From Neptunicoccus sediminis (GTDB lineage: Bacteria > Pseudomonadota > Alphaproteobacteria > Rhodobacterales > Rhodobacteraceae), in the NCBI RefSeq assembly GCF_001719615.1, contig NZ_MDVX01000008.1:124001-188000 (forward strand): DNA of 64,000 bases, written 5' to 3'. Of the stretch, positions 1-64,000 are shown one piece after another. The position numbers and the translations under genes are program-made. Under the pieces are notes generated by a model that was not told the DNA's origin, made no database searches, and worked only from the letters and a program-made list of their open reading frames with translations. Every line of letters begins with the position of its first letter. Within the stretch, counting starts at the first letter, position 1.

Positions 1-946
1 TGGTTTCTGCAAGACCGGAGAATTTCCCAATATCAAGATAGACCCAGCGGTGCATGTCGCTGTTGGATTTACGCGACACCAGCAGCACTTCGGCAGCAAT
101 CATACCGGCAGCCGCCACCAGACCACGGCCCGGTTCGGCCATCAGACGGGGCACCGCGCCGAAACGGGCGCGGATCAGCTCCATCACACGGGCCGCATAA
201 GGGGTCGCTGCTTCGATGTCCTCGCCGTAGAAGGCGGGAAAACCACCACCGATGTTTAGCAGGGACAGGTCGAACCCCTGCGCCTGTGCCATGTGCCAGA
301 TGCCTGCGATCTGGTCGAGCGTGGCGGTCCACATTTTCGCACGGCGGGTTTGAGAGCCGACATGGAAAGAGAACCCAACCGGATCAAGTCCCAGTTCACG
401 GGCATAACCCAGCAGCGCCAGCGCCTTGTCACGGGCGCAGCCGAATTTACGGGACAGGGGCCAGTCGGCCTCGGATGCGTCCACGATCAGACGGATGTAA
501 ACCTGCACACCGGGGGCATGTTCTGCAATTTTTTCAAGCTCTTCTTCCGCATCGGCCGCAAAGAGGCTGATGCCCGCGCCATAAGCGAACGCAATGTCAG
601 AGGCTTTCTTGACAGTGTTGCCAAAGGAAATCCGCGCAGGGTCTGCACCGTGGGACAGACACATTTCGATCTCGGCCCGCGAAGCTGCATCAAAACCGGA
701 CCCAAGCTGCACCAGCCGCGCCAGAATAGCGTCAGCCGGATTTGCTTTGACAGCATAATGAATATGCGCATCACCAAGACCGGCGGCCAGTGCGTGATAC
801 TGGGCTTCGACCTGATCAATGTCCAGAACAAGGGTCGGGCGTTCAAACCGGGCGGTGCGCAGGAAGGTTTCCAGACGCAACTGTCGGTGAACAGAAGGGG
901 CAATTACAGGTTTAGCGACCGCGAAGTCGGCGACAAAAGCATTCAT
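1..946 (-). CDS. Ornithine/lysine decarboxylase, PLP fold-type III (3' end outside window)
   Basis: Decarboxylates ornithine (or lysine/diamino acids) to the corresponding diamine, the entry step to polyamines in the cytosol. The frame opens at the ATG at 946-944 (MNAFVADF), with GGAG about 8 nt upstream, and stays open to base 1, so about 315 residues are visible of a family usually 370-400 long. Family hallmarks read directly: HYAVKANP near residue 61-70 (K67 is the expected PLP-binding lysine), FHVGSQ, the phosphate-binding GGGFP stretch, and EPGR. Substrate choice between ornithine and lysine cannot be settled without the C-terminal domain carrying the catalytic cysteine. The gene stands alone, and a highly structured leader (947-1130) precedes it, suggesting RNA-level control by polyamines. 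Confidence 0.9.
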   Translation of the reverse strand, partial: MNAFVADFAVAKPVIAPSVHRQLRLETFLRTARFERPTLVLDIDQVEAQYHALAAGLGDAHIHYAVKANPADAILARLVQLGSGFDAASRAEIEMCLSHGADPARISFGNTVKKASDIAFAYGAGISLFAADAEEELEKIAEHAPGVQVYIRLIVDASEADWPLSRKFGCARDKALALLGYARELGLDPVGFSFHVGSQTRRAKMWTATLDQIAGIWHMAQAQGFDLSLLNIGGGFPAFYGEDIEAATPYAARVMELIRARFGAVPRLMAEPGRGLVAAAGMIAAEVLLVSRKSNSDMHRWVYLDIGKFSGLAET

Positions 947-949
947 GAT

Positions 950-1075
950 GCATCTCCACTAGAACCGGCCATCCATGGCCGCTCATGTCCAAAGGAGACG
1001 TTACCGTCGCTACATAACCGTGCGGTTAGACCATCGTGCCAGAGGCGCGTGCGTTGGCGTCTTAAACGCGCATAT
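950..1075 (-). ncRNA. Structured 5' leader of the decarboxylase gene, candidate speF-type motif
   Basis: Between the decarboxylase start and about 1130, the minus strand folds into successive perfect short hairpins. They are GGCCAT/ATGGCC at 967-980, GACG-GTAA-CGTC (a GNRA tetraloop) at 997-1008, TAACCG/CGGTTA at 1015-1028, and GCGCGT/ACGCGC at 1045-1071. Structured speF RNAs are known upstream of ornithine decarboxylase genes in Alphaproteobacteria, and location and gene match that class. I cannot run a covariance search, so the family name is inference; the hairpins are seen directly. Confidence 0.55.
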
Positions 1076-1173
1076 GGGGCCAAAACCGAGTCGTGACAAG
1101 ATAAATTATCGCACCGCTCGCATTTTCTTTTCGACACCGGAATGACCCCGTTCCACCCCGTAAAAACGCAATT

Positions 1174-1204
1174 AAAAAAGGGCAGCCGCTGTATGCGTCT
1201 GCCC
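1174..1204 (-). terminator. Rho-independent terminator of the sdh operon
   Basis: On the minus strand, stem GGGCAG/CTGCCC with a GC-rich interior is followed directly by TTTTTTAAT. It lies 33 nt past the sdhB stop, the expected place for the end of the sdhCDA-xxx-sdhB transcript. Confidence 0.8.
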
Positions 1205-1236
1205 CTGTTCTTCACGGCGAACCGATGGTTTTCCCA

Positions 1237-2016
1237 TCACATGGTGCGTTCCACCATCAGCTTCTTGATCTCGCCAATGGCTTTCGCAGGGTTCAGACCT
1301 TTCGGACAGGTCTGCGCACAGTTCATGATGGTGTGACAACGATAAAGTTTGAACGGGTCGTGCAGATCGTCCAGACGTTCGCCCGTGGCTTCGTCACGGC
1401 TGTCAACGATCCAGCGGTAGGCGTGCAACAAAGCTGCCGGCCCGAGGTATTTATCGCCATTCCACCAGTAGCTGGGGCAGGATGCGGAACAGGAGGCGCA
1501 CATCACGCATTCATACAATCCGTCGAGCTTTTTGCGGTCCTCAATCGACTGACGCCATTCCTTTTGCGGACGGTTTGTCTTGGTTTCCAGCCACGGCATG
1601 ATGCTGGCGTGCTGGGCGTAAAAGTGGGTCAGATCAGGGATCAGGTCTTTGATCACAGGCATATGGGGCAGCGGATAGATTTTCACCTCGCCCTTCACCT
1701 CATCCAGACCGTAAATACAGGCCAGTGTGTTGATCCCGTCGATGTTCATCGCACAAGACCCGCAGATCCCTTCACGACAGGAGCGACGGAAGGTCAGGGT
1801 GGGATCGATCTCGTTCTTGATCTTGATCAGCGCGTCCAGAATCATCGGGCCGCAGGTGTCCATATCAAGGTAATAGGTATCAACGCGCGGGTTTTCCCCG
1901 GTTTCCGGATCAAAACGATAGATCTTGAACGCGCGCACATTGGTGGCGCCTTCCGGTTTTGGCCATGTTTTGCCAACAGTCATACGGGAGTTCTTGGGAA
2001 GGGTGAGTTCTACCAT
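1237..2016 (-). CDS. sdhB: Succinate dehydrogenase iron-sulfur subunit
   Basis: Electron-transfer subunit of complex II on the cytoplasmic face of the inner membrane, passing electrons from SdhA flavin to the quinone site. 259 residues, normal family length. The [2Fe-2S] ligands are C80, C85, C88 and C100. The ferredoxin-like domain carries C170, C173, C176 and C180 plus C227, C233 and C237 for the [4Fe-4S] and [3Fe-4S] clusters. The start has an AGGAAG ribosome site 9 nt upstream. It is the last gene of the operon, separated from sdhA by three small exported proteins rather than being adjacent to it. Confidence 0.97.
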
Positions 2017-2127
2017 TTTATGCGTCTTCCTAACTGCGCGTTCGATCTTCGCGTGCGTGTCGTTGTCTTAACTTTTGGCTGGGAAGGGTTCCAGTCCATC
2101 TCATTGGTCTTGTTTGGATCAGGTCAG

Positions 2128-2457
2128 CTAGCCATAGGCCGGCAGGCTGGGAATATCATCTGGCACAGGGGTGCTTTTGGCGGGCCGGTTGCGGAACTGG
2201 CCACGGTAACAGTCTTTGTAATACGCGTTCACGGCTGCCTGATCCGGAAGCACCGCCTGCAAGCCGATCTGGATCCTGCCAGTGTCATCTGCAATCACCA
2301 GCGGGCGTCTGGCATATTTTTGCGCTTCCTGCGTGCAATAGGCCTGAACTTGCGCCTGTTTTTCGGCCTTAGAGGCGTCTGGCGTCTGGTCCTGCGTCAC
2401 CGGAGTGCAGGCCATCCCCAGCGGAACAAGAACAAGGAGACCGGAAAATCGCATCAT
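2128..2457 (-). CDS. Small lipoprotein in the sdh operon, paralogue 3 of 3
   Basis: 109 residues, function unknown. An N-terminal signal peptide ends in a lipobox-like LGMAC at residues 13-17, predicting a lipidated cysteine and envelope location. The mature part has the same layout as its two upstream neighbours: one cysteine in a helix (AYCTQEAQKYARRP) and a second about 40 residues on in YYKDCYRGQFRNRP. Its ATG overlaps the stop of the preceding gene by 4 bases, so translation is probably coupled. It sits between sdhA and sdhB, so it is co-transcribed with complex II. Whether it acts on complex II or merely rides in the operon is open. Confidence 0.75.
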   Translation of the reverse strand: MMRFSGLLVLVPLGMACTPVTQDQTPDASKAEKQAQVQAYCTQEAQKYARRPLVIADDTGRIQIGLQAVLPDQAAVNAYYKDCYRGQFRNRPAKSTPVPDDIPSLPAYG

Positions 2458-2753
2458 TTGAAAAGATTCCTTAAAACTGTGGGCGCAGGATCGCGGTAGT
2501 CCACCGGCGCATCCGGATATTGCTTGGAATAGGCCCAGACACAGGCGCGGTATTCGGTTTGCACACGGTAGGGCGGCGGCTCGTCACCGTATAGCCCATA
2601 GGGTTTGCGCCCGAATTTCACAGCCCGCTCGGTACAAACCTCAACCGCTTGCTCCAGCGACATCTGCGCCTGACGCGCTGTCGCCCCCTGCCCCGCACCA
2701 AGCGCGAGCAGCAGCAGACCGGCGGTCAGTGTTTGTGTCACCCCATGTGCCAT
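2454..2753 (-). CDS. Small exported two-cysteine protein in the sdh operon, paralogue 2 of 3
   Basis: 99 residues, function unknown. A signal peptide (hydrophobic TLTAGLLLLALGAG) is followed by a short domain with two cysteines, AVEVCTERAVKFGRKP and TEYRACVWAYSKQYPD. The pattern C-x6-7-[FY]-x-R ... Y-[RK]-x-C-[VY] is shared with the genes at 2128 and 2770. The two cysteines could form a disulfide in the periplasm. ATG start with an AGGATGG site about 10 nt upstream. The gene is 16 nt downstream of its 2770 paralogue and overlaps the next by 4 nt. Confidence 0.75.
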   Translation of the reverse strand: MAHGVTQTLTAGLLLLALGAGQGATARQAQMSLEQAVEVCTERAVKFGRKPYGLYGDEPPPYRVQTEYRACVWAYSKQYPDAPVDYRDPAPTVLRNLFK

Positions 2754-2769
2754 TCAATCACCCATCCTG

Positions 2770-3081
2770 TCAGTTCCGCACCACAATACCCAGCCGCGCC
2801 GTACCCGAAATCCGAAGACCCGGTGCAACTTTGGGCTGCGGTGGATACTGGCCGGACTTTGCGTAAACGCAGGTCCGGTAGTGACGGTTCAGTTTCTCGA
2901 CAGAGGGGGTATTCGCCCCGCCATCCGCAATCTGGCGGTTGTAGCGCATGGATTGCGTGTCACATTGGGCGATTGCCGCGCTTAAGGGTATCCGCTGGCG
3001 GGACTCCGCCACGCTGGCCACACCCAGGCTCAGGCAAAGCCCGATCCCCAAACTGCGCAACACTGGATAACCTTTGCTCAC
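2770..3081 (-). CDS. Small exported two-cysteine protein in the sdh operon, paralogue 1 of 3
   Basis: 103 residues, function unknown. The start codon is GTG (3081-3079) with AGGAG 7 nt upstream, the Shine-Dalgarno sequence lying on the sdhA stop codon, so it is translationally linked to sdhA. A signal peptide (LRSLGIGLCLSLGVASVAES) is followed by AIAQCDTQSMRYNRQ and HYRTCVYAKSGQYPPQP, the same spacing of two cysteines and Y-R-x-C as in the next two genes. This points to tandem duplication within the operon. Confidence 0.75.
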   Translation of the reverse strand: MSKGYPVLRSLGIGLCLSLGVASVAESRQRIPLSAAIAQCDTQSMRYNRQIADGGANTPSVEKLNRHYRTCVYAKSGQYPPQPKVAPGLRISGTARLGIVVRN

Positions 3082-3090
3082 GATATGCTC

Positions 3091-4896
3091 CTAGTAAACC
3101 CGCGCTTTGGGCGCGATTTTCTTCAGGTCGATGCCGCCTTCTTTTTCCGGCGTAAGCGGATCAACGTGAACGTTACGATAGCTCAAATTGACTTCATTTC
3201 CAGAAACCCGCGCCAGGGTGTGCTTGCGCCAGTTCTTGTCGTCCCGATCAGGATAGTCCTCATGGGCGTGGGCGCCACGGCTTTCCTTGCGGGCTTCGGC
3301 CCCGACAATCGTGGCCAGCGCGTTTGGCATCAGATTGTCCAGCTCCAGCGTCTCCATCAGATCAGTGTTCCAGATCAGCGAACGGTCGGTGACTTTGATG
3401 TCGCCCATTTTGGCCGCTACCGCCTTCATCTTGTCCACACCTTCGGCCAGCGTCTTGTCGGTTCTGAACACGGCTGCATCTGCTTGCATGGTTTTTTGCA
3501 TCTCAAGACGCAGATCTGCTGTCGGGATAGAACCGTTTGCATTGCGCATGGCGTCAAAACGATCCATCGCCTTTTCAACCGATGCCATGTTCAGCGGGCG
3601 GTTGCTTTCTTTGGGATCAACAATCTCAGCCGCCCTGATGGCGGCGGCGCGGCCAAAGACCACAAGGTCGATCAGACTGTTGGAGCCAAGACGGTTGGCC
3701 CCGTGAACCGAGGCACACCCCGCCTCGCCCACAGCCATCAGGCCGGGGAAGATACGGTCGTGGTTGCGGCTGGTCGGGTCAAGCACTTCGCCCCAATAGT
3801 TGGTCGGAATACCGCCCATGTTGTAATGTACGGTCGGCAGCACCGGGATCGGCTCTTTCGTCAGATCAACGCCAGCAAAGATACGCGCGCTTTCGGAAAT
3901 ACCGGGCAACCGTTCGGCCAAGGCTTCGGGCGGCAGGTGGTTCAGGTGCAGGTGGATGTGATCCCCGTCCTTGCCAATCCCGCGCCCTTCGCGGATTTCC
4001 ATTGTCATACAGCGGGAGACAACATCGCGACTGGCGAGGTCTTTATAGGTGGGCGCATAACGCTCCATAAACCGTTCGCCTTCGGAGTTGGTCAGATAAC
4101 CGCCCTCACCCCGTGCGCCTTCGGTGATCAGACAACCCGACCCGTAAATGCCGGTGGGGTGGAACTGTACGAATTCCATATCCTGCAAGGGCAGCCCCTG
4201 ACGGGCCACCATGCCACCGCCATCCCCTGTACAGGTGTGGGCCGATGTGGCGCTGAAATAGGCGCGACCATAGCCGCCCGTCGCCAGAACAACCATCTTG
4301 GCGTTAAAGCGGTGGATCGTACCATCGTCCAGCTTCCATGCCAGCAAACCCTGACAGGTGCCGTCTTCCGCCATGATCAGATCCAGCGCGAAATATTCGA
4401 TAAAGAATTCCGCGTTGTTCTTCAGCGACTGGCCATAAAGCGTGTGCAAAATGGCGTGGCCTGTACGGTCCGCCGCAGCACAGGTGCGTTGCACCGGCGG
4501 GCCTTCGCCAAATTCGGTGGTATGACCACCAAAGGGACGCTGGTAGATTTTACCTTCTTCGGTGCGGGAAAACGGCACGCCGTAGTGGTCCAGTTCGTAG
4601 ACCGCTTTGGGGGCTTCACGGGCGAGGTATTCCATCGCATCCGTATCGCCAAGCCAGTCGGACCCTTTAACGGTATCGTATAGGTGCCACTGCCAGTTGT
4701 CCGGCCCCATATTCGCCAGCGAGGCCGCAATGCCGCCCTGCGCTGCAACCGTGTGGGAACGGGTCGGAAAAACTTTGGTCACACAGGCGGTCTTCAACCC
4801 CTGTTCGGCCATGCCAAGCGTGGCACGCAGGCCAGCGCCGCCGGCGCCGACAACGACAACATCATAAGTGTGGTCTACATATTCATAAGCGGACAT
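3091..4896 (-). CDS. sdhA: Succinate dehydrogenase flavoprotein subunit
   Basis: Oxidises succinate to fumarate in the TCA cycle. 601 residues, standard length. The FAD dinucleotide-binding motif [12 protein letters not shown] lies near residues 14-25, [11 protein letters not shown] holds H48 (expected covalent FAD link), and [19 protein letters not shown] and the C-terminal fumarate-reductase domain are intact. ATG start at 4896, 15 nt after the sdhD stop. The gene belongs to the minus-strand order sdhC-sdhD-sdhA. Confidence 0.98.
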
Positions 4897-4911
4897 AAAT
4901 TCGGTCTCCGA

Positions 4912-5292
4912 TCAGCCGGCAAAGGCGATTTTGGCAACAGCAAAGGCACCAGCGGCCCCAAAGAAGTAACAGATCAGGCGGGTTGCAACCAAGGAAATGG
5001 TCAGCGTCGCCTTACCGTGGACGTAGTCGAGCAGGATTTCCTTTATCCCGTCGGCAAGGTGTTTGAACACCACCAGCAGGAACAGGATCACGACGATCGC
5101 CTTGAACGGGTTCTGGAAGGCCGCAACCACCGCAGCGTGCTCTGCGCCGATCAGCGGACCGACAATCCAGAGGAATGCCAAAGTCAGCGGCACCAGTGCA
5201 ACGGAAAGCACACGGCCTGTAAACCACTCATGCACACCCTCATTGGCAGCCCCGAGACCGATAACACGGCCAAGATCAGTTTTATAAGACAT
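4912..5292 (-). CDS. sdhD: Succinate dehydrogenase membrane anchor subunit D
   Basis: One of two integral membrane subunits that bind heme b and quinone and anchor SdhAB. 126 residues with three hydrophobic segments (about 30-50, 60-80, 102-124). The N-terminus MSYKTDLGRVIGLGAA followed by HEWFTGRVLSVALVPL is typical of the short alphaproteobacterial form. A histidine (FKHLADGIKEILLDY) in the second helix is a likely heme or quinone-site residue. It lies 12 nt after sdhC and is co-transcribed with it. Confidence 0.93.
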   Translation of the reverse strand: MSYKTDLGRVIGLGAANEGVHEWFTGRVLSVALVPLTLAFLWIVGPLIGAEHAAVVAAFQNPFKAIVVILFLLVVFKHLADGIKEILLDYVHGKATLTISLVATRLICYFFGAAGAFAVAKIAFAG

Positions 5293-5304
5293 AACGCGCG
5301 CCCC

Positions 5305-5691
5305 TTAAATGAAACAGAACAGGCTGATGACGGTCAGCACGAAGCTGCCGATCACAACACCCCATCCGGTAGAGTTGACGGTCTTCAGATCGTATCCGAT
5401 ACCAAAATCCATCACCAGATGGCGCAACCCGCCAAGAAAGTGGAACCACAGCGCCCAAAGCGATCCGACAAGAATCAACAGGCCGAACCATGAGGTCAGG
5501 AACCCGTTGGCCATATCGTAATATTCAGGGCCGGAGGCCGCAGCCATAAGCCACCACACAACCAGAAAGGCCGCCAGCACCATGCCAGCCCCTGTAATCC
5601 GGTTCGCGATCGACACGAACATGGTAATGCTTAGACGATAGATGGATAGATGGGGGGATAGCGGGCGATTGCCTCGGTTCACGTCTGCCAT
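5305..5691 (-). CDS. sdhC: Succinate dehydrogenase cytochrome b556 subunit C
   Basis: Membrane subunit of complex II. 128 residues; the N-terminal signature RPLSPHLSIYRLSITMFVSI and the heme-ligand region HFLGGLRHLVMDFGIGYD are clear SdhC motifs, with three membrane helices. First gene of the operon, ATG at 5691 with GAGGTG 5 nt upstream. A long perfect dyad (5816-5853) sits 125-160 nt upstream. Confidence 0.95.
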   Translation of the reverse strand: MADVNRGNRPLSPHLSIYRLSITMFVSIANRITGAGMVLAAFLVVWWLMAAASGPEYYDMANGFLTSWFGLLILVGSLWALWFHFLGGLRHLVMDFGIGYDLKTVNSTGWGVVIGSFVLTVISLFCFI

Positions 5692-5815
5692 AAGGCACCT
5701 CTTGATCAGCTTGCTGGGGCTTTGTTAGCAAAGATTTCTGCGGAGTCATAGGGAAGCGGTCAATTATTTGCGCTTGTGCCGTGCGGTTTTTTGACCATTT
5801 GCCACGGTTTTCGCG

Positions 5816-5853
5816 ATTTTGTGATCACAGCAATATTTTCGTGATCACAAAAT
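5816..5853. promoter_or_regulatory. Perfect 13-bp inverted repeat, candidate operator upstream of sdhC
   Basis: ATTTTGTGATCAC at 5816-5828 and its exact reverse complement at 5841-5853, separated by 12 nt. Each arm itself contains the palindrome GTGATCAC, so the site offers two nested operators. It lacks a U-run, which argues against a terminator. The regulator is unknown. Confidence 0.5.
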
Positions 5854-5915
5854 AGACTCCCTGCGCCGCGCGGTCGCGCATCCGCCTTCGGCGAGGATAT
5901 TTGAAGAAAATGGAA

Positions 5916-5952
5916 CCCTGCCGACTCTGTTCCAACCGGCAGGGCTCTTTTT
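5916..5952. terminator. mch: Stem-loop downstream of mch, probable terminator
   Basis: Perfect 8-bp stem CCCTGCCG/CGGCAGGG at 5916-5923 and 5937-5944, 60 nt past the mch stop. A T-run follows on the plus side (CTCTTTTT), and a weaker TTCCATTTTC follows on the minus side, so it may work mainly as a 3' end stabiliser for mch. Confidence 0.5.
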
Positions 5953-6004
5953 GGGAAAAATATCCAAATCCGGACCGCGCCGCGTGCAGGGCCAGTCCGG
6001 AATA

Positions 6005-7039
6005 TCAGGATGGCATCAGCGCCCAGTAATCCAGATCAAGCAGCACGTCGGGACGGTACTTTCCGTCTGTGCCGCGCAGTTCCATATCCGCGCTGTCGCC
6101 TTTGGTGGCAACCAACCGCAAGCGGATTGCGCTGACCCCTTTTGCAGAGGTTTCGGATTTATCCAGCACTTCGGACCATGCGCGGATTGTATCCCCTGAC
6201 AGACAGGGGTTGGCATGGGCACCGGCATTGATCCCCGCGATCATCTGCGCATTGGCCAGACCGTTGAACGACAGGGCGCGGGCCATGGAAATCACATGAC
6301 CGCCATAGATCAGCCGCGTGCCATCCGGTCGGGCCGACGTATCAAAATGTACCTTGGCTGTATTCTGCCACAGGCGCGTTGCGATCATATGTTCGGCTTC
6401 CTCTATGGTGACACCGTCCACATGGTTGATCTTCTCGCCCACCTCATAATCCGCGGCACGGTGAGGTTCACCTGCAAGGGCATAATCGTAAGCGCTGAAA
6501 TCCAGTCCGTCCGGAATGGTCAGATCAGCCGCATCAATGACACTGCTAAGTTCCGGCAGGACGGTTTCGGGCGCTGCGGCATCAAGATCCCGTTTGCGCA
6601 CCATCACCCAGCGTTTGTAATCGATCACCACTTCGTCGCGCTGGTTAAAGCCTTTGGAATGGACCCAGACCACACCGCTTTTGCCGTTGGAGTTCTGCTT
6701 TAGCCCGATCACCTCGGACGTGGTGCGCAGGGTGTCGCCGGCATACACCGGTTTCAGGAAATGCCCCTCTGCATAGCCCAAGTTGGCCAGCGCGTTCAGG
6801 GATACATCCGGCACGGTCTTTCCGAAGACGACATGGAAGGCGGCCAGATCATCCAGTGGCGCGGCGGGCAGTCCGCTGGCACGGGCAAATTCATCCGAGG
6901 AATAGAGCGCATGGCGGGCCGGATAGAGCGCGTGATATAGTGCGCGTTCCCCCCCTGAAATCGTGCGTGGCACCGCGTGGTGGATGGTCTCCCCGACGGT
7001 GTAATCTTCAAAAAAGCGGCCTGCGTTCGTCTTTACCAT
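6005..7039 (-). CDS. mch: Mesaconyl-CoA hydratase (MaoC-like, ethylmalonyl-CoA pathway)
   Basis: Interconverts mesaconyl-C1-CoA and beta-methylmalyl-CoA in the ethylmalonyl-CoA pathway for acetyl-CoA assimilation. 344 residues, matching the double hot-dog form of this enzyme. The N-terminal repeat begins GRFFEDYTVGETIHHAVPRTI, and LNALANLGYAEGHFLKPVYAGDT is the MaoC hydratase core. The second repeat runs from about residue 195, with RLIYGGHVISMARALSFNGL. It is last in a compact minus-strand set with mcl2, an NnrU protein and a DUF1737 protein; the 1-nt gap to its neighbour implies one transcript. The pairing with mcl2 (same pathway) supports the name. Confidence 0.9.
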   Translation of the reverse strand: MVKTNAGRFFEDYTVGETIHHAVPRTISGGERALYHALYPARHALYSSDEFARASGLPAAPLDDLAAFHVVFGKTVPDVSLNALANLGYAEGHFLKPVYAGDTLRTTSEVIGLKQNSNGKSGVVWVHSKGFNQRDEVVIDYKRWVMVRKRDLDAAAPETVLPELSSVIDAADLTIPDGLDFSAYDYALAGEPHRAADYEVGEKINHVDGVTIEEAEHMIATRLWQNTAKVHFDTSARPDGTRLIYGGHVISMARALSFNGLANAQMIAGINAGAHANPCLSGDTIRAWSEVLDKSETSAKGVSAIRLRLVATKGDSADMELRGTDGKYRPDVLLDLDYWALMPS

Positions 7040-7040
7040 T

Positions 7041-7244
7041 TTATGCCTGCCCCAGTTTCATATCCGGCGAATAGTCCTGATCGCTTTCTTTTGTGACAGC
7101 CTGCGCACAGCGCATCACGCCATTTGCGCCGTCAAACGCATAGGAGGGAGAGCCATGCAGCGACCAGCCTTTAGACAGGGCCTCGGTCACGCGGTGGCAG
7201 AATTGCGAGGTGTCATCCTCGGTGATCAGACGGTAAACAATCAT
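7041..7244 (-). CDS. DUF1737-type small protein
   Basis: 67 residues, function unknown. The motif YRLITEDDTSQFCHRVTEALSKGWSLHGSP matches the small DUF1737 family found widely in proteobacteria, often as a short stand-alone ORF. No membrane segment or signal. The start overlaps the end of the NnrU gene by 4 nt and its stop abuts mch, so it is translated from the mcl2-nnrU-mch message. Confidence 0.8.
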   Translation of the reverse strand: MIVYRLITEDDTSQFCHRVTEALSKGWSLHGSPSYAFDGANGVMRCAQAVTKESDQDYSPDMKLGQA

Positions 7245-7813
7245 GCGTAAGTTCCCAAAAACGGATTGTGGCCCAATGCCACGTGAATGCCTGCGATGAT
7301 GGCGTAAAGCACCAGCGCGATGACCAGCAGACGAATGTCGCCCTTGATCGGGCCGGGTTCAGGCCGTGCCCAAGTGGGCTCGGCGCGGTTGATCAGAAGG
7401 ATTTCAGCCACAGCCCAGAGCGCCATAGAGCCGAACAGCACCACAGAAGCAAAATCGCCGTTTACCAGAAGGTGGGCAAAGGACCAGACGATCACGCCCA
7501 GCAGCATCGGATGCCGGAACCAACTGCGCATTTTACCCTTGGAAGACCCCGCCCCCAGCAACATGACAGCAACCAGCATCAGCAGGTTGTTCAGATGGCC
7601 CATCCCTGCAAGCGGCGCGTAGACCGGATCATAGGGTGCAGCGCGGTAGCCGATCACCATCAACACGATGGAGATCACCAACAACACGGCGATAACGCCT
7701 TTGGCTGGTCCCTGCCCCATAGCGCGGCCCATGGCCGCCCGTGCTTCCGGTGCGATCCTTTTGAAAAGATGGACCAGTATCCAGATGGCAATGCCAAGAT
7801 ATAGAAGCGTCAT
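7241..7813 (-). CDS. NnrU family integral membrane protein
   Basis: 190 residues with five to six hydrophobic helices. The sequence around LNNLLMLVAVMLLGAG and RSWFRHPMLLGVIVWSFAHLL is the NnrU core; NnrU proteins were first linked to denitrification and nitric oxide reductase function and are related to isoprenylcysteine-methyltransferase-like membrane proteins. No denitrification gene lies in the window. Here it is embedded between two ethylmalonyl-CoA-pathway enzymes, with 11 nt to mcl2, so its role in this organism may differ. Confidence 0.85.
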   Translation of the reverse strand: MTLLYLGIAIWILVHLFKRIAPEARAAMGRAMGQGPAKGVIAVLLVISIVLMVIGYRAAPYDPVYAPLAGMGHLNNLLMLVAVMLLGAGSSKGKMRSWFRHPMLLGVIVWSFAHLLVNGDFASVVLFGSMALWAVAEILLINRAEPTWARPEPGPIKGDIRLLVIALVLYAIIAGIHVALGHNPFLGTYA

Positions 7814-7824
7814 GGGGGTATCCC

Positions 7825-8697
7825 TCAGGTTTCACTGGCTGCGATGGCATCCGCTTTGGCCAACAGCGCGCGTGCGGTTACGATGTGCAGATTCTCTACT
7901 ATCTTGCCATCCAGCACCGCAATGCCTTTTCCGCTTTCTTCCGCTTCCTTGAAGGCCGCCATCTGGCGTTTCGCCAGCTCGATCTCTGCTTCGGAGGGAC
8001 GATAGGCGGTGTTCGTCGGGGCAAGCTGGTCCGGGTGCAGCAGGGATTTTCCATCAAACCCCATCAAGCGCCCGTGGTCGAGTTCGACCTGCAAGCCTTC
8101 CACATCGCGAAAGGCGTTATAGACACCGTCGATACAGATCAGCCCGTAGGCCCGTGCCGCCAGCAGACACAGACCGATGGACGCCGCAAGCGCCGTGCGT
8201 GCCGGATCGGTTTGCGCGCCCAGATCCTTGATCAGATCGTTCGAGCCAAGCACCATACCTGCCATGCGCGGCGCGGCTGCGATCTCGCGGGCATTCAGCA
8301 TGGACAGAGGTGTTTCCATCATGGCCCAGATCTTTGTGTGGGCGCAGTTCTCTGCCCCGTCCAGAATTGTCGCCAGCTTTTCGATGTCCGCTGCGCTGTA
8401 GACTTTGGGCAGCAGGATCGCTTCGGGGCCGGCCGGCAGGATCGTATCAAGATCATCCATCGCCCATTCGGTTTCAAACCCGTTGATCCGCACCAGCAAC
8501 GCGCGGTTGCCATAATCCAGATCCCGCAGAGCATCCGCCACATGGCCCCGCGCCTCGGCTTTGGCTTCGGGGGCGACCGCATCTTCCAGATCGAAAATTA
8601 TCCCGTCCGTTGGCAGTGTTTGTGCCTTCTCCAGCGCACGGGTCTTGGACCCCGGAATGTAAAGAACAGAACGATACGGGCGGTTTTCAGCGGTCAT
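7825..8697 (-). CDS. mcl2: (3S)-malyl-CoA thioesterase (CitE/HpcH superfamily)
   Basis: Hydrolyses (S)-malyl-CoA to malate and CoA, closing the ethylmalonyl-CoA pathway. 290 residues from the ATG at 8697 (MTAENRPYRSVLYIPGSKTR). An upstream in-frame methionine adds 29 unlikely residues with no ribosome site, so it was discarded. Motifs: IIFDLEDAVAPEAKAEAR (metal-binding and CoA-binding face), IWAMMETPLSMLNAREIA, GSNDLIKDL and GFDGKSLLHPDQ. The start and end closely resemble Rhodobacter Mcl2 rather than the malyl-CoA lyase Mcl1, as I remember these sequences. First gene of the four-gene minus-strand unit ending in mch. Confidence 0.85.
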   Translation of the reverse strand: MTAENRPYRSVLYIPGSKTRALEKAQTLPTDGIIFDLEDAVAPEAKAEARGHVADALRDLDYGNRALLVRINGFETEWAMDDLDTILPAGPEAILLPKVYSAADIEKLATILDGAENCAHTKIWAMMETPLSMLNAREIAAAPRMAGMVLGSNDLIKDLGAQTDPARTALAASIGLCLLAARAYGLICIDGVYNAFRDVEGLQVELDHGRLMGFDGKSLLHPDQLAPTNTAYRPSEAEIELAKRQMAAFKEAEESGKGIAVLDGKIVENLHIVTARALLAKADAIAASET

Positions 8698-9052
8698 CTT
8701 GGCGGCTCCGGTCAAAAGGAAGGTCGGTTTCGGGTTCAGGATCAACCACAGTTTTCCGTGCAACACAACAAGGCCGCGCAACAATACTACCGGAATGCGC
8801 CATAGTTACGCAGCATTCTTGCGCAGCGTGTCCGGTTTTAGCCGGAGAGTCCGCGCCGTTAACCATTTTTTTCCGCTTTTCGGTCCAATCTGAACGCACA
8901 CCGTCACAGGGGAACGGGCCGGCCGGTTGGCCGCCTGAATATAGACCGGAAGCAGCCCTGTGATCACATCAGACCAATTTCGGGTCGCTGGCGCAGATCA
9001 AGACGGACAAGGCCGGTTTCGCCACCCCCCGTTGAAAGAACGGAGACAACAG
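8698..9052. other. Divergent intergenic region between mcl2 and a small exported protein gene
   Basis: 355 bases. It must contain the mcl2 promoter (minus) and the promoter of the 9053 gene (plus). I see a small hairpin TCCGG/CCGGA near 8828-8844 and the palindrome TGTGATCACA at 8959-8968, similar to the arms of the dyad before sdhC. No convincing gene lies here. Confidence 0.5.
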
Positions 9053-9364
9053 ATGCAAAAACTCCTTTTCGCCCTGTCGCTGGGGTTCCTCGGCGTCATT
9101 CTGGCCCATAGCGCGGCCCAGTCCCAACCGGCCAGCTGCGCCGAACGCACGCGGGTTGTGGAGAGGCTTCAGACCAAATACGGCGAGACGCGGCGCTCTA
9201 TTGGTCTGGCCGCGAATAACGGCGTGATAGAGGTGTTTGCCAGTGCGCACAGCGGTAGCTGGACCATCGTGATCACGCGGCCCGACGGAATGACCTGCCT
9301 CGTCGCCGCCGGTGAGTCCTATGAGTCCGTGAACGACCCTGCGCAGGACGGGGAAAAAGCCTGA
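9053..9364 (+). CDS. Small exported protein of unknown function
   Basis: 103 residues. An N-terminal signal peptide (QKLLFALSLGFLGVILAHSA, cleavage likely near residues 20-24) is followed by PASCAERTRVVERLQTKYGE and GSWTIVITRPDGMTCLVAAG. Two cysteines could pair in the periplasm. The start ATG at 9053 has GGAGAC 6 nt upstream; a longer upstream reading frame has no ribosome site. Similar short secreted proteins are frequent in Rhodobacterales, but I do not know a function. A 9-bp stem-loop lies 14 nt after the stop. Confidence 0.75.
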   Translation: MQKLLFALSLGFLGVILAHSAAQSQPASCAERTRVVERLQTKYGETRRSIGLAANNGVIEVFASAHSGSWTIVITRPDGMTCLVAAGESYESVNDPAQDGEKA

Positions 9365-9377
9365 TCCCGACACCAAC

Positions 9378-9412
9378 CGGAGCCACACCGCCCCCTTTGT
9401 CGGGTGGCTCCG
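9378..9412 (+). terminator. Stem-loop after the small exported protein gene
   Basis: CGGAGCCAC at 9378-9386 pairs perfectly with GTGGCTCCG at 9404-9412 across a 17-nt loop containing CCCTTTGTCGGG. There is no U-run, so it may be a 3' stabiliser rather than an intrinsic terminator. A similar loop sequence recurs after the gene ending at 42124. Confidence 0.4.
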
Positions 9413-9639
9413 CTACACGGAATTGTCCAAATCCGAATCAAATGTATACAACGGCATGCAAGTGACCGCAGGTTTACGCCCGCCAGCCCGATGCCCGGCT
9501 TCACAGAATAACTGTTTTATCACAGTGCCTTAGCCGTCTACGTTAAGGATAACTCCCCCAAAGCGGCCCAAATGTGCCTTGCTCTGCCTACCCAATGGCG
9601 GTAGCACACGGTCGAGTTTCACATCACACGGGAGTTTGA

Positions 9640-10605
<966 letters not shown>

Positions 10606-10630
10606 ACCGGCCTGCCCTTAAAAACGAAAA

Positions 10631-10659
10631 GCCCCGCAACAGTTTGCGGGGCTTTTTTT
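10631..10659 (+). terminator. mdh: Intrinsic terminator of mdh
   Basis: Perfect 9-bp stem GCCCCGCAA/TTGCGGGGC with a CAGT loop, followed by seven T residues. Confidence 0.92.
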
Positions 10660-10667
10660 GGGCCGGA

Positions 10668-10710
10668 TGTCGGGCCTCCGGCGGGAGTATTATTCGGAAC
10701 ATTGAAGGTT
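10668..10710 (+). repeat. Recurrent GGGAGTATT-type intergenic element between mdh and gabD
   Basis: CCTCCGGCGGGAGTATTATT, then CGGAACATTGAA. The pattern (GC-rich GGCGGG, then AGTATTT or GATATTT, then a spacer and AAnATGAA/ATTGAA) recurs near 5885, 28703-28745 (reversed) and 36228-36262 (reversed), each at gene 3' ends. Confidence 0.45.
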
Positions 10711-10719
10711 TGCGGACTC

Positions 10720-10747
10720 AAAAAAACCGCGCCGGTTGGGGCGCGGT
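10720..10747 (-). terminator. gabD: Intrinsic terminator of gabD
   Basis: On the minus strand, stem ACCGCGCC/GGCGCGGT is followed by a run of T, 22 nt past the gabD stop. It is convergent with the mdh terminator. Confidence 0.8.
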
Positions 10748-10768
10748 ATTCTCTTTGGGTTTTCTGAC

Positions 10769-12244
10769 TTAAATCGAGGTGCAGATATACTTCATTTCGA
10801 GGTAGTCTTCGGTGCCGTGGCGCGAGCCTTCGCGACCGATGCCGGATTGTTTGACGCCGCCAAACGGGGCGAGTTCGGTTGAGATCAGGCCGGTGTTCAC
10901 GCCAACCATCCCGTATTCCAGTGCTTCCTGTACACGGTGTACGCGGGACAGGTCGTTGGAGTAGAAATAGGACGCCAGACCGAAAATCGTGTCATTGGCG
11001 GCTGCGACCACTTCTTCTTCGGTGTCGAATTTGAACAACGGCGCAACCGGGCCGAAGGTTTCGTCGTTTGTAACCATCATGTCAGAGGTTACGCCGGTCA
11101 GGATTGTCGGTTCAAAGAAGGTGCCGCCAAGGGCGTGGCGCTTGCCACCTGCCGCAATTTTTGCGCCTTTGTCGGTGGCATCCTTGATGTGTTCTTCGAC
11201 CTTTTCCACCGCATCTTCAGAAATCAGCGGCCCGACCGTGACGCCGTCTTCCAGACCATCACCGACGGTCATTTTCTCAACCGCAGCGGCCAGCTTTTCA
11301 GCAAAAGCATCATAGACGCCGGCTTGTACGTAAATCCGGTTGGCGCAAACGCAGGTCTGGCCGTTGTTGCGGTATTTAGAGATCATCGCGCCCTCAACCG
11401 CTTTGTCGAGGTCAGCATCGTCAAACACGATGAACGGTGCGTTGCCGCCCAGTTCCATCGAGGTTTTCATGATCTGCCCTGCGGCCTGTTCCATCAGGAT
11501 GCGGCCCACTTCGGTGGAGCCTGTGAAGGTCAGTTTACGCACAATCGGGTTGTCGCAGAATTCCTTGCCCACAATGGAGGCGCGGGTGTTGGTGACGACC
11601 GAGAACACGCCTGCGGGGACACCGGCCCGTTCAGCCAACAGTGCCATAGCCAGTGCCGAAAGCGGGGTTTCTTTTGCGGGACGGGCGACAAAGGTACAGC
11701 CGACCGCCAGAGCGGGCGCCACTTTGCGCGCGATCATCGCATTGGGGAAGTTCCACGGCGTGATCGAGGCCACAACGCCCACGGGTTGTTTGATCACGGT
11801 GATGCGTTTGTCAGGCTGGTGGCCCGGAATGGTTTCGCCGTAGTTGCGCTTGGCTTCCTCACCGAACCATTCGATAAAAGAGGCACCGTAGAGGATCTCG
11901 CCGCGCCCTTCGGCAAAGGGTTTGCCCATCTCGGCCGTCAGGATGCGGCCCAGATCATCGGCGTTTTCCACCATCAGATCATACCATTTCCGCAGGATCG
12001 CGGCGCGGTCCTTGCCGGTGCGGGCGGCCCATTCCTTTTGGGATTTCTGTGCCGCATCAATGGCACGTTTAACTTCGTCGATGCCAAGATCGGGCAATGT
12101 GGTCAACACATCGCCGCGGGCAGGGTTTTTCACCTCAAAGGTGGCGCCGCTGTCCGCGTCGATCCACTCCCCCGCTACATATGCCTGTGCGCACAGGAGC
12201 GAAGGATCGTTCAAGAGGTTTTTCAATTCGGTCTTATCAAGCAT
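10769..12244 (-). CDS. gabD: Succinate-semialdehyde dehydrogenase
   Basis: Oxidises succinate semialdehyde to succinate with NAD(P)+, feeding GABA or 4-hydroxybutyrate carbon into the TCA cycle. 491 residues from the ATG at 12244, chosen over an ATG nine codons upstream because GGAGGAG lies 7 nt before it. Aldehyde dehydrogenase hallmarks are present: ITPWNFPNAMIARKVAPALA, the general-base glutamate in MELGGNAPFIVFDDAD, the nucleophilic cysteine in GQTCVCANRIYVQ, and PFGGVKQSGIGREGS at the C-terminus. No GABA aminotransferase lies beside it here. Confidence 0.93.
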   Translation of the reverse strand: MLDKTELKNLLNDPSLLCAQAYVAGEWIDADSGATFEVKNPARGDVLTTLPDLGIDEVKRAIDAAQKSQKEWAARTGKDRAAILRKWYDLMVENADDLGRILTAEMGKPFAEGRGEILYGASFIEWFGEEAKRNYGETIPGHQPDKRITVIKQPVGVVASITPWNFPNAMIARKVAPALAVGCTFVARPAKETPLSALAMALLAERAGVPAGVFSVVTNTRASIVGKEFCDNPIVRKLTFTGSTEVGRILMEQAAGQIMKTSMELGGNAPFIVFDDADLDKAVEGAMISKYRNNGQTCVCANRIYVQAGVYDAFAEKLAAAVEKMTVGDGLEDGVTVGPLISEDAVEKVEEHIKDATDKGAKIAAGGKRHALGGTFFEPTILTGVTSDMMVTNDETFGPVAPLFKFDTEEEVVAAANDTIFGLASYFYSNDLSRVHRVQEALEYGMVGVNTGLISTELAPFGGVKQSGIGREGSRHGTEDYLEMKYICTSI

Positions 12245-12354
12245 GCGGGGCTCCTCCGGTAACATGTTCATTTCCGCGGCGAGGTGACACGATTTCTACC
12301 CCAAGGGCAAGGCCGCAAAACCGCTTTGATCTGCCAAATCCGGTTGCTGTCCGG

Positions 12355-12783
12355 TTAAACCGCGCGGATCGTGGCGGGCGCGGGGAAAATCAGGTCATAG
12401 GCCCATGTGAAGACGAATGTGTAGAACAGGTAAAACAGGGTAAAGGACATATCGAACAAAAGCGCCTGAAAGAGGGGCAATTCGAGCCACCACATCACAA
12501 AAGGCAGCATCATCAGCATCATTGCGGTTTCAAAGCCCACTGTATGGATGACGCGGGCACGCACGGATTTTGCAGTGCTGCCGGTTTTATACTGCAGCAC
12601 CAGATCGAATATCAGGTTGTAGACGTAGTTCAATACTGTCGCCAGAACCGAGCCTGCAACAGCAATCACGCCAATCCCTGCAAGCGAAAGGTCGAGAAAC
12701 AGAATACCGACAGTGATGAGGATGCTCAGGGCTAGTCCTTCAAACAAAAGCGCCTGACGGATACGATCGAAAGTTGTACGCAT
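12355..12783 (-). CDS. PACE family transporter (AceI-like, bacterial transmembrane pair)
   Basis: Small inner-membrane efflux protein of the proteobacterial antimicrobial compound efflux family. 142 residues with four helices arranged as two BTP repeats. Each repeat opens with a glutamate in a helix: FEGLAL with E15 (same position as the essential E15 of AceI as I recall it) and GFETAMML. The second half ends FDMSFTLFYLFYTFVFTWAY, the typical PACE ending. Known members export chlorhexidine, biocides and short-chain diamines by proton exchange. The upstream RNA (12807-12870) matches a guanidine-II riboswitch, so guanidinium or a derivative is the likely physiological substrate. That is inference. 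Confidence 0.9.
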   Translation of the reverse strand: MRTTFDRIRQALLFEGLALSILITVGILFLDLSLAGIGVIAVAGSVLATVLNYVYNLIFDLVLQYKTGSTAKSVRARVIHTVGFETAMMLMMLPFVMWWLELPLFQALLFDMSFTLFYLFYTFVFTWAYDLIFPAPATIRAV

Positions 12784-12806
12784 GGGAATTCCCTTTAGAT
12801 GTGCTT

Positions 12807-12870
12807 AAAGGGTCGTCCCTTTCCAATAAGTAACTCCGCCAGCAAAGCCGCGGAGGAGGTCGTCCTCTGG
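12807..12870 (-). ncRNA. Guanidine-II (mini-ykkC) riboswitch candidate
   Basis: Read on the minus strand, two hairpins with identical ACGA loops: P1 GAGG-ACGA-CCTC at 12867-12856, and P2 AAAGGG-ACGA-CCCTTT at 12822-12807. They are separated by 33 nt. The guanidine-II class is defined by two short stems capped by ACGR loops and joined by a variable linker, so loops, stems and spacing all fit. P2 ends 23 nt before the PACE start codon, next to its AAAGGGA ribosome site, fitting translational control. A promoter-like CTTGCC-17-TATGAT ends just before P1, placing P1 at the 5' end of the RNA. Confidence 0.85.
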
Positions 12871-12875
12871 CGGTG

Positions 12876-12904
12876 ATCATATCAAACGGCGGGGGCAAGG
12901 CAAG
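12876..12904 (-). promoter_or_regulatory. Promoter of the riboswitch-PACE transcript
   Basis: On the minus strand, CTTGCC (12904-12899), 17 nt, then TATGAT (12881-12876). Expected transcription start is about 12870, directly before the first riboswitch hairpin. Confidence 0.55.
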
Positions 12905-12945
12905 GGCGGTTTAATCAGGGGTGATGGTGCGAAACGCTCGACAAT

Positions 12946-12975
12946 TTCGATAAATCGCCGCAAAACTATTATAAT
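12946..12975 (+). promoter_or_regulatory. Candidate promoter of the six-gene AAA+ cluster
   Basis: A perfect TATAAT at 12970-12975 with a weak -35 (TTCGAT, 18-nt spacer), about 55 nt before the first start codon of the cluster. It is divergent from the PACE promoter. Confidence 0.45.
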
Positions 12976-13030
12976 CGGAGAGTATGCTTCTTAAATAAAC
13001 GGAAGCAAAACGATTTTGAAAGGGTTTAAG

Positions 13031-14107
13031 ATGGCAGATTTTGACGCGCAGATCAGGGAATCTCAGGCACAGGTGGAGGCAGCGCAGTCTAAAATCTCGG
13101 AAATGTCCTCCAAGCTGGAACAAGCACAGGACAAGATGAAATCCGGCGACGATATTTCGATTGATATAGAAAACGCCTCGCTGGATGATGTGCACGCCCA
13201 TTCGGACGCGATGAATGCAAATATCGCTGAACTGATCATGGGGCTGGACGATGTAACCTCTGCCTTCAGTCAGGATTTTGATGCGATGCGCACGAAAACC
13301 GGCTGGGAAACCTTTGTGGGGATCTTCTCCAAGGGGCGGTCCGAAAGTCTGCGGCAGGAACGGATGCGCACCGCCAGTATTGACGACAAACTGCAGGATC
13401 TAATTTCAAAATCGGATGTGATTGTGAACCTGTTGCAAAGCCAGCTTGCCGTTTTGAACGAACATAAAACGCGGGTGGAAGGCAATTTGCAGGAAACCCT
13501 GACGGAACGGGAAGCTGTGGTGGGTGAGCTGGAACAGATCAAGGCCGATCTGCTGGCGATGGACCCGAGCATTATCGAGCTGGAAAACAAGATCTCGATG
13601 GAGCAGGACGCCGCCGCACGCACCAAGCTGGAAAGCGAACTTGCGGCGCTGAACGCCAAATATAACGAGCTGGCACAAGCCGAACAGGTCAAACTGGCCA
13701 ACTCCCAGACGCTGGAACGCTATATCGAAAAGGGCAAATCCTGGGTCGATAGTCTGCAAAATCAGGCGGCTACCCAGATGGTTTTGATTAACAAGCTGCA
13801 AACAGACACCAAGCAGCGGGTGGTTTTATACGATGCGCTGACGAAGTCCCTGAAAACCGCGCAACAGCAGGATGTGGCCCATAAGATCAACGAAATCGGC
13901 GTGCAGACAGATCAGGAGGCGCAAACCGCGATGGCGGCGATTGGGTCAGCTACAAACCAGCGCATGGCCGAAATGATGGAAAAGCACGAGGATCACATGG
14001 TCTTTGCCCGTAAGGTGCTGGAGGAAAAGGCGAAATCCGACGAACGCTTTGCCCGACGTTTTGAGAAAATTGTCGAGAAACACGATAAGAACCTCTATGG
14101 CGCATAG
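13031..14107 (+). CDS. Coiled-coil protein of unknown function, first gene of the AAA+ cluster
   Basis: 358 residues from the ATG at 13031 (GAAAGGG 7 nt upstream; a TTG five codons earlier is less likely). No signal peptide or membrane helix. Almost wholly helical: coiled coil at about 5-45 (SQAQVEAAQSKISEMSSKLE), a middle domain around MRTKTGWETFVGIFSKGRSE, then long coiled coils at about 125-235 and a charged C-terminal helix (FARRFEKIVEKHDKN). The layout is loosely like TelA/toxic-anion-resistance proteins, but I cannot assign the family. It is probably a cytosolic structural or adaptor partner of the ATPase three genes on; the next gene is 27 nt downstream. Confidence 0.8.
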   Translation: MADFDAQIRESQAQVEAAQSKISEMSSKLEQAQDKMKSGDDISIDIENASLDDVHAHSDAMNANIAELIMGLDDVTSAFSQDFDAMRTKTGWETFVGIFSKGRSESLRQERMRTASIDDKLQDLISKSDVIVNLLQSQLAVLNEHKTRVEGNLQETLTEREAVVGELEQIKADLLAMDPSIIELENKISMEQDAAARTKLESELAALNAKYNELAQAEQVKLANSQTLERYIEKGKSWVDSLQNQAATQMVLINKLQTDTKQRVVLYDALTKSLKTAQQQDVAHKINEIGVQTDQEAQTAMAAIGSATNQRMAEMMEKHEDHMVFARKVLEEKAKSDERFARRFEKIVEKHDKNLYGA

Positions 14108-14134
14108 AGGTTTTTCCGCTGCGGGGCTGTCTGA

Positions 14135-15253
14135 ATGAACGTTGATCTGACGCTTGATCACGAATATCTGCAAGGCGCAGCCCGCACGCGGCGCTATTTC
14201 GCGAATTTTGCGAAAATCATTGCCCATCTGGAGCGGGTCACGGACCTGTCCAGCGATGATGGTCTGGTGGGCCGTGCCGAGGCAGAGATCATCAAGGACT
14301 ACCTGTCACGGCTCAGCCACACGTTTTCGGCGCTGTCCTACAAGTATCTGATGACATGGCGGGTCTCTGGCGCCTTGCCCAACGGGATGACCGTGGACCG
14401 TCAGGACAGCGGCTTTCCGGTGTTTCAGGAACTCTTGCAGATGGCAAATGATGCGCTGAACGCAGAGCATCACCTGCGAACATCCCAGTCGCCTGAAGAG
14501 ATCAAAAAGGCGATGGTGCGGCATATTCTGAACGAGCAATCCCACCCCACCGCATTGCAATACGCCCTGTCCCAGCGGCTCTACTACGAGGCACTGGCCG
14601 GGCGGGATCTGTTTTATGCAGGCAATGACCCCCAAGCGGTCTGGCGGGGCAATATCGACGACGGGCGGCGGCGCTATCTGTTGCATTGGGCAAGCTATGA
14701 CAGCCAGACCAATCTACCCGCGCTCTATCTGATGGAACTGGAAGATTCAGGACGCACGCCGCTGGTGCAGGATGAGCGGCGCTGGCCGCAGGTGCAGGCC
14801 CATCTGATGGCGCAGGCGGTGTCGGGGCTAAAGCTGGTGACAATCGGCACCGGGTTTGATCAGGATTTCGACGATCTGCACCCGAAAAAACTGCGCCGGA
14901 TCCATATCGGGCCGATGTATTCCCACGCCTACACCGAACAAACCGGCCCGTTGCGCGATGTTCTGGCCGAAACCGCCGGACAGGAGGGCATGGACTGGGC
15001 GCTGGCGTGGACGGTGGAAACCCTGTGGTCGAAATCTGTCACCGAGGAAAAAACCGGCTGGTTTTCCTCAGCCGAGCGGGAGATTTTCAATCTGGAAGAT
15101 CGCGGAGAGCAGACCGGCGCAACCGAGCAGAACCGCGCCCTGATCCTGCCACAACGGGCCTATCAGGTGCTTAAGGATCGGGACCCTGCGGGAATGCGCA
15201 ATGTGCGCAAATACGTCGTGGGCAACAGCGGGCGCGTGGCCAGTTACAATTGA
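14135..15253 (+). CDS. Unknown soluble protein of the AAA+ cluster
   Basis: 372 residues, not recognised. No signal peptide, no membrane helix, no metal or nucleotide motif that I can see. The N-terminal half is helical (LERVTDLSSDDGLVGRAEAE, LQMANDALNAEHHL). A mixed C-terminal half holds the aromatic-rich stretch YLLHWASYDSQTNLPALYLM and conserved-looking GPMYSHAYTEQTGPLRDVLA. It lies 27 nt after the coiled-coil gene and 18 nt before the ATPase gene, so it is co-transcribed. A role as substrate adaptor or target of the ATPase is the simplest guess. Confidence 0.75.
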   Translation: MNVDLTLDHEYLQGAARTRRYFANFAKIIAHLERVTDLSSDDGLVGRAEAEIIKDYLSRLSHTFSALSYKYLMTWRVSGALPNGMTVDRQDSGFPVFQELLQMANDALNAEHHLRTSQSPEEIKKAMVRHILNEQSHPTALQYALSQRLYYEALAGRDLFYAGNDPQAVWRGNIDDGRRRYLLHWASYDSQTNLPALYLMELEDSGRTPLVQDERRWPQVQAHLMAQAVSGLKLVTIGTGFDQDFDDLHPKKLRRIHIGPMYSHAYTEQTGPLRDVLAETAGQEGMDWALAWTVETLWSKSVTEEKTGWFSSAEREIFNLEDRGEQTGATEQNRALILPQRAYQVLKDRDPAGMRNVRKYVVGNSGRVASYN

Positions 15254-15271
15254 CGACAGGATTTTGAGACA

Positions 15272-17218
15272 ATGAATGAAACCGGCAATCTGATGGAACT
15301 GAAAGAGGAGTTGATCCTTGGCAAGTATGACGCGGCGCTGGCGATGCTGGACGGGTTCGATCATACGCCGCGACTGGCGCAGAAACGGGATGGCGAACCG
15401 CAAAAGGAACGCTCCAGCGGGATCGGGACGCGGCGGCGGTTCCGCTCTACCACGCCGGGGCTGGTGACGCGCAGCACGGCGCGACCTGAAGGGGTGCATC
15501 TGATCGAACGGATCGAGGGTGCGGATGAAAGCGATCCGCTGACCTCTCCGAAACAGGCCAGCGTGTTGCAGGCCCTGCGCCGTGCGCTGGCGGTGGCCCA
15601 TGTGGTCAGCGACCAGTTTGCCGACCAGACGGGTCTTTCGGCCCTGCTGAAAGACAATCTCGCCGGAGCGCTGCCACCTGCAAAAAAGGGCGCATTTGGA
15701 GAGCTTCTGGCAGCCTCTGCCGCCATTTCCCTGCATGTTTTTGCCAATACGGCGGCCTATCTGCTGTCCTCGACTGCGGCGTCCGAAGGTGAAGGCACCG
15801 TCGATATTGGCGAGGTCGAAGAGGTGCTGACCGACAACCCGCAGCTGGCGCTACACGGTGCCTTGTGGGAGCTGGATCAGGACCTTGCACTATTTGCCAA
15901 GGATGAAGCGGGCGTTGTCCATGTGGTGCAGGCGTTCTGCGAAAAGCTGATGGAAAAAGTCGCGCTGCGGGCAGGCTCCCTGCCCCGGCTGGAGCCGTTC
16001 CGGACCGTGTCTTATCGCGTAGAGGCGGATGATTTTGAGATCAACGGCTTCACCGCCAGCCATAAGGCGAAATCCACCAAACTGACCATGACGTTCAAAA
16101 AGCCGAACGAGGTGGTCGGCAACCATATCGCCAAATATCAAGCGATGAAACTGGCCAAAATGCTGATGGCCTATGATTTTGACCGCCAGTTGAACCCCTT
16201 TGCCGAACTGGGCGGCTTTATCTTTACCTTTATGGGCGATGGTGCGCCCGGCACGGGGAAAACCACGTTGATCCAGATGATGGCGGGGATGATTAACGAT
16301 TATTGCACCAATGCGGGCTATGCCTTTCGCTATCAGAACCTCAGCACCGATTCGATTGACAGCTATCAGGGGAAGTCGGCCCAGAACGCCAAGGCGTTCA
16401 TCAATAACGTGATTGATCCCAAGGTGATCGGCTTTGGCACAATCGACGACATCGACCAGCTTGCCGGTAAGCGGGGCGACAGACAGTCGAGCGCGGGGCA
16501 GTTGGAAATCACCGCCGTCCTGATGGAAAGCTTTGCCGGTGCCAATACCGTGGTGCGCGGCAATTGTACCTTTGGCATGTTCTCGAACTATCCCGAAAAT
16601 GTGGACGATGCCCTGCGCCAGCGGGCGGGGGCGCGGTTTCTGGTGGACGGGCCGCAAACCCGCGAGGATTACATCGACATCCTGCACCTGCTGATGGGCA
16701 AGAACCATTCGATCCCGACAGGGGAACATGAACTCTTTGCCGCCCAGCAGATCAAAAAGGCAGTCGCGGCGAGCTATGAAAGCCATTCCAAACCCCATGA
16801 AACAGGGTTGCTGAACGTGTTTGACCGTGTCACTTCGGAAATTGGTGCGCTTGATACGATTGCCAAGCTTGGCACCTATCTGAAGGGAATTCAGCAGGCC
16901 GATCCGCGCTTTACCGGCCGCGCCATCAAGAACATCACGGATGCCGTCAAAGTCCGCGCGATGAATTTTGAACTGCCGGATGAATGGATGGAGAATACCG
17001 ACCTGTTTCTGGCAAAGGACTATGAGACCAAAAAGGCAATGATCGCCGAACTGGCCCAGCCGATCACGGTTGAGATGGTCATTCAGGAAATCAACCGCTA
17101 CGCCGATTCCGAGTTCCGGTACGCAGATAAATCCGACGAGGTGGCGATTGAAAATATGGTTCGGGAGTTTGCGCGGAACGAGGAAGCCAAACGGCGGTAT
17201 CTGGAGGGCAAGGTTTGA
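15272..17218 (+). CDS. AAA+ ATPase, core of the six-gene cluster
   Basis: 648 residues. A long N-terminal region of about 300 residues with no recognised domain and a basic linker (RRRFRSTTPG near 54-63) precedes a single AAA+ module. Walker A GAPGTGKT is at 324-331 and Walker B VIGFGTIDDID at 385-395. A sensor-type stretch GNCTFGMFSNYPENVDDALR precedes RQRAGARFLVDGP, a plausible arginine-finger region. The C-terminal lid is helical and charged. The ATPase module is closest in style to Cdc48/MoxR-like remodelling ATPases, but the N-domain is not theirs. It probably remodels or assembles the other cluster proteins. Confidence 0.85.
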   Translation: MNETGNLMELKEELILGKYDAALAMLDGFDHTPRLAQKRDGEPQKERSSGIGTRRRFRSTTPGLVTRSTARPEGVHLIERIEGADESDPLTSPKQASVLQALRRALAVAHVVSDQFADQTGLSALLKDNLAGALPPAKKGAFGELLAASAAISLHVFANTAAYLLSSTAASEGEGTVDIGEVEEVLTDNPQLALHGALWELDQDLALFAKDEAGVVHVVQAFCEKLMEKVALRAGSLPRLEPFRTVSYRVEADDFEINGFTASHKAKSTKLTMTFKKPNEVVGNHIAKYQAMKLAKMLMAYDFDRQLNPFAELGGFIFTFMGDGAPGTGKTTLIQMMAGMINDYCTNAGYAFRYQNLSTDSIDSYQGKSAQNAKAFINNVIDPKVIGFGTIDDIDQLAGKRGDRQSSAGQLEITAVLMESFAGANTVVRGNCTFGMFSNYPENVDDALRQRAGARFLVDGPQTREDYIDILHLLMGKNHSIPTGEHELFAAQQIKKAVAASYESHSKPHETGLLNVFDRVTSEIGALDTIAKLGTYLKGIQQADPRFTGRAIKNITDAVKVRAMNFELPDEWMENTDLFLAKDYETKKAMIAELAQPITVEMVIQEINRYADSEFRYADKSDEVAIENMVREFARNEEAKRRYLEGKV

Positions 17219-17256
17219 GGGCTTTCCTTGATTTAATATCCGTTGTGTTTCGTTTC

Positions 17257-17280
17257 GTCGGGCTGAAGCCCGACCTACGG
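17257..17280. repeat. REP-like palindrome within the AAA+ cluster
   Basis: GTCGGGC-TGAA-GCCCGAC (17257-17274) followed by CTACGG. Read in reverse it is CCGTAGGTCGGGCTTCAGCC and so on, the form of a palindrome I know from many proteobacterial intergenic repeats. It lies between the ATPase stop and the start of the next gene, so it could act as a hairpin tuning expression within the operon. Confidence 0.6.
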
Positions 17281-17291
17281 GGTGCCCTCTC

Positions 17292-18749
17292 ATGATGCGT
17301 CTTGTGCGTCGGGGGTTGATGTTCGGGAACCTGTTTGAGGTGCGCTCCCCCACTTTGGTGGAACGCTACAACCGTGCGCTGGAACATCTGACGGGGCGGC
17401 GGACTGCGCTGACGGAATTCCATCTGGATATTTCCGGCTATTCCCCTGAAATCGGGGATGAATTTGGCGATGATCTCTACCTCAATCCCAACGGATGCAA
17501 CCGGCAGTTTATTGTGCTGTCCACCGAGCAAAAGACCGCGCCGCTGCTGAATGCGAAATTCTCTACCTCGCGCAGCATCCTGCGGCGTTGGATGGATGAA
17601 AACGAGGATCAGTTGTTTGCGCTGACCGCCAAGGATGCCGTGGCCGGAGAGTTGGTGAACTCTGTGTTTTCAGTTCAGCGTCCCAACGACCTGCTGGCCA
17701 TGCGCCGGATAGAGGTTGAGGCCGACACAACGGCCTCTACGGTTGAGGATGGCAAAATCCTGCAAGGCAAAATCGACCGTTTCCTGCGGGAAGAGGACGC
17801 GTGGTGGGATGATGTGCTGATTGCCGAGATGATCGAGATCGGCAAGAAAACCGGCGATATTACCCGCAATCCGGTCGTCTTTACCCACAACAGCTTTGAA
17901 CAGCGCAACTTTTACACCTCTCATTTTGGCGGGCTGTACGTGTTCCGCGATTTGGAAGAGGCGGCCGTAATTTCGGCGCAGGTTGTAGATGACGTATCCG
18001 AGTGGGATGTCGAATACGTAATGGATTTTACCCAGCGCAATGACATCGCGACCTTCCTGGCAGCGAATAACCTTGTGGAGCCGATCACCTCGGCGCGGGG
18101 GCGGGATGTGGCTGCGATCCTGCAACAAAAGCTCGATTTTATTGTCGTGGACACCGCCGCCGCATCAGGTGAGCAGTTTGAAAATCCGGATCGCAGGACC
18201 CTGCGCCAGCTTGCACGCAGACATTTCCACCATCTGCCACAGGAATACGAAGGGCTATACCGTTTGTGGCAATGGGCGCGGGGTCAGGGGGACTGGCCGC
18301 GGATCACCTCTGAACATCCGGCCTATTTCTATACGTTACGGGCCAGCGATCACGCCGATAAGGATCTGGTGAACATGCTTCTGGCGGAACTCGCCCCGCT
18401 GGATGTGCGCCAGTTGTTCATCTGCCACAAAGAAGCCTTCTACCGTGCCTATGCCGGATGGTCGGACGCCAAAAAGGACTTTGTGGCAGAATATCTGGCC
18501 TCTGCCTATATGATGGACAAGGCCGGCGCGCGGGAGGAATTGTTCGGCCATGACGCCGCCATAGACGCCCCCCCGCCTGCCAGAGAACCGCAGGCCCGCA
18601 AGCCGGCAATCCAGCCTTGGGGTCGTCGCAAGGATGATGATGACGACGATTACGACGACGACGATGATGATGATGATGATGATGATGACGATAAAGACCG
18701 CGATATGATACGACTGGTGGGCCCTTGGGGGGCGGTAAAACGGAGATAG
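17292..18749 (+). CDS. Unknown protein with a poly-aspartate tail, AAA+ cluster
   Basis: 485 residues; I recall similar Rhodobacterales proteins under a DUF label (possibly DUF6638), not verified. No signal peptide or membrane helix. Body of the protein: FHLDISGYSPEIGDEFGDDL, VVFTHNSFEQRNFYTSHFGG, and a helical C-terminal half. Residues about 448-467 are six Asp, Tyr, thirteen Asp, encoded by alternating GAT/GAC, then KDRDMIRLVGPWGAVKRR. The acidic tail then basic end suggests binding to cations or to a basic partner. The start has only a weak GGGGTG site downstream of the REP-like hairpin. The 73-nt gap from the ATPase is the largest in the cluster. Confidence 0.75.
   Translation: MMRLVRRGLMFGNLFEVRSPTLVERYNRALEHLTGRRTALTEFHLDISGYSPEIGDEFGDDLYLNPNGCNRQFIVLSTEQKTAPLLNAKFSTSRSILRRWMDENEDQLFALTAKDAVAGELVNSVFSVQRPNDLLAMRRIEVEADTTASTVEDGKILQGKIDRFLREEDAWWDDVLIAEMIEIGKKTGDITRNPVVFTHNSFEQRNFYTSHFGGLYVFRDLEEAAVISAQVVDDVSEWDVEYVMDFTQRNDIATFLAANNLVEPITSARGRDVAAILQQKLDFIVVDTAAASGEQFENPDRRTLRQLARRHFHHLPQEYEGLYRLWQWARGQGDWPRITSEHPAYFYTLRASDHADKDLVNMLLAELAPLDVRQLFICHKEAFYRAYAGWSDAKKDFVAEYLASAYMMDKAGAREELFGHDAAIDAPPPAREPQARKPAIQPWGRRKDDDDDDYDDDDDDDDDDDDDKDRDMIRLVGPWGAVKRR
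18633..18692 (+). repeat. GAY trinucleotide repeat encoding poly-Asp
   Basis: Twenty codons that are GAT or GAC apart from one TAC, with a pure run of eight consecutive GAT codons in the second half. Slippage here would change tail length without shifting frame. Confidence 0.9.
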
Positions 18750-18753
18750 TCCA

Positions 18754-19023
18754 ATGTTCGGATGGGTGAGATTAATCATTATCGGCTTGTTTTTGATGAC
18801 AATCGTCTACATCTGTCTGTCATGGTACTCCCGTTCTGTGCGGCGTGAGAAACTGGAAAAGCAGTTTGACGAAGGCGCAGAACATCCCGGTCCCCGTGAA
18901 CAGTTCATCGAGGACGGGCTGAAAGCCTATGAAGGGTCGCTCCGGCGCAAGCTGATCTGGGGCGTTTACGTTATTCCGGTCATTCTGGTGATCGTGATGC
19001 TATATGTGACAAATTTTATGTGA
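18754..19023 (+). CDS. Small membrane protein, AAA+ cluster
   Basis: 89 residues, not recognised. Two hydrophobic helices at about 5-25 (VRLIIIGLFLMTIVYICLSW) and 68-88 (LIWGVYVIPVILVIVMLYV) flank a charged 40-residue loop (RREKLEKQFDEGAEHPGPRE). It starts 4 nt after the poly-Asp protein stop and ends 10 nt before the DUF1523 gene, so all three share a message. It probably anchors the system in the inner membrane. Confidence 0.8.
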   Translation: MFGWVRLIIIGLFLMTIVYICLSWYSRSVRREKLEKQFDEGAEHPGPREQFIEDGLKAYEGSLRRKLIWGVYVIPVILVIVMLYVTNFM

Positions 19024-19033
19024 GGATGGCCAT

Positions 19034-19696
19034 ATGCGCTGGTTCAAATGGGGTTTCTGGATTGTCTTGATCGCGCTGGTCTTTGCGTTCCTGCATTATA
19101 CGCTGCCACAGCGCGACATCGTGCGGGTGACAGGAACCGAAATTATCCGGCAGGATTTCTCCAAATGGAACCGCATCTTTTACGCCCAGACCGACAGCGG
19201 CAACAACGAGAACGTTAACCGCGACCTGCGCCTGATTAACACGGTCTATCCCGACGGCAAAATCATGGTTTTTCGCAATGAAGACACCGGATTTGGCTGG
19301 CCGTGGTATTTCAAACTGGACAGCTCTAACCTGCACGCAGAAGCGGCGGACAGGGTTTCTACCCGTGCGGCGCCGGAATGGGTGGCAATCAAACACTACG
19401 GCTGGCGCAATGAATACCTGTCGATCTATCCAAATGCGGTGACAATCTGGGATGTTTCGGGTCCGGATGCACGGATTATCCCTTGGTCGAACTTTGTGAT
19501 TTATGCGGTCATCGGGCTGCTTATGCTGGGATTTTACCGGTTGGTGCAACGGTTCAAACGGCGCAAGATTGATCCTGCGCTGGCCCAGATAGAGGAACGC
19601 TGGGACGCGGTCGAAATCCGCGCTGCGGAAGCGGGCGAGGATGTAAACCGCGCCAGAGGCGGCGTACGCGCCTGGTTCAAAAGCTGGTTCGGATAA
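19034..19696 (+). CDS. DUF1523 family membrane protein, AAA+ cluster
   Basis: 220 residues. The N-terminal signature MRWFKWGFWIVLIALVFAFL and HYTLPQRDIVRVTGTEI is that of DUF1523 proteins, known mainly from Rhodobacterales. One helix at about 7-25, a periplasmic domain of about 130 residues (VNRDLRLINTVYPDGKIMVF, WPWYFKLDSSNL), a second helix near 156-175 (FVIYAVIGLLMLGFYRLV) and a basic cytoplasmic tail. It is the last gene of the cluster and gives the system an envelope-facing domain. The gene is followed by a stem-loop at 19794-19820. Confidence 0.85.
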   Translation: MRWFKWGFWIVLIALVFAFLHYTLPQRDIVRVTGTEIIRQDFSKWNRIFYAQTDSGNNENVNRDLRLINTVYPDGKIMVFRNEDTGFGWPWYFKLDSSNLHAEAADRVSTRAAPEWVAIKHYGWRNEYLSIYPNAVTIWDVSGPDARIIPWSNFVIYAVIGLLMLGFYRLVQRFKRRKIDPALAQIEERWDAVEIRAAEAGEDVNRARGGVRAWFKSWFG

Positions 19697-19793
19697 TTGC
19701 GAAAGCGGCAGATGACAGGGCGAAACCGGATCCGGACCTGCCCCTTTCAATGCGCCGCTGCCTTGAACGAGTACCACCGACACAGGTGGTTAT

Positions 19794-19827
19794 AACCGGC
19801 CTGATCTGTTCAGCCCGGTTTCTGTTT
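19794..19827 (+). terminator. Probable terminator of the AAA+ cluster
   Basis: AACCGG-C-CTGA-(TCTGT)-TCAG-C-CCGGTT, an 10-pair stem with one C/C mismatch, followed by TCTGTTT, about 100 nt after the DUF1523 stop. It lies just beyond the end of the convergent MFS gene. Confidence 0.55.
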
Positions 19828-19829
19828 GG

Positions 19830-21047
19830 TCACACCGCAGCGGCGGCCGATTTGCGATGTGCCGCATAGTAAATCGTGATCACGATCATCAGGTTCAGCA
19901 GGCCAAACAGCGCCGCATTTCCAAAAGCCCATGTATAGGCACCCGTCAAATCAAACGACAGCCCCCCCTGCCAGCCGCCAAGCGCATGTCCGAGCCAGCC
20001 AAACGAAAGGACTATGCCCGTGGCTGATGCGCGGCGGGATTCCGGTGTCAGGGCTCTGACAGAGATCAAAACACCCGTCATAACGCCGCCGTATCCAAAA
20101 CCGTAAAGCGGCGCAAACAGCCAGAAAGATTGCATTGTGCCCAGCATCAAAAAGCCGAGCATCAAGGCGGTTTGCCATGCCGTTGCCGCCATCCAAGCGC
20201 GCAGCGGTCCGATCAGGTCTGCCAGTCGCCCGAAGAACAAACGCCCGCCGATTGCGGCCATTAACATCAGCAACAATGGTCCGCCTGCCTCTGCCCCTAC
20301 GCCGCAAACGCTCTGGATGAGGGGAACAAGATGCATCAGGGGAACAGCCATTCCCGCGCAACAGCCCAAGACCGCAATGGACAGCGCAGGCAGCACCACC
20401 CAGTGCGAAAGCCTCGGGCGGTCCGTGCTATCCGCGCGGGAAATGTTCTGGGTTTTCGCAGGGGGTTCGCGCATCAGAAACGACAGCGGCACCAGCGTAA
20501 CGGCTGCCAGAACCCCTAGACTGGTAATCGCAGTCTGCCAGCCGAAATTCTCAATCAGATACCCCGCGCCATAAGGCACCAACCCCTGCCCCATCGCCTG
20601 CCCCGCAGAGGCAATCCCGATGGCCAGCCCCGCGCCGGTCTGAAACCAGCGCCCGACCAGCGCCATAACCGGCGCAAACAGCGCACCACCGCCAAACACA
20701 CCAGCGCCGAAAAACAGCGCGTAAAACTGCCAGAGCGTTTGCGCATAGGCAGATGTTACCAAGGTCACGGACATCGCTACGGCACCGATCAGACAGACGG
20801 TACGGGTCTGCACTCGGTCCGCCAGAAACCCCATTCCGATGCCACCCAATCCGATGCCGATCAAGCCGACAGAATTGATGGCAGAAGTATCCGCACGGCT
20901 CCACCCGAAATGCGCCTCCAGAGGCAGCAGAAAAGCCGAAATACCATTAACCAACGTCCCCATCGCAATCGCCAGCAAAAGGGCGGCTGCCAAAACGACC
21001 AACCAACGAAACGCCGGTTCGGACGGTCTGTCTTGCTCTAGTTCCAT
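19830..21047 (-). CDS. MFS transporter, monocarboxylate/oxalate-formate type
   Basis: Inner-membrane secondary transporter, 405 residues with 12 predicted helices. The N-terminal half carries AFLLPLEAHFGWSRADTSAI and the loop GFLADRVQTRTV, the MFS A-motif region; the pattern resembles the monocarboxylate/oxalate-formate antiporter branch. The substrate cannot be read from sequence. Start at the ATG 21047 with AGGGA 8 nt upstream; a TTG two codons earlier is disfavoured. The gene is monocistronic and convergent with the AAA+ cluster. Confidence 0.85.
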   Translation of the reverse strand: MELEQDRPSEPAFRWLVVLAAALLLAIAMGTLVNGISAFLLPLEAHFGWSRADTSAINSVGLIGIGLGGIGMGFLADRVQTRTVCLIGAVAMSVTLVTSAYAQTLWQFYALFFGAGVFGGGALFAPVMALVGRWFQTGAGLAIGIASAGQAMGQGLVPYGAGYLIENFGWQTAITSLGVLAAVTLVPLSFLMREPPAKTQNISRADSTDRPRLSHWVVLPALSIAVLGCCAGMAVPLMHLVPLIQSVCGVGAEAGGPLLLMLMAAIGGRLFFGRLADLIGPLRAWMAATAWQTALMLGFLMLGTMQSFWLFAPLYGFGYGGVMTGVLISVRALTPESRRASATGIVLSFGWLGHALGGWQGGLSFDLTGAYTWAFGNAALFGLLNLMIVITIYYAAHRKSAAAAV

Positions 21048-21339
21048 GCTCAAATCCCTTTGCTATGAAATTCTCCGGAAGCAAAAAATGCGACTTCCGA
21101 CAGGATCACGTCTATGGGAATTTAATGTCACGAGGCACAAGCCTGTTACAAGCTCAACCTTACGTATCAACTACGGATTGTTACGCTGAAAGGCGTGGTT
21201 ATGGCGCGTAAGAGGCGATCCGTTTTTATGTGGCGGAACGACCGCAAGCAGCGATGCACCTGTTTTCGCATCGCAGGTTCATAAGTTGCGGCCCCGATTG
21301 ACGATACTTCAGGGCCGCAGTTGGATTAGGTCTTGAAAA

Positions 21340-21891
21340 TCAGGCTTTCTTACGACGCCTCACCGCAGCAAGCCCCCCGAGACCGGCCAACAGCAACCAG
21401 CCCGCGGCGGGAAGCGGTACGGGAGTTAAGGGTTGGTAGTAGATGGACGCGTGTGACAGGTCCTTAGAGGAAGTCCATGCCCCCGATGTTGTGTCGACAA
21501 GGAAGGAGGCCCATCCGTTGCCTGCTTTCAGATTGATGATCACGCTCGACGCGCTCGCAAGGGACGTTAATCCCCAAGCACCAGAAGTCGAACCATTGAC
21601 GACACCGGAATTGAACGTAATGCTTTGGTCTCCTGAAGAAACGTCGTCATTCTTATCGGCTAGAATCCAATTGGTCAGGCCGAATATTGAAAAGGTTGAT
21701 CCAATGTCGTTTGTATCGTTCCCATTGAAACAAGCCGCATCTAACGCATCGGTAAGCGATAGGGTTGCAGCAGAATTTCCAGGGCCGGACGTGGTGCACG
21801 ACATAGTTGCAGAATTTGCAGGACCCGTCAGCGCCAGAAGACCACCAACTGCAAGGGTCATAATTGTAGATTTAATCTTAAAATAAACCAT
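21340..21891 (-). CDS. VPLPA-CTERM sorting domain protein
   Basis: 183 residues. N-terminal signal peptide (IMTLAVGGLLALTGPANSA), a Ser/Thr/Gly-rich secreted body with few charged residues (GDQSITFNSGVVNGSTSGAW), then the C-terminal tripartite signal VPLPAAGWLLLAGLGG followed by LAAVRRRKKA. That signal directs processing by an exosortase-like enzyme in Rhodobacterales, giving surface or extracellular-polymer proteins. ATG at 21891 with AGGGTGG about 8 nt upstream is preferred to the GTG three codons earlier. No exosortase gene lies in the window. The preceding DNA is unusually AT-rich. Confidence 0.9.
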   Translation of the reverse strand: MVYFKIKSTIMTLAVGGLLALTGPANSATMSCTTSGPGNSAATLSLTDALDAACFNGNDTNDIGSTFSIFGLTNWILADKNDDVSSGDQSITFNSGVVNGSTSGAWGLTSLASASSVIINLKAGNGWASFLVDTTSGAWTSSKDLSHASIYYQPLTPVPLPAAGWLLLAGLGGLAAVRRRKKA

Positions 21892-21969
21892 TTTGGCCAC
21901 CCTGTTCTCTAAGAGAGATTAAAGAGGTTAAAAAAGTATTGAGTTAAATTTTACCACGTTTTCCAATTT

Positions 21970-21991
21970 TTAAGTATTTTTTCATACTTAA
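21970..21991. promoter_or_regulatory. Inverted repeat upstream of the VPLPA-CTERM gene
   Basis: TTAAGTAT-TTTTTC-ATACTTAA, perfect 8-bp arms, in AT-rich DNA upstream of the gene. It is a plausible operator or promoter element. Confidence 0.4.
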
Positions 21992-22339
21992 CGACTAGAA
22001 CCCTGTAAAACATTACAATTATTGTCGGTCTATACTTACTTGCAGTGGAATCTGCTCCATGTATTTCACCAATACATAACCCTAGCTTCTGCGGGTTTTC
22101 AGCGAATCACTATGATCGCTCTTCCGGTCGCAGCGCAACGGCGGTGCCACGGCTACGGGATCCGCTTAGCCAAACAGCCAATCTGATCAATTAGAGGGGT
22201 TTGCTGCTGTCACCGGTGCATTCGTGGCGGAAATGTCGGTCGCTCGACTTAGCGCTTCTCGGCCGTAACGGAACAGAGCCAAGCTATCCGGACAGCAGCC
22301 TTCATTAACCAACACCACCGGACAACCCGCGCAAAAGCC

Positions 22340-22368
22340 AACCCCCGCTGTGTCTCACAACGGGGGTT
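22340..22368. repeat. Stem-loop AACCCCCG/CGGGGGTT
   Basis: Perfect 8-bp arms with a 13-nt loop. No T-run worth the name follows on either side. Neighbour of the 22381-22418 stem-loop. Confidence 0.5.
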
Positions 22369-22380
22369 CTGCAATGACAG

Positions 22381-22418
22381 GTCGTGTAGCTTCAGAAGGG
22401 ACAGTTGAGCTACACGAC
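22381..22418. repeat. Perfect 11-bp inverted repeat downstream of hsp20
   Basis: GTCGTGTAGCT at 22381-22391 and AGCTACACGAC at 22408-22418, 16-nt spacer. No gene overlaps it. Confidence 0.6.
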
Positions 22419-22452
22419 GGCTTGGCCGGCCTATTGGGAGGCAGGCAGGTTC

Positions 22453-22485
22453 CCGGCGCCCGAGGGGGAGGAAAAGGGGCGCCGG
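22453..22485 (-). terminator. Stem-loop at the hsp20 3' end
   Basis: CCGGCGCCC/GGGCGCCGG, 9-bp perfect arms, 9 nt after the hsp20 stop on the minus strand. There is no U-run directly after the stem, so termination efficiency is uncertain. Confidence 0.5.
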
Positions 22486-22493
22486 AAATTGGC

Positions 22494-22982
22494 TTAAGCA
22501 GTTTCTTTCTTGGTCACTTTTTTATCGGCTTTGGCTTCAATCGCCTTGCCCGGACCGGCGATTTCAATACGCCGCGGCTTCAGTGCCTCTGGCACTTCGC
22601 GCACCAGATCCACATGCAGGATACCGTTTTCTGTCTTCGCGCCAGTGGCACGGACATGATCCGCAAGGTGGAAACGCTTTTCAAAAGCGCGGGACGCAAT
22701 GCCGCGATGCAGGTAGGTCACGTCAGCGGACTCACTCTCGGCATCCGCTTTCTTGGCGGAGATAACCAGTTGACCATCACGCATTTCGATGGAGAGTTCG
22801 TCATCTGTGAAACCTGCAACAGCTACAGAGATCCTGTAGGCGTTTTCGTCGGTTTTTTCGATGTTGTAGGGGGGGTAGCCGTTCGTGTTGACATCGACAG
22901 TCATGGCACGGTCCAGCATGGATGCAAGACGGTCAAAGCCGACGGTGGAACGGTAAAGGGGTGCAAAATCATAAGTTCGCAT
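22494..22982 (-). CDS. Small heat-shock protein, Hsp20/IbpA family
   Basis: ATP-independent chaperone that holds unfolding proteins in the cytosol. 162 residues. N-terminal MRTYDFAPLYRSTVGFDRLA and the alpha-crystallin domain at about 38-130 (YRISVAVAGFTDDELSIEMR, ASRAFEKRFHLADHV, GILHVDLVREVPE) match the bacterial IbpA class A group. The C-terminal tail is Lys/Glu-rich, with RRIEIAG in place of the usual I-x-I/V anchor. Start ATG at 22982 with a full AAGGAGG site. The upstream region shows an RpoH-type promoter and a ROSE-like leader, so it is heat-induced at two levels. Confidence 0.95.
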   Translation of the reverse strand: MRTYDFAPLYRSTVGFDRLASMLDRAMTVDVNTNGYPPYNIEKTDENAYRISVAVAGFTDDELSIEMRDGQLVISAKKADAESESADVTYLHRGIASRAFEKRFHLADHVRATGAKTENGILHVDLVREVPEALKPRRIEIAGPGKAIEAKADKKVTKKETA

Positions 22983-23078
22983 AGGGAAACATCCTCCTTA
23001 AGAAGCGATACTTCAGGTATGGCCTTCCGGTATGGACAGGCCGATTTCTGACACCGGACCCCGTTATGGGCATCCGGT
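22983..23078 (-). ncRNA. ROSE-like RNA thermometer in the hsp20 leader
   Basis: The roughly 95-nt leader folds as CCGGA/TCCGG, then GGCCT/AGGCC, then a terminal hairpin pairing AUC-(G)-CUU with the AAGGAGGAU ribosome site. It carries the UCGCU sequence (23008-23004), matching the U-U/C-GCU motif of ROSE elements, with one G left unpaired opposite the Shine-Dalgarno. ROSE elements are known before alphaproteobacterial small heat-shock genes. Pairing worked out by hand. Confidence 0.7.
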
Positions 23079-23084
23079 AACACA

Positions 23085-23115
23085 CAATCTAGGAGTCGGG
23101 TTTCACCCTTTCAAG
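23085..23115 (-). promoter_or_regulatory. RpoH (sigma-32) type promoter of hsp20
   Basis: CTTGAAA (23115-23109) and CCTAGATTG (23093-23085) on the minus strand, 18 nt between CTTG and CCTA, close to the alphaproteobacterial RpoH consensus CTTG-N17/18-CYTATnT. Confidence 0.65.
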
Positions 23116-23116
23116 A

Positions 23117-23929
23117 TCAGTACTTCAAAAAACTTGTCTGGTCAGAGCGACCCAGTTGTTCGCTTAAAGATTTGGAAGAAGGACGCTTGGATTTGAACAC
23201 GCCGTTGTCCGATTTTAACTGTCCCATTAGCTCTTCCAGAGGGCGGCCGAGCGAGGTGCCCAGCGCCACTTCGCGATTGTTCCATGTCGCTTTGGCAGAA
23301 ATCACGGACGCGATTTTCGGATAGCCGTTTTCCATGACAAAGATCGGGGAACCGGATGCCCCGAAGGTGGCGAGACAGGACAGAACCAGCACGGAAAGGC
23401 TTTTGCCGAGGATTTCGCAAGGTTCCTCAATCGAGGGCCAGTCATCCCGGTCGCGCCCGTAAGAGACCACTTTGACCGAAGTGCCGATTGTCGGACGCGG
23501 TGCACGCTCAAAGGGCATGATGGTGGTGTTGCGGATCGGATGCTGCAATTCGATGATGGAAATGTCATGGCCCACATTGTTGAACTCTGCCGATCCCTGA
23601 TGGGCGTAGGCAGGATGCACAACGACGCGCCGCCCGACGCCGTGGGCCGCAGCACGGCCCTGACGCCAACCGGCGGCGAAGGTGATTTCGCCGGCATCGA
23701 GCACCCTGCCGGTGTAGGGATCAAACACGCAGTGGGCCGCGGTCAGGACCAGATCGGGGGCGATCAGGGCACCCGTGCAAAAACCGCCGCTTGCGGTGTT
23801 GACGCGTCCGACAGACTGCCATGCGCGGGCTTCGTCCGCGGTCATCAGTTTGCGCAGGGGGTCGCCATTCTCGGCGGTGGCGAGCGTGGCAAAAAAGACT
23901 GAAAATATGGCTAAAAGACGCGCGATCAT
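23117..23929 (-). CDS. Exported trypsin-like serine protease
   Basis: 270 residues from the ATG at 23929 with a signal peptide (IARLLAIFSVFFATLATA). Chymotrypsin-fold catalytic triad complete: H66 in LTAAHC, D122 in GHDISIIEL, S192 in FGASGSP. Cysteines flank the histidine (C51, C67) as in the family. No PDZ domain, so not DegP; it resembles small V8/trypsin-like proteases annotated as S1 peptidases in Roseobacters. The mature enzyme acts in the periplasm or outside. Its stop lies next to the -35 of the hsp20 promoter, but hsp20 has its own signals, so co-transcription is not needed. Confidence 0.9.
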   Translation of the reverse strand: MIARLLAIFSVFFATLATAENGDPLRKLMTADEARAWQSVGRVNTASGGFCTGALIAPDLVLTAAHCVFDPYTGRVLDAGEITFAAGWRQGRAAAHGVGRRVVVHPAYAHQGSAEFNNVGHDISIIELQHPIRNTTIMPFERAPRPTIGTSVKVVSYGRDRDDWPSIEEPCEILGKSLSVLVLSCLATFGASGSPIFVMENGYPKIASVISAKATWNNREVALGTSLGRPLEELMGQLKSDNGVFKSKRPSSKSLSEQLGRSDQTSFLKY

Positions 23930-24041
23930 GACAGCTACCCGTTGTTCTACCCTGCCAGTTTGTCCCAACACTTGGTCTAAAACATGTCCGTACGACGAAA
24001 AATTATGTCAAGGTTGAGGCAACCACGCCCGACCGCCCTGC

Positions 24042-25328
24042 TCAGCCCGCCAGTGCCGGCGGTTTCGGACCTCCTGTGGCCCAGTCGAGCAGCTCTACCG
24101 TATGGACAACAGGCACGCCTGTGCCGCTGCCGATCTGCATCATACAGCCGATATTGCCTGCTGAAATGACATCCGGCTGCTTTGCTTCCAGCGTGTCTAC
24201 TTTCCGCGCCTTCAACTGGCCCGAGATTTCCGGCTGCAACAGGTTATACGTCCCGGCCGAGCCGCAACACAGGTGGCTATCTGCGGGTTCGACCACATCA
24301 AATCCGGCCCGCTTCAGCAGGGTTTTCGGGTGGGACTTGATCTGCTGGCCATGTTGCAGGCTACAGGCCGCGTGATAGGCCACCCGCAGCCCCTTGGACG
24401 TGCCTTCCGGCAGGTCCAGCTTCATCAGAACCTCCGACACATCCATTGCCAGTGCCGAAACCCGCGCCGCATCTTCGGCCAGCGGATCATTGCGGAACAT
24501 GTGGCCGTAGTCCTTCACCGTGGTGCCACAACCCGAAGTGTTGATCACCACTGCATCAAGCCCGTCACGGTCCATTTCTGCACTCCAGACCTTGATGTTC
24601 TGCGCGGCGGCCATATGGCTTTCATCGACCCTCCCCATGTGATGCACCAGCGCCCCGCAGCATCCCTGCCCCTTGGCGATCACCACCTCACAGCCCAGCC
24701 GCCGCAACAGGCGAATGGTGGCATCGTTAATATCCGTGTTCAGCGCCTTTTGCGCACATCCCGTCATCAACGCCACACGCATCCTGCGTGTGCCAATGGC
24801 GGGAAAAACCTGCGCGTCGTCATTCCGGCTGACCGGAGGAATATGTTTTGGCGCCATTTCCAGCATCGCCCGCAATCGCGGGTCCGGTAGAAACCGCGCG
24901 AAAGGCCGCCCGATCTTTGCCCCAAGCAAGGCAACACGAAACCGTCCCGGATAGGGAAGAATTCGCGCCAGTGTCCAGCGCAGCAGACGGTCCATCAGCG
25001 GGCGCTTATAAGTCTCCTCTATATGGGCCCGCGCGTGATCCACCAGATGCATGTAATGCACCCCGCTAGGGCAGGTTGTCATACAGGCCAGACAGGACAG
25101 GCACCTGTCGATATGTTTGACCGTTTTTTCATCCGCCGGGCGACCTGCCTCCAGCATATCTTTGATCAGATAGATCCGCCCGCGCGGGCTGTCCAATTCA
25201 TCCCCGAGCACCTGATAGGTCGGGCAGGTTGCCGTGCAAAACCCACAATGTACGCATGCTCTTAAAATTTCGTTACTGCGTGCCGTGGAAGGATCGGCCA
25301 GTTGCTCCGGTGTGAAGGTGGTTTGCAT
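24042..25328 (-). CDS. glcF: Glycolate oxidase iron-sulfur subunit
   Basis: Electron-transfer subunit of the three-part glycolate oxidase. 428 residues. N-terminal pair of [4Fe-4S] motifs, RACVHCGFCTATCPTYQ and DRCLSCLACMTTCPSGV, and two C-terminal CCG domains (GCCGALVHHMG, HLCCGSAGTYNLLQPEIS) that bind a further cluster. Its start directly abuts glcE (end and start share base 25328). Last gene of glcDEF. Confidence 0.96.
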   Translation of the reverse strand: MQTTFTPEQLADPSTARSNEILRACVHCGFCTATCPTYQVLGDELDSPRGRIYLIKDMLEAGRPADEKTVKHIDRCLSCLACMTTCPSGVHYMHLVDHARAHIEETYKRPLMDRLLRWTLARILPYPGRFRVALLGAKIGRPFARFLPDPRLRAMLEMAPKHIPPVSRNDDAQVFPAIGTRRMRVALMTGCAQKALNTDINDATIRLLRRLGCEVVIAKGQGCCGALVHHMGRVDESHMAAAQNIKVWSAEMDRDGLDAVVINTSGCGTTVKDYGHMFRNDPLAEDAARVSALAMDVSEVLMKLDLPEGTSKGLRVAYHAACSLQHGQQIKSHPKTLLKRAGFDVVEPADSHLCCGSAGTYNLLQPEISGQLKARKVDTLEAKQPDVISAGNIGCMMQIGSGTGVPVVHTVELLDWATGGPKPPALAG

Positions 25329-26416
25329 CAGTCCATAATCCCCGCATTCAGTATTCCGCGCGGATCAAATTGCGCCCGCACCCCTTTAGACAGGGCCGCT
25401 ACAGGCGCGGGTTCGGGGTGGAATACCGGACCACAGCCCTGCCCCCGCACCAATGTCGCGTGGCCTTTGAAACCGCCCATGACACTGCGCAAATCGAACC
25501 CCGAAGGCACCTCGGCCCAGATCAGGCCACCGCCCCAGTCATAAAGCCGCGGCGCCTCCCCCAGCAAAGTGCCCAGTGCCGCGCCATCAGAGGGTTTCAC
25601 CGAAATCCGCCACAGATCGCCCCTGCCACCTGCGAACAGGCTGGCATCACGGATCGCCGTCCAATCCACACTGTCCTCCACAGAAACATCGCCAAACTGT
25701 GCCAGCGTCTGCTGGAGTTTGCCGCTGCGATAGGCCACTGACTCTGCAAAGCCTTCCAGCCGCAAAAGTGTCATCTGCCGCGCCGGATCATGGACCGCGC
25801 CCGAAACCTCATAGGGTGAGCCGAGCGCTGTGGACATGGCCTCAACCGCCCTTTGCTCATCAAGACCCTGCACCACCACTGTCGCCGTTGCTTCCACACC
25901 GGGCAGCACCTTAAACGCCACCTCACTAATCACCCCGAGGCTGCCATAGGACCCCGCCAGCAGCTTTACCAGATCATATCCGGTGACATTTTTCATCACC
26001 CGACCGCCGTTCTTGATGACATCACCGCGCCCGTCCACGAAACGCACGCCGATCAGACTGTCCCGACAGGCCCCCGCCTGTATCCGACGCGGCCCCGAGG
26101 CATTGGCCGCAACCACCCCGCCGATGGTGGACTGCCCCGTTGCACCCGTCAGTGCCCCTGTAAGCGGCGGCTCGAACGGCAGGCGCTGGTTCTCTGCGGC
26201 TAGGGCGGCTTCAAGCTCTGCCAGCGGCGTTCCGGCCCCGGCGACAATGGTCAGCGCCCCCGGCTCATAAAGGGTAATCCCCGTCAGACCCGTCGTTGAC
26301 AGCACCTCGCCCTGCGCACGCCCGATACTGCGGGTGCCACCGCCGATGATGCGCAACGGGCCGGTCGCCCCTCTAATCGCTGCGCTTAATTCTGCTTCAC
26401 TCTCGGGCCGGATCAT
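25328..26416 (-). CDS. glcE: Glycolate oxidase FAD-binding subunit
   Basis: 362 residues with a PCMH-type FAD-binding domain (GPLRIIGGGTRSIG, TGATGQSTIGGVVAANASGP, NVTGYDLVKLLAGSYGSLG). Shorter than GlcD, as expected for GlcE. It forms the catalytic complex with GlcD and GlcF that oxidises glycolate to glyoxylate. It lies 35 nt after glcD on the same strand. Confidence 0.95.
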   Translation of the reverse strand: MIRPESEAELSAAIRGATGPLRIIGGGTRSIGRAQGEVLSTTGLTGITLYEPGALTIVAGAGTPLAELEAALAAENQRLPFEPPLTGALTGATGQSTIGGVVAANASGPRRIQAGACRDSLIGVRFVDGRGDVIKNGGRVMKNVTGYDLVKLLAGSYGSLGVISEVAFKVLPGVEATATVVVQGLDEQRAVEAMSTALGSPYEVSGAVHDPARQMTLLRLEGFAESVAYRSGKLQQTLAQFGDVSVEDSVDWTAIRDASLFAGGRGDLWRISVKPSDGAALGTLLGEAPRLYDWGGGLIWAEVPSGFDLRSVMGGFKGHATLVRGQGCGPVFHPEPAPVAALSKGVRAQFDPRGILNAGIMD

Positions 26417-26451
26417 CTGTGGACTTTCTGCTGGGATTCAAATGCGGCGGA

Positions 26452-27891
26452 TCAGGCCGCCAGACTGCGGCGGCCTTGCGTGACGGACAGGGGAAACACT
26501 TTGGACGGGTTTAACAACCACTGAGGATCGAACACATCCTTAACCCGCAACTGCGCCTCCAGATCAACGGCGTCAAACTGGGTCTGCATAAGATCGCGCT
26601 TTTCCACCCCGACGCCGTGTTCGCCTGTCAAGCAGCCGCCCACTTCGACACAAAGCTTCAGAATATCCGCGCCCATCTGTTCGCACAGTTCCAGATCGCC
26701 CGGCTTATTCGCATCAAACAGGATCAGCGGGTGCATATTGCCATCACCTGCGTGAAACACATTCCCCACGCCCAGCCCGTAGTCTTTTGACAGTTCGGAA
26801 ATCCGGCGCAGAACGTAAGGCAGGCTCGACACAGGGATCGTACCGTCCAGACACATGTAATCGTTGATCTGCCCCATGGCGCCAAAGGCGGATTTTCGGC
26901 CCAGCCAGATCGCGGCACTTTCCTCGGCCGAGGTGCTCTCGCGCAGTTCCACCGGATTGTGCCGCCGCGCGATGTCACTGATCACGCCAAGCTGCATGTC
27001 GATCTCCGCATCCGATCCTTCCACCTCAACAATCAGCAACGCCTCGCACATGGGGTATCCGGCCTTGGCAAAAGCCTCGGTCGCCTCGATACAGGGGCGG
27101 TCCATGAATTCGATCGCTACAGGCAGAACACCAGCCTTGATGATGTCCGAAACACAAGCCCCTGCCACCTCGTTGCTGTCAAAACCGATCAAAACGGGCC
27201 GCGCCCCTTCCGGTTTGCGCAAAATCCGCAAGGTCGCTTCCGTCACCACGCCAAGCTGGCCTTCCGATCCGCAGACCACCCCGAGCAGGTCCAGCCCGCC
27301 CGCATCCAGATGCGCGCCTCCCAGTTCGATCACAGTGCCATCCATCAGAACCATCGTAACCCCGAGCAGATTGTTGGTCGTCACCCCGTATTTCAGACAA
27401 TGCGCCCCGCCTGAGTTCATCCCGATGTTGCCGGCAATAGCGCAAGCAAGCTGGCTGGACGGATCAGGCGCGTAGAAGAAATCTTCTTCCTCCACCGCTC
27501 CGGTCACGCTCAGATTGGTGCGTCCTGTCTGCACGCGAATGTAGCGGTCGGCGTAATTGGTCTCGAGCACGTCATTCATCTTGGCCACGCCAAGGATCAC
27601 ACAATCCGCGGTGGGCAAGGCCCCACCAGCCAGCGAGGTGCCCGCCCCGCGTGGTACCACAGGCACGCCCATCTCGTGGCAGATTTTCAGCACGGCCGAA
27701 ACCTCTGCCGTGGTGGAAGGCAAAACCGCCGCAAGTGGCGCACATTTATAAGCGGTCAGGGCGTCGCATTCATACACCCGCGTCTCAAGCGGTTCGTGGA
27801 TCACCGCATCTCGCGGCAGCACCGCCTGCAACCGTGCGACCAGCTGCTGCTTGCGCGCGATCACCGCTCCGTTTGGCACAGGCATTTCCAT
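26452..27891 (-). CDS. glcD: Glycolate oxidase catalytic FAD subunit
   Basis: 479 residues from ATG 27891, chosen because GAGGAG lies 9 nt upstream; the 31 extra residues of the longer frame look non-coding. Contains the FAD-binding PCMH domain (VPVVPRGAGTSLAGGALPT, GNIGMNSGGAHCLKYGVTTN) and the FAD-oxidase C-terminal domain ending HAGDGNMHPLILFD and GEHGVGVEKRDLM. First gene of glcDEF. Glycolate is a common algal exudate and photorespiration product, which fits a marine heterotroph. No glcC regulator lies adjacent. Confidence 0.96.
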   Translation of the reverse strand: MEMPVPNGAVIARKQQLVARLQAVLPRDAVIHEPLETRVYECDALTAYKCAPLAAVLPSTTAEVSAVLKICHEMGVPVVPRGAGTSLAGGALPTADCVILGVAKMNDVLETNYADRYIRVQTGRTNLSVTGAVEEEDFFYAPDPSSQLACAIAGNIGMNSGGAHCLKYGVTTNNLLGVTMVLMDGTVIELGGAHLDAGGLDLLGVVCGSEGQLGVVTEATLRILRKPEGARPVLIGFDSNEVAGACVSDIIKAGVLPVAIEFMDRPCIEATEAFAKAGYPMCEALLIVEVEGSDAEIDMQLGVISDIARRHNPVELRESTSAEESAAIWLGRKSAFGAMGQINDYMCLDGTIPVSSLPYVLRRISELSKDYGLGVGNVFHAGDGNMHPLILFDANKPGDLELCEQMGADILKLCVEVGGCLTGEHGVGVEKRDLMQTQFDAVDLEAQLRVKDVFDPQWLLNPSKVFPLSVTQGRRSLAA

Positions 27892-27911
27892 GGTCAACAC
27901 TCCTCGCGGTT

Positions 27912-27932
27912 TTGGTAACTTAATATGACCAA
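27912..27932. promoter_or_regulatory. Weak dyad TTGGT-N11-ACCAA before glcD
   Basis: In the 112-bp region between glcD and the divergent DUF599 gene. The half-sites resemble GntR/FadR-family operators (TTGGT/ACCAA), but the 11-nt spacer is longer than usual. Confidence 0.25.
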
Positions 27933-28003
27933 TTCCCCAAATTGCAAGCATTACCCGCCGCAATCCTCTTTCTCTGTACCACATCCTGCGTTAGAGACAG
28001 AGC

Positions 28004-28702
28004 ATGCGTGACAGACTACCCGACCTTTTGCTCCATTTCAGCCTGCTTGACGGGCTGGCCCTGTTGGTCCTGCTGTTATGCTGGTTCTTTTGCACCTTCA
28101 CAATCGAACGCCGCACCTCCGCGAAGCTCTCTACCCATATGCTGATGGAAGGCTACCGCATCCGCTGGATGGAACAAATGCTGACCCGCCAGCCGCGAAT
28201 ATTTGACAGTGCGATCCTTGGCATCATGCGCAACGGGTCCACCTTTTTCGCCAGTTCCTGCATGATCGCCATTGGCGGTTGTGTGGCGCTGCTGGGCGGG
28301 GCAGAGCAACTGACCGTCATTGCCTCGGACCTGTCGGACGCGCTGGTGGTGCCGAAAATCGTCTGGGAGGTCAAAATCCTCATGCTCATGGGGTTTCTGG
28401 GCAATGGCTTTCTGAAATTCGTCTGGTCGGTCCGCCTGTTTGGATATTGTGCCATTGTCATGGCCTCGGTGCCAAACGATCCCGCCGACCCCGAGGCCAT
28501 GCCCACCGCGCGCAAGGCCGCCGACATTTCAAACCATGCGGCCCGCAGCTTTAATCGCGGCCTGCGCAGCGTCTATTTCACCATTGCAACCCTGACGTGG
28601 CTTATCGGTCCGATCCCCCTGATCATCGCCGCCATCACCACCACGGTCGTGCTCTACCGGCGCGAGTTCAACTCCCGCTCCCGCGCCGCACTCGCGGCCT
28701 GA
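28004..28702 (+). CDS. DUF599 family integral membrane protein
   Basis: 232 residues with four to five hydrophobic helices (LDGLALLVLLLCWFFCTF, FFASSCMIAIGGCVALLG, ILMLMGFLGNGFLKFVWSVR, FTIATLTWLIGPIPLIIAAI). The conserved core NGSTFFASS and MGFLGNGFLKFVWSVRLFGY is typical of DUF599. The function of the family is not known to me. It is divergent from glcD, alone on its strand, and convergent with the MoxR/BatA-like operon. Confidence 0.85.
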   Translation: MRDRLPDLLLHFSLLDGLALLVLLLCWFFCTFTIERRTSAKLSTHMLMEGYRIRWMEQMLTRQPRIFDSAILGIMRNGSTFFASSCMIAIGGCVALLGGAEQLTVIASDLSDALVVPKIVWEVKILMLMGFLGNGFLKFVWSVRLFGYCAIVMASVPNDPADPEAMPTARKAADISNHAARSFNRGLRSVYFTIATLTWLIGPIPLIIAAITTTVVLYRREFNSRSRAALAA

Positions 28703-28745
28703 AACGCCCCCCGTTTCAATGTTCCAAAAATACTTGAAAACCGCC
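28703..28745 (-). repeat. Recurrent GTATTTTTGGAACATTGAA element (reversed copy)
   Basis: On the minus strand: GGCGGTTTTCAAGTATTTTT then GGAACATTGAAACGGGGGGC. Same pattern as at 10668-10710 (shares GGAACATTGAA exactly), between convergent gene ends. Confidence 0.45.
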
Positions 28746-28746
28746 C

Positions 28747-30843
28747 CTAACGGCCTTCCCAACGCCATGCGGCGACCATAGTCACCGCCACTAGAACCAG
28801 CAGCAACCACGCAGGCAAAGCCGGAGTCTGGCGAATATCCGTGGCGATATAGGCATTGCGCGGTGTCACGCCAAGCCAGCCGCGCCCAGCAGCAGTCCGC
28901 CCTTCGCGCACCTGTCGCAAGCGTGGCGAAGGGTAATCTTCCAATCGCAAAGACCCACCCCCTGTAGCGGTCAAAAGCGGTTGCAGGCGGGACAGGTCCG
29001 CCATTGTCTGTTCGAACTCCCGCGGTGCGGTCGGACCGATGGCGACAACTGCCTCAAGGTCTCCGTCCGTCAGCCGGTACAACCCGTTCTCTTCGCCTTT
29101 GAACTGCCCGACCCAACGGCCCGGCGACACCTCAACCGTGTCCATCACGCGTCCGCTGCCATCCGGTCCGGTAACAGTGATCTGCGCCGGTTCTTCGGAT
29201 AAAGAGCGCCGCGTCACGGTGACCGAATCCCCCTCCACGCGGCCCGACAGCCGCTCTTCTTCCAGTTCGGGTTCTTTCATCGTCCAATGGGCCAGCCGGC
29301 GCAACAGTTCCAGTTGCGGGCCACCGCCCTCAAACCCACGGGACCACAGCCACGCATGATCAGACATCAACATGGCAATCCGCCCCTCGTCGACGCGATC
29401 AAGCACCAGCAGCGGTTTGTCTTCGGCGCCGGTCATGACGGTCTGTCCCTCGGGCGCAACCGTTTCGATCAGGCGCAGCCAGCGCCCCCATCCCGGTGTT
29501 CCATCCTCGGATGCAGGACGGGGCGCAAATTCATCCAGAGAGGCCGTCACGGGATGCCGCTCACCAAGTTCGGAAATACGGGGCACAAAGCCTTTTTCAA
29601 TCACCCGCGCGGTGGGGGCAGCGGGCAGGATGCTGTTCAACGGGGTGCGTGCGATGCTTTCGGTGCCGCCAAAGGCCGGACCCGATGCCACCAGAACCGC
29701 ACCACCGCGCCGCACGTAATCGGCCACATTCTGCATGTATCTGTTAGGCAGGATGCCCCGGCGGCGGTAGCGGTCAAAAATGATCAGGTCGAATTCGTCG
29801 ATCTTTTCCAGAAACAATTCGCGGGTAGGAAAAGCGATCAGGGACAGTTCGCGTACCGGAACGCCGTCCTGCTTGTCCGGACTGCGCAGGATGGTGAAAT
29901 GCACCAGATCCACGGCGCTGTCGGATTTCAGCAGGTTGCGCCATGTGCGTTCCCCCGCGTGGGGTTCACCTGACACCAACAGCACCCGCAGCCGGTCCCG
30001 CACCCCGTTAATTGACAGGACAGCGGCATTGTTGCGGTCGGTCAGCTCTCCGTCCTCGGTGCGCACGGTAAACTGCAACACATTGGCGCCACCGTGGGGC
30101 AAGGTCAGGGGCAGTTCAAACTGGCGTCCGGTTTCGACGTTAAACTGCTGCTCCGGTCCGCCATCGACCGAAATCGACAGATGCGCCATGCCCTGCACAG
30201 AGGCAGGCACCGCGCCCTGATCTTCAATGCGCAGTTGCAGGGTCACAGGTTCCCCGACAATCGCAAATGCGGGCGCATTGGTGATCACCAGCCGCCGGTC
30301 CCAGTCGGTTTTCTGCCCTGTCAGCAGCACATGCACAGGGGCGGGAAAACTGTCGAGCGCGGGGGCATCGTGGATCTGCCCGTCCGTTACCAAAAGCGCA
30401 CCGGCAATCCGGTTTGTCGCCACCTCCGAGGCGGCTTTTGCCAGTGCGCCCAATATCATAGAGCCGTCATCCGCCACGCCCGGATCGTTTTCCACCTCGA
30501 CCAGCCGCGTCTCAAATCCGTCCAGTGTGCCAATCTCGGCCTGCAACGCCTCTACGCCACGGGCGATCTGTTCGGGGCGGATGTCAACGGACTGGCTCTC
30601 GGTCTTATCGACGACAATAAAGACGATATTGCTCAGGTATTCGCGCTCTTCCTGCCGGATCACCGGCTGCGCCAGCGCCCCAAGCACCAGACACAGGGCC
30701 AGTCCGCGCAGCGCCCACCCCGGCAGCAGCCGCCACAGGGCGAGCGCCGTGCAGGCCAGCGCGACCAGCGCAAGGGCCAGCAGCATCTGTTGCGGGATCA
30801 GCGGCGTAAACGCAATTTCATAGTCCAGTATCTGCATGCTCAT
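28747..30843 (-). CDS. Membrane protein with vWA/amidotransferase-like domains, MoxR operon
   Basis: 698 residues. Two helices at the N-terminus (MLLALALVALACTALALW, LRGLALCLVLGALAQPV), then a large periplasmic part (an atypical vWA-like fold beginning VDKTESQSVDIRPEQIARGV, and a glutamine-amidotransferase-like Rossmann portion around RVLLVSGEPHAGERTWRNLL and VRRGGAVLVASGPAF), and a C-terminal helix (LPAWLLLVLVAVTMVAAW). Overlaps the DUF4159 gene by 4 nt, so it is coupled. Such proteins always travel with MoxR ATPase and DUF58 genes; a role in envelope protein maturation is assumed for that group, not shown. Confidence 0.8.
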   Translation of the reverse strand: MSMQILDYEIAFTPLIPQQMLLALALVALACTALALWRLLPGWALRGLALCLVLGALAQPVIRQEEREYLSNIVFIVVDKTESQSVDIRPEQIARGVEALQAEIGTLDGFETRLVEVENDPGVADDGSMILGALAKAASEVATNRIAGALLVTDGQIHDAPALDSFPAPVHVLLTGQKTDWDRRLVITNAPAFAIVGEPVTLQLRIEDQGAVPASVQGMAHLSISVDGGPEQQFNVETGRQFELPLTLPHGGANVLQFTVRTEDGELTDRNNAAVLSINGVRDRLRVLLVSGEPHAGERTWRNLLKSDSAVDLVHFTILRSPDKQDGVPVRELSLIAFPTRELFLEKIDEFDLIIFDRYRRRGILPNRYMQNVADYVRRGGAVLVASGPAFGGTESIARTPLNSILPAAPTARVIEKGFVPRISELGERHPVTASLDEFAPRPASEDGTPGWGRWLRLIETVAPEGQTVMTGAEDKPLLVLDRVDEGRIAMLMSDHAWLWSRGFEGGGPQLELLRRLAHWTMKEPELEEERLSGRVEGDSVTVTRRSLSEEPAQITVTGPDGSGRVMDTVEVSPGRWVGQFKGEENGLYRLTDGDLEAVVAIGPTAPREFEQTMADLSRLQPLLTATGGGSLRLEDYPSPRLRQVREGRTAAGRGWLGVTPRNAYIATDIRQTPALPAWLLLVLVAVTMVAAWRWEGR

Positions 30844-33617
30844 TGCCCCAGCCGGTCCAGAAGGGCAGGCACATGGACCTGATCCGATTTATAATTGCCC
30901 GTCAGCACATGCATGATCAGGTTGACACCAAAGCGGATGGCGATTTCGCGCTGGCGTTCTCCGGCCACGCCCCGCCCCACCGGATAGCTAAACCGGCCCG
31001 CCTCGGTCACGGCCCAAGCGCTCGCCCAATCGTTGCCGCCAATCACTACCGGCGTCACCCCGTCATTGAGGTTGCGAAACGGCATGCCCTCCACCTGTTC
31101 CGCATCCGGCGGCGCGGCCTCAACCCAGACATTGGCGTCGGCGTAGCGGCCCGGAAAATCCTGAAGCAAATAGAATGCCCGCGTCAGCACATGGTCTTCG
31201 GGCACAGGTTCAAGGGCGGGAATATCCAGATTACGCGCCAGATTTTGCAGCATTTTGCCATTTGGCGTGCCACCGCTGATACCGCGACCAATGTTGGAAT
31301 CCCGTGTATCGAACAGGATCAACCCGCCGCCCCGCAGGAAGGCGTTAACCTTTTCAAAGGCCGCCTCTGATGGCATCCGCACTGTATCTGTCACCGGCCA
31401 GTACAAAAACGGATAGAGCGCCAGTTCATCGGTTTCCAGGTTAACCCCGACAGGTTCCACCGGCTCAACGCTGGTGCGGCGGAAGAGCTCGGTGGACAGG
31501 CCAAGAAGCCCCGCCCGCGAGATGTCATCGAGCCGCGTATCGCCGGTTTCCACATAGGCCAGCACCGTATTATTCGCCGCCATCAACAGCGCCGCATCAT
31601 CCTGCGGCGTGCTCTGGGCCAGCGCATCCCCCTGCGGCCAGAGCAGCAGCAGCATCAAAGCCGTCGTTGCCCCGCGAAACCGCAAACGCCCGCCAACCAG
31701 AAGGGTTGCCAGTATATCAATGCACAGCAGGACCAATGCCACCATCAGCAACAGGGCCTGCAAGGGACGTTCCTCTGTACGGGTCATGGACAGAAACGGC
31801 GTGCCCGCGGGCCAGCGCGCCGCGGCAAGCTGGCGGTCCGCAGCCAGTACATTCAGCGCCACCCGCTGGTCGGCACTTTTGTAGACACCGGGGGGCATTT
31901 CGGCGCTAAAGCTGCGGGTGGCCAGCCGTGCACCATCCACCCCCGCCAGCGCAGGAGCATCGCGCAGCACGCCAAAACCGTCAAGCACCTGTTCGGGCAC
32001 CCAAACCGTTCCCTCCAGCGCCGTGCTGTCCAGCTCTGTGCTTCGCGCCGAAATTGCCAGCCGCTCCAGCAGTTGCACAAACAGACCGGACAGCGGCAGG
32101 CTCGACCATTCGGCATTGGCGGTGACGTGGAATAACACCACCTGCCCCTCGCCCTGATCCTTGGCCGTGACCAGCGGCGTTCCGTCCTGCAGGCTTGCCA
32201 GAACCCGCTCTGCCAGATTGGGATCGGGTTGCGCCATGACCTGACTTTCCACCAGCACGTCATCGGGTATCGCCAGCCCGAAGAACGGACTGTCTTTGGC
32301 AAAATCTTCCAGCGCTTTGGGGGCACCCCAACTCATCGCGCCGCCCACCGTGCGCCCGCCTGCCCGCAGGCGGACCGGCAACAGGGGGTGTTCCTCGCTC
32401 TGACCGATTCCGCTGGCAGCCAGACGGGGACCGGCAAAGCGCACCAGCAGGCCACCGGCCTCTACCCAGTCGAGCACATCTTGCGTTTCCGCCGCCCCCA
32501 GTTCGGCCACATCCGCAAGGATCAGAACATCCGGTGTGGCCTGCAAACTATCCGCCAGCCCTGCCTCTATCACCTCTGCGGTGGGCACCAGCGCCTTGCG
32601 CAGAAAGTGCAACGGCGACACCAGCACTGCGCCCTCCTGCTCCGATCCGCCGCCAATCAGCGCCACCTTGCGCCGCTGGAGACTGTCATCCGTCAGGACC
32701 ACCGCACCGGCAGAGCGCACGCCTTCCAGCGACACCCGCCGCACGCGGTTGCGCAGCTCTGAGGGCAGCGTAACAGAGGCCACAGTTTCCATTCCGCCAG
32801 CGTCAAACGCCGCTTCGCCCTGTGCCAGACTGCGGGTGATCCCCGCCGGATCAGGCCCTTCTGCCACCACTTTGACGGCGCGGGCCGGCGCACTCCCTGC
32901 CCCCAGTCGCAGAGCCGTTGTGCTTAGTGCGCCGCCCTCAATTTCAATCCCGCGCAGGGCCAGAACATCCCGTTCCGACTGCGCAACAGAAACCGCGCCC
33001 TTTTCTGACAAAACCGCAAACAGCTCTGCGCGGCCCTCCCGTGCCAGACCGTCCGACAGCCAGAGCGTCTCAAACGGGTCGGCGGCGGCGATCACATCCT
33101 GCCAGACCGCATAGTCAGGCTCCCATGCGCGGGGCTGTTCCCCCTTGATCCGCCCCCGCCAACTGTCGGCACTGTCAAAGGACAGCGGATTTTCACCCCT
33201 TGGACGCTCGCTCAGGTTGATGACAGCCACGGAACGACCGTCCTGCGTGGCGAATTGCAAAATCTCGTCCAGTTTGTCCTGCCGTTCGGTCCAGCTTTGG
33301 GCGCTGGCCCAACTGCCATCCAGCGCAATCAGCAGCGGGGCGCGCCCTGCGATCCGGTCTGATGGATTCAGCACCGGCTGGGCAAAGGCCAGAATAGCCG
33401 CCGCAACCGCCGCCATGCGCAGCAACAGCAACCACCACGGCGTGCGATCCGGCGTGGTTTCGCGATCCTCCAACCCCAACAACAGGGTGACAGCCGGAAA
33501 CCGCCGCCGCAGCGGTGCGGGCGGCACGGCCCGCAACAGCCACCACAACACCGGCAAAGCCAGAAGCCCCAGCAAAAGCCAAGGCGCAAGGAAACCCAAA
33601 GACCCGAGCCCGATCAT
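30840..33617 (-). CDS. BatA-like N-terminal / DUF4159 C-terminal membrane protein
   Basis: 925 residues. The N-terminus GSLGFLAPWLLLGLLALPVL and PLRRRFPAVTLLLGLEDRE is the aerotolerance (BatA) N-terminal module. A vWA-like region follows (LLIALDGSWASAQSWTERQ), then a long periplasmic section, a mid-protein membrane helix near residue 625-665, and a C-terminal DUF4159 domain (FLYWPVTDTVRMPSEAAFEK, RGGGLILFDTRDSNIG). Overlaps the DUF58 gene by 4 nt. It is the conserved partner of the MoxR operon in Alphaproteobacteria; its biochemical role is unknown. Confidence 0.88.
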   Translation of the reverse strand: MIGLGSLGFLAPWLLLGLLALPVLWWLLRAVPPAPLRRRFPAVTLLLGLEDRETTPDRTPWWLLLLRMAAVAAAILAFAQPVLNPSDRIAGRAPLLIALDGSWASAQSWTERQDKLDEILQFATQDGRSVAVINLSERPRGENPLSFDSADSWRGRIKGEQPRAWEPDYAVWQDVIAAADPFETLWLSDGLAREGRAELFAVLSEKGAVSVAQSERDVLALRGIEIEGGALSTTALRLGAGSAPARAVKVVAEGPDPAGITRSLAQGEAAFDAGGMETVASVTLPSELRNRVRRVSLEGVRSAGAVVLTDDSLQRRKVALIGGGSEQEGAVLVSPLHFLRKALVPTAEVIEAGLADSLQATPDVLILADVAELGAAETQDVLDWVEAGGLLVRFAGPRLAASGIGQSEEHPLLPVRLRAGGRTVGGAMSWGAPKALEDFAKDSPFFGLAIPDDVLVESQVMAQPDPNLAERVLASLQDGTPLVTAKDQGEGQVVLFHVTANAEWSSLPLSGLFVQLLERLAISARSTELDSTALEGTVWVPEQVLDGFGVLRDAPALAGVDGARLATRSFSAEMPPGVYKSADQRVALNVLAADRQLAAARWPAGTPFLSMTRTEERPLQALLLMVALVLLCIDILATLLVGGRLRFRGATTALMLLLLWPQGDALAQSTPQDDAALLMAANNTVLAYVETGDTRLDDISRAGLLGLSTELFRRTSVEPVEPVGVNLETDELALYPFLYWPVTDTVRMPSEAAFEKVNAFLRGGGLILFDTRDSNIGRGISGGTPNGKMLQNLARNLDIPALEPVPEDHVLTRAFYLLQDFPGRYADANVWVEAAPPDAEQVEGMPFRNLNDGVTPVVIGGNDWASAWAVTEAGRFSYPVGRGVAGERQREIAIRFGVNLIMHVLTGNYKSDQVHVPALLDRLGQ

Positions 33618-34507
33618 CGGGACGGCCCTGCAATAGCGTTATAAATCCACATCAACGCCGTTTGCGCCGGCTGGTCGGTGTGATGGCACATATACATCCA
33701 TCCGGTGCGATGCGCGAGGGTCGCCAGTTTGTCCTTACGCTCTGCCAACCGCGCTAGATAGTCGTCCCGCAGCGCACGGGCACGGCGGGTTTCAAAGTTG
33801 ATGCTCTCTCCCATACTTTGGAAGATGGTGCGCCCGTCAAAGGGAAAACTTTCCTCGCTCGGGTCGAGTATCTGTACAAGGCAGCCCTGCACCCGCTGGT
33901 CCGCCGCACGGGACAAAGCTGCAATCACATGCTCCCAATCCCCGAGGAAATCACTGATCAACAAGGCGCGGTTGCCCCGCCCCATGTCCTTGCCGGGCGG
34001 CACGCCATATTCGGTTTGCCCGCCAGCCACGGCAAGGCGCATGGCCATCTTGGTGATCTGCCCGCGCCCGTGTTTCGGCGGCCCCGGGTCCTCCATCAGA
34101 CCGACACTTTCGCCGCCTTTGGCCAGCAGGATCGCGCTGGCAAGGCCGAGTATCCGCGCCCGCTCCCCCTTGGTGGGCAGGCTGTTCTGTCCGCGATACG
34201 CCATCGCCGCAGAGCGATCCACCCACAGATGCACCGCTTGCAGGTTCTGCCATTCCATCTGGCGCACGAAATCTGCATCCGCGCGGGCCGAGCGGCGCCA
34301 GTCAATATCGCGCAAGGAGTCACCTGCCCCTGCCATCCGGTACTGCCAAAACTCGTCCCCCGGACCGGAGCGCCTGCGCCCGTGCGCCCCAAGGCTGATG
34401 GTTGCGGCCAATTGGTCCGCCGCCGCCATTAACGCCGGAAACCCCGCGGCGGTTTCCTCGGCATCATGGCGCAACTGTTCCGGTGTGCTTTGCTCGGCTG
34501 GGGTCAC
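33614..34507 (-). CDS. DUF58 domain protein
   Basis: 297 residues. The DUF58 signature YRMAGAGDSLRDIDWRRSAR is intact at about 54-73, followed by the vWA-like RSAAMAYRGQNSLPTKGER. No membrane helix. DUF58 proteins are regular partners of MoxR ATPases, possibly as chaperone clients or metal-site substrates. The gene begins 1 nt after the moxR stop. Confidence 0.92.
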   Translation of the reverse strand: MTPAEQSTPEQLRHDAEETAAGFPALMAAADQLAATISLGAHGRRRSGPGDEFWQYRMAGAGDSLRDIDWRRSARADADFVRQMEWQNLQAVHLWVDRSAAMAYRGQNSLPTKGERARILGLASAILLAKGGESVGLMEDPGPPKHGRGQITKMAMRLAVAGGQTEYGVPPGKDMGRGNRALLISDFLGDWEHVIAALSRAADQRVQGCLVQILDPSEESFPFDGRTIFQSMGESINFETRRARALRDDYLARLAERKDKLATLAHRTGWMYMCHHTDQPAQTALMWIYNAIAGPSR

Positions 34508-34508
34508 G

Positions 34509-35528
34509 TCAGGCAGCCGCCTCTGTGTTGATGCAACGCTCTGTCAGGCGATGGATCAGTCCCGAGAGTTTCTCACCCCGCGCCCGCGCCGCAAACCCAA
34601 GCGCCATGCGGTGGATCAGAACCGGATAGGCCAAGGCCACAACATCATCCACCGAAGGGGCCAACCGCCCCTGAACCAGCGCCCGCGCCCGTGTCGCCAG
34701 CATAAGCGCCTGCGCAGCCCGTGGTCCCGGCCCCCAACTGACAGCCTCGCGCACGAAATCCGGTGCGGTTTCATCTTCGGGACGCGCTGCGCGGACCAGA
34801 TCAAGGATCGCCTCCACCACGGCATCGCCCACAGGCATCCGCCGCACAGCCGCTTGCGCCGCCATCAAGGTTTCGGGGGTAAAGACCTGCGCGGCTTCTT
34901 CCTCGGTGGCACCAGTGGTGGCCAACAGGATGTCGCGCTCTGTCTCGCGGCTTGGGAAATCCACGTCAATTTGCAAAAGAAAACGGTCCAATTGCGCCTC
35001 AGGCAGCGGATAGGTGCCTTCCTGTTCAATGGGGTTCTGGGTCGCCAGCACATGGAAAGGGGCTGGCAGATCGTATTCCCGCCCCGCGATTGTCACCTGA
35101 CGTTCCTGCATGGCCTGCAACAACGCGGATTGGGTTCTGGGGCTGGCGCGGTTGATCTCATCCGCCATTAAAAGCTGGCTAAAGACCGGACCTTTGAGAA
35201 ACCGGAAGGACCGCGCCCCGTCTTCACTGCTTTCCAGCACTTCCGAGCCGAGAATATCCGCAGGCATCAGGTCCGGCGTGAACTGAACGCGGCTGGTGTG
35301 CAAACCAAACACGGTGCCAAGCGTATCAACAAGCCGCGTTTTCGCCAGTCCGGGGGCCCCGACCAGCAGCGCATGACCGCCGCAAAGAAGCGCCACAAGC
35401 GTTTGTTCCACAACAGTTTCCTGCCCGATAATCTTTTTGGCGATCCCCGCTTTGGATTGCGCCAGCAATACTGCTGCGGTTTCGACCTCGCGGGCCAAAC
35501 TCTCTAATTCACTTGCATTCGCGGACAT
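34509..35528 (-). CDS. MoxR family AAA+ ATPase
   Basis: 339 residues from ATG 35528 (MSANASELESLAREVE; AAAGG about 10 nt upstream). Walker A LLVGAPGLAKTRLVDTLG, Walker B LLMADEINRASPRTQSAL, sensor/arginine region EGTYPLPEAQLDRFLLQ. MoxR ATPases act as chaperones that insert cofactors or mature protein complexes. First gene of a four-gene minus-strand operon with DUF58, DUF4159 and the 698-residue membrane protein, and divergent from the DUF1285 gene. Not related in sequence style to the ATPase at 15272. Confidence 0.94.
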   Translation of the reverse strand: MSANASELESLAREVETAAVLLAQSKAGIAKKIIGQETVVEQTLVALLCGGHALLVGAPGLAKTRLVDTLGTVFGLHTSRVQFTPDLMPADILGSEVLESSEDGARSFRFLKGPVFSQLLMADEINRASPRTQSALLQAMQERQVTIAGREYDLPAPFHVLATQNPIEQEGTYPLPEAQLDRFLLQIDVDFPSRETERDILLATTGATEEEAAQVFTPETLMAAQAAVRRMPVGDAVVEAILDLVRAARPEDETAPDFVREAVSWGPGPRAAQALMLATRARALVQGRLAPSVDDVVALAYPVLIHRMALGFAARARGEKLSGLIHRLTERCINTEAAA

Positions 35529-35596
35529 GTCACATACCTTTCTAGGCAACAGAAGCCTTCAAACCCATTAAAGACCAATTAACGTGGCAAGGACAA

Positions 35597-36196
35597 ATGA
35601 CAAATCCGAAAGAGCCTGAAAAAACCGACCGGCCCAGTGCGGATAGCATTGCGCAATCTGCGTCAAAAGCTGCCAAAAAGGGTCCGGCCCCCGTCCACCT
35701 GTGGAATCCGCCCTTTTGCGGCGATCTTGACATGCGGATCGCGCGGGATGGTACGTGGTTCTACCTTGGCACCCCTATCGGCCGGAAACCGCTGGTAAAA
35801 CTGTTTTCCTCCATCATCCGCAAGGACGGCGAGGATTATTTCCTCGTCACACCGGTAGAGAAAGTCGGAATCACCGTGGAAGACGCGCCATTTGTGGCGA
35901 TTGACTTTGATGTGACCAACAGCGGGCCGGACCAAACCCTGACCTTTACCACGCAAGTCGATGACATCGTCGCAGCCGGACCGGACAATCCGATCCGCGT
36001 GAAACGGGACCCCGAAACCGGAGAGCCCAGCCCCTACATCCTTGTCCGCGCCAATCTCGAAGCCCTGATCGACCGCAAGTCGTTCTACCGCCTTGTCGAC
36101 CTTGGCACCCACGAAGAGGTTGGGGATAAAAGCTGGTTCGGCGTGCGCTCCAACGGTCGGTTCTTTCCGATCATCCCCTCGGATGAGCTCGTCTGA
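35597..36196 (+). CDS. DUF1285 domain protein
   Basis: 199 residues. Motifs PPFCGDLDMRIARDGTWFYL and GTPIGRKPLVKLFSSIIRKD, then EDYFLVTPVEKVGITVEDAP, are the DUF1285 core. Cytosolic, function unknown. It lies divergently beside the MoxR operon, as in many Alphaproteobacteria, so it may belong to the same process. GGCAAGGACAA precedes the ATG. Confidence 0.9.
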   Translation: MTNPKEPEKTDRPSADSIAQSASKAAKKGPAPVHLWNPPFCGDLDMRIARDGTWFYLGTPIGRKPLVKLFSSIIRKDGEDYFLVTPVEKVGITVEDAPFVAIDFDVTNSGPDQTLTFTTQVDDIVAAGPDNPIRVKRDPETGEPSPYILVRANLEALIDRKSFYRLVDLGTHEEVGDKSWFGVRSNGRFFPIIPSDELV

Positions 36197-36227
36197 TCTG
36201 TGCAAAACCAATTCTGAAACCGGACCC

Positions 36228-36262
36228 TAACCGCTCCATTTTCTGAAAATATCCGCGCCGCA
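36228..36262 (-). repeat. Recurrent GGATATTT element (reversed copy) between DUF1285 and gnd
   Basis: On the minus strand: GGCGCGGATATTTTCAGAAA then ATGGAGCGG. It matches the copy near 5885-5915 (GGCGAGGATATTTGAAGAAA, ATGGAA). Located between two convergent genes. Confidence 0.45.
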
Positions 36263-36279
36263 GGCATCCCGACACCGCA

Positions 36280-37701
36280 TCAAGCATAGCGCTCAGGGTC
36301 ATGCCACGGCCCGTTCACCTGCTCTCCGTGGGCATCCACCCGTTCAAACCTGTGGGCGCCGAACCTATCCCGCAGTGCCTGAATCATATTTGCGGTGGAA
36401 TGCTGTGTCCGGCTGGCGTTGTGATAGCTCAGCGCAGCGTAAAGCGCCGGTGTTTCCAGTGCGGCACCCACCGACTGCATCACCACGGTTTTCAGGCTTC
36501 CTGCGTTTTCGTCCAGAAGCGCCGAGAATTTAGGCGCATGGCTCAGCTTTCGGGTGGCGTCTTCGTCAAAGGCATCCGAAATATCGTCCAGCAGCACGGA
36601 GCGAATGATACACCCCGCCCGCCAGACCCGCGCAATCGCGGCAAGGTCAAGGGACCAATCAAACGCATCAGAGGCGCGGCGCAGCACCTCGAATCCTTGG
36701 GTGTAGGCGCAGATTTTTGCCGCGATCATCGCGCTTTCCAGCTGTTTCAAACCCTCTTCCCGTTCTTCCAGACCGCCCGTTGGCGCCGCGCCGAACAGCA
36801 TTGCCCCGTCACGCCGCCCGTCCAGATCGGCCGAGATATTCCGCGCTTCGACGGCGGCCTGCATCATGCTGGCAGGCGCCCCGAGATGCAGAGCTTCAAT
36901 CACCGACCACCGGCCCGTTCCTTTCTGTCCCGCCCGATCCAGTATCATATCCAGCATCGGCTTTTGGGTTACAGGGTCACTGGCATGGGTGACTTCGGCG
37001 GCGACTTCAACCAGATAGGAATTAAGCGGTCCGTCCATCCAGCCAGCAAAAACATCCCCGATGGCAGCGGCATCCATTCCCCAACCGTCGCGCATGATGC
37101 CGTAAGCCTCTGCGATCATTTGCATGTCGGCGTATTCGATGCCGTTGTGCAACATTTTGATGAAATGTCCGGCCCCGCCCGGTCCGAACCAGTCACAGCA
37201 AGGTGTGCCTTCAAACTTGGCCGCAGCGTCCTGCAAGGGGTCTTTTACCTGCGCCCAACTGTCCTTTGATCCGCCTGCCATGATCGACGGCCCGTTTCGC
37301 GCGCCCTCTGCGCCACCGGAAATGCCCATGCCGAGAAACTGCAACCCCGCAGCTTCACAGGCGCGGACCCGACGTTCGGTTTCCTTAAAATGGGAATTGC
37401 CCAGATCCGCGATTAAATCCCCCGGGTCCAGCAATGGTGTCAGGCTTTCGATCACAGCATCCAGCGGTGCACCCGAGGGCACCAGCACCAGAACGGACCG
37501 GGGCGCGGCCATCCCTGCGACGAAGGTTTCTGCATCGGCACAGGCGATCAGCTCTCCGTCGAGCGCACTGCCTGCGGTGACAACCTCGCGGGATTTTTCG
37601 ATGTTCCGGTCCAGCAGACTGACCGTATGGCCCTGCTCCGCCAGATTGAGCGCGAATTCCCGCCCCATGACTCCGATCCCAACCAGTCCCACATGCGCCA
37701 T
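36280..37701 (-). CDS. gnd: 6-phosphogluconate dehydrogenase, decarboxylating
   Basis: Oxidative pentose phosphate pathway: 6-phosphogluconate to ribulose 5-phosphate with NADP+. 473 residues, standard long form. NADP-binding GLVGIGVMGREFALNLAEQG, the substrate loop GISGGAEGARNGPSIMAGGS, the catalytic lysine in HFIKMLHNGIEYADMQMI, and the C-terminal helical domain with a GTGRWSVIEAL motif are all present. Single gene, divergent from the TetR regulator. Confidence 0.96.
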   Translation of the reverse strand: MAHVGLVGIGVMGREFALNLAEQGHTVSLLDRNIEKSREVVTAGSALDGELIACADAETFVAGMAAPRSVLVLVPSGAPLDAVIESLTPLLDPGDLIADLGNSHFKETERRVRACEAAGLQFLGMGISGGAEGARNGPSIMAGGSKDSWAQVKDPLQDAAAKFEGTPCCDWFGPGGAGHFIKMLHNGIEYADMQMIAEAYGIMRDGWGMDAAAIGDVFAGWMDGPLNSYLVEVAAEVTHASDPVTQKPMLDMILDRAGQKGTGRWSVIEALHLGAPASMMQAAVEARNISADLDGRRDGAMLFGAAPTGGLEEREEGLKQLESAMIAAKICAYTQGFEVLRRASDAFDWSLDLAAIARVWRAGCIIRSVLLDDISDAFDEDATRKLSHAPKFSALLDENAGSLKTVVMQSVGAALETPALYAALSYHNASRTQHSTANMIQALRDRFGAHRFERVDAHGEQVNGPWHDPERYA

Positions 37702-37843
37702 TCTCTGTTTCCTTTCAATGTGCCGTCAGTGCAAAGCAAAGCCGCGGTCTTGTCCAGCGCAAAAGCTCTGGCGCACAATCCCTGTGCCCCCTGTGCCGCC
37801 ACGCTGTGATTGACCGTTTCACGGGCAGTGCTTACACAAAACT

Positions 37844-38479
37844 ATGCCGGATAAACGGAAACTCAAACGCGGCGATCTTCACGATGCGTTAATCGACTAC
37901 GCGCTAGAGGCCGCGCGTCAGGGTCATATTGAGGTGATGTCCCTGCGACAAGCGGCCCGCGATCTGGGGGTAAGTTCCGGCGCGGTCTATCGTCATTTCG
38001 CGGATAAAGACACGCTACTGGGGGCGATTGTGAAGATCGGTTTCTTCGATCTGCGTGAGCGGTTTCTTGCAGTGCGCCCTGAAGGCGCGGTGGCGGAAAC
38101 CCCGCAGCAGGCCATTGACCGCTGTTTTGAAGTGACTCGCGCCTATATCACCTTTGCCCACGATAACAACGCGTTATGGCATATGATGTTTGGCCGGATC
38201 GGAATGATCTGTCGGGATGAGATGGTGAAAGACCCCGAGTCGACCCGCTACACGCCGTTTGATGTTGGCATGGCGATTTGCAACGATCTGTACCATCACG
38301 GGCTGTTGCCCCGCCGCCCTGACGTGGCGGACAACCGGTATATCTGGTCGGCAACCCACGGTGCGGCGGATCTGGCACAATCGGGCGCGCGGATGGATCA
38401 TGCGCGGTTGGACGCGGTTATTGCCGAAACCACATATCGCAATTTGCGTGCACTGGGGCTGGATCTCGCGCAGCGTTAG
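37844..38479 (+). CDS. TetR/AcrR family transcriptional regulator
   Basis: 211 residues. N-terminal helix-turn-helix at about 12-58 (LIDYALEAARQGHIEVMSLR, DLGVSSGAVYRHFADKDTLL) and a ligand domain of the WHG type (HMMFGRIGMICRDEM). It is divergent from gnd (142-nt gap), so gnd or its own gene are possible targets; a tandem array of 14-bp palindromic units follows its 3' end (38584-38667). The ligand is unknown. Confidence 0.92.
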   Translation: MPDKRKLKRGDLHDALIDYALEAARQGHIEVMSLRQAARDLGVSSGAVYRHFADKDTLLGAIVKIGFFDLRERFLAVRPEGAVAETPQQAIDRCFEVTRAYITFAHDNNALWHMMFGRIGMICRDEMVKDPESTRYTPFDVGMAICNDLYHHGLLPRRPDVADNRYIWSATHGAADLAQSGARMDHARLDAVIAETTYRNLRALGLDLAQR

Positions 38480-38583
38480 GGTGCGAATTTGTTCGGGTGC
38501 AAAGGGCGCGGTGGCGCAAATCAGGCGAACCAGAACAAACTAACATACTGCTATTGTTGGTGAAAAACGATGACCCTGCAAAT

Positions 38584-38667
38584 ATGAAGCGTCATACAAG
38601 ACGCGTGATACAAGAAGCTTCATTTATGAAGCGTGTTATATGAAGCTTCATATATGAAGCTTCTGAA
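38584..38667. repeat. Six tandem 14-bp units (ATGAAGCKTSATAT-type), iteron-like array
   Basis: Read without gaps: ATGAAGCGTCATAC, AAGACGCGTGATAC, AAGAAGCTTCATTT, ATGAAGCGTGTTAT, ATGAAGCTTCATAT, ATGAAGCTTCTGAA. A more decayed seventh unit (10 of 14 matches) starts at 38570. The most regular units contain the palindrome TGAAGCTTCA. The array lies between the 3' ends of the TetR gene and polA, so it is not in an obvious promoter. Confidence 0.9.
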
Positions 38668-38778
38668 TTAGGGAATTGTTCACGATTAGGCCCACGCCGA
38701 TACCAGCGCGGGCCTGTCAAAAAATCCGGCTCCCCCCCGAACCACGCGCAACATGCTGGGCGGCTGGGTCAAAGCCGG

Positions 38779-41580
38779 TTAATGCGCCTCTGCCCAGTTC
38801 GCGCCCTGCCCTGCCTCTACGATCAGCGGCACGTCAATTTGCACGGCGGGCATCGCGGCGTTTTCCATCACGGAGCGCACAGCGGCAATGGTTTCCGCGG
38901 CTGCGTCCCTAGGCACTTCAAACAGCAGTTCGTCGTGAACCTGCAACAGCATCCGCGCCGGCAGGTCCTTGATCGCTTCGGGCATGCGGATCATCGCGCG
39001 CCGGATCACATCTGCCGCAGTCCCCTGTATCGGCGCGTTAATCGCTGCCCGTTTGGAAAATCCGGCCCGCGGCCCGCGGGCGTTGATTTCCGGCGTGTGG
39101 ATTTTGCGCCCGAACAGGGTCTGCACATAGCCGTGCTCTTTGGCGAATGCCACCGTTTCGTCCATATAGGTCCGGATGCCGGGGAACCGCTCAAAATAGC
39201 GGTCGATAAAGCCCTGTGCGTCCTTGCGCGGGATCCGCAGATTCCGCGCCAGACCAAAGCCCGAGATGCCGTAGATCACACCAAAGTTGATGGCCTTGGC
39301 CTGACGGCGCACATCCGGCGTCATTTCTTCCAGCGGCACGCCGAACATTTCCGATGCAGTCAGCGCGTGAATGTCGATACCTTCTGCAAAGGCGTCCTGC
39401 AATTGCGGGATTTTCGCGATATGGGCCAGAATCCGTAGCTCGATCTGGGAATAGTCCAGCGCCACCAGAAGATTGCCTTCCTCCGCCACAAAAGCCTCGC
39501 GGATTTTGCGACCCTCTTCGCTGCGGATCGGGATGTTTTGCAGGTTCGGATCGGTACTGGCCAACCGTCCCGTGCTTGCCCCCGCGATGGAATAGCTGGT
39601 GTGCACCCGCCCCGTTTCCCCGTTGATGTGATTTTGCAGCGCATCTGTATAGGTGGATTTCAGCTTGGACATCTGCCGCCAGTCCAGCACCCGCGCGGGC
39701 AGATCGTGGCCTTCGGCGGCCAGATCTTCCAGCACATCGACGCCTGTGGCATAGGCGCCGGTTTTGCCCTTCTTGCCACCCTCCAGCGCCATTTCGTCGA
39801 ACAGGATTTCACCAAGCTGTTTGGGAGAGCCAACATTAAACGACCGCCCTGCAAGCTGGTGGATCTCATCCTCAAGCGCAGCCATCTTCTGGGCAAAATT
39901 GTTGGACATCCGGCTTAGGACATCGCGGTCCACTTTGATACCGTGCATCTCCATTCCTGCCAGCACAGGCACCAGTGGCCGTTCCAGCGTTTCATACACC
40001 GTTGTCACCTTGGAACTATGCAGTTGCGGTTTGAACATCTGCCACAGGCGCAGGGTAATATCGGCGTCCTCGGCGGCATATTTTACCGCTTCGTCAACGG
40101 GTACCAGATCAAAAGTCTTTGCGGATTTTCCGGTGCCCAGAAGGGTTTTGATGCTGATCGGCTTGTGATCCAGATACCGTTCGGACAGCGCATCCATCCC
40201 GTGATTGTGTAACCCGCCGTGCAGCGCATAGGACAGCAGCATCGTGTCATCAATCGGGGCGATTTCGATCCCCTGACGGCGCAGGATTTTCAGATCGTAT
40301 TTCATATTCTGACCGATCTTCAGGATCGCAGGGTCTTCCAGTACCGGCTTTAGCGCGGCCAGCGCCTCGGCGGCATCCATCTGCCCTTCTGCCAATGCAG
40401 CACCGCCGAACAGGTCGCCTTCCCCGTCCTTATGGGCCAGCGGGATATAACAGGCCTCACCCGCCTCAACCGCCAGACTGATACCCACCAGTTCCACCAC
40501 CATTTCATCCAGTCCGGTGGTTTCCGTATCCACCGCCACAACACCCTTGTCCCTGATCCGGTCGATCCAGACTTGCAGGGCGGCCATGTCTCGAACGCAT
40601 TCGTATTTATCCGCATCAAAGCCGACGGCCGCCGCTGCAGGTACCGGCGCTGATCCCAGAACCTCGGGTTCGGCAATAACAGGGGGCTCGACGCCCAGTT
40701 TTCCTGCAATCCGTGCGGACAGCGTGCGAAACTCCATCTGTGTCAGAAAACCCAGACAGGTTTCCGGATCAGGTTCGCGCACTTCCATTTCGGCAAAATC
40801 GAACGGCACGGTCATGTCCTGCCGCAAGGTCACTAGTTCGCGGCTGATGCGGATCTGATCGGCGTAGTCAATCAGGGTCTGGCGGCGTTTGGGCTGTTTG
40901 ATCTCCTCGGCCCGTTCCAGCAGGCTATCGAGATCGCCATATTCATTGATCAGCAACGCCGCTGTCTTGATCCCGATACCGGGTGCCCCCGGGATATTAT
41001 CCACCGAATCCCCTGCCAGCGACTGCACGTCCACCACACGGTCCGGCCCAACGCCGAATTTTTCTTCAACCTGCTCCACACCGATCCGCTTGTTTTTCAT
41101 CGCGTCGAGCATTTCAACGCCGCCCCCCACAAGCTGCATCAAATCCTTATCCGAACTGATGATTGTGACCCGCGCACCCGCATCCCGTGCCTGCACCGCC
41201 AAGGTCGCGATAATATCATCGGCCTCAAACCCGTCCTCTTCGATACAGGCAAGATTAAAGGCCCGCGTCGCCTCTCGGGTCAGGGGGAACTGGGGCACCA
41301 GATCCTCGGGCGCTGGCGGGCGGTTGGCTTTGTAGGCCGGATAGATGTCACTGCGAAAGGTTTTACCCTTGGCATCAAAGATCACAGCACAATGCGTGGG
41401 CGCATCATGGCCTTTATTGTCCTCGACAAACTTGAACAACATATTGCAAAAACCGCTGACCGCACCGACCGGAAGTCCGTCCGACTTGCGTGTAAGGGGG
41501 GGAAGCGCGTGATAGGCCCGGAAAATAAACCCCGAACCGTCAATTAAATGAAGATGATGCCCTTTACCGATGCTACCCAC
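38779..41580 (-). CDS. polA: DNA polymerase I
   Basis: Repair and Okazaki fragment processing. 933 residues with all three modules: 5'-3' exonuclease (about 1-290, LHLIDGSGFIFRAYHALPPL, GDSVDNIPGAPGIGIKTA), 3'-5' exonuclease (about 330-530, VAVDTETTGLDE intact), and polymerase domain (motif A VALDYSQIELRILAHI, motif B RRQAKAINFGVIYG, motif C LQVHDELLFE). The start is GTG (41580) with an AGGTAGGG site. Monocistronic; divergent from the small exported protein at 41624. Confidence 0.97.
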   Translation of the reverse strand: MGSIGKGHHLHLIDGSGFIFRAYHALPPLTRKSDGLPVGAVSGFCNMLFKFVEDNKGHDAPTHCAVIFDAKGKTFRSDIYPAYKANRPPAPEDLVPQFPLTREATRAFNLACIEEDGFEADDIIATLAVQARDAGARVTIISSDKDLMQLVGGGVEMLDAMKNKRIGVEQVEEKFGVGPDRVVDVQSLAGDSVDNIPGAPGIGIKTAALLINEYGDLDSLLERAEEIKQPKRRQTLIDYADQIRISRELVTLRQDMTVPFDFAEMEVREPDPETCLGFLTQMEFRTLSARIAGKLGVEPPVIAEPEVLGSAPVPAAAAVGFDADKYECVRDMAALQVWIDRIRDKGVVAVDTETTGLDEMVVELVGISLAVEAGEACYIPLAHKDGEGDLFGGAALAEGQMDAAEALAALKPVLEDPAILKIGQNMKYDLKILRRQGIEIAPIDDTMLLSYALHGGLHNHGMDALSERYLDHKPISIKTLLGTGKSAKTFDLVPVDEAVKYAAEDADITLRLWQMFKPQLHSSKVTTVYETLERPLVPVLAGMEMHGIKVDRDVLSRMSNNFAQKMAALEDEIHQLAGRSFNVGSPKQLGEILFDEMALEGGKKGKTGAYATGVDVLEDLAAEGHDLPARVLDWRQMSKLKSTYTDALQNHINGETGRVHTSYSIAGASTGRLASTDPNLQNIPIRSEEGRKIREAFVAEEGNLLVALDYSQIELRILAHIAKIPQLQDAFAEGIDIHALTASEMFGVPLEEMTPDVRRQAKAINFGVIYGISGFGLARNLRIPRKDAQGFIDRYFERFPGIRTYMDETVAFAKEHGYVQTLFGRKIHTPEINARGPRAGFSKRAAINAPIQGTAADVIRRAMIRMPEAIKDLPARMLLQVHDELLFEVPRDAAAETIAAVRSVMENAAMPAVQIDVPLIVEAGQGANWAEAH

Positions 41581-41623
41581 GACCCTACCTTTTTATGAAC
41601 CAAACAGTCAGCGACCAGATTAG

Positions 41624-42124
41624 ATGAACCTCCCCTCCAAGGCGATAGCCATTTTGCTGCTTTGCGCACCTTCCGCCTTTGCACAATCCCAGTCGAAAAC
41701 CTGTGTATTCGATCCGGAGTCGCCGCAAAGCTGCGTGCGCTTCGTCGGGTGCATCGACAATGAGGGGGAATTTTTCCACGGCACCTCTATCGGCCAGACA
41801 TCCGGCACATTGTCGGGCCGCACCAGCGAGGGCGAAACCTGCTTTGGCACATGGGCCAACGAAAAGGGCAAAACCAGTGGCACCAGCACTTTGACCTGCG
41901 GGCCAGAAAGCGCGCGGTTCAAGTATTTCACCCGCAGCAACGACTTTAACGTGGTCTCGGGCGTGGCGGTCTCGGATAAAGGGCGGCGGATGATGTCATG
42001 GGCGGGGGCCGACCTTGAGGGGTATCTACAGGTCAAATTTCCCGGCAATGCCAAATCGGGATTTGAATGCGGAGACACTTGGGTGCCGCTGCCCGATATG
42101 CCTAAAACGGAAAAAGGCGGCTGA
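41624..42124 (+). CDS. Exported protein of unknown function
   Basis: 166 residues with a signal peptide (SKAIAILLLCAPSAFA, cleavage near residue 20). The mature part has six or seven cysteines (KTCVFDPESPQSCVRFVGCI, GETCFGTWANEKGKTSG, LTCGPESARF, FECGDTW) and many Gly/Ser/Thr, pointing to a compact disulfide-bonded periplasmic or secreted domain. It is 43 nt divergent from polA with a weak ribosome site. I do not recognise the family. Confidence 0.75.
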   Translation: MNLPSKAIAILLLCAPSAFAQSQSKTCVFDPESPQSCVRFVGCIDNEGEFFHGTSIGQTSGTLSGRTSEGETCFGTWANEKGKTSGTSTLTCGPESARFKYFTRSNDFNVVSGVAVSDKGRRMMSWAGADLEGYLQVKFPGNAKSGFECGDTWVPLPDMPKTEKGG

Positions 42125-42136
42125 CGCCAGTCACCC

Positions 42137-42161
42137 GCCCGAAGCCACCCCTTTGTCGGGC
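42137..42161. repeat. Stem-loop GCCCGA/TCGGGC with CCCTTTGTCGGG loop
   Basis: 6-bp stem between the convergent ends of the exported protein and the zinc-finger gene. Its loop sequence CCCTTTGTCGGG recurs in the stem-loop at 9378-9412. Confidence 0.4.
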
Positions 42162-42178
42162 AGCCATCGCAAACCGCA

Positions 42179-42355
42179 TTAATGTCCGGCGTCGGCGCCG
42201 TCTTTGATCACGTATTTACAGTCGCAATAAGGGCATTCGACCCAGCCGGTATCCAGCGGGATTTGCAACCACACCCGCGGGTGGCCGCCGATGCCGCCAT
42301 CACAGGCCACACGGTAGCTGTCTACTTCTTTCACTTCCGGTGCTTCGATAGTCAT
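42179..42355 (-). CDS. Small zinc-finger domain protein (CHCC type)
   Basis: 58 residues from the ATG 42355 ([20 protein letters not shown]); a TTG 15 codons earlier lacks a ribosome site. The pattern [16 protein letters not shown] ... CPYCDCKYV gives C, H, C, C zinc ligands as in the zf-CHCC family related to the NDUFS6 subunit of complex I. Alphaproteobacterial members are thought to be complex I-associated or assembly proteins. AGGA lies 11 nt before the start. Confidence 0.9.
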
Positions 42356-42452
42356 ATCACTGGTTCCTGCAAGTTGGTGTTCCCCTTCAAATACTGTCAA
42401 ACGGCCCGAAGGAAAAGGGTATTCTGGCGCTCACCGTCACGGCAGCGCCGGT

Positions 42453-42836
42453 TCAGGACGCCGGTTTTGCCACCATTCGTCCCATGTTCCGCCCGCCCAG
42501 AATATGCACATGCAGATGGGGCACGTCCTGTACGCCGTTTTCCCCGGCATTAGCGATCATCCGATAGCCTTCCCCGTCCGCAGGGGAAACACCCAGCATG
42601 TTGCAAACCTTGCCAACGGCCCGCGTGAAATCGAGGATTTCCGCATCCGAAGCGGTATTGGCGAAATGGTCATAGGTCACATAGGGGCCTTTGGGAATCA
42701 CCAGCACATGCTCGGGGGCTTGGGGTTCAATATCGCGAAACGCCAGCGCGTGATCTGTTTCGAGCACCGTCGTGTTGGGAATTTCACCGCGCAGGATTTT
42801 GGCAAAGATGTTCTGATCGTCGTAGGTATAGGCCAT
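42453..42836 (-). CDS. HIT family nucleotide hydrolase (HINT type)
   Basis: 127 residues. The histidine triad HLHVHILGG is at about 112-120, with FRDIEPQAPEHVLVIPKGPY upstream as in HINT purine phosphoramidases. Cytosolic. It starts 11 nt after the stop of the glycosyltransferase gene on the same strand, so it may be co-transcribed with it. Confidence 0.94.
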   Translation of the reverse strand: MAYTYDDQNIFAKILRGEIPNTTVLETDHALAFRDIEPQAPEHVLVIPKGPYVTYDHFANTASDAEILDFTRAVGKVCNMLGVSPADGEGYRMIANAGENGVQDVPHLHVHILGGRNMGRMVAKPAS

Positions 42837-42847
42837 GTCTGGTGTCC

Positions 42848-44422
42848 TTAGTCTGCAAACAAATACGGGGTATGCGCGATTTCGCGCGCTTTGTCTTCGG
42901 TGATATCCATGAAAGTGGATATTTGCATGATGTTGTCTTCCGGTTCGTTCCGGTCCGAAATACTGTAAAAGTGGGGATAGTTCCGGTCCCGTATCGCATT
43001 GCTTTCATAGGAAAAGTCCATGCGAATGGTGGGGATAATCCGCTTTAGAGTGTCTTCGGAACTGCTGTGGGCGGCAAGACCGGTGCGAATGGCGTGACCG
43101 CGCAGGTATTCATCGTCAAAGCTACAGGCGATTTCCAGCACCCGTGTGGTGCAGCGGTCGGAATAGAAATCGTCGAGCAAGGCAATATTGGCCGGATCGG
43201 CACAGATCATCAGCCTGTTGGTCGCGGCTTGCTCGAACAACAGCCGCATCACGGCGCGGCGGTGGCGGGCGCGTTTGTCCAGTGTCTTTTCAATACCGCC
43301 AAGATCCGGCAGGGCGGTGTCCTGCTCGTCGAACAAATAGGCAAAACCGCGCACACCGGCCACTTGCTCGGCTGATTCCAGCAGCCGTTTGGCCACGTGC
43401 CACTTCTTACAAACCAGCACCAGCAGTTCCCGCTCCCGTCCGATGGTGCTTTCCCGCTCCCAGAAACGGGTGGCAAAGCGGCGCCCTTCCCGCCCCCTCG
43501 TGGTCAGAAACTTGTAAAGCGTGCGCCCTTCATCCGTGATGTTCAGTTCTACATCCCCACCCGCATAAAGCTGGCCGAGCTTTTCCTTCAGGTCCAGCGC
43601 ATCCGGAGAGATCTTGCGCGCAAACAGCGAATCCTGCGACAGCAGGAAATCATACTGGTCGTTAAAGAACGTCACCGGCATGCCGTAATCCGAGAACATC
43701 AGGAAGGTCAGCGTGCGGTTGACCACTTCTTGTTTCGGAACCAGATGCAGCACGGCAGTCTGAAAAAAGGTTTCATCGGGAATCCACGTGGTTTTGAAAA
43801 AACGCACAACATCCGCCCGTTCGTTCACGAAGCGCAAGACAGCCTCTACCGTGCGGCGGCGCAGGCACCACCATTGCGACCCGATCTTGATCTCGATCCC
43901 TTTGGGCACATCGCGCTTCAGCCCCAAAGTCTTTTGCAGACGATAGGAATTGTAAAACAGCGCCTTGCTTTTGCGTTCGTTGAAAAAGTGGCGATAGTGC
44001 AGCCGGTCTTCTTTCATACCGGTCTTGATCCAGTCACTTTCAAAGAAGTCGTTACACTCGATAAAATCCACATCGTGTTCGTCAAGAAACCTGTGGGCAT
44101 AACTGGCGGGTTTGATCGCCATACAATCCCCCGACACCATGTAAAAATGGGTGGCATCGGGAAAAGCGGCGTCTGCTGCGATCATTGCATTCAGCGAGCC
44201 TTGCACAAGGGACCATTCCCCCCAGCCGCATTTCACCCGTTTGGCAAAGGTCACATTCGGATTGTCGCCCAGCGCATCGGTGATTTCCTTGAAATCCGCA
44301 GCACTGGCGCTGGCGTCGAAATGGATCGCAATACAATCCCCCGCAGAGGTCAGCCCTTCGGCCTGCCGGATAATCGCTTCGGGGTCTTTATGGCATAGAA
44401 GAATATAGGCAATTTTTGCCAT
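42848..44422 (-). CDS. Core-2/I-branching-type beta-1,6-N-acetylglucosaminyltransferase-like protein
   Basis: 524 residues from the second ATG at 44422 (MAKIAYILLCHKDPEAI); an ATG three codons upstream is also possible. The N-terminal 290 residues carry the GT14 core: YILLCHKDP, FAKRVKCGWGEWSLVQG, THFYMVSGDCMAIKP, IKIGSQWWCLRRRTVEA, TWIPDETFFQTAV. A C-terminal extension of about 230 residues (HVAKRLLESAEQVAGV, LLFEQAATNRLMICAD) is a Rhodobacterales-specific domain (I recall DUF5927/5928-type labels, not verified) that looks nucleotide-kinase-like. Neighbouring sulfotransferases suggest a sulfated surface polysaccharide. Confidence 0.88.
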   Translation of the reverse strand: MAKIAYILLCHKDPEAIIRQAEGLTSAGDCIAIHFDASASAADFKEITDALGDNPNVTFAKRVKCGWGEWSLVQGSLNAMIAADAAFPDATHFYMVSGDCMAIKPASYAHRFLDEHDVDFIECNDFFESDWIKTGMKEDRLHYRHFFNERKSKALFYNSYRLQKTLGLKRDVPKGIEIKIGSQWWCLRRRTVEAVLRFVNERADVVRFFKTTWIPDETFFQTAVLHLVPKQEVVNRTLTFLMFSDYGMPVTFFNDQYDFLLSQDSLFARKISPDALDLKEKLGQLYAGGDVELNITDEGRTLYKFLTTRGREGRRFATRFWERESTIGRERELLVLVCKKWHVAKRLLESAEQVAGVRGFAYLFDEQDTALPDLGGIEKTLDKRARHRRAVMRLLFEQAATNRLMICADPANIALLDDFYSDRCTTRVLEIACSFDDEYLRGHAIRTGLAAHSSSEDTLKRIIPTIRMDFSYESNAIRDRNYPHFYSISDRNEPEDNIMQISTFMDITEDKAREIAHTPYLFAD

Positions 44423-44592
44423 CAGATACATCGCCTGTTTGTTGTCGTGCTACCTCACCCGTTGGTTTATCTGCAAAAATCGCCTCAATAAACACTTTTT
44501 CTTGGCAATCTTCCGCCCAAAAGGTAGATCAGACACAACCAACAAACCGTAAAGGCAGGTGCCAAAGGCGCCACAACAGGAGTAGTATTGAT

Positions 44593-45396
44593 ATGGGCTT
44601 CCCAGGAACCTGGATGACCGAAAGCGAAAGCTTGGTCTATCGCGTGATTCCGAAATGTGCGTGTTCGACTATTGGTCAGATCATGTATTACTCCGACCAC
44701 GGGCATTACTTTGACGGCGACATTCACGACAGCACCCAAGGGCTGCATAAATGGAGTCAGGACTATTCCCAAAAGCCGATTACCGATCGGGTAAAGGCGC
44801 AGGACACCTATACCTTTACCTGTGTACGCAATCCGTATACCCGGATTCTGTCGGCCTTTTTCGACAAAATCTGCGGCATCCAGCGCAATGGCAAACGCTA
44901 TCGCGGCAATCTGGTGCCCAATATCATCCGCAAATACGGGGTCGAGGTTGAGGGCGATTTCGACCAGATTCAATCCTTTCGCCGGTTCCTTCTGTTCGCG
45001 CGGGACACCATCAAATACCGCCGCCCGATGGATCCCGACATCCACTGGTCCGCTGTGTCCGGCCATGCCTCCACGCTGATTGTGAACGGCGGGCGCTATG
45101 ACAAGGTGATCACCACCGAAAATTTCAAAGAGGGTATGAAAGAGGTCATGAAAAACGTCGAGGTGAAGCATCCTCTCGACATCGACACCATGCCCCGTTT
45201 CAACGAAAGCGAAGGCCACGGGCCCAAGCGCGCCCATCCGGTGGAAGATTATTTCGACGACCTGTCCATGCATCTGGTCTATGAAATTTACAAACGGGAT
45301 TTCGTGCTGTTCAAATATGACGCCACCGACCCCAGCCGCAAGGAACCCTTGTCCGAACCGGATATGGACGAAATCCACGCCAAACTGGGGGAATGA
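44593..45396 (+). CDS. Sulfotransferase family protein 1
   Basis: 267 residues from the ATG 44593 (MGFPGTWMTESESLVYRVIP), with AGGAG 10 nt upstream; a longer frame overlapping the glycosyltransferase is discarded. PAPS-binding loop VYRVIPKCACSTIGQIMYY with the unusual CACS in place of the common TGGT, and the 3'-phosphate site CVRNPYTRILSAFFDKI. Likely transfers sulfate from PAPS to a carbohydrate. It lies between the divergent glycosyltransferase and the convergent second sulfotransferase. Confidence 0.88.
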   Translation: MGFPGTWMTESESLVYRVIPKCACSTIGQIMYYSDHGHYFDGDIHDSTQGLHKWSQDYSQKPITDRVKAQDTYTFTCVRNPYTRILSAFFDKICGIQRNGKRYRGNLVPNIIRKYGVEVEGDFDQIQSFRRFLLFARDTIKYRRPMDPDIHWSAVSGHASTLIVNGGRYDKVITTENFKEGMKEVMKNVEVKHPLDIDTMPRFNESEGHGPKRAHPVEDYFDDLSMHLVYEIYKRDFVLFKYDATDPSRKEPLSEPDMDEIHAKLGE

Positions 45397-45406
45397 CGCG
45401 GATCGC

Positions 45407-46057
45407 CTACCCTTCAAACTGGTAGGCGAAACGCGCGATGTCGGCGGCAAATATATCCGCCACCAGCGCTTGATCAGCGGCGGAGTAATATTGCTGATAC
45501 GGCCCGCGATCTGACCGGTTTTCATGGGGCGGCTGGGGCAATCTGACACCGACCCCCGCCTCCAGCCGCGCTATATCCTCGGCCAGATTTTCAAGCCGCA
45601 GGAACAGGTTGCAGCGTTCCACCCCGTCGCGGTCACTGACATACCGCGCTGCCCCGTCAATGGACAGGGACGCGCGGGTTGTGCGATCATTCAGGAACGT
45701 CGAAAAACCCACGCCCTTGGCCAGCGTCACCGCAGGGTGGTCGAAATCCTGCCCCCGCAGCCAGTGGTAATAGCTGACCATCCGGTCCCAGGGATTGCGC
45801 ACCAGTGTGAACACGAAGTAACGCTCCAATTGGTCCTGATCCACCAGACCGTAAACATCCGCCAGCTTGGAATGTTTCCACAGCCGTCCGCTGGTCTTTA
45901 CATCCTTCAACCTTCTGCGCCGTTGTTGTGCTTTGGGCGTATCCCCGATCAGGATGTCATCCTTCATCGCCTTCTGCTCCAGCGCAAGCGCAAGGGAGGT
46001 GCCCCCCGTTTTCGGGATATGCACAAAGATAAACTGGCGACCGTGGGAAATTATCAT
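45407..46057 (-). CDS. Sulfotransferase family protein 2
   Basis: 216 residues. PAPS-binding loop FIFVHIPKTGGTSLALAL and 3'-phosphate motif TLVRNPWDRMVSYYHWLR, both canonical. Conserved C-terminal YYSAADQALVADIFAADIAR closes the fold. Only 10 nt separate its stop from that of the convergent sulfotransferase at 44593. The two proteins are distant paralogues and may act at different positions of the same glycan. Confidence 0.92.
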   Translation of the reverse strand: MIISHGRQFIFVHIPKTGGTSLALALEQKAMKDDILIGDTPKAQQRRRRLKDVKTSGRLWKHSKLADVYGLVDQDQLERYFVFTLVRNPWDRMVSYYHWLRGQDFDHPAVTLAKGVGFSTFLNDRTTRASLSIDGAARYVSDRDGVERCNLFLRLENLAEDIARLEAGVGVRLPQPPHENRSDRGPYQQYYSAADQALVADIFAADIARFAYQFEG

Positions 46058-46217
46058 AACGGCACGTTAGCGATCCCGCTGCCAACCGCAAGGCAATCGC
46101 GAAGGCTTGTCCCCCTTTGTGACCTGCTCCGCCAAAGCGCCGCGAAAATTTTATTGAAAAACAGGCAGCCGCGGGGCATCGTTGCTTTCGCACTTCGACG
46201 CTTTGGGAGGAACACAT

Positions 46218-47849
46218 ATGGCGCAGATGGCAGATGAAACCGGACTGGACAAAAATCCGGCCAACTTCGTGCCCCTTACCCCGCTCAGCCATCTGGCACG
46301 GGCGCGTGATGTGTTTCCCGACCGCACCGCCACTGTCTATCACGACCGCCGCCACAGCTACCGCGAATTTCACGAACGCTGCACGCGGCTCGGCGCGGCA
46401 CTGGCCGCAAAAGGCATCAAACCCGGCGAGGTGGTCTCGACGCTCTGCCCTAACATCCCCGCCATTGCCGAGGCCCATTTCGGCGTGCCCCTGTGCGGTG
46501 GCGTTTTGAACACCATCAACACGCGGCTTGATGCGGATACGGTCGCCTATATCTTTGGCCATGCGGAAACCAAAATCGTTCTGGCGGACAGCCAGTTCCT
46601 GCCCCTTGCACTGGACGCCATTGCCCTGATGGACGGCACCCCGCCCGAGGTGATCGAAGTGGCCGACCCCAAGGCAGGCTTTCCTGCCAGTGGCTCCCAT
46701 ATCGAATATGAGGATTTCATCGCCACAGGCGATCCGGACTTCAAATGGCATTTGCCGGACGATGAATGGGACGCGATTTCGCTCAACTACACCTCGGGCA
46801 CCACAGGACGGCCAAAGGGCGTCGTCTGTCATCATCGGGGCGCCTATCTGATGACAATGGGCACTGCGCTTAGCTGGGAAATCGGGCTGTATCCGAAATA
46901 TCTGACCATTGTGCCGCTGTTTCACTGCAACGGCTGGAACCACACGTGGATGATGCCATCGCTTGGCGGGCAGATCACCTTTTGCCGTGATATGACCGCC
47001 AAGGCGATTTTCGCAGCGATTGCAGCAGAAAAGATCACCCATTTCGGCGGCGCGCCGATCGTTCTGAACACCCTGATCAACGCCAAGCCTGAGGATCGCG
47101 CCGCCTTTGATCACACGGTTAACGTCATCACCGCCGGTGCGCCGCCCTCCCCCGCGACGATCAAAGGGGCCGAGGCACTGGGCTTTCGGGTAATGCAGGT
47201 CTACGGGCTGACGGAAACCTATGGCCATGTCACCGAATGTGTTGAACCGGACGACTGGGCCGCCCTGCCCGCCGAAGAACGCTATGCAAAAATGGCCCGT
47301 GTCGGGGTGCAATACCCGATGATGGAAGACATCGACGTTGTCGATCAGGACACCCGCCAGCCAGTGCCGCGGGACGGCAAAACCATCGGGGAAATCGTCA
47401 TTCGCGGCAATGCGGTGATGAAGGGCTATTACAAGAACCCCAAAGCCACGGCAGAAGCCTTTGACGGCGGCGCTTTTCGCTCCGGTGACATCGCTGTACG
47501 CCATCCGGACGGCTATATCCAGATCACCGACCGGATGAAGGACATCATCATTTCAGGTGGAGAGAATATTTCCTCGGTCGAAGTGGAAAACACGCTGATG
47601 TCCCACCCTGCGGTGTCGCTTTGTGCGGTGGTGGCCAGACCGGATGAGCAATGGGGCGAAACCCCTTGCGCCTTTATCGAGCTGAAAGAGGATGCCACCG
47701 CCCCAACCCCCGAAGAGATCATCGCCCACACCCGTGCCCATCTGGCCGGATTCAAATGCCCCAAGACGGTGATCTATCAGGAACTGCCCAAGACCAGCAC
47801 CGGCAAAATCCAGAAATTCGAGCTGCGCAAAATCGCCAAGACGCTCTAG
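46218..47849 (+). CDS. Acyl-CoA synthetase (AMP-forming)
   Basis: Activates a carboxylic acid with ATP and CoA. 543 residues from ATG 46218 with GGGAGG 7 nt upstream. ANL-superfamily motifs are complete: P-loop LNYTSGTTGRPKGVVCHH, YGLTETYGHVTECV, FRSGDIAVRHPDGYIQ, DRMKDIIISGGENISSVE, and the C-terminal catalytic lysine in LPKTSTGKIQKFELRK. Medium/long-chain fatty-acid or related acid is the likely substrate. DmdB-like specificity (methylmercaptopropionate) is possible in this group but not shown. Convergent with the SulP gene, 25 nt apart. Confidence 0.92.
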   Translation: MAQMADETGLDKNPANFVPLTPLSHLARARDVFPDRTATVYHDRRHSYREFHERCTRLGAALAAKGIKPGEVVSTLCPNIPAIAEAHFGVPLCGGVLNTINTRLDADTVAYIFGHAETKIVLADSQFLPLALDAIALMDGTPPEVIEVADPKAGFPASGSHIEYEDFIATGDPDFKWHLPDDEWDAISLNYTSGTTGRPKGVVCHHRGAYLMTMGTALSWEIGLYPKYLTIVPLFHCNGWNHTWMMPSLGGQITFCRDMTAKAIFAAIAAEKITHFGGAPIVLNTLINAKPEDRAAFDHTVNVITAGAPPSPATIKGAEALGFRVMQVYGLTETYGHVTECVEPDDWAALPAEERYAKMARVGVQYPMMEDIDVVDQDTRQPVPRDGKTIGEIVIRGNAVMKGYYKNPKATAEAFDGGAFRSGDIAVRHPDGYIQITDRMKDIIISGGENISSVEVENTLMSHPAVSLCAVVARPDEQWGETPCAFIELKEDATAPTPEEIIAHTRAHLAGFKCPKTVIYQELPKTSTGKIQKFELRKIAKTL

Positions 47850-47874
47850 CCGCAACCAACCCCATGCGCAGGGA

Positions 47875-49626
47875 TCAGTCGTCCCTGCGCATCACGTTGT
47901 CACATTCCCAGAAGACATCGCGCAAACATCCTTCGCAGATGTTGCGACTAAGGTCGTTCATCGCCGCGCTGACCGCGTCGCTCTTGTTGGAGTGGAGGTT
48001 TTCCTCCCCCAGCTCGTCAATCACGTGAAAGCGGTAAAGGCTGTCCACCAGCGGCGGAAACAGGGCGACAATGCGGAAAGACCCGCCTTCGGCCTTGGCG
48101 TCCCGTATCGCCTGAATCAGAAAATCCGCCCCTGCCAGATCGGTCTTTCCGACCCCCTTCATATACAGGATCTTGTGAATCTGGCGCGGATCACGGGCGC
48201 AGTTTTTCTTATAGGCTTTGGCCACGTTCTCGACGCTGCCAAAATACAGCGGACCATCCAGCCGGAAGATCATAAGCTGCGGGCATTCGGTCACGCCCTG
48301 ATGCTCTACATTGCGGAACTTGCGGGTGCCATCGGGTTGCAGCACCGGCGCTGTCACCGGCAGTTCGGGATGGGAGCTTTCGTAGATGAACACACACAGC
48401 GAGGCGATGACCCCTACATAAATCGCGAAATCCAGTTCGATGAACAGACCGGCGGCCAGTGTCAGCACCAGAATGACGGTCTCGGGACGGCTGCTAGTGA
48501 TAATGTGGCGCAGTTCGGAAAACTCGATCAACCGATAGGCCACCAGCAGGATCAGCCCCGCCATTGCAGGTTTCGGGATATAGGCGACCCAAGGGGCGAT
48601 GAAGATCAGGATCAACAACAAAAAGCCGCTGGCAAAGATGCCGGACAAGGGCGTCACGGCGCCTGCGGTAGCATTCACGCCGCTGCGGGTGAAGGAACCG
48701 GATCCCGCATAGCACTGGAAAAAGCCGCCAACCACATTGGACAGGCCCTGCCCGATCATTTCCTGACTGGTATCAAAGGTCTCCCGCCGCCGCACCGCAA
48801 AGGCGCGACCGATCGAAATCGCCTCCAACGCGCCGACAAGGGCAATCGCAGCCGCACCGGGGGCCAGTTGCACCACGTCCCGCACACTGGGTGTAGGCGG
48901 GGCCAGTTGTGGCATCATGCTGGGCAGGGCACCGACCATTTCTACCCCGTGATTGACCGCATCAATCCCGTAGGCCAGCGCGGACCCTGCCAGCAGCGCA
49001 ATCAGGAACCCCGGCAGTTTGGGCGTGAACTTCTGCATCAAGACAGCCAGCGCAAGCGTGGTGCCTGCAATCAACAGCGCATAAAGGTTAACATCCCCCC
49101 AATGCTCCGCCAGCCGCATCAGTCGCTCTGCGATATTGCCGCCCCGCTCTACCACAATCCCCGTCACGCCCGCCAACTGGCTGACCGCGATCAACAACGC
49201 CGCCGCCATAGTAAAGGCCGTCATGACCGAGTGGGACACAAATGAGACCAGCCCCCCGAGCCGCGCAAATCCCCCAGCGATCTGGAACAGCCCCACAAGG
49301 ATCGTCAACGTGAGAGCCATCTCGATATACTGCATGGTTCCGGGGGCTGCGAAATCTGACAGGGTGGTAAACAAAACCGCCGAAATCGCCGTTGTCGGCC
49401 CCGAGATCATGATCATCGAAGAGCCGAACAAAGCCGCCACAATCGCCGTGATAATCGCCGTAAACAGCCCGTATTGCGGTGGAAGCCCGGCAATCGTTGC
49501 AAAGGCCACGCCTTGGGGCAGCACCAGTGCCGCGTTAATCAGCCCCGCATAGGCATCCGCTGCAACTGTGTTTTTATTGACGCGGGTATACCATTCAAGG
49601 GGCGGAAAATACTCTGAATAACGCAT
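47875..49626 (-). CDS. SulP family anion transporter with STAS domain
   Basis: 583 residues. Twelve or more helices in the N-terminal 400 residues, starting with the SulP signature AGLINAALVLPQGVAFATIA, FGSSMIMISGPTTAISAVLF, and a C-terminal STAS domain (about 440-560, MIFRLDGPLYFGSVENVA). Probably sulfate or bicarbonate uptake, sodium- or proton-coupled; STAS gives regulation. A C-terminal cysteine-containing tail (SRNICEGCLRDVFWECDN) is unusual. It stands alone and is divergent from the next gene; uptake of sulfate would suit the sulfotransferases nearby, but this is only suggestive. Confidence 0.92.
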   Translation of the reverse strand: MRYSEYFPPLEWYTRVNKNTVAADAYAGLINAALVLPQGVAFATIAGLPPQYGLFTAIITAIVAALFGSSMIMISGPTTAISAVLFTTLSDFAAPGTMQYIEMALTLTILVGLFQIAGGFARLGGLVSFVSHSVMTAFTMAAALLIAVSQLAGVTGIVVERGGNIAERLMRLAEHWGDVNLYALLIAGTTLALAVLMQKFTPKLPGFLIALLAGSALAYGIDAVNHGVEMVGALPSMMPQLAPPTPSVRDVVQLAPGAAAIALVGALEAISIGRAFAVRRRETFDTSQEMIGQGLSNVVGGFFQCYAGSGSFTRSGVNATAGAVTPLSGIFASGFLLLILIFIAPWVAYIPKPAMAGLILLVAYRLIEFSELRHIITSSRPETVILVLTLAAGLFIELDFAIYVGVIASLCVFIYESSHPELPVTAPVLQPDGTRKFRNVEHQGVTECPQLMIFRLDGPLYFGSVENVAKAYKKNCARDPRQIHKILYMKGVGKTDLAGADFLIQAIRDAKAEGGSFRIVALFPPLVDSLYRFHVIDELGEENLHSNKSDAVSAAMNDLSRNICEGCLRDVFWECDNVMRRDD

Positions 49627-49917
49627 GACAGCTTCCGGGCATCAGGAACAAAAAGGAAGGGTGTAGGTCAGCCCCTACGCCTCTTGCCCCAGTATTGCAA
49701 TCTTTGGCACCAAGGCAAAGCTTACTGGCCCGCAAATAATCGCCCACTGGCCTGATAAGGGGCGACTCTGCCCGCGCAGGGCGGCGCAAAGGGGATATTT
49801 CGCGTCAAAGCCCTGCTGACAGCTGATTCTGTGCAAGCCCGAGAATTGCCTACACACATGCAACAAGACGGTGTATGATTCTTGAAAAAACAGGCCACAG
49901 GCCGATATAGGCACGCA

Positions 49918-50931
49918 GTGACAGCGCTCAAGAAATATCAACGGCTCGAGGCAATCGGGCTTTGGAGGGAATCCGAAGCGGATCAACGACGCGAGGTGAT
50001 CGTGTCCTTTGGTGCGTCCTCACTGGTGTTGTCTGATGCGAATGGCAAACCGCTGACCCATTGGTCCCTTGCCGCCGTGCGCAGCCTGACAGCGGGCGAT
50101 GGTCCCCGTCTCTACAGTCCGGATCAAAGCGGTTCGGAGACGCTGGAAATCGACGACGAAACAATGAATGGCGCCATCGAAGAGGTGCGCCGCGCCATTC
50201 GCAAGACCGGGCCCCACCCCGGCCGGTTACGCTGGGGGCTTGGCGCGGTATTTCTGGCGCTAAGCCTTGGTATTTTGCTGTTCTGGCTGCCGTCGATCTC
50301 GGCAGATTACGCAACGCGCATCCTTCCGGCGGCCAAAGCCCATCAGATCGGGCAAAAAGTGCTGCTCCAGACTGATGTTCTGACCGGAACAGCCTGTCAG
50401 GACCCTCTGGGACGGGCGGCATTGGAGAAGTTCCAGAACTGGCTGCTGCCCGATGGCGGTGAAATTCATATCGTCGATCTGGGGGCGCGGTTCGCGGCCC
50501 ATCTGCCCGGTGGTAATATCTTGCTGAACCGTGTGCTGATCGAGGAAAACGCCGGTCCCGAAATCGCAGCCGGTTTCGTGCTGCGCGAACGGGCGATTGC
50601 CGCGCAGGATGATCCGATGAAGCGGATGTTCCGCAAAATCGGCACGCGGCGCACCCTGACCTTTATCGCGAACGGGGATCTCCCCGACCAAGCGTTGGCC
50701 GGCTATGCCCGTCAGGAACTGACTGCACCTTTGATGCGGGCAGACACGGAAACCCTGCTGGCCGTCTTTAAGGAGGCGCAGATGACCTCTACGCCCTATG
50801 CCTATGCTCTGGACAACAGCGGAAAAACCACCGCAGAGCTGATTGCCCGCGACCCCTACCCTGAAAACTACCGGCTGGAACTGAACGACGCGGAATGGAT
50901 CGCCCTGCAATCCATCTGCGGCGACGACTAA
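49918..50931 (+). CDS. Membrane protein with an M48-peptidase-like domain lacking HExxH
   Basis: 337 residues from a GTG at 49918 (VTALKKYQRLEAIGLWRESE); a TTG twelve codons upstream is possible, and neither has a strong ribosome site. N-terminal PH-like half (REVIVSFGASSLVLSD), one helix near residues 104-124 (WGLGAVFLALSLGILLFWLP), then an M48-type core: EIHIVDLGARFAAHLPGGNI, LLNRVLIEENAGPEIAAGFV, LRERAIAAQDDPMKRMFR. In M48 enzymes the last stretch carries AHExxH; here it reads LRERAI, so both zinc histidines are gone while the glutamate remains. Likely an inactive relative with a binding role. Confidence 0.75.
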   Translation: MTALKKYQRLEAIGLWRESEADQRREVIVSFGASSLVLSDANGKPLTHWSLAAVRSLTAGDGPRLYSPDQSGSETLEIDDETMNGAIEEVRRAIRKTGPHPGRLRWGLGAVFLALSLGILLFWLPSISADYATRILPAAKAHQIGQKVLLQTDVLTGTACQDPLGRAALEKFQNWLLPDGGEIHIVDLGARFAAHLPGGNILLNRVLIEENAGPEIAAGFVLRERAIAAQDDPMKRMFRKIGTRRTLTFIANGDLPDQALAGYARQELTAPLMRADTETLLAVFKEAQMTSTPYAYALDNSGKTTAELIARDPYPENYRLELNDAEWIALQSICGDD

Positions 50932-51036
50932 GCGCCCCTCAAAGGCAGGCCGCAGTGCGCGTAAGCGCCGGTAACAGCGGCTCGCTGTACGGCAGGGGCG
51001 GTCGGTTTGCATATCTCCGCCCGACCACCGCGCCAA

Positions 51037-51068
51037 CGAAAAAGGCCGCTCCCGAAGGGAACGGCCTT
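51037..51068 (-). terminator. rpsD: Intrinsic terminator of rpsD
   Basis: AAGGCCG-TTCCC-TTCGGGAGCGGCCTT on the minus strand (stem 51042-51048/51062-51068 with an inner TCCC/GGGA stem), followed by TTTTT, 25 nt past the rpsD stop. Confidence 0.85.
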
Positions 51069-51092
51069 GAATTCTGAATGGTGCGGCGAAGA

Positions 51093-51713
51093 TTAGTTCT
51101 TCGCGTAGAATTCCACCACCAGGTTCGGTTCCATCACAACAGGGTAAGGCACATCGGCCAGCCCTGGGGTGCGAACGAACTCGGCGCGCATTTTGCTGGC
51201 GTCTACAGTCAGGTATTCTGCAAAGTCACGCTCGTTGCTGCCCAGTGCTTCCATGACCAGCGCCATTTGCTTGGAACGCTCACGTACTTCGATCACGTCA
51301 CCTTCTTGAACGCGGTAGGACGGGATGTTCACTTTCTTGCCGTTCACTGTCACGTGGCCGTGGTTCACGAACTGACGGGCAGCGAATACGGTTGGAACGA
51401 ATTTCGCACGGTATACAACCGCGTCCAGACGACGCTCCAGCAGACCGATCAAGTTTTCACCTGTGTCGCCTTTTACACGCTCGGCTTCGGAGTAGATGCG
51501 ACGGAATTGCTTTTCTGTCAGATCGCCGTAGTAGCCTTTCAGCTTTTGCTTGGCGCGCAGCTGGATACCGAAATCGGACAGTTTTTGTTTGCGGCGTTGA
51601 CCATGTACACCGGGTCCGTATTCACGACGGTTCACCGGGGATTTAGGACGACCCCAGATGTTTTCGCCCATGCGGCGGTCAATTTTGTATTTGGCAGCTG
51701 TACGTTTTGTCAC
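51093..51713 (-). CDS. rpsD: 30S ribosomal protein S4
   Basis: Primary 16S rRNA-binding protein of the small subunit. 206 residues from GTG 51713 ([20 protein letters not shown]), with AGGAG 8 nt upstream; the longer ATG frame adds about 60 residues foreign to S4. N-terminal region [15 protein letters not shown]4 RNA-binding domain [20 protein letters not shown] then [19 protein letters not shown]. The gene is outside the usual ribosomal-protein operons, the normal alphaproteobacterial arrangement, with its own promoter and terminator. Confidence 0.98.
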
Positions 51714-51837
51714 GGCTGTTCTCCTTCTAAGGTTTCGAAGGGCGTTGTCCTTTGGTCTTATCCGGTTTCCCGAAGCCCGACAGGCATCCCCTTGCGGGGG
51801 CCACCAACACCAATGAACCGCTTGCGCGGATGGGCGG

Positions 51838-51865
51838 CTTATAAGCCTTGTGCGGGCGGAGTCAA
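51838..51865 (-). promoter_or_regulatory. rpsD: Sigma-70 promoter of rpsD
   Basis: On the minus strand TTGACT (51865-51860), 16 nt, TATAAG (51843-51838), giving a leader of about 120 nt with a CCCC-GCAA-GGGG hairpin. The leader could host S4 autoregulation, not shown. Confidence 0.6.
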
Positions 51866-51886
51866 CAGCCCCTGCCCGCCAAATTC

Positions 51887-52813
51887 TCAAAAATTGAATT
51901 TCACGTTGAGGGAACCCGTCACCTGACTGTCGCTTTGGCCTTCAAATTCCTTGCCAAGCCACGTCAGACCATAGAACAGACCGGCACTTTCGCCTTCATA
52001 GACAAATCCGGCACGGGCGCGGGGGCGCATGTTTTCAACGGTATAGCCACGGCTCTCGGGCAGCAGCTTGCTGTCACTTACATAGGCGACATCCCCGCCC
52101 ATCATAAAGCCGAAGCTGCGCGCGTCACTGCTGCGCACATTGGACACCAGATGGCCCGTAACCGGTTCGCGTACGAAAAAGTTGCGCGACAGGTTCCGGC
52201 CAAATACGGCATCCATGCCGATACGGGCATAGCTTTCCACACCGGCCTGCGCCTCTGCGAAGGGACGGAACAGGGCATCCCCTGCCCGCAGATCCCTAGA
52301 GATTTCGCCCTGCACCGTTGGATAGACCCGATCCCCCAGCTGCTCCCCGAGCATTGCGGGCTGTTGTGCGCCGATCTGCTTGTGCGCCCATTTCTGGAAC
52401 CGCCCGACACCTGTAGATGGGCCCACAAACACCAGCTCGCCCCCATACGACAGGTTGAACCCGCCCTTTTCATAATGGGTAAAAGCCCCCAGACCGATGA
52501 CGCCCGCATAGGGACGATCCGGAAAGGCCGATGGCACCGAAAGATCCGCAGGCGCAAGGATTTCGCTGCGCAGCCGGTATTGCATCAGGGCAAACGGCGT
52601 ATCCGGCATCCCGTCAAGCACCTGTTCCCCGAACGTCACCGAGACCTCATAAGACCCGGTGCGCCAGCGGTCGTTGCCATCGCCCAGAAAATCGTTGTTA
52701 AACAGGCGCGACACGCCCACGATATTATCCAGTTTCGGCCAGGCAAAACCTTCGGCCTGTACCTGTCCGGCGTGCATCACGCCCAGTGCTGCAAGAATTG
52801 CGACCCGCATCAT
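51887..52813 (-). CDS. LpxR-like outer-membrane lipid A deacylase (DUF2219 family)
   Basis: 308 residues with a signal peptide ([19 protein letters not shown]) and many amphipathic beta-strands ending in the C-terminal FNF of outer-membrane proteins. The LpxR-type features are [20 protein letters not shown] near the N-terminus and [17 protein letters not shown], where the histidine is a candidate catalytic residue. LpxR removes the 3'-acyloxyacyl group of lipid A. The activity here is inferred; the family has catalytically unproven members. The stop lies inside the rpsD promoter region. Confidence 0.82.
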
Positions 52814-52986
52814 TTAGTCTCTGCTTTTATTCGTTTTGCCCGTTCTAAAACCATCAGCCACGCCAAGACAGTAGCAAAACCCGCAGCAGGCCGCTTTTCG
52901 CACAGGTGTTGCACCACGGCCTTTATTCTTGACATTCCCCCTGCTGGACGCCCTATCGACACAAAAATCAACATCAGGGAGACCCT

Positions 52987-53541
52987 ATGAAACGCAGGAA
53001 ATACCAGGGCGCACGGCCCTTTTCACAGACGACAAAAGCAGCGCAATCGCGCCTTGCAGGTGCAGTTCTTATGGCGCTACTGACCGCTGCAATACCCGCG
53101 CAGGCCCATGACAAAGCCACCGGCGTGGTCAAAGAGCGGATGGATGGCATGGTTATGCTGGCAGGTTCCATGAAGGCCATTGCCCGACAGGTCAAAAGCA
53201 AAAACCCCGATCCGGACGCGATTGCAGTGGCAGCACAGGCGCTGCGGGATCATGCCGGCGCTGCGATGCTGGAAGGCTTCCCCGAAGATTCCATTGACGG
53301 CCCGAGCGAAGCGCGGCCTGAAATCTGGCAGGACTGGGCGCGGTTTTCTGAACTGGCCGAACGGCTTGCCCTACAGGGCGAAGGTTTGATCCTTGCCGCT
53401 GCAAACCCGCCTTCGGGTCAGACACCGGCGGCAGTTCCCCATAATCTCAAATCCTATGCCGTCCTGCCGGTGGACGAGTTGTTCACCCTGACCGCCAAAA
53501 CCTGCGCTGCCTGCCATCAGGATTTCCGCCTCAAAAAGTAA
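52987..53541 (+). CDS. Cytochrome c' / c556 (class II) protein
   Basis: 184 residues with a signal peptide (AGAVLMALLTAAIPAQA). Four-helix cytochrome c' fold: VKERMDGMVMLAGSMKAIAR (methionine in the first helix), and C-terminal CAACH (C173, C176, H177) attaching heme. Periplasmic electron carrier or NO-binding protein. The N-terminal MKRRKYQGARPFSQTTK extension is longer than usual for a signal peptide n-region; no clear ATG further in, with GGGAGAC a few nt before this ATG. Confidence 0.93.
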   Translation: MKRRKYQGARPFSQTTKAAQSRLAGAVLMALLTAAIPAQAHDKATGVVKERMDGMVMLAGSMKAIARQVKSKNPDPDAIAVAAQALRDHAGAAMLEGFPEDSIDGPSEARPEIWQDWARFSELAERLALQGEGLILAAANPPSGQTPAAVPHNLKSYAVLPVDELFTLTAKTCAACHQDFRLKK

Positions 53542-53610
53542 GCCGCACATCAAATACGGCCCGCCGATCCTGACGTGGCAGCGGGCCGCTCTGCCCCGTC
53601 TGGATCGCTC

Positions 53611-54495
53611 TTATCCCATGCGCTCTGAGGCATAGGAACCGGGAGATGCAGGGAAGACGACGGTTTTCGTGCCGTTCAGGAACACCCGTTGGTGGATATG
53701 GGCGTGGATCGCACGGGCGAGCACCTGACTTTCCACATCCCGCCCGAGCGAGACATAATCTTCTGGCGATTGGGCATGGGTCACACGGACAATATCCTGT
53801 TCGATGATCGGACCTTCATCAAGATCGGCGGTCACATAATGGGACGTCGCTCCGATCAGTTTCACACCGCGCTGGAACGCCTGTTTGTAGGGGTTCGCGC
53901 CCTTGAAACTCGGCAGGAAGGAATGGTGGATGTTGATGATCCGGCCGGACATCTTCTGACACATCTCATCCGAAAGGATCTGCATGTAGCGGGCCAGCAC
54001 GATCAGTTCCGCGCCTGTGTCTTCGACCACGCCCATAATCCGCGCTTCTGCGTCCGGCTTGTTTTCTTTCATCACCTTGATGCAGTGGAACGGAATATCG
54101 TGGTTCACCACTACTTTCTGATAATCCATATGATTGGAAATCACCGCCACAATGTCGATCGGTAGCGCACCGATGCGCCAGCGATACAGCAGATCGTTCA
54201 GGCAGTGACCGAAACGGGACACCATGATCACGACCTTCATCTTGACCGCCTCGTCATGGAATTGATAGCTCATGTTGAAACTTGCCGCAGCATCTTTGAA
54301 CCCATCGGACAGTTCGTCCAATCCGGCGCTGCCCTCTGCGTCAAAGCTGACCCGCATGAAGAAGTTTCCGGTCTCTTTGTCGTCAAACTGGGCAGAGTCG
54401 GTGATGTTGCACCCCTGCTCCGCGAGATACCCCGCAATGGCCGCGACGATCCCACGACGGGACTGGCAGGTGACTGTAAGGGCATAAGTGCGCAT
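53611..54495 (-). CDS. purU: Formyltetrahydrofolate deformylase
   Basis: Releases formate from 10-formyl-THF, balancing one-carbon pools. 294 residues: N-terminal ACT domain (VTCQSRRGIVAAIAGYLAEQ) and formyl-transferase fold from about residue 85 (VVIMVSRFGHCLNDLLYRWR). The active-site N-H-D are seen in IINIHHSFLPSFKGANPY and DLDEGPIIEQD. ATG 54495 with AAGGA 9 nt upstream. No glyA/gcv genes adjacent. Confidence 0.96.
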   Translation of the reverse strand: MRTYALTVTCQSRRGIVAAIAGYLAEQGCNITDSAQFDDKETGNFFMRVSFDAEGSAGLDELSDGFKDAAASFNMSYQFHDEAVKMKVVIMVSRFGHCLNDLLYRWRIGALPIDIVAVISNHMDYQKVVVNHDIPFHCIKVMKENKPDAEARIMGVVEDTGAELIVLARYMQILSDEMCQKMSGRIINIHHSFLPSFKGANPYKQAFQRGVKLIGATSHYVTADLDEGPIIEQDIVRVTHAQSPEDYVSLGRDVESQVLARAIHAHIHQRVFLNGTKTVVFPASPGSYASERMG

Positions 54496-54643
54496 GGGCG
54501 TATCCTTGGGAATTAACGTCGGTTTCGTGCCGGTGTCTAGGCCGCAAATAACGCCGTTTGCAATGGTTCAAATGGTCGGGATCAAGGAAAAAATGCTATT
54601 GCCCGCGCCGGTTTATCCCCACAAGCGGACCACAGCGGGACAG

Positions 54644-55534
54644 TCACAGCACGCCGCGACGCTGCACGTAATTTACGAAGGTCTGTGTAAGGCTGTTATC
54701 GCTGCTCGATTGCCAGATCATCTGCACCTCATGCTCTGCGCTTGGCTCTTCAACCTCTATGTAGATGACATCCGCCATCGAAGACCGCGACAGCGAGCGT
54801 GGCACCAGTGAAATTCCCATCCCCTGCGCCACCAGCGCGATGACGGTCAGCCAGTGTTGCACGCGATAGGGCGCATAGGGTTGCACATCGGCTGTGCGCA
54901 AAAGCGCAACGATCCGGTCGTGATAATGGGCTGCAAATTCGCGGGAAAACACCAGAACTTTCTCGCCCGCCATTTCCGAAATCGAGATCCGGCTGCGCCG
55001 CGCAAGCCGGTGTTGACGGGGCACGCAGCACACCAGCCGCTCTGTTTCGATGGTAAAGCTGTTCAGCTCCGCAGGCAGCGGGACAGCGTGGATGAAACCG
55101 ACATCCGCCCTGCCTTGCAGCAGGCTTTCGATCTGGGTGTTGGTGTTCATTTCGTGCAGATCTAGCGCTGCGGTGGGGTTTTCCTCTTCAAAACTGCGCA
55201 GCGTACGCGGCAAATTGCGAAACAGCATGGAGGGCACGAACGACACCCCCAGCGATCCGGCAGCACCCTTGGCCTTTTGTTCCGCCAGCGCACAGGCGGT
55301 ATCAAGCTGCCCGAGAATGCGGGCGCAATGTTCGGCAAATTCGGCACCCGCAGGGGTCAGGCGGACCCCCTGCTTGCTGCGCTCAAGCAACAGAAATCCC
55401 AAGGTTTCCTCAAGATTTCTGATGCTGATACTCAGCGGCGGCTGCGAGATGTTCAGCTTCTCTGCCGCGCGACCGAAGTGCAGTTCCTTACTGAGAATGA
55501 GAAACTGCTGAAGCTGGCGGAATGTAATGGCCAT
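54644..55534 (-). CDS. LysR family transcriptional regulator
   Basis: 296 residues from ATG 55534 (MAITFRQLQQFLILSKELHF). Winged helix-turn-helix (AAEKLNISQPPLSISIRNLE) and a type 2 periplasmic-binding fold effector domain. Divergent from the acyl-CoA dehydrogenase gene across an AT-rich 124-bp spacer (55535-55658) with TATACTATCGTAAAATACC, a plausible LysR binding stretch. It therefore probably regulates the acyl-CoA dehydrogenase/CoA-transferase/TRAP operon, with the imported acid or its CoA ester as effector. Confidence 0.93.
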   Translation of the reverse strand: MAITFRQLQQFLILSKELHFGRAAEKLNISQPPLSISIRNLEETLGFLLLERSKQGVRLTPAGAEFAEHCARILGQLDTACALAEQKAKGAAGSLGVSFVPSMLFRNLPRTLRSFEEENPTAALDLHEMNTNTQIESLLQGRADVGFIHAVPLPAELNSFTIETERLVCCVPRQHRLARRSRISISEMAGEKVLVFSREFAAHYHDRIVALLRTADVQPYAPYRVQHWLTVIALVAQGMGISLVPRSLSRSSMADVIYIEVEEPSAEHEVQMIWQSSSDNSLTQTFVNYVQRRGVL

Positions 55535-55658
55535 AGGGCTCACCCATATCAATTATACTATCGTAAAATACCATATCTGTATTGGAAATAAAATACACCT
55601 CCTGCCAACCTGCAAGAAATCAACGATCAGCCAGACCGCCGCCGCGCAAGGAGCCAGT

Positions 55659-57410
55659 ATGACACCGCAAATTCACAAGAACATTCCGGATAGTTCGGGC
55701 ATGAACGCCTATGACGTGGACACAGCCCTTCAGGATCTGGCGTGGCTTTATCTTGCGCAAGACGACCAAGACCGCTTCCTCCCCGAGCTGGAGCGCATGG
55801 GCGCATTGGTGGGAGAGCGTCTGGAGGAACTGGCGCTAACAGCGGATAAGAACCCGCCGACCCTGCAAATCCGCGCCCGCAACGGGGCGGATCACGAAGC
55901 CGTCCACAAACACCCCGCCTATGAGGAACTGGAGCGTTATGCCTTTGGGGAATTCGGACTGGCCGCCATGTCTCACCGCGCGGGCGTGTTCGGCGCTGAA
56001 ACGCCGCTGCCGCCGATGATCAAATACGCGTTGGTCTATCTGTTTGTGCAGGCCGAATTCGGTCTGTGCTGCCCGCTTTCCATGACCGACTCCCTGACCA
56101 GAACGCTGGTGAAATTCGGGGATAAGGAACTGGTAGATCAATATTTCGACCAACTTACCTCGCAGGATATGGACCAGCTCTTCCAAGGCTCGATGTTCAT
56201 GACCGAACAGGTGGCAGGTTCGGATGTGGGGGCGATTGAAACCACGGCGAAACTGGTGGACGGGGTCTGGAAAATCACCGGCGACAAATGGTTCTGCTCC
56301 AACCCCGATGCCGCACTTGGTATGGTGCTGGCCCGCCCTGAAAGCGGCGAAACCGGCACCAAAGGGCTTTCGCTGTTCCTGCTGCCCCGCACGCTGCCCG
56401 ATGGCACCAAGAACAGCTATCGTATTCTGCGGCTGAAGGATAAAATGGGCACCAAATCCATGGCCAGCGGTGAGATTGCCCTCGATGAGGCCACCGCGTT
56501 TCTGGTCGGGGACCCCGGTCAGGGCTTCAAGCAAATGACCGATATGATCAACATGTCCCGTCTGGCCAATGGCGTGCGCTCTGCGGGTATGATGCGCCGC
56601 GCAGTTGCAGAAGCGTTGTTTATCTCAAAAAACCGCACCGCCTTTGGCAAACGGCTGATTGATCTGCCGCTGATGCGCCGTCAGTTGATGAAAATGCACG
56701 TCACCACCGAGCAGGCCCGCTCCATGACTTTCCACACCGCCAAAGTGCTTCAGGCGGCGGATGCAGGGGACAGCGAACAGGCCAAGGTGCTGCGCATCCT
56801 GACACCGCTTATCAAGTTCCGCACCTGCCGTGATGCCCGCAAGGTTGCCGGCGACGGCATGGAAGTGCGCGGGGGTTGCGGTTACATCGAAGAATGGTCC
56901 GATGCTCGGGTTTTGCGGGATTCCCATCTCGGTTCGATCTGGGAGGGCACAAGCAACATCGTGGCGCTGGACGTGGCGCGGGCGGTACGGCGTGCCGGAT
57001 CACTAGAGGCATTGCGCAGCTACACCACGCTGTTGCTGGACGAAGCGCAAGACAAGGGAACCTCCACCGAGGACATCCGCGAAATCTTTACCCGTGCTGC
57101 CGATTTTCTGGAAGCCGTGGCGGGCAGCAGAGACAGCGAGAACGACGTCCGTGTCGCGGCAACGGCGGTCTACAATGCCACCTCAGCGGTGTTTCTGATC
57201 TGGGAACACGCCATGCTGCAACAGCGCGGCACCTATAGCGGGGACCGGCATCTGCTGGCGCAGGCGGTGATCGCACACAAACTTAGCCCGCGGGACCCGC
57301 TCGGCCACACCCCTGATGCTGCACTGGACGACGACCAGATCGCCGCACTGCTGGAGCGTGCTCTGGCGGGAGACGTTTTGGCGGCGGCCCAGAAAGTGGC
57401 AGCACAATGA
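55659..57410 (+). CDS. Acyl-CoA dehydrogenase (AidB-like long form)
   Basis: 583 residues from ATG 55659 (AAGGAG 5 nt upstream; longer frame discarded). Long N-terminal acyl-CoA dehydrogenase domain, FAD/substrate stretches SMFMTEQVAGSDVGAIETTA and WKITGDKWFCSNPDAALGM, GTKSMASGEIALDEATAFLV, and the C-terminal domain with ISKNRTAFGKRL and GGCGYIEEWSDARVLRDSHL then IWEGTSNIVALDVARA. Oxidises an acyl-CoA to the enoyl-CoA. First gene of the operon; it overlaps the CoA-transferase by 4 nt. Confidence 0.93.
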   Translation: MTPQIHKNIPDSSGMNAYDVDTALQDLAWLYLAQDDQDRFLPELERMGALVGERLEELALTADKNPPTLQIRARNGADHEAVHKHPAYEELERYAFGEFGLAAMSHRAGVFGAETPLPPMIKYALVYLFVQAEFGLCCPLSMTDSLTRTLVKFGDKELVDQYFDQLTSQDMDQLFQGSMFMTEQVAGSDVGAIETTAKLVDGVWKITGDKWFCSNPDAALGMVLARPESGETGTKGLSLFLLPRTLPDGTKNSYRILRLKDKMGTKSMASGEIALDEATAFLVGDPGQGFKQMTDMINMSRLANGVRSAGMMRRAVAEALFISKNRTAFGKRLIDLPLMRRQLMKMHVTTEQARSMTFHTAKVLQAADAGDSEQAKVLRILTPLIKFRTCRDARKVAGDGMEVRGGCGYIEEWSDARVLRDSHLGSIWEGTSNIVALDVARAVRRAGSLEALRSYTTLLLDEAQDKGTSTEDIREIFTRAADFLEAVAGSRDSENDVRVAATAVYNATSAVFLIWEHAMLQQRGTYSGDRHLLAQAVIAHKLSPRDPLGHTPDAALDDDQIAALLERALAGDVLAAAQKVAAQ

Positions 57411-58609
57411 GCGCCGCAGTGAACACGGGCGCGCTGAAAGGGCTGAAGGTCATTGATCTGTCCCGCGTGTTGGGTGGACCGTTTGCCGGTCAGATACTGG
57501 GCGATCACGGCGCGGATGTGATCAAGGTGGAGCCTCCGGCGGGCGATGAAACCCGCGCTTGGGGGCCACCGTTCCACGAGGAAACCGCCTCTTATTTCAT
57601 GGGGTTGAACCGCAACAAACGCGCCCTTGCGCTTGATCTTGGCCGCGAGGAAGGCCGTTCGGTGCTGCTGCGGCTGCTGGAAGATGCGGACATCTTGCTG
57701 GAGAATTTCAAAACCGGAACACTTGAGAAATGGGGCATCGGCTATGACGTCCTGTCAGAACGGTTTCCGGCCCTCATTCATTGCCGCGTCAGCGGGTTTG
57801 GCGCCGACGGCCCCTTGGGTGGCCTGCCGGGATATGACGCAATTTTACAGGCTATGGGCGGCTTGATGAGCGTTAACGGCACGCAGGACAGCGGACCCAC
57901 CCGCGTCGGCCTGCCGGTGGTTGATATGGTCACTGGTCTGAACGCGGTTCAGGGCATCCTGCTGGCGCTGCACCATCGCAGCACCAGCGGCAAAGGCCAG
58001 TTCGTAGAGGCGGCGCTGTATGACAGTGCCTTGTCGCTGCTGCATCCCCATGCAGCAAACTATGCCATGTCAGGCAAATTGCCGAGCCGCACCGGCAACG
58101 ACCATCCCAATATCTCGCCCTATTCGACCTATGCGACAGGCGGGCGTCCGGTCTATCTGTCCGTTGGCAACAACCGCCAGTTCGCGCGGCTTTGCGATGT
58201 GATCGGCGCACCCGAAATTCTGGCGGATCCCCGCTTTACCTCGAACGAGTTACGGGTACGCAACCGCGCCGACCTGCGGGTCGCGCTGGAAACCGCACTG
58301 GAAGATTTCGACGGCGCGGAACTGGCCCATGATCTGATCCGTTCGGGGGTGCCCGCCGGACCCGTGCTTGACATCGCAGAGGCGCTGACCCATCCCCACA
58401 CCGCACACCGCGAGATGACCGTGGACATCGGCCCCTACCGCGGCCTCGGATCGCCGGTGAAACCCGCCGACACGCCGGCCAGTTTCCGCAGCCAGCCGCC
58501 GAAATTTGCCGAACACCGAAGCGAAATCCTGACCGAAGCGGGATTTTCAACCGCCGAAATTGACGATCTGGCCGCACAGGGCATCACCCCTGACACGCGC
58601 ACCGGATAA
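57407..58609 (+). CDS. Class III CoA-transferase (CaiB/BaiF family)
   Basis: 400 residues. CaiB/BaiF signatures KGLKVIDLSRVLGGPFAGQI, LGDHGADVIKVEPPAGDETR, YFMGLNRNKRALALDLGRE, and LPGYDAILQAMGGLMSVNG where the aspartate is the expected catalytic residue. It moves CoA from one acyl-CoA to a free acid, the likely activation step for the substrate brought in by the TRAP transporter two genes on. Translationally coupled to the acyl-CoA dehydrogenase; a 37-nt gap to the binding-protein gene. Confidence 0.93.
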   Translation: MSAAVNTGALKGLKVIDLSRVLGGPFAGQILGDHGADVIKVEPPAGDETRAWGPPFHEETASYFMGLNRNKRALALDLGREEGRSVLLRLLEDADILLENFKTGTLEKWGIGYDVLSERFPALIHCRVSGFGADGPLGGLPGYDAILQAMGGLMSVNGTQDSGPTRVGLPVVDMVTGLNAVQGILLALHHRSTSGKGQFVEAALYDSALSLLHPHAANYAMSGKLPSRTGNDHPNISPYSTYATGGRPVYLSVGNNRQFARLCDVIGAPEILADPRFTSNELRVRNRADLRVALETALEDFDGAELAHDLIRSGVPAGPVLDIAEALTHPHTAHREMTVDIGPYRGLGSPVKPADTPASFRSQPPKFAEHRSEILTEAGFSTAEIDDLAAQGITPDTRTG

Positions 58610-58646
58610 GTCACCGCGATTCACCAAACCCAAGGGAGAGAGTATT

Positions 58647-59780
58647 ATGAAACCGATTGTAAAAACCCTGTTCGGGGCTGCGGCTCTGGCATTGGCAGGC
58701 GCGTTGCCCGCCGCCGCGCAAGGACCGGAACTGCCGCGCTCGTTGCTGTGGTCCACCTATGATGTTGGCTCTAGCGGCTATGCCGAAGCCTCCGCCATCG
58801 CGGATGCTTTTGGCAAGGAATTTGGCACCAGAGTGCGGATCATGCCATCAGGTACGTCTATCGGCCGCCTGCTGCCGCTGAAAACCGGCCGCGTCCAATA
58901 CGGCTGGCTCGCCAATGAGGTCTTTTTTGCAACCGAAGCGATTTACGACTTTGAGGTGCGGGAATGGGGACCACAGGATCTTCGGATCGTGGCCGGACGT
59001 CCTTCCACATTCGGGATGGCCACATCAAAGGACAGCGGCATTCAAAGCATCGCTGACATTCGCGGCAAACGGGTGCCCCGCATCAAGGCGAACCCCTCCA
59101 TCAACATCAAGGTTGAGGCCATGCTGGCATTCGGCGGCCTGTCCTGGGACGATGTGGAGGTTGTCGAAGTCGCCTCTTATGGCGCGGCGCTGCGGGCTTT
59201 GGTAGACGGTCAGGCCGATGTGGCAGGCACCACCCCCACCGCCTCTGCGCTTTATGAACTGGAAGGCACATCACGCGGGCTTGCATGGGTGCCGCTGCCC
59301 AAGGACAACGCCGAGGGCTGGGAAGCCGTGACCAATGTTGCAAGCTTCTTTGCCCCCACAACAGCCACCGCGGGTGCAGGCATCACGGGCGACAGTCCCG
59401 CAGAAATCTTTGCGGTGCGCTACCCGATGGTGACGGTCTATGCAGAAGCCGACGAAGACGAGGTTTACAACTTCATCAAGGCGCTCGACGGCACCTTTGG
59501 TCTTTACAAGGATGCAACAGCGGCCATGCCCAACTGGGACATCGCAAAAGCCGGCACCACGCCGCAAGACGCGCCCTTTCACCCCGGCGCCATCCGCTAC
59601 CTGAAGGAAATCGGCGTCTGGACCGACAAGGACCAAAGCTGGCATGAGACCCGTCTTGCACGGATGGAAAAAGTTCAGGCCGCTTGGGAGGCTGCCACGG
59701 ATGCGGCCCATGATCAGGGCGTTTCCGCCAAAGACTGGCCTGCATTCTGGGCCGAACACCGCAGTAAGGCGCTGAACTGA
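58647..59780 (+). CDS. TAXI-type TRAP solute-binding protein
   Basis: 377 residues from ATG 58647 (GGGAGAG 7 nt upstream). Signal peptide KTLFGAAALALAGALPAAAQ. The periplasmic binding fold of the TAXI family shows MPSGTSIGRLLPLKTGRVQY, ASYGAALRALVDGQADVAG and MVTVYAEADEDEVYNFIKAL. Delivers an organic acid to the fused permease encoded next. The substrate is unknown; TAXI transporters handle glutamate-like or other carboxylates. Confidence 0.94.
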   Translation: MKPIVKTLFGAAALALAGALPAAAQGPELPRSLLWSTYDVGSSGYAEASAIADAFGKEFGTRVRIMPSGTSIGRLLPLKTGRVQYGWLANEVFFATEAIYDFEVREWGPQDLRIVAGRPSTFGMATSKDSGIQSIADIRGKRVPRIKANPSINIKVEAMLAFGGLSWDDVEVVEVASYGAALRALVDGQADVAGTTPTASALYELEGTSRGLAWVPLPKDNAEGWEAVTNVASFFAPTTATAGAGITGDSPAEIFAVRYPMVTVYAEADEDEVYNFIKALDGTFGLYKDATAAMPNWDIAKAGTTPQDAPFHPGAIRYLKEIGVWTDKDQSWHETRLARMEKVQAAWEAATDAAHDQGVSAKDWPAFWAEHRSKALN

Positions 59781-59850
59781 TCAGCGCGGTTTTGCTCTCC
59801 CGTGTGCATCTGCCTGCGGGGGAGCCTTTGAGTCATGAAGGTGATCTGTA

Positions 59851-61785
59851 ATGAGCGAGACCCCGACCAAGACGGCCCTCCCGCCGCGCCCGCATCCGCC
59901 ACAGCGCCTGAAGGGTGCGGCGCGGATCGCTGTCAGTGTGCTCGGGGTCATCGGCCTTACCGGCATCGTGCTGCAAACCTTCAACCTGCCGGTTCTGGGA
60001 ATATTCCCACTGCTCTCCAACCGCTACTACTATAGTATCGTTGCGCTTTTCCTCGCCGCGTCCTTTCTGTTGATACCGGCGCGGACCCAAGACGGCGATC
60101 CCGCCGTCAGCCCGCTTGATTGGGGACTGGCGGCACTGGCGCTCGGCTCGGGCGGCTATCTGGCCTATCACGCCGAGTCGATCATCACCCAAGGCTGGGA
60201 TGTGGTGGCCCCCCTTACGGCTGCGATAATCTCGACCGTGATGGTGGTGCTGGCGCTGGAATCCCTGCGCCGGTCCAGCGGCTCTTTGTTGCTGGCGATC
60301 TGTGCCTTCTTCGCTGCCTACCCGCTGTTTGCCGATTACATGCCGGGCTTTCTCTGGGGACCGTCGCTCAGCCTTCAGGAAACCGCAGCAGCCCATGTTA
60401 TGGGCATGGAGAGCCTGATCGGTATTCCCTTGCGTGTGGTTGCCGATACACTTGTGGGCTTCATCATCTTCGGGGCGGTTCTGAACACTGTCGGAGGTGC
60501 GCGGTTTTTCATGGAACTGTCAACGGCGCTTATGGGGCGGCGGCGTGGCGGATCGGCCAAGGTCGCCATCCTGTCCAGTGCGCTTTTCGGGTCGCTGTCG
60601 GGTTCGGTCATCTCCAACGTGCTGTCCACAGGCCGCATGACGATCTCTGCGATGAAGAAATCCGGCTATCCGCCCCGATACGCCGGAGCGGTCGAGGCCT
60701 GTGCCTCCACCGGCGGGACCTTGATGCCGCCGGTGATGGGGGCTGTGGCCTTTATCATGGCCTCGTTTCTCGACATGCCCTACACCACAATCATCGTAGC
60801 CGCGATTGTGCCTTCGGCGCTCTATTATTTTGCGCTTTTGCTGCAGGTTGACCTGTTTGCAGCCCGCAACGGGCTGGCCGCGACACAGGATCAAGACATC
60901 CCTCTCGTCAGCGCCGTCGTGCGCGAAGGCTGGCATCATCTTATTTCGCTGGCCGCACTGGTGGTCCTGTTGTTCGTGATCAGCCCCGCCCGCGCAGCCT
61001 ATTACGCGACCGCGCTGATGTTGGTGTTCTCTCTGCTGCGATACCGCCGCCTTCCGGATCTTTCGGCAGCGCGGGGACTGGTTGAAGGCGTGACCAAAGA
61101 CATCTCCTATCTGATCGCAACCCTTTGCGGTGTCGGGCTTGTGGTTGGTTCTCTTGCGATCACCGGCGTTGGCGGTGCTTTCTCGCGCGAGCTGGTGCAA
61201 TATGGCGGGCAAAGCACCCTGTTGCTGCTTGTTCTGGGGGCGATCACCAGCTTTGTGCTGGGCATGGGGATGACGGTATCGGCCTGTTATATTTTTCTGG
61301 CCACCGTCCTTGCGCCCGCTTTGGTAAAGTTGGGTCTGTCCCCCATCGGTTCGCATTTGTTCGTGCTTTATTGGGGCATGCTGTCCTATATCACGCCACC
61401 CGTTGCGCTGGCCTCTATTGCCGCGTCGCAGATTGCCGGAGCAAAGGGCATGGCGACCGGATTTACCTCGATGCGGCTTGGCGCTGCACTGTTTATCCTG
61501 CCGTTCGTCTTTGTCTATGAACCCGCGCTCCTGTTGCAAAGCAGCGATGTCCTTGCCACCGTTCTGGCCATCGGCAGCGCAATCTCGGCGCTGGTCGCAC
61601 TGTCCTGCGCACTAGAGGGGTATTTCTACAAGGTCGGCGTAATCACCTACCTTGAACGCGGGATCATCGGATGCGGTGCGGTTGGACTGATGGTACCGGA
61701 CCGCATGGCCGAGGCCGCAGGACTGGCAATGGTCGCAACCGGCGTCGCGCTAGCCCTGACCCGAGGCAAACGCGCACCAGCCTGA
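59851..61785 (+). CDS. TRAP transporter fused permease (DctQM-type, TAXI)
   Basis: 644 residues, the small (4TM) and large (12TM) TRAP subunits in one chain: N-terminal helices RIAVSVLGVIGLTGIVLQTF, and the large-domain signatures FGSLSGSVISNVLSTGRMTI, ACASTGGTLMPPVMGAVAFI and TSFVLGMGMTVSACYIFLA (hand-read). Sodium-coupled uptake of the acid bound by the preceding protein. 70 nt after it, the last gene of the operon; a terminator-like stem follows at 61805-61826. Confidence 0.95.
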   Translation: MSETPTKTALPPRPHPPQRLKGAARIAVSVLGVIGLTGIVLQTFNLPVLGIFPLLSNRYYYSIVALFLAASFLLIPARTQDGDPAVSPLDWGLAALALGSGGYLAYHAESIITQGWDVVAPLTAAIISTVMVVLALESLRRSSGSLLLAICAFFAAYPLFADYMPGFLWGPSLSLQETAAAHVMGMESLIGIPLRVVADTLVGFIIFGAVLNTVGGARFFMELSTALMGRRRGGSAKVAILSSALFGSLSGSVISNVLSTGRMTISAMKKSGYPPRYAGAVEACASTGGTLMPPVMGAVAFIMASFLDMPYTTIIVAAIVPSALYYFALLLQVDLFAARNGLAATQDQDIPLVSAVVREGWHHLISLAALVVLLFVISPARAAYYATALMLVFSLLRYRRLPDLSAARGLVEGVTKDISYLIATLCGVGLVVGSLAITGVGGAFSRELVQYGGQSTLLLLVLGAITSFVLGMGMTVSACYIFLATVLAPALVKLGLSPIGSHLFVLYWGMLSYITPPVALASIAASQIAGAKGMATGFTSMRLGAALFILPFVFVYEPALLLQSSDVLATVLAIGSAISALVALSCALEGYFYKVGVITYLERGIIGCGAVGLMVPDRMAEAAGLAMVATGVALALTRGKRAPA

Positions 61786-61801
61786 CCGCCCCCGAAAACG
61801 C

Positions 61802-61826
61802 AAAAATCGGGCGTTTCCGCCCGATT
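61802..61826. terminator. Bidirectional terminator between the TRAP operon and nrdJ
   Basis: AATCGGGCG-TTTC-CGCCCGATT, 9-bp perfect stem (61805-61813/61818-61826). On the minus strand it is followed by TTTTTG, serving nrdJ, about 85 nt past its stop. On the plus strand GACTTATTTT follows, 20 nt past the TRAP stop. Confidence 0.7.
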
Positions 61827-61910
61827 GACTTATTTTGCTTGTAAAATGGCCATTTTAACCCGGCCGATGGCTGTTTATTAGTAGTCAGAACAATACCCAC
61901 AGCCGCTCGT

Positions 61911-64000
61911 TCAGCCGCATTTAGAGTGGCCGCAGTCCAGACAGGTCATGCAGCCTTCGACCATTTGCAGGCCCATGCCGCCGCAGCTTGGGCAGCTTTT
62001 GCCGCGGGCGGGGCTGTTCATCTGGATGATCTCGGCGTGAGGGTCGGTTTTCAGGTGCTGGCCTTCCCCGTTTATAAAGCCGATGCGGATCATGTGTTCC
62101 TCGATCACACTGCCGATCGCGGCCAGCATGGAGGGGATGTATTTCCCCCGCACCCAGGCACCACCGCGCGGATCGAACACGGCTTTCAGTTCCTCGACCA
62201 CAAAGGAGACATCGCCACCGCGCCGGAAGACAGCGGAGATCATCCGTGTCAGCGCCAGTGTCCATGCGTAATGCTCCATGTTTTTGGAGTTGATGAACAC
62301 TTCAAACGGACGGCGCTGCTCGTTCTGGATGATGTCGTTGATGGTGATGTAGATGGCATGTTCGGATTCGGGCCATTTCATCTTGTAGGTGTGACCGTCC
62401 AGCGCCTCGGGCCGGTCGAGCGGCTCTGCGATGTAGACAACATCTGCGCCTGTGTCGATTTCCGGCGCGGTCTCTGTCTCTTCGGACACGCTTAGGACCG
62501 AGCCGGTTACATCATTGGGGCGGTAGGTTGTGCAGCCCTTACAGCCCTGATCCCAAGCGGCCATATAGACCTCTTTAAAATCCTCAAATGAAATATCTTC
62601 GGGGCAGTTGATGGTTTTGGAAATCGAACTGTCGATCCATTTCTGCGCTGCCGCCTGCATACGGACGTGATCCAGCGGGGCGAGCGTCTGGGCGTTCACA
62701 AAATAATCCGGCAGTTCCTTGTCCCCGAATTTCTGACGCCACAGGTCCACCGCGTAATCCACCACTTCTTCTTCGGAACGCGACCCGTCGTTTTGCAACA
62801 CTTTGCGGGTGTAGGAATAGGCAAACACCGGTTCGATACCGCTGGAAACATTGCCCGCATAAAGGCTGATGGTTCCGGTCGGGGCAACACTGGTCAGCAG
62901 TGCGTTGCGGATGCCGTGCTCGGCCACCAGTGCGCGGGTTTCTTCGTCCATCGACAGCATGGAATCGTTGTCCAGAAACGCCTTGGCGTCATAGAGCGGA
63001 AAGGCCCCCTTCTCTTCGGCCAGACGGGCAGAGGCGCGATAGGCGGCACGGGCAATGCGCCCCATCCAGTCTTCGGTCAGCGCGGCCCCCTCTTCAGAGC
63101 CATAACGCGCGCCAACCATCAGCAGGGCATCGGCAAGTCCGGTCACGCCCAGACCGATCCGGCGCTTGGCATGGGCCTCAACCCGTTGTTCTTCCAACGG
63201 GAACTGGCTGGCATCCACCACGTTGTCCATCATCCGCACGGCGGTCGCTACCAGTTCATCCAGCGCCTTTTCGTTCAGCGCGGCGTTGCCCTCAAAGGCG
63301 TTCTCGATCATTGTCGCCAGATTGATCGAGCCAAGCAGACAGGCACCATAAGGCGGCAGAGGCTGTTCGCCGCAAGGGTTGGTGGCGGCAATGGATTCGC
63401 AATAGTTGAGGTTGTTCTTCTGGTTGATCCGGTCGATGAAAATCACACCCGGTTCGGCATAATCATAGGTGGACTGCATGATCCGGTTCCACAAATCCCG
63501 CGCCTGCACGGTTTTGTAGACCTTGTCACCCCATGTCAGTTCCCATGGGCCGTCCTCTTTCACCGCTTCCATAAAGGGGTCAGTGACCAGCACAGAAAGG
63601 TTGAACATGCGCAGGCGGGCGCTGTCCTGTTTGGCGGTGATGAAGTCTTCTACATCGGGATGGTCACACCGCATGGTTGCCATCATTGCGCCGCGGCGCG
63701 AACCCGCAGACATGATGGTGCGGCACATGGCGTCCCAGACATCCATGAAAGACAACGGGCCGGACGCATCCGCCGCCACGCCTTTCACTTCGGCCCCTTT
63801 GGGTCGGATCGGAGAGAAATCATAGCCGATCCCCCCGCCCTGCTGCATGGTCAGCGCGGCCTCTTTCAGCATATCGAAAATACCGGCCATACTGTCGGGA
63901 ATCGTGCCCATCACGAAGCAGTTGAACAGCGTCACAGAGCGCTGGGTTCCCGCACCGGCGAGAATCCGGCCTGCTGGCAGGAATTTGAAGCCCTCAAGCG
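61911..64000 (-). CDS. nrdJ: Vitamin B12-dependent ribonucleotide reductase (5' end outside window)
   Basis: Class II enzyme making deoxyribonucleotides with adenosylcobalamin, oxygen-independent. The reading frame runs open to base 64000, with FKFLPAGRILAGAG visible at the boundary, so the internal GTG at 63935 is not the start. About 696 residues are visible of roughly 1200. Catalytic-site stretch AATNPCGEQPLPPYGACLLG, substrate loop VAPTGTISLYAGNVSSGIEP, redox/zinc C-terminus CPSCGGMGLQMVEGCMTC then CGHSKCG. The upstream promoter, where a cobalamin riboswitch would be, is outside the window. Confidence 0.96.
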   Translation of the reverse strand, partial: LEGFKFLPAGRILAGAGTQRSVTLFNCFVMGTIPDSMAGIFDMLKEAALTMQQGGGIGYDFSPIRPKGAEVKGVAADASGPLSFMDVWDAMCRTIMSAGSRRGAMMATMRCDHPDVEDFITAKQDSARLRMFNLSVLVTDPFMEAVKEDGPWELTWGDKVYKTVQARDLWNRIMQSTYDYAEPGVIFIDRINQKNNLNYCESIAATNPCGEQPLPPYGACLLGSINLATMIENAFEGNAALNEKALDELVATAVRMMDNVVDASQFPLEEQRVEAHAKRRIGLGVTGLADALLMVGARYGSEEGAALTEDWMGRIARAAYRASARLAEEKGAFPLYDAKAFLDNDSMLSMDEETRALVAEHGIRNALLTSVAPTGTISLYAGNVSSGIEPVFAYSYTRKVLQNDGSRSEEEVVDYAVDLWRQKFGDKELPDYFVNAQTLAPLDHVRMQAAAQKWIDSSISKTINCPEDISFEDFKEVYMAAWDQGCKGCTTYRPNDVTGSVLSVSEETETAPEIDTGADVVYIAEPLDRPEALDGHTYKMKWPESEHAIYITINDIIQNEQRRPFEVFINSKNMEHYAWTLALTRMISAVFRRGGDVSFVVEELKAVFDPRGGAWVRGKYIPSMLAAIGSVIEEHMIRIGFINGEGQHLKTDPHAEIIQMNSPARGKSCPSCGGMGLQMVEGCMTCLDCGHSKCG

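Follow-up and report, generated by a model that had tools for sequence, protein, structure and literature searches.

The window, a 64-kb stretch of the Neptunicoccus sediminis genome, encodes on its minus strand a 142-aa transporter of the PACE family (BTP; positions 12355-12783; Pfam PF05232, NCBIfam NF033664). Two stretches of the protein match PF05232 (118.9 bits, cut-off 25.6), and the PACE_transport model NF033664 gives 111.1 against a cut-off of 80, the PACE subfamily level. An earlier note on this DNA had called the gene AceI-like. The family assignment is borne out, but the AceI chlorhexidine efflux equivalog model NF033663 scores 72.8, under its cut-off of 180, and the NCBIfam PCE model scores 103.4, under its cut-off of 165. 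Features of PACE proteins are two BTP domains, a conserved glutamate in helix 1, an asparagine in helix 2, and an alanine and an aspartate in helix 4 (PMC6195760). The window protein keeps E15 in helix 1 (the Glu that is universal in the family), N56 in helix 2 and both A107 and D130 in helix 4, A107 being our reading of the probable counterpart of the listed alanine. It shares with AceI and PA2880 the two BTP domains, the helix-1 Glu (at position 15, as in AceI), the helix-2 Asn and the helix-4 Asp; unlike them, it misses the AceI and PCE models and belongs to a clade of its own with Lys72 and Tyr118.

An aldehyde dehydrogenase gene (PF00171; 10769-12271, minus strand) lies downstream of PACE both in the window and in its orthologues, and this gene order is kept in the close orthologues L030/L138 and L031. 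An operon of the two might hint at catabolism of agmatine or guanidinobutyrate. A related aldehyde dehydrogenase gene adjoins PACE on the opposite strand in eight Rhizobium-type loci (L139, L140, L142, L143, L144, L146, L156 and L215). On the plus strand, a co-directional run of genes at 13016-18749 encodes an AAA ATPase, a DUF6638 protein containing a long stretch of Asp, and two proteins that match no Pfam family.

Two minus-strand hairpins precede the PACE start codon (ATG at 12783): P1 at 12867-12856 (GAGG-ACGA-CCUC) and P2 at 12822-12807 (AAAGGG-ACGA-CCCUUU). They are the ACGA-capped stems, 33 nt apart, from which the earlier note had proposed a guanidine-II riboswitch, and P2 does stand, as proposed there, beside the presumed ribosome-binding site of the 142-residue gene (UAAAGGG, 12797-12791, assigned from its position ahead of the ATG). 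Guanidine-II RNAs (RF01068) have two hairpins with ACGR loops and G-C closing pairs near a start codon, with a linker of 13 nt or longer in the great majority, and their P2 can compete with a hairpin over the ribosome site (PMC5486947). In the window RNA both loops are ACGA, each with a G-C closing pair, and the core (ACG in both loops plus the closing pairs) matches the ligand-contacting positions described for the class (PMC5486947). The copy differs from the class in its 33-nt linker, which holds an extra hairpin (12834-12855, minus strand, 6 pairs in a stem test of the fold), in an A-U-rich outer P2 stem and in a sub-cut-off score; its gene is a PACE gene, whereas the known genes are SMR genes or carboxylase operons.

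The pattern GGACGRCC-N20..50-GGACGRCC occurs once in the 64-kb window (0.01 expected) and once in the 3.86-Mb genome, at the PACE leader, and the backwards-read control pattern gives eight matches in that genome. The earlier note had also placed P1 at the RNA 5' end by way of a promoter. A fitting site exists, a possible sigma-70-like TTGCCT-16-TATGAT (12903-12876, minus strand) that would put the 5' end directly ahead of P1, but at 9 of 12 consensus positions it is weak against shuffles (2 sites in 801 scanned bases, shuffle average 0.8). Taking these features together with the homologues described below, the window leader is almost certainly a divergent guanidine-II riboswitch.

P2 shares its bases with a competing structure. 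In minimum-free-energy folds, an alternative OFF hairpin (12784-12819, minus strand), exclusive with P2, pairs GGGA of P2 (12819-12816) with UCCC ahead of the AUG (12787-12784), and CCCUUUA of P2 (12812-12806) with UAAAGGG of the ribosome site (12797-12791). The unconstrained fold of the 116-nt leader has -33.7 kcal/mol and the form with P1 and P2 -29.7 kcal/mol; the ribosome site is unpaired at 0.23 in the free fold and at 0.65 with both hairpins enforced. Its openness rises in the same way in L138 (0.23 to 0.66), less in L031 (0.44 to 0.62), which differs by one base in the ribosome site, and less still in the more distant L033 (0.41 to 0.54). Composition-shuffled leaders paired P2 as strongly in 0/60 cases for the window, 0/60 for L138 and 2/60 for L031. 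The whole window leader is not unusually stable (z -1.84; 8/200 shuffles as stable). Over 64 RNAs (62 from named loci, the window and L031), the pairing between P2 and leader stands at 3.30 against 2.76 in shuffles that keep base composition only (p 0.65), with 10/64 at 0.1 or better. We therefore rejected the competing fold as a general mechanism of PACE-linked RNAs; it holds for the window, L138, L031 and a few others, and other members may use other platforms.

For the PACE leader, a translational ON switch is the likely mechanism. Without ligand, the P2 3' arm CCCUUUA would pair with the ribosome-binding site UAAAGGG, and the P2 5' arm GGGA with the UCCC ahead of the AUG, turning translation off. 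Two guanidinium ions would stabilise the loop-loop contact between P1 and P2, as in published structures of the class, upon which P2 would form and the ribosome site would be freed. The product would be a small transporter, proton-coupled like the studied PACE proteins, expelling guanidinium or a close relative and taking the role held elsewhere by Gdx-type SMR exporters. A mutually exclusive hairpin has been proposed for the Gloeobacter guanidine-II riboswitch (PMC5486947), and the fold predicted for the window leader matches it. We infer the ligand response of the window RNA, the coupling of the pump and its substrate, and consider it quite probable that the PACE leader is a guanidine-II translational ON switch whose product expels guanidinium or a close relative.

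Is PACE a regular partner of this RNA? Among 394 Rhodobacteraceae genomes, 88 have a PACE domain at 1e-8, and the Guanidine-II model (E ≤ 0.05, strict filters) gives 107 matches in 93. The overlap test used at least 81 PACE genes in at least 78 of these genomes (among the matches listed). At least 48 of the 107 Guanidine-II matches have a PACE gene on the same strand no more than 600 nt downstream, among the matches listed, and a score of at least 32 bits is reached by at least 30 of these 48, so that the same RNA is found ahead of PACE in other Rhodobacterales, where the earlier note had suggested looking. Among the PACE genes listed, the distance to the first BTP domain is 18-33 nt in 44 of the 48 and 76 nt in one; the remaining three, at 233-242 nt, are genes for which a single domain was listed. 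Such a match is missing from 33 of the 81 listed PACE genes; by a looser hairpin criterion, which allows one stem of 3 pairs, 52 of the 81 carry the switch, 6 have a half match and 23 have none.

Both hairpins precede the start codon in 62 of 80 named PACE loci, the best 80 of at least 570 relatives confirmed in a contig scan. The same pattern turned up in 1/8000 dinucleotide shuffles and at 0/24870 other 110-nt places in these loci. Loop-loop spacing in the 62 carriers is 30-46. They include Rhizobium, Agrobacterium, Devosia, Hoeflea, Mycoplana, Ciceribacter, Azospirillum, Paracoccus, Sulfitobacter and Roseovarius, as well as five Marinobacter and MAGs labelled Nitrosomonas, Arenimonas and Microvirga. 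For 20 loci picked by hand for spread out of the 80, the Rfam gathering level is reached at the same spot in 13 (33.8-43.4 bits) and missed in seven (L139, L149, L165, L166, L169, L206 and the window orthologue L138). The pattern is absent from 18 loci: 12 Marinobacter, two Alloalcanivorax, L145, L151 and L160 (labelled Rhodobacteraceae or Roseovarius) and L161, which the hairpin pattern missed yet which has an Rfam match at gathering level. A class sample of 289 genomes holds ten genes of the window's PACE type in nine genomes (1e-10), the window gene among them; the RNA stands directly ahead of two of the other nine (G480 and G664), and by eye the other seven leaders contain no complete hairpin pair. 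The switch is thus common in this PACE type, not universal. With at least 48 of 107 family matches upstream of PACE (among the matches listed) and 62 of the best 80 loci, the earlier proposal of a PACE transporter as the controlled gene is very well supported, and we are confident that the window riboswitch controls its PACE gene.

The stems themselves are kept by compensatory change, as in the guanidine-II class. In alignment A3, which comprises 56 of the 62 carrier RNAs (L138, L143, L146, L177, L179, L214 and the window RNA were left out), all four P1 pairs and the four inner P2 pairs form in 56/56 RNAs. The covariation score is 0.125 against 0.063 in shuffles (0/500 as high) and lies above all slid versions; cells changed on both sides number 49 against a shuffled mean of 29.7 (0/500 as high). 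This signal stems chiefly from the outer P2 pairs, and the four inner pairs of each stem scarcely vary. Two of the five covariation measures, all of which ignore kinship, are within the shuffle range: pairs changed on both sides (5 against 4.1; 70/500 shuffles as high) and further pair types (18 against 18.7; 411/500 as high). A linker stem of at least 3 pairs is present in 97% of the 62 PACE-linked RNAs (68% in shuffles) and in 73% of 15 SMR-linked RNAs (63% in shuffles). In nearly all of the 62 the linker hairpin is a short C-run/G-run that scarcely varies in A3.

R2, a covariance model built from the same 56 PACE-linked RNAs, was run on 54 loci outside A3 picked as relatives or apparent non-carriers. 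It finds the RNA at 30-33 bits in L061, L121, L161, L053 and L126 and more weakly (17.7-22.7 bits) in L129, L123 and L116, eight loci for which the hairpin test gave half a match or nothing; see below for the loci of the window's genus and for L177 and L179. The remaining R2-tested loci have no match ahead of PACE at E 1.

In our sample the switch is confined to one PACE subfamily, as all carriers fall within a single supported set. A quickly built tree (165 PACE rows, 147 columns), with many unresolved forks and some long branches, has a set of 150 rows (SH-aLRT 99) that contains 118 carriers, 6 half matches and 26 non-carriers, and 0/15 rows outside it have the switch. The switch label changes 17 times on the tree against 41.3 when shuffled. 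Members of the subfamily, whether carriers or not, are marked by Lys72 and Tyr118, whereas the outside rows, mostly of the same bacterial family and without AceI and PA2880, have Arg at 72 (15/15) and Phe at 118 (14/15). Some lineages have apparently lost or replaced the switch, as in five Marinobacter where PACE stands behind a tRNA gene. We lean towards the view that the members of this subfamily, in alpha-proteobacteria and parts of the beta- and gamma-proteobacteria, are dedicated guanidinium/proton antiporters controlled by guanidine-II RNAs, with an origin separate from that of SMR Gdx, whose place they take.

So, what does the pump export? Riboswitch-linked SMR proteins are guanidine exporters (PMC12186494), and in the 394 family genomes a Gdx-like SMR gene follows 27 of the 59 other Guanidine-II matches (among the matches listed; the search used an alignment of switch-linked SMR proteins). 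Like Gdx (SugE-type SMR), the window protein is a small multi-helix cation exporter under the same switch; unlike Gdx it belongs to PF05232, not PF00893, and among the matches listed no genome has both under switch control: switch-PACE (46 genomes) and switch-SMR (27) share 0, with 3.2 expected (p 0.03). Any Gdx-like SMR gene (80 genomes) occurs in 2 of the 46 switch-PACE genomes, with 9.3 expected (p 0.0015), and for PACE of any kind the deficit is weak (11 shared, 15.8 expected, p 0.08), again among the matches listed; these tests used strict filters and are uncorrected for kinship. One SMR gene is present in the window genome, and a search of that genome with the Gdx alignment at 1e-20 gave no match.

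Guanidinium export by the window pump is likely on these grounds, by inference from its switch. It is also possible, though a good deal less probable, that the riboswitch is genuine and guanidine merely the inducer, the pump carrying another guanidino compound (methylguanidine, agmatine) or cations broadly. PACE members export chlorhexidine, which is a bis-biguanide, and this speaks for the broader substrate. So do the binding of methylguanidine, aminoguanidine and agmatine by guanidine-II stem loops in crystals (PMC5486947) and the guanazole resistance that the PACE member VP1155 appeared to confer (PMC6195760). Known PACE substrates count against guanidinium export: besides chlorhexidine, export of short diamines is described for AceI; PA2880 gave no cadaverine resistance (PMC9045395). 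Indirectly, the rarity of Gdx-type SMR genes in switch-PACE genomes counts against such another substrate, as it is expected if PACE and Gdx do the same job.

The window copy itself scores low. With the Guanidine-II model of Rfam release 15 (RF01068), its match covers 12871-12808 and scores 15.4 bits (E 1.1 in 501 bases), against a gathering score of 32 bits, which is a detection level and not a structural feature; no match reaches that level anywhere in the 64-kb window. The earlier note had looked to this search for a significant match, and the window leader gave none. The window RNA is also absent from the matches of larger Guanidine-II searches under stricter filters. R2, from which the window RNA had been left out, finds its P1 and P2 separately in the 64 kb, as the best two of four matches (13.6 bits, E 0.18, and 9.5 bits, E 1.2), and has no match in a search of the whole N. 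sediminis genome. We tentatively attribute this to the long linker with its extra hairpin. Taken alone, the window copy would be only suggestive.

We rejected these low scores as a refutation, because with R2 orthologues having the same two hairpins (L030, L031 and L138) reach 24-25 bits (E 0.003-0.005) and L032 and L033, more distant PACE loci of the same genus, reach 62-63 bits; R2 contains none of these loci. L177 and L179 score 41-43 bits with R2. A PACE match at 1e-10 occurs in 6 of 33 genus genomes, the window genome counted. In G015 and G031, whose PACE proteins are 79% identical to that of the window, both hairpins are unchanged, the linker is changed and the complement to the ribosome site is present. 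P1 and P2 are identical between the window and the orthologues L030 and L031, and the ACGR loops, whose conservation in related genomes the earlier note had made a test of its reading, are conserved. The linker of L138 likewise holds a 6-bp stem. G020 and G013 (50% identity) have Rfam matches of 31.6 and 28.6 bits, slightly under the cut-off, about 17 nt from the PACE match, and the sixth PACE locus of the genus, L034 (38% identity), has no switch.

The low Rfam score and long linker would also suit a decaying remnant without ligand response, the working copies being confined to relatives. We consider this improbable, as the window shares identical hairpin cores with two orthologues at 79% protein identity although the linker has changed, and P2 pairs with the ribosome site in a strong competing fold. 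That the two hairpins are a chance occurrence or a protein-binding repeat with no connection to guanidine draws on the nine sub-threshold Guanidine-II matches in the window's own genome, among which the window RNA ranks third with two scoring higher, and is hardly credible given the position, conservation and pairing statistics and the above-cut-off Rfam matches in homologues.

Biocide resistance accounts for most of what is known about PACE pumps, and many of them have yet to be assigned a physiological role. The presence of a guanidine-sensing RNA next to the start codon in most members sampled from one subfamily points to a candidate substrate and suggests that this PACE branch exists to remove guanidine from the cell. 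Should the subfamily be one of dedicated antiporters, guanidinium export would be its native role and biocide export a side effect, with a possible origin suggested for the recognition of chlorhexidine by PACE proteins. Guanidine biology would then gain a further transporter family, next to SMR Gdx and the MATE and PnuC families already proposed (PMC7736828). Those two were likewise proposed as exporters from their association with a riboswitch, although guanidine-IV is another riboswitch class and the protein families are others (PMC7736828). A literature search over listed titles, abstract openings and selected passages found no paper joining PACE with guanidine or guanidine riboswitches, and an earlier mention is possible; PACE and guanidine are treated in separate sections of PMC10149990, and the word 'pace' in PMC12186494 belongs to an author. 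Multidrug transporters make up 65% of mini-ykkC regulons in an analysis covering Rhodobacterales (PMC3766115), and its gene tables may already contain PACE genes. As Rfam-level matches have been open to anyone, the priority of the link between PACE and guanidine is uncertain.

Several minor observations concern other leaders. Guanidine-II RNAs at L065, L067, L070, L010, L014, L229 and L230 precede a conserved protein of ~270 aa with a GGWY motif; such proteins presumably stand beside urea/guanidine carboxylase genes. Two switch-controlled PACE genes occur in each of two genomes, G166 (L044 and L093, with identical proteins) and G426 (L037 and L122). Ten PACE loci without the switch were scanned for other known RNAs and gave no riboswitch. 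In five of them, all Marinobacter (L155, L157, L164, L181 and L196), a tRNA gene and a terminator-like hairpin stand directly upstream, as if the PACE gene had been relocated without its own leader; the other five have no known RNA upstream. Repeated palindromic stretches around CTTTCTGGAAAG or close forms lie upstream of the switchless PACE genes L056, L105, L115, L132 and L224 and by eye look like repressor operators; the first four are outside the switch clade in the tree, and L224 is not in the tree. In the leaders of L050, L061, L121 and L161, P1 carries single changes, either in the loop (ACCA or AUGA) or breaking a stem pair, and these variants offer natural material on which loop bases matter.
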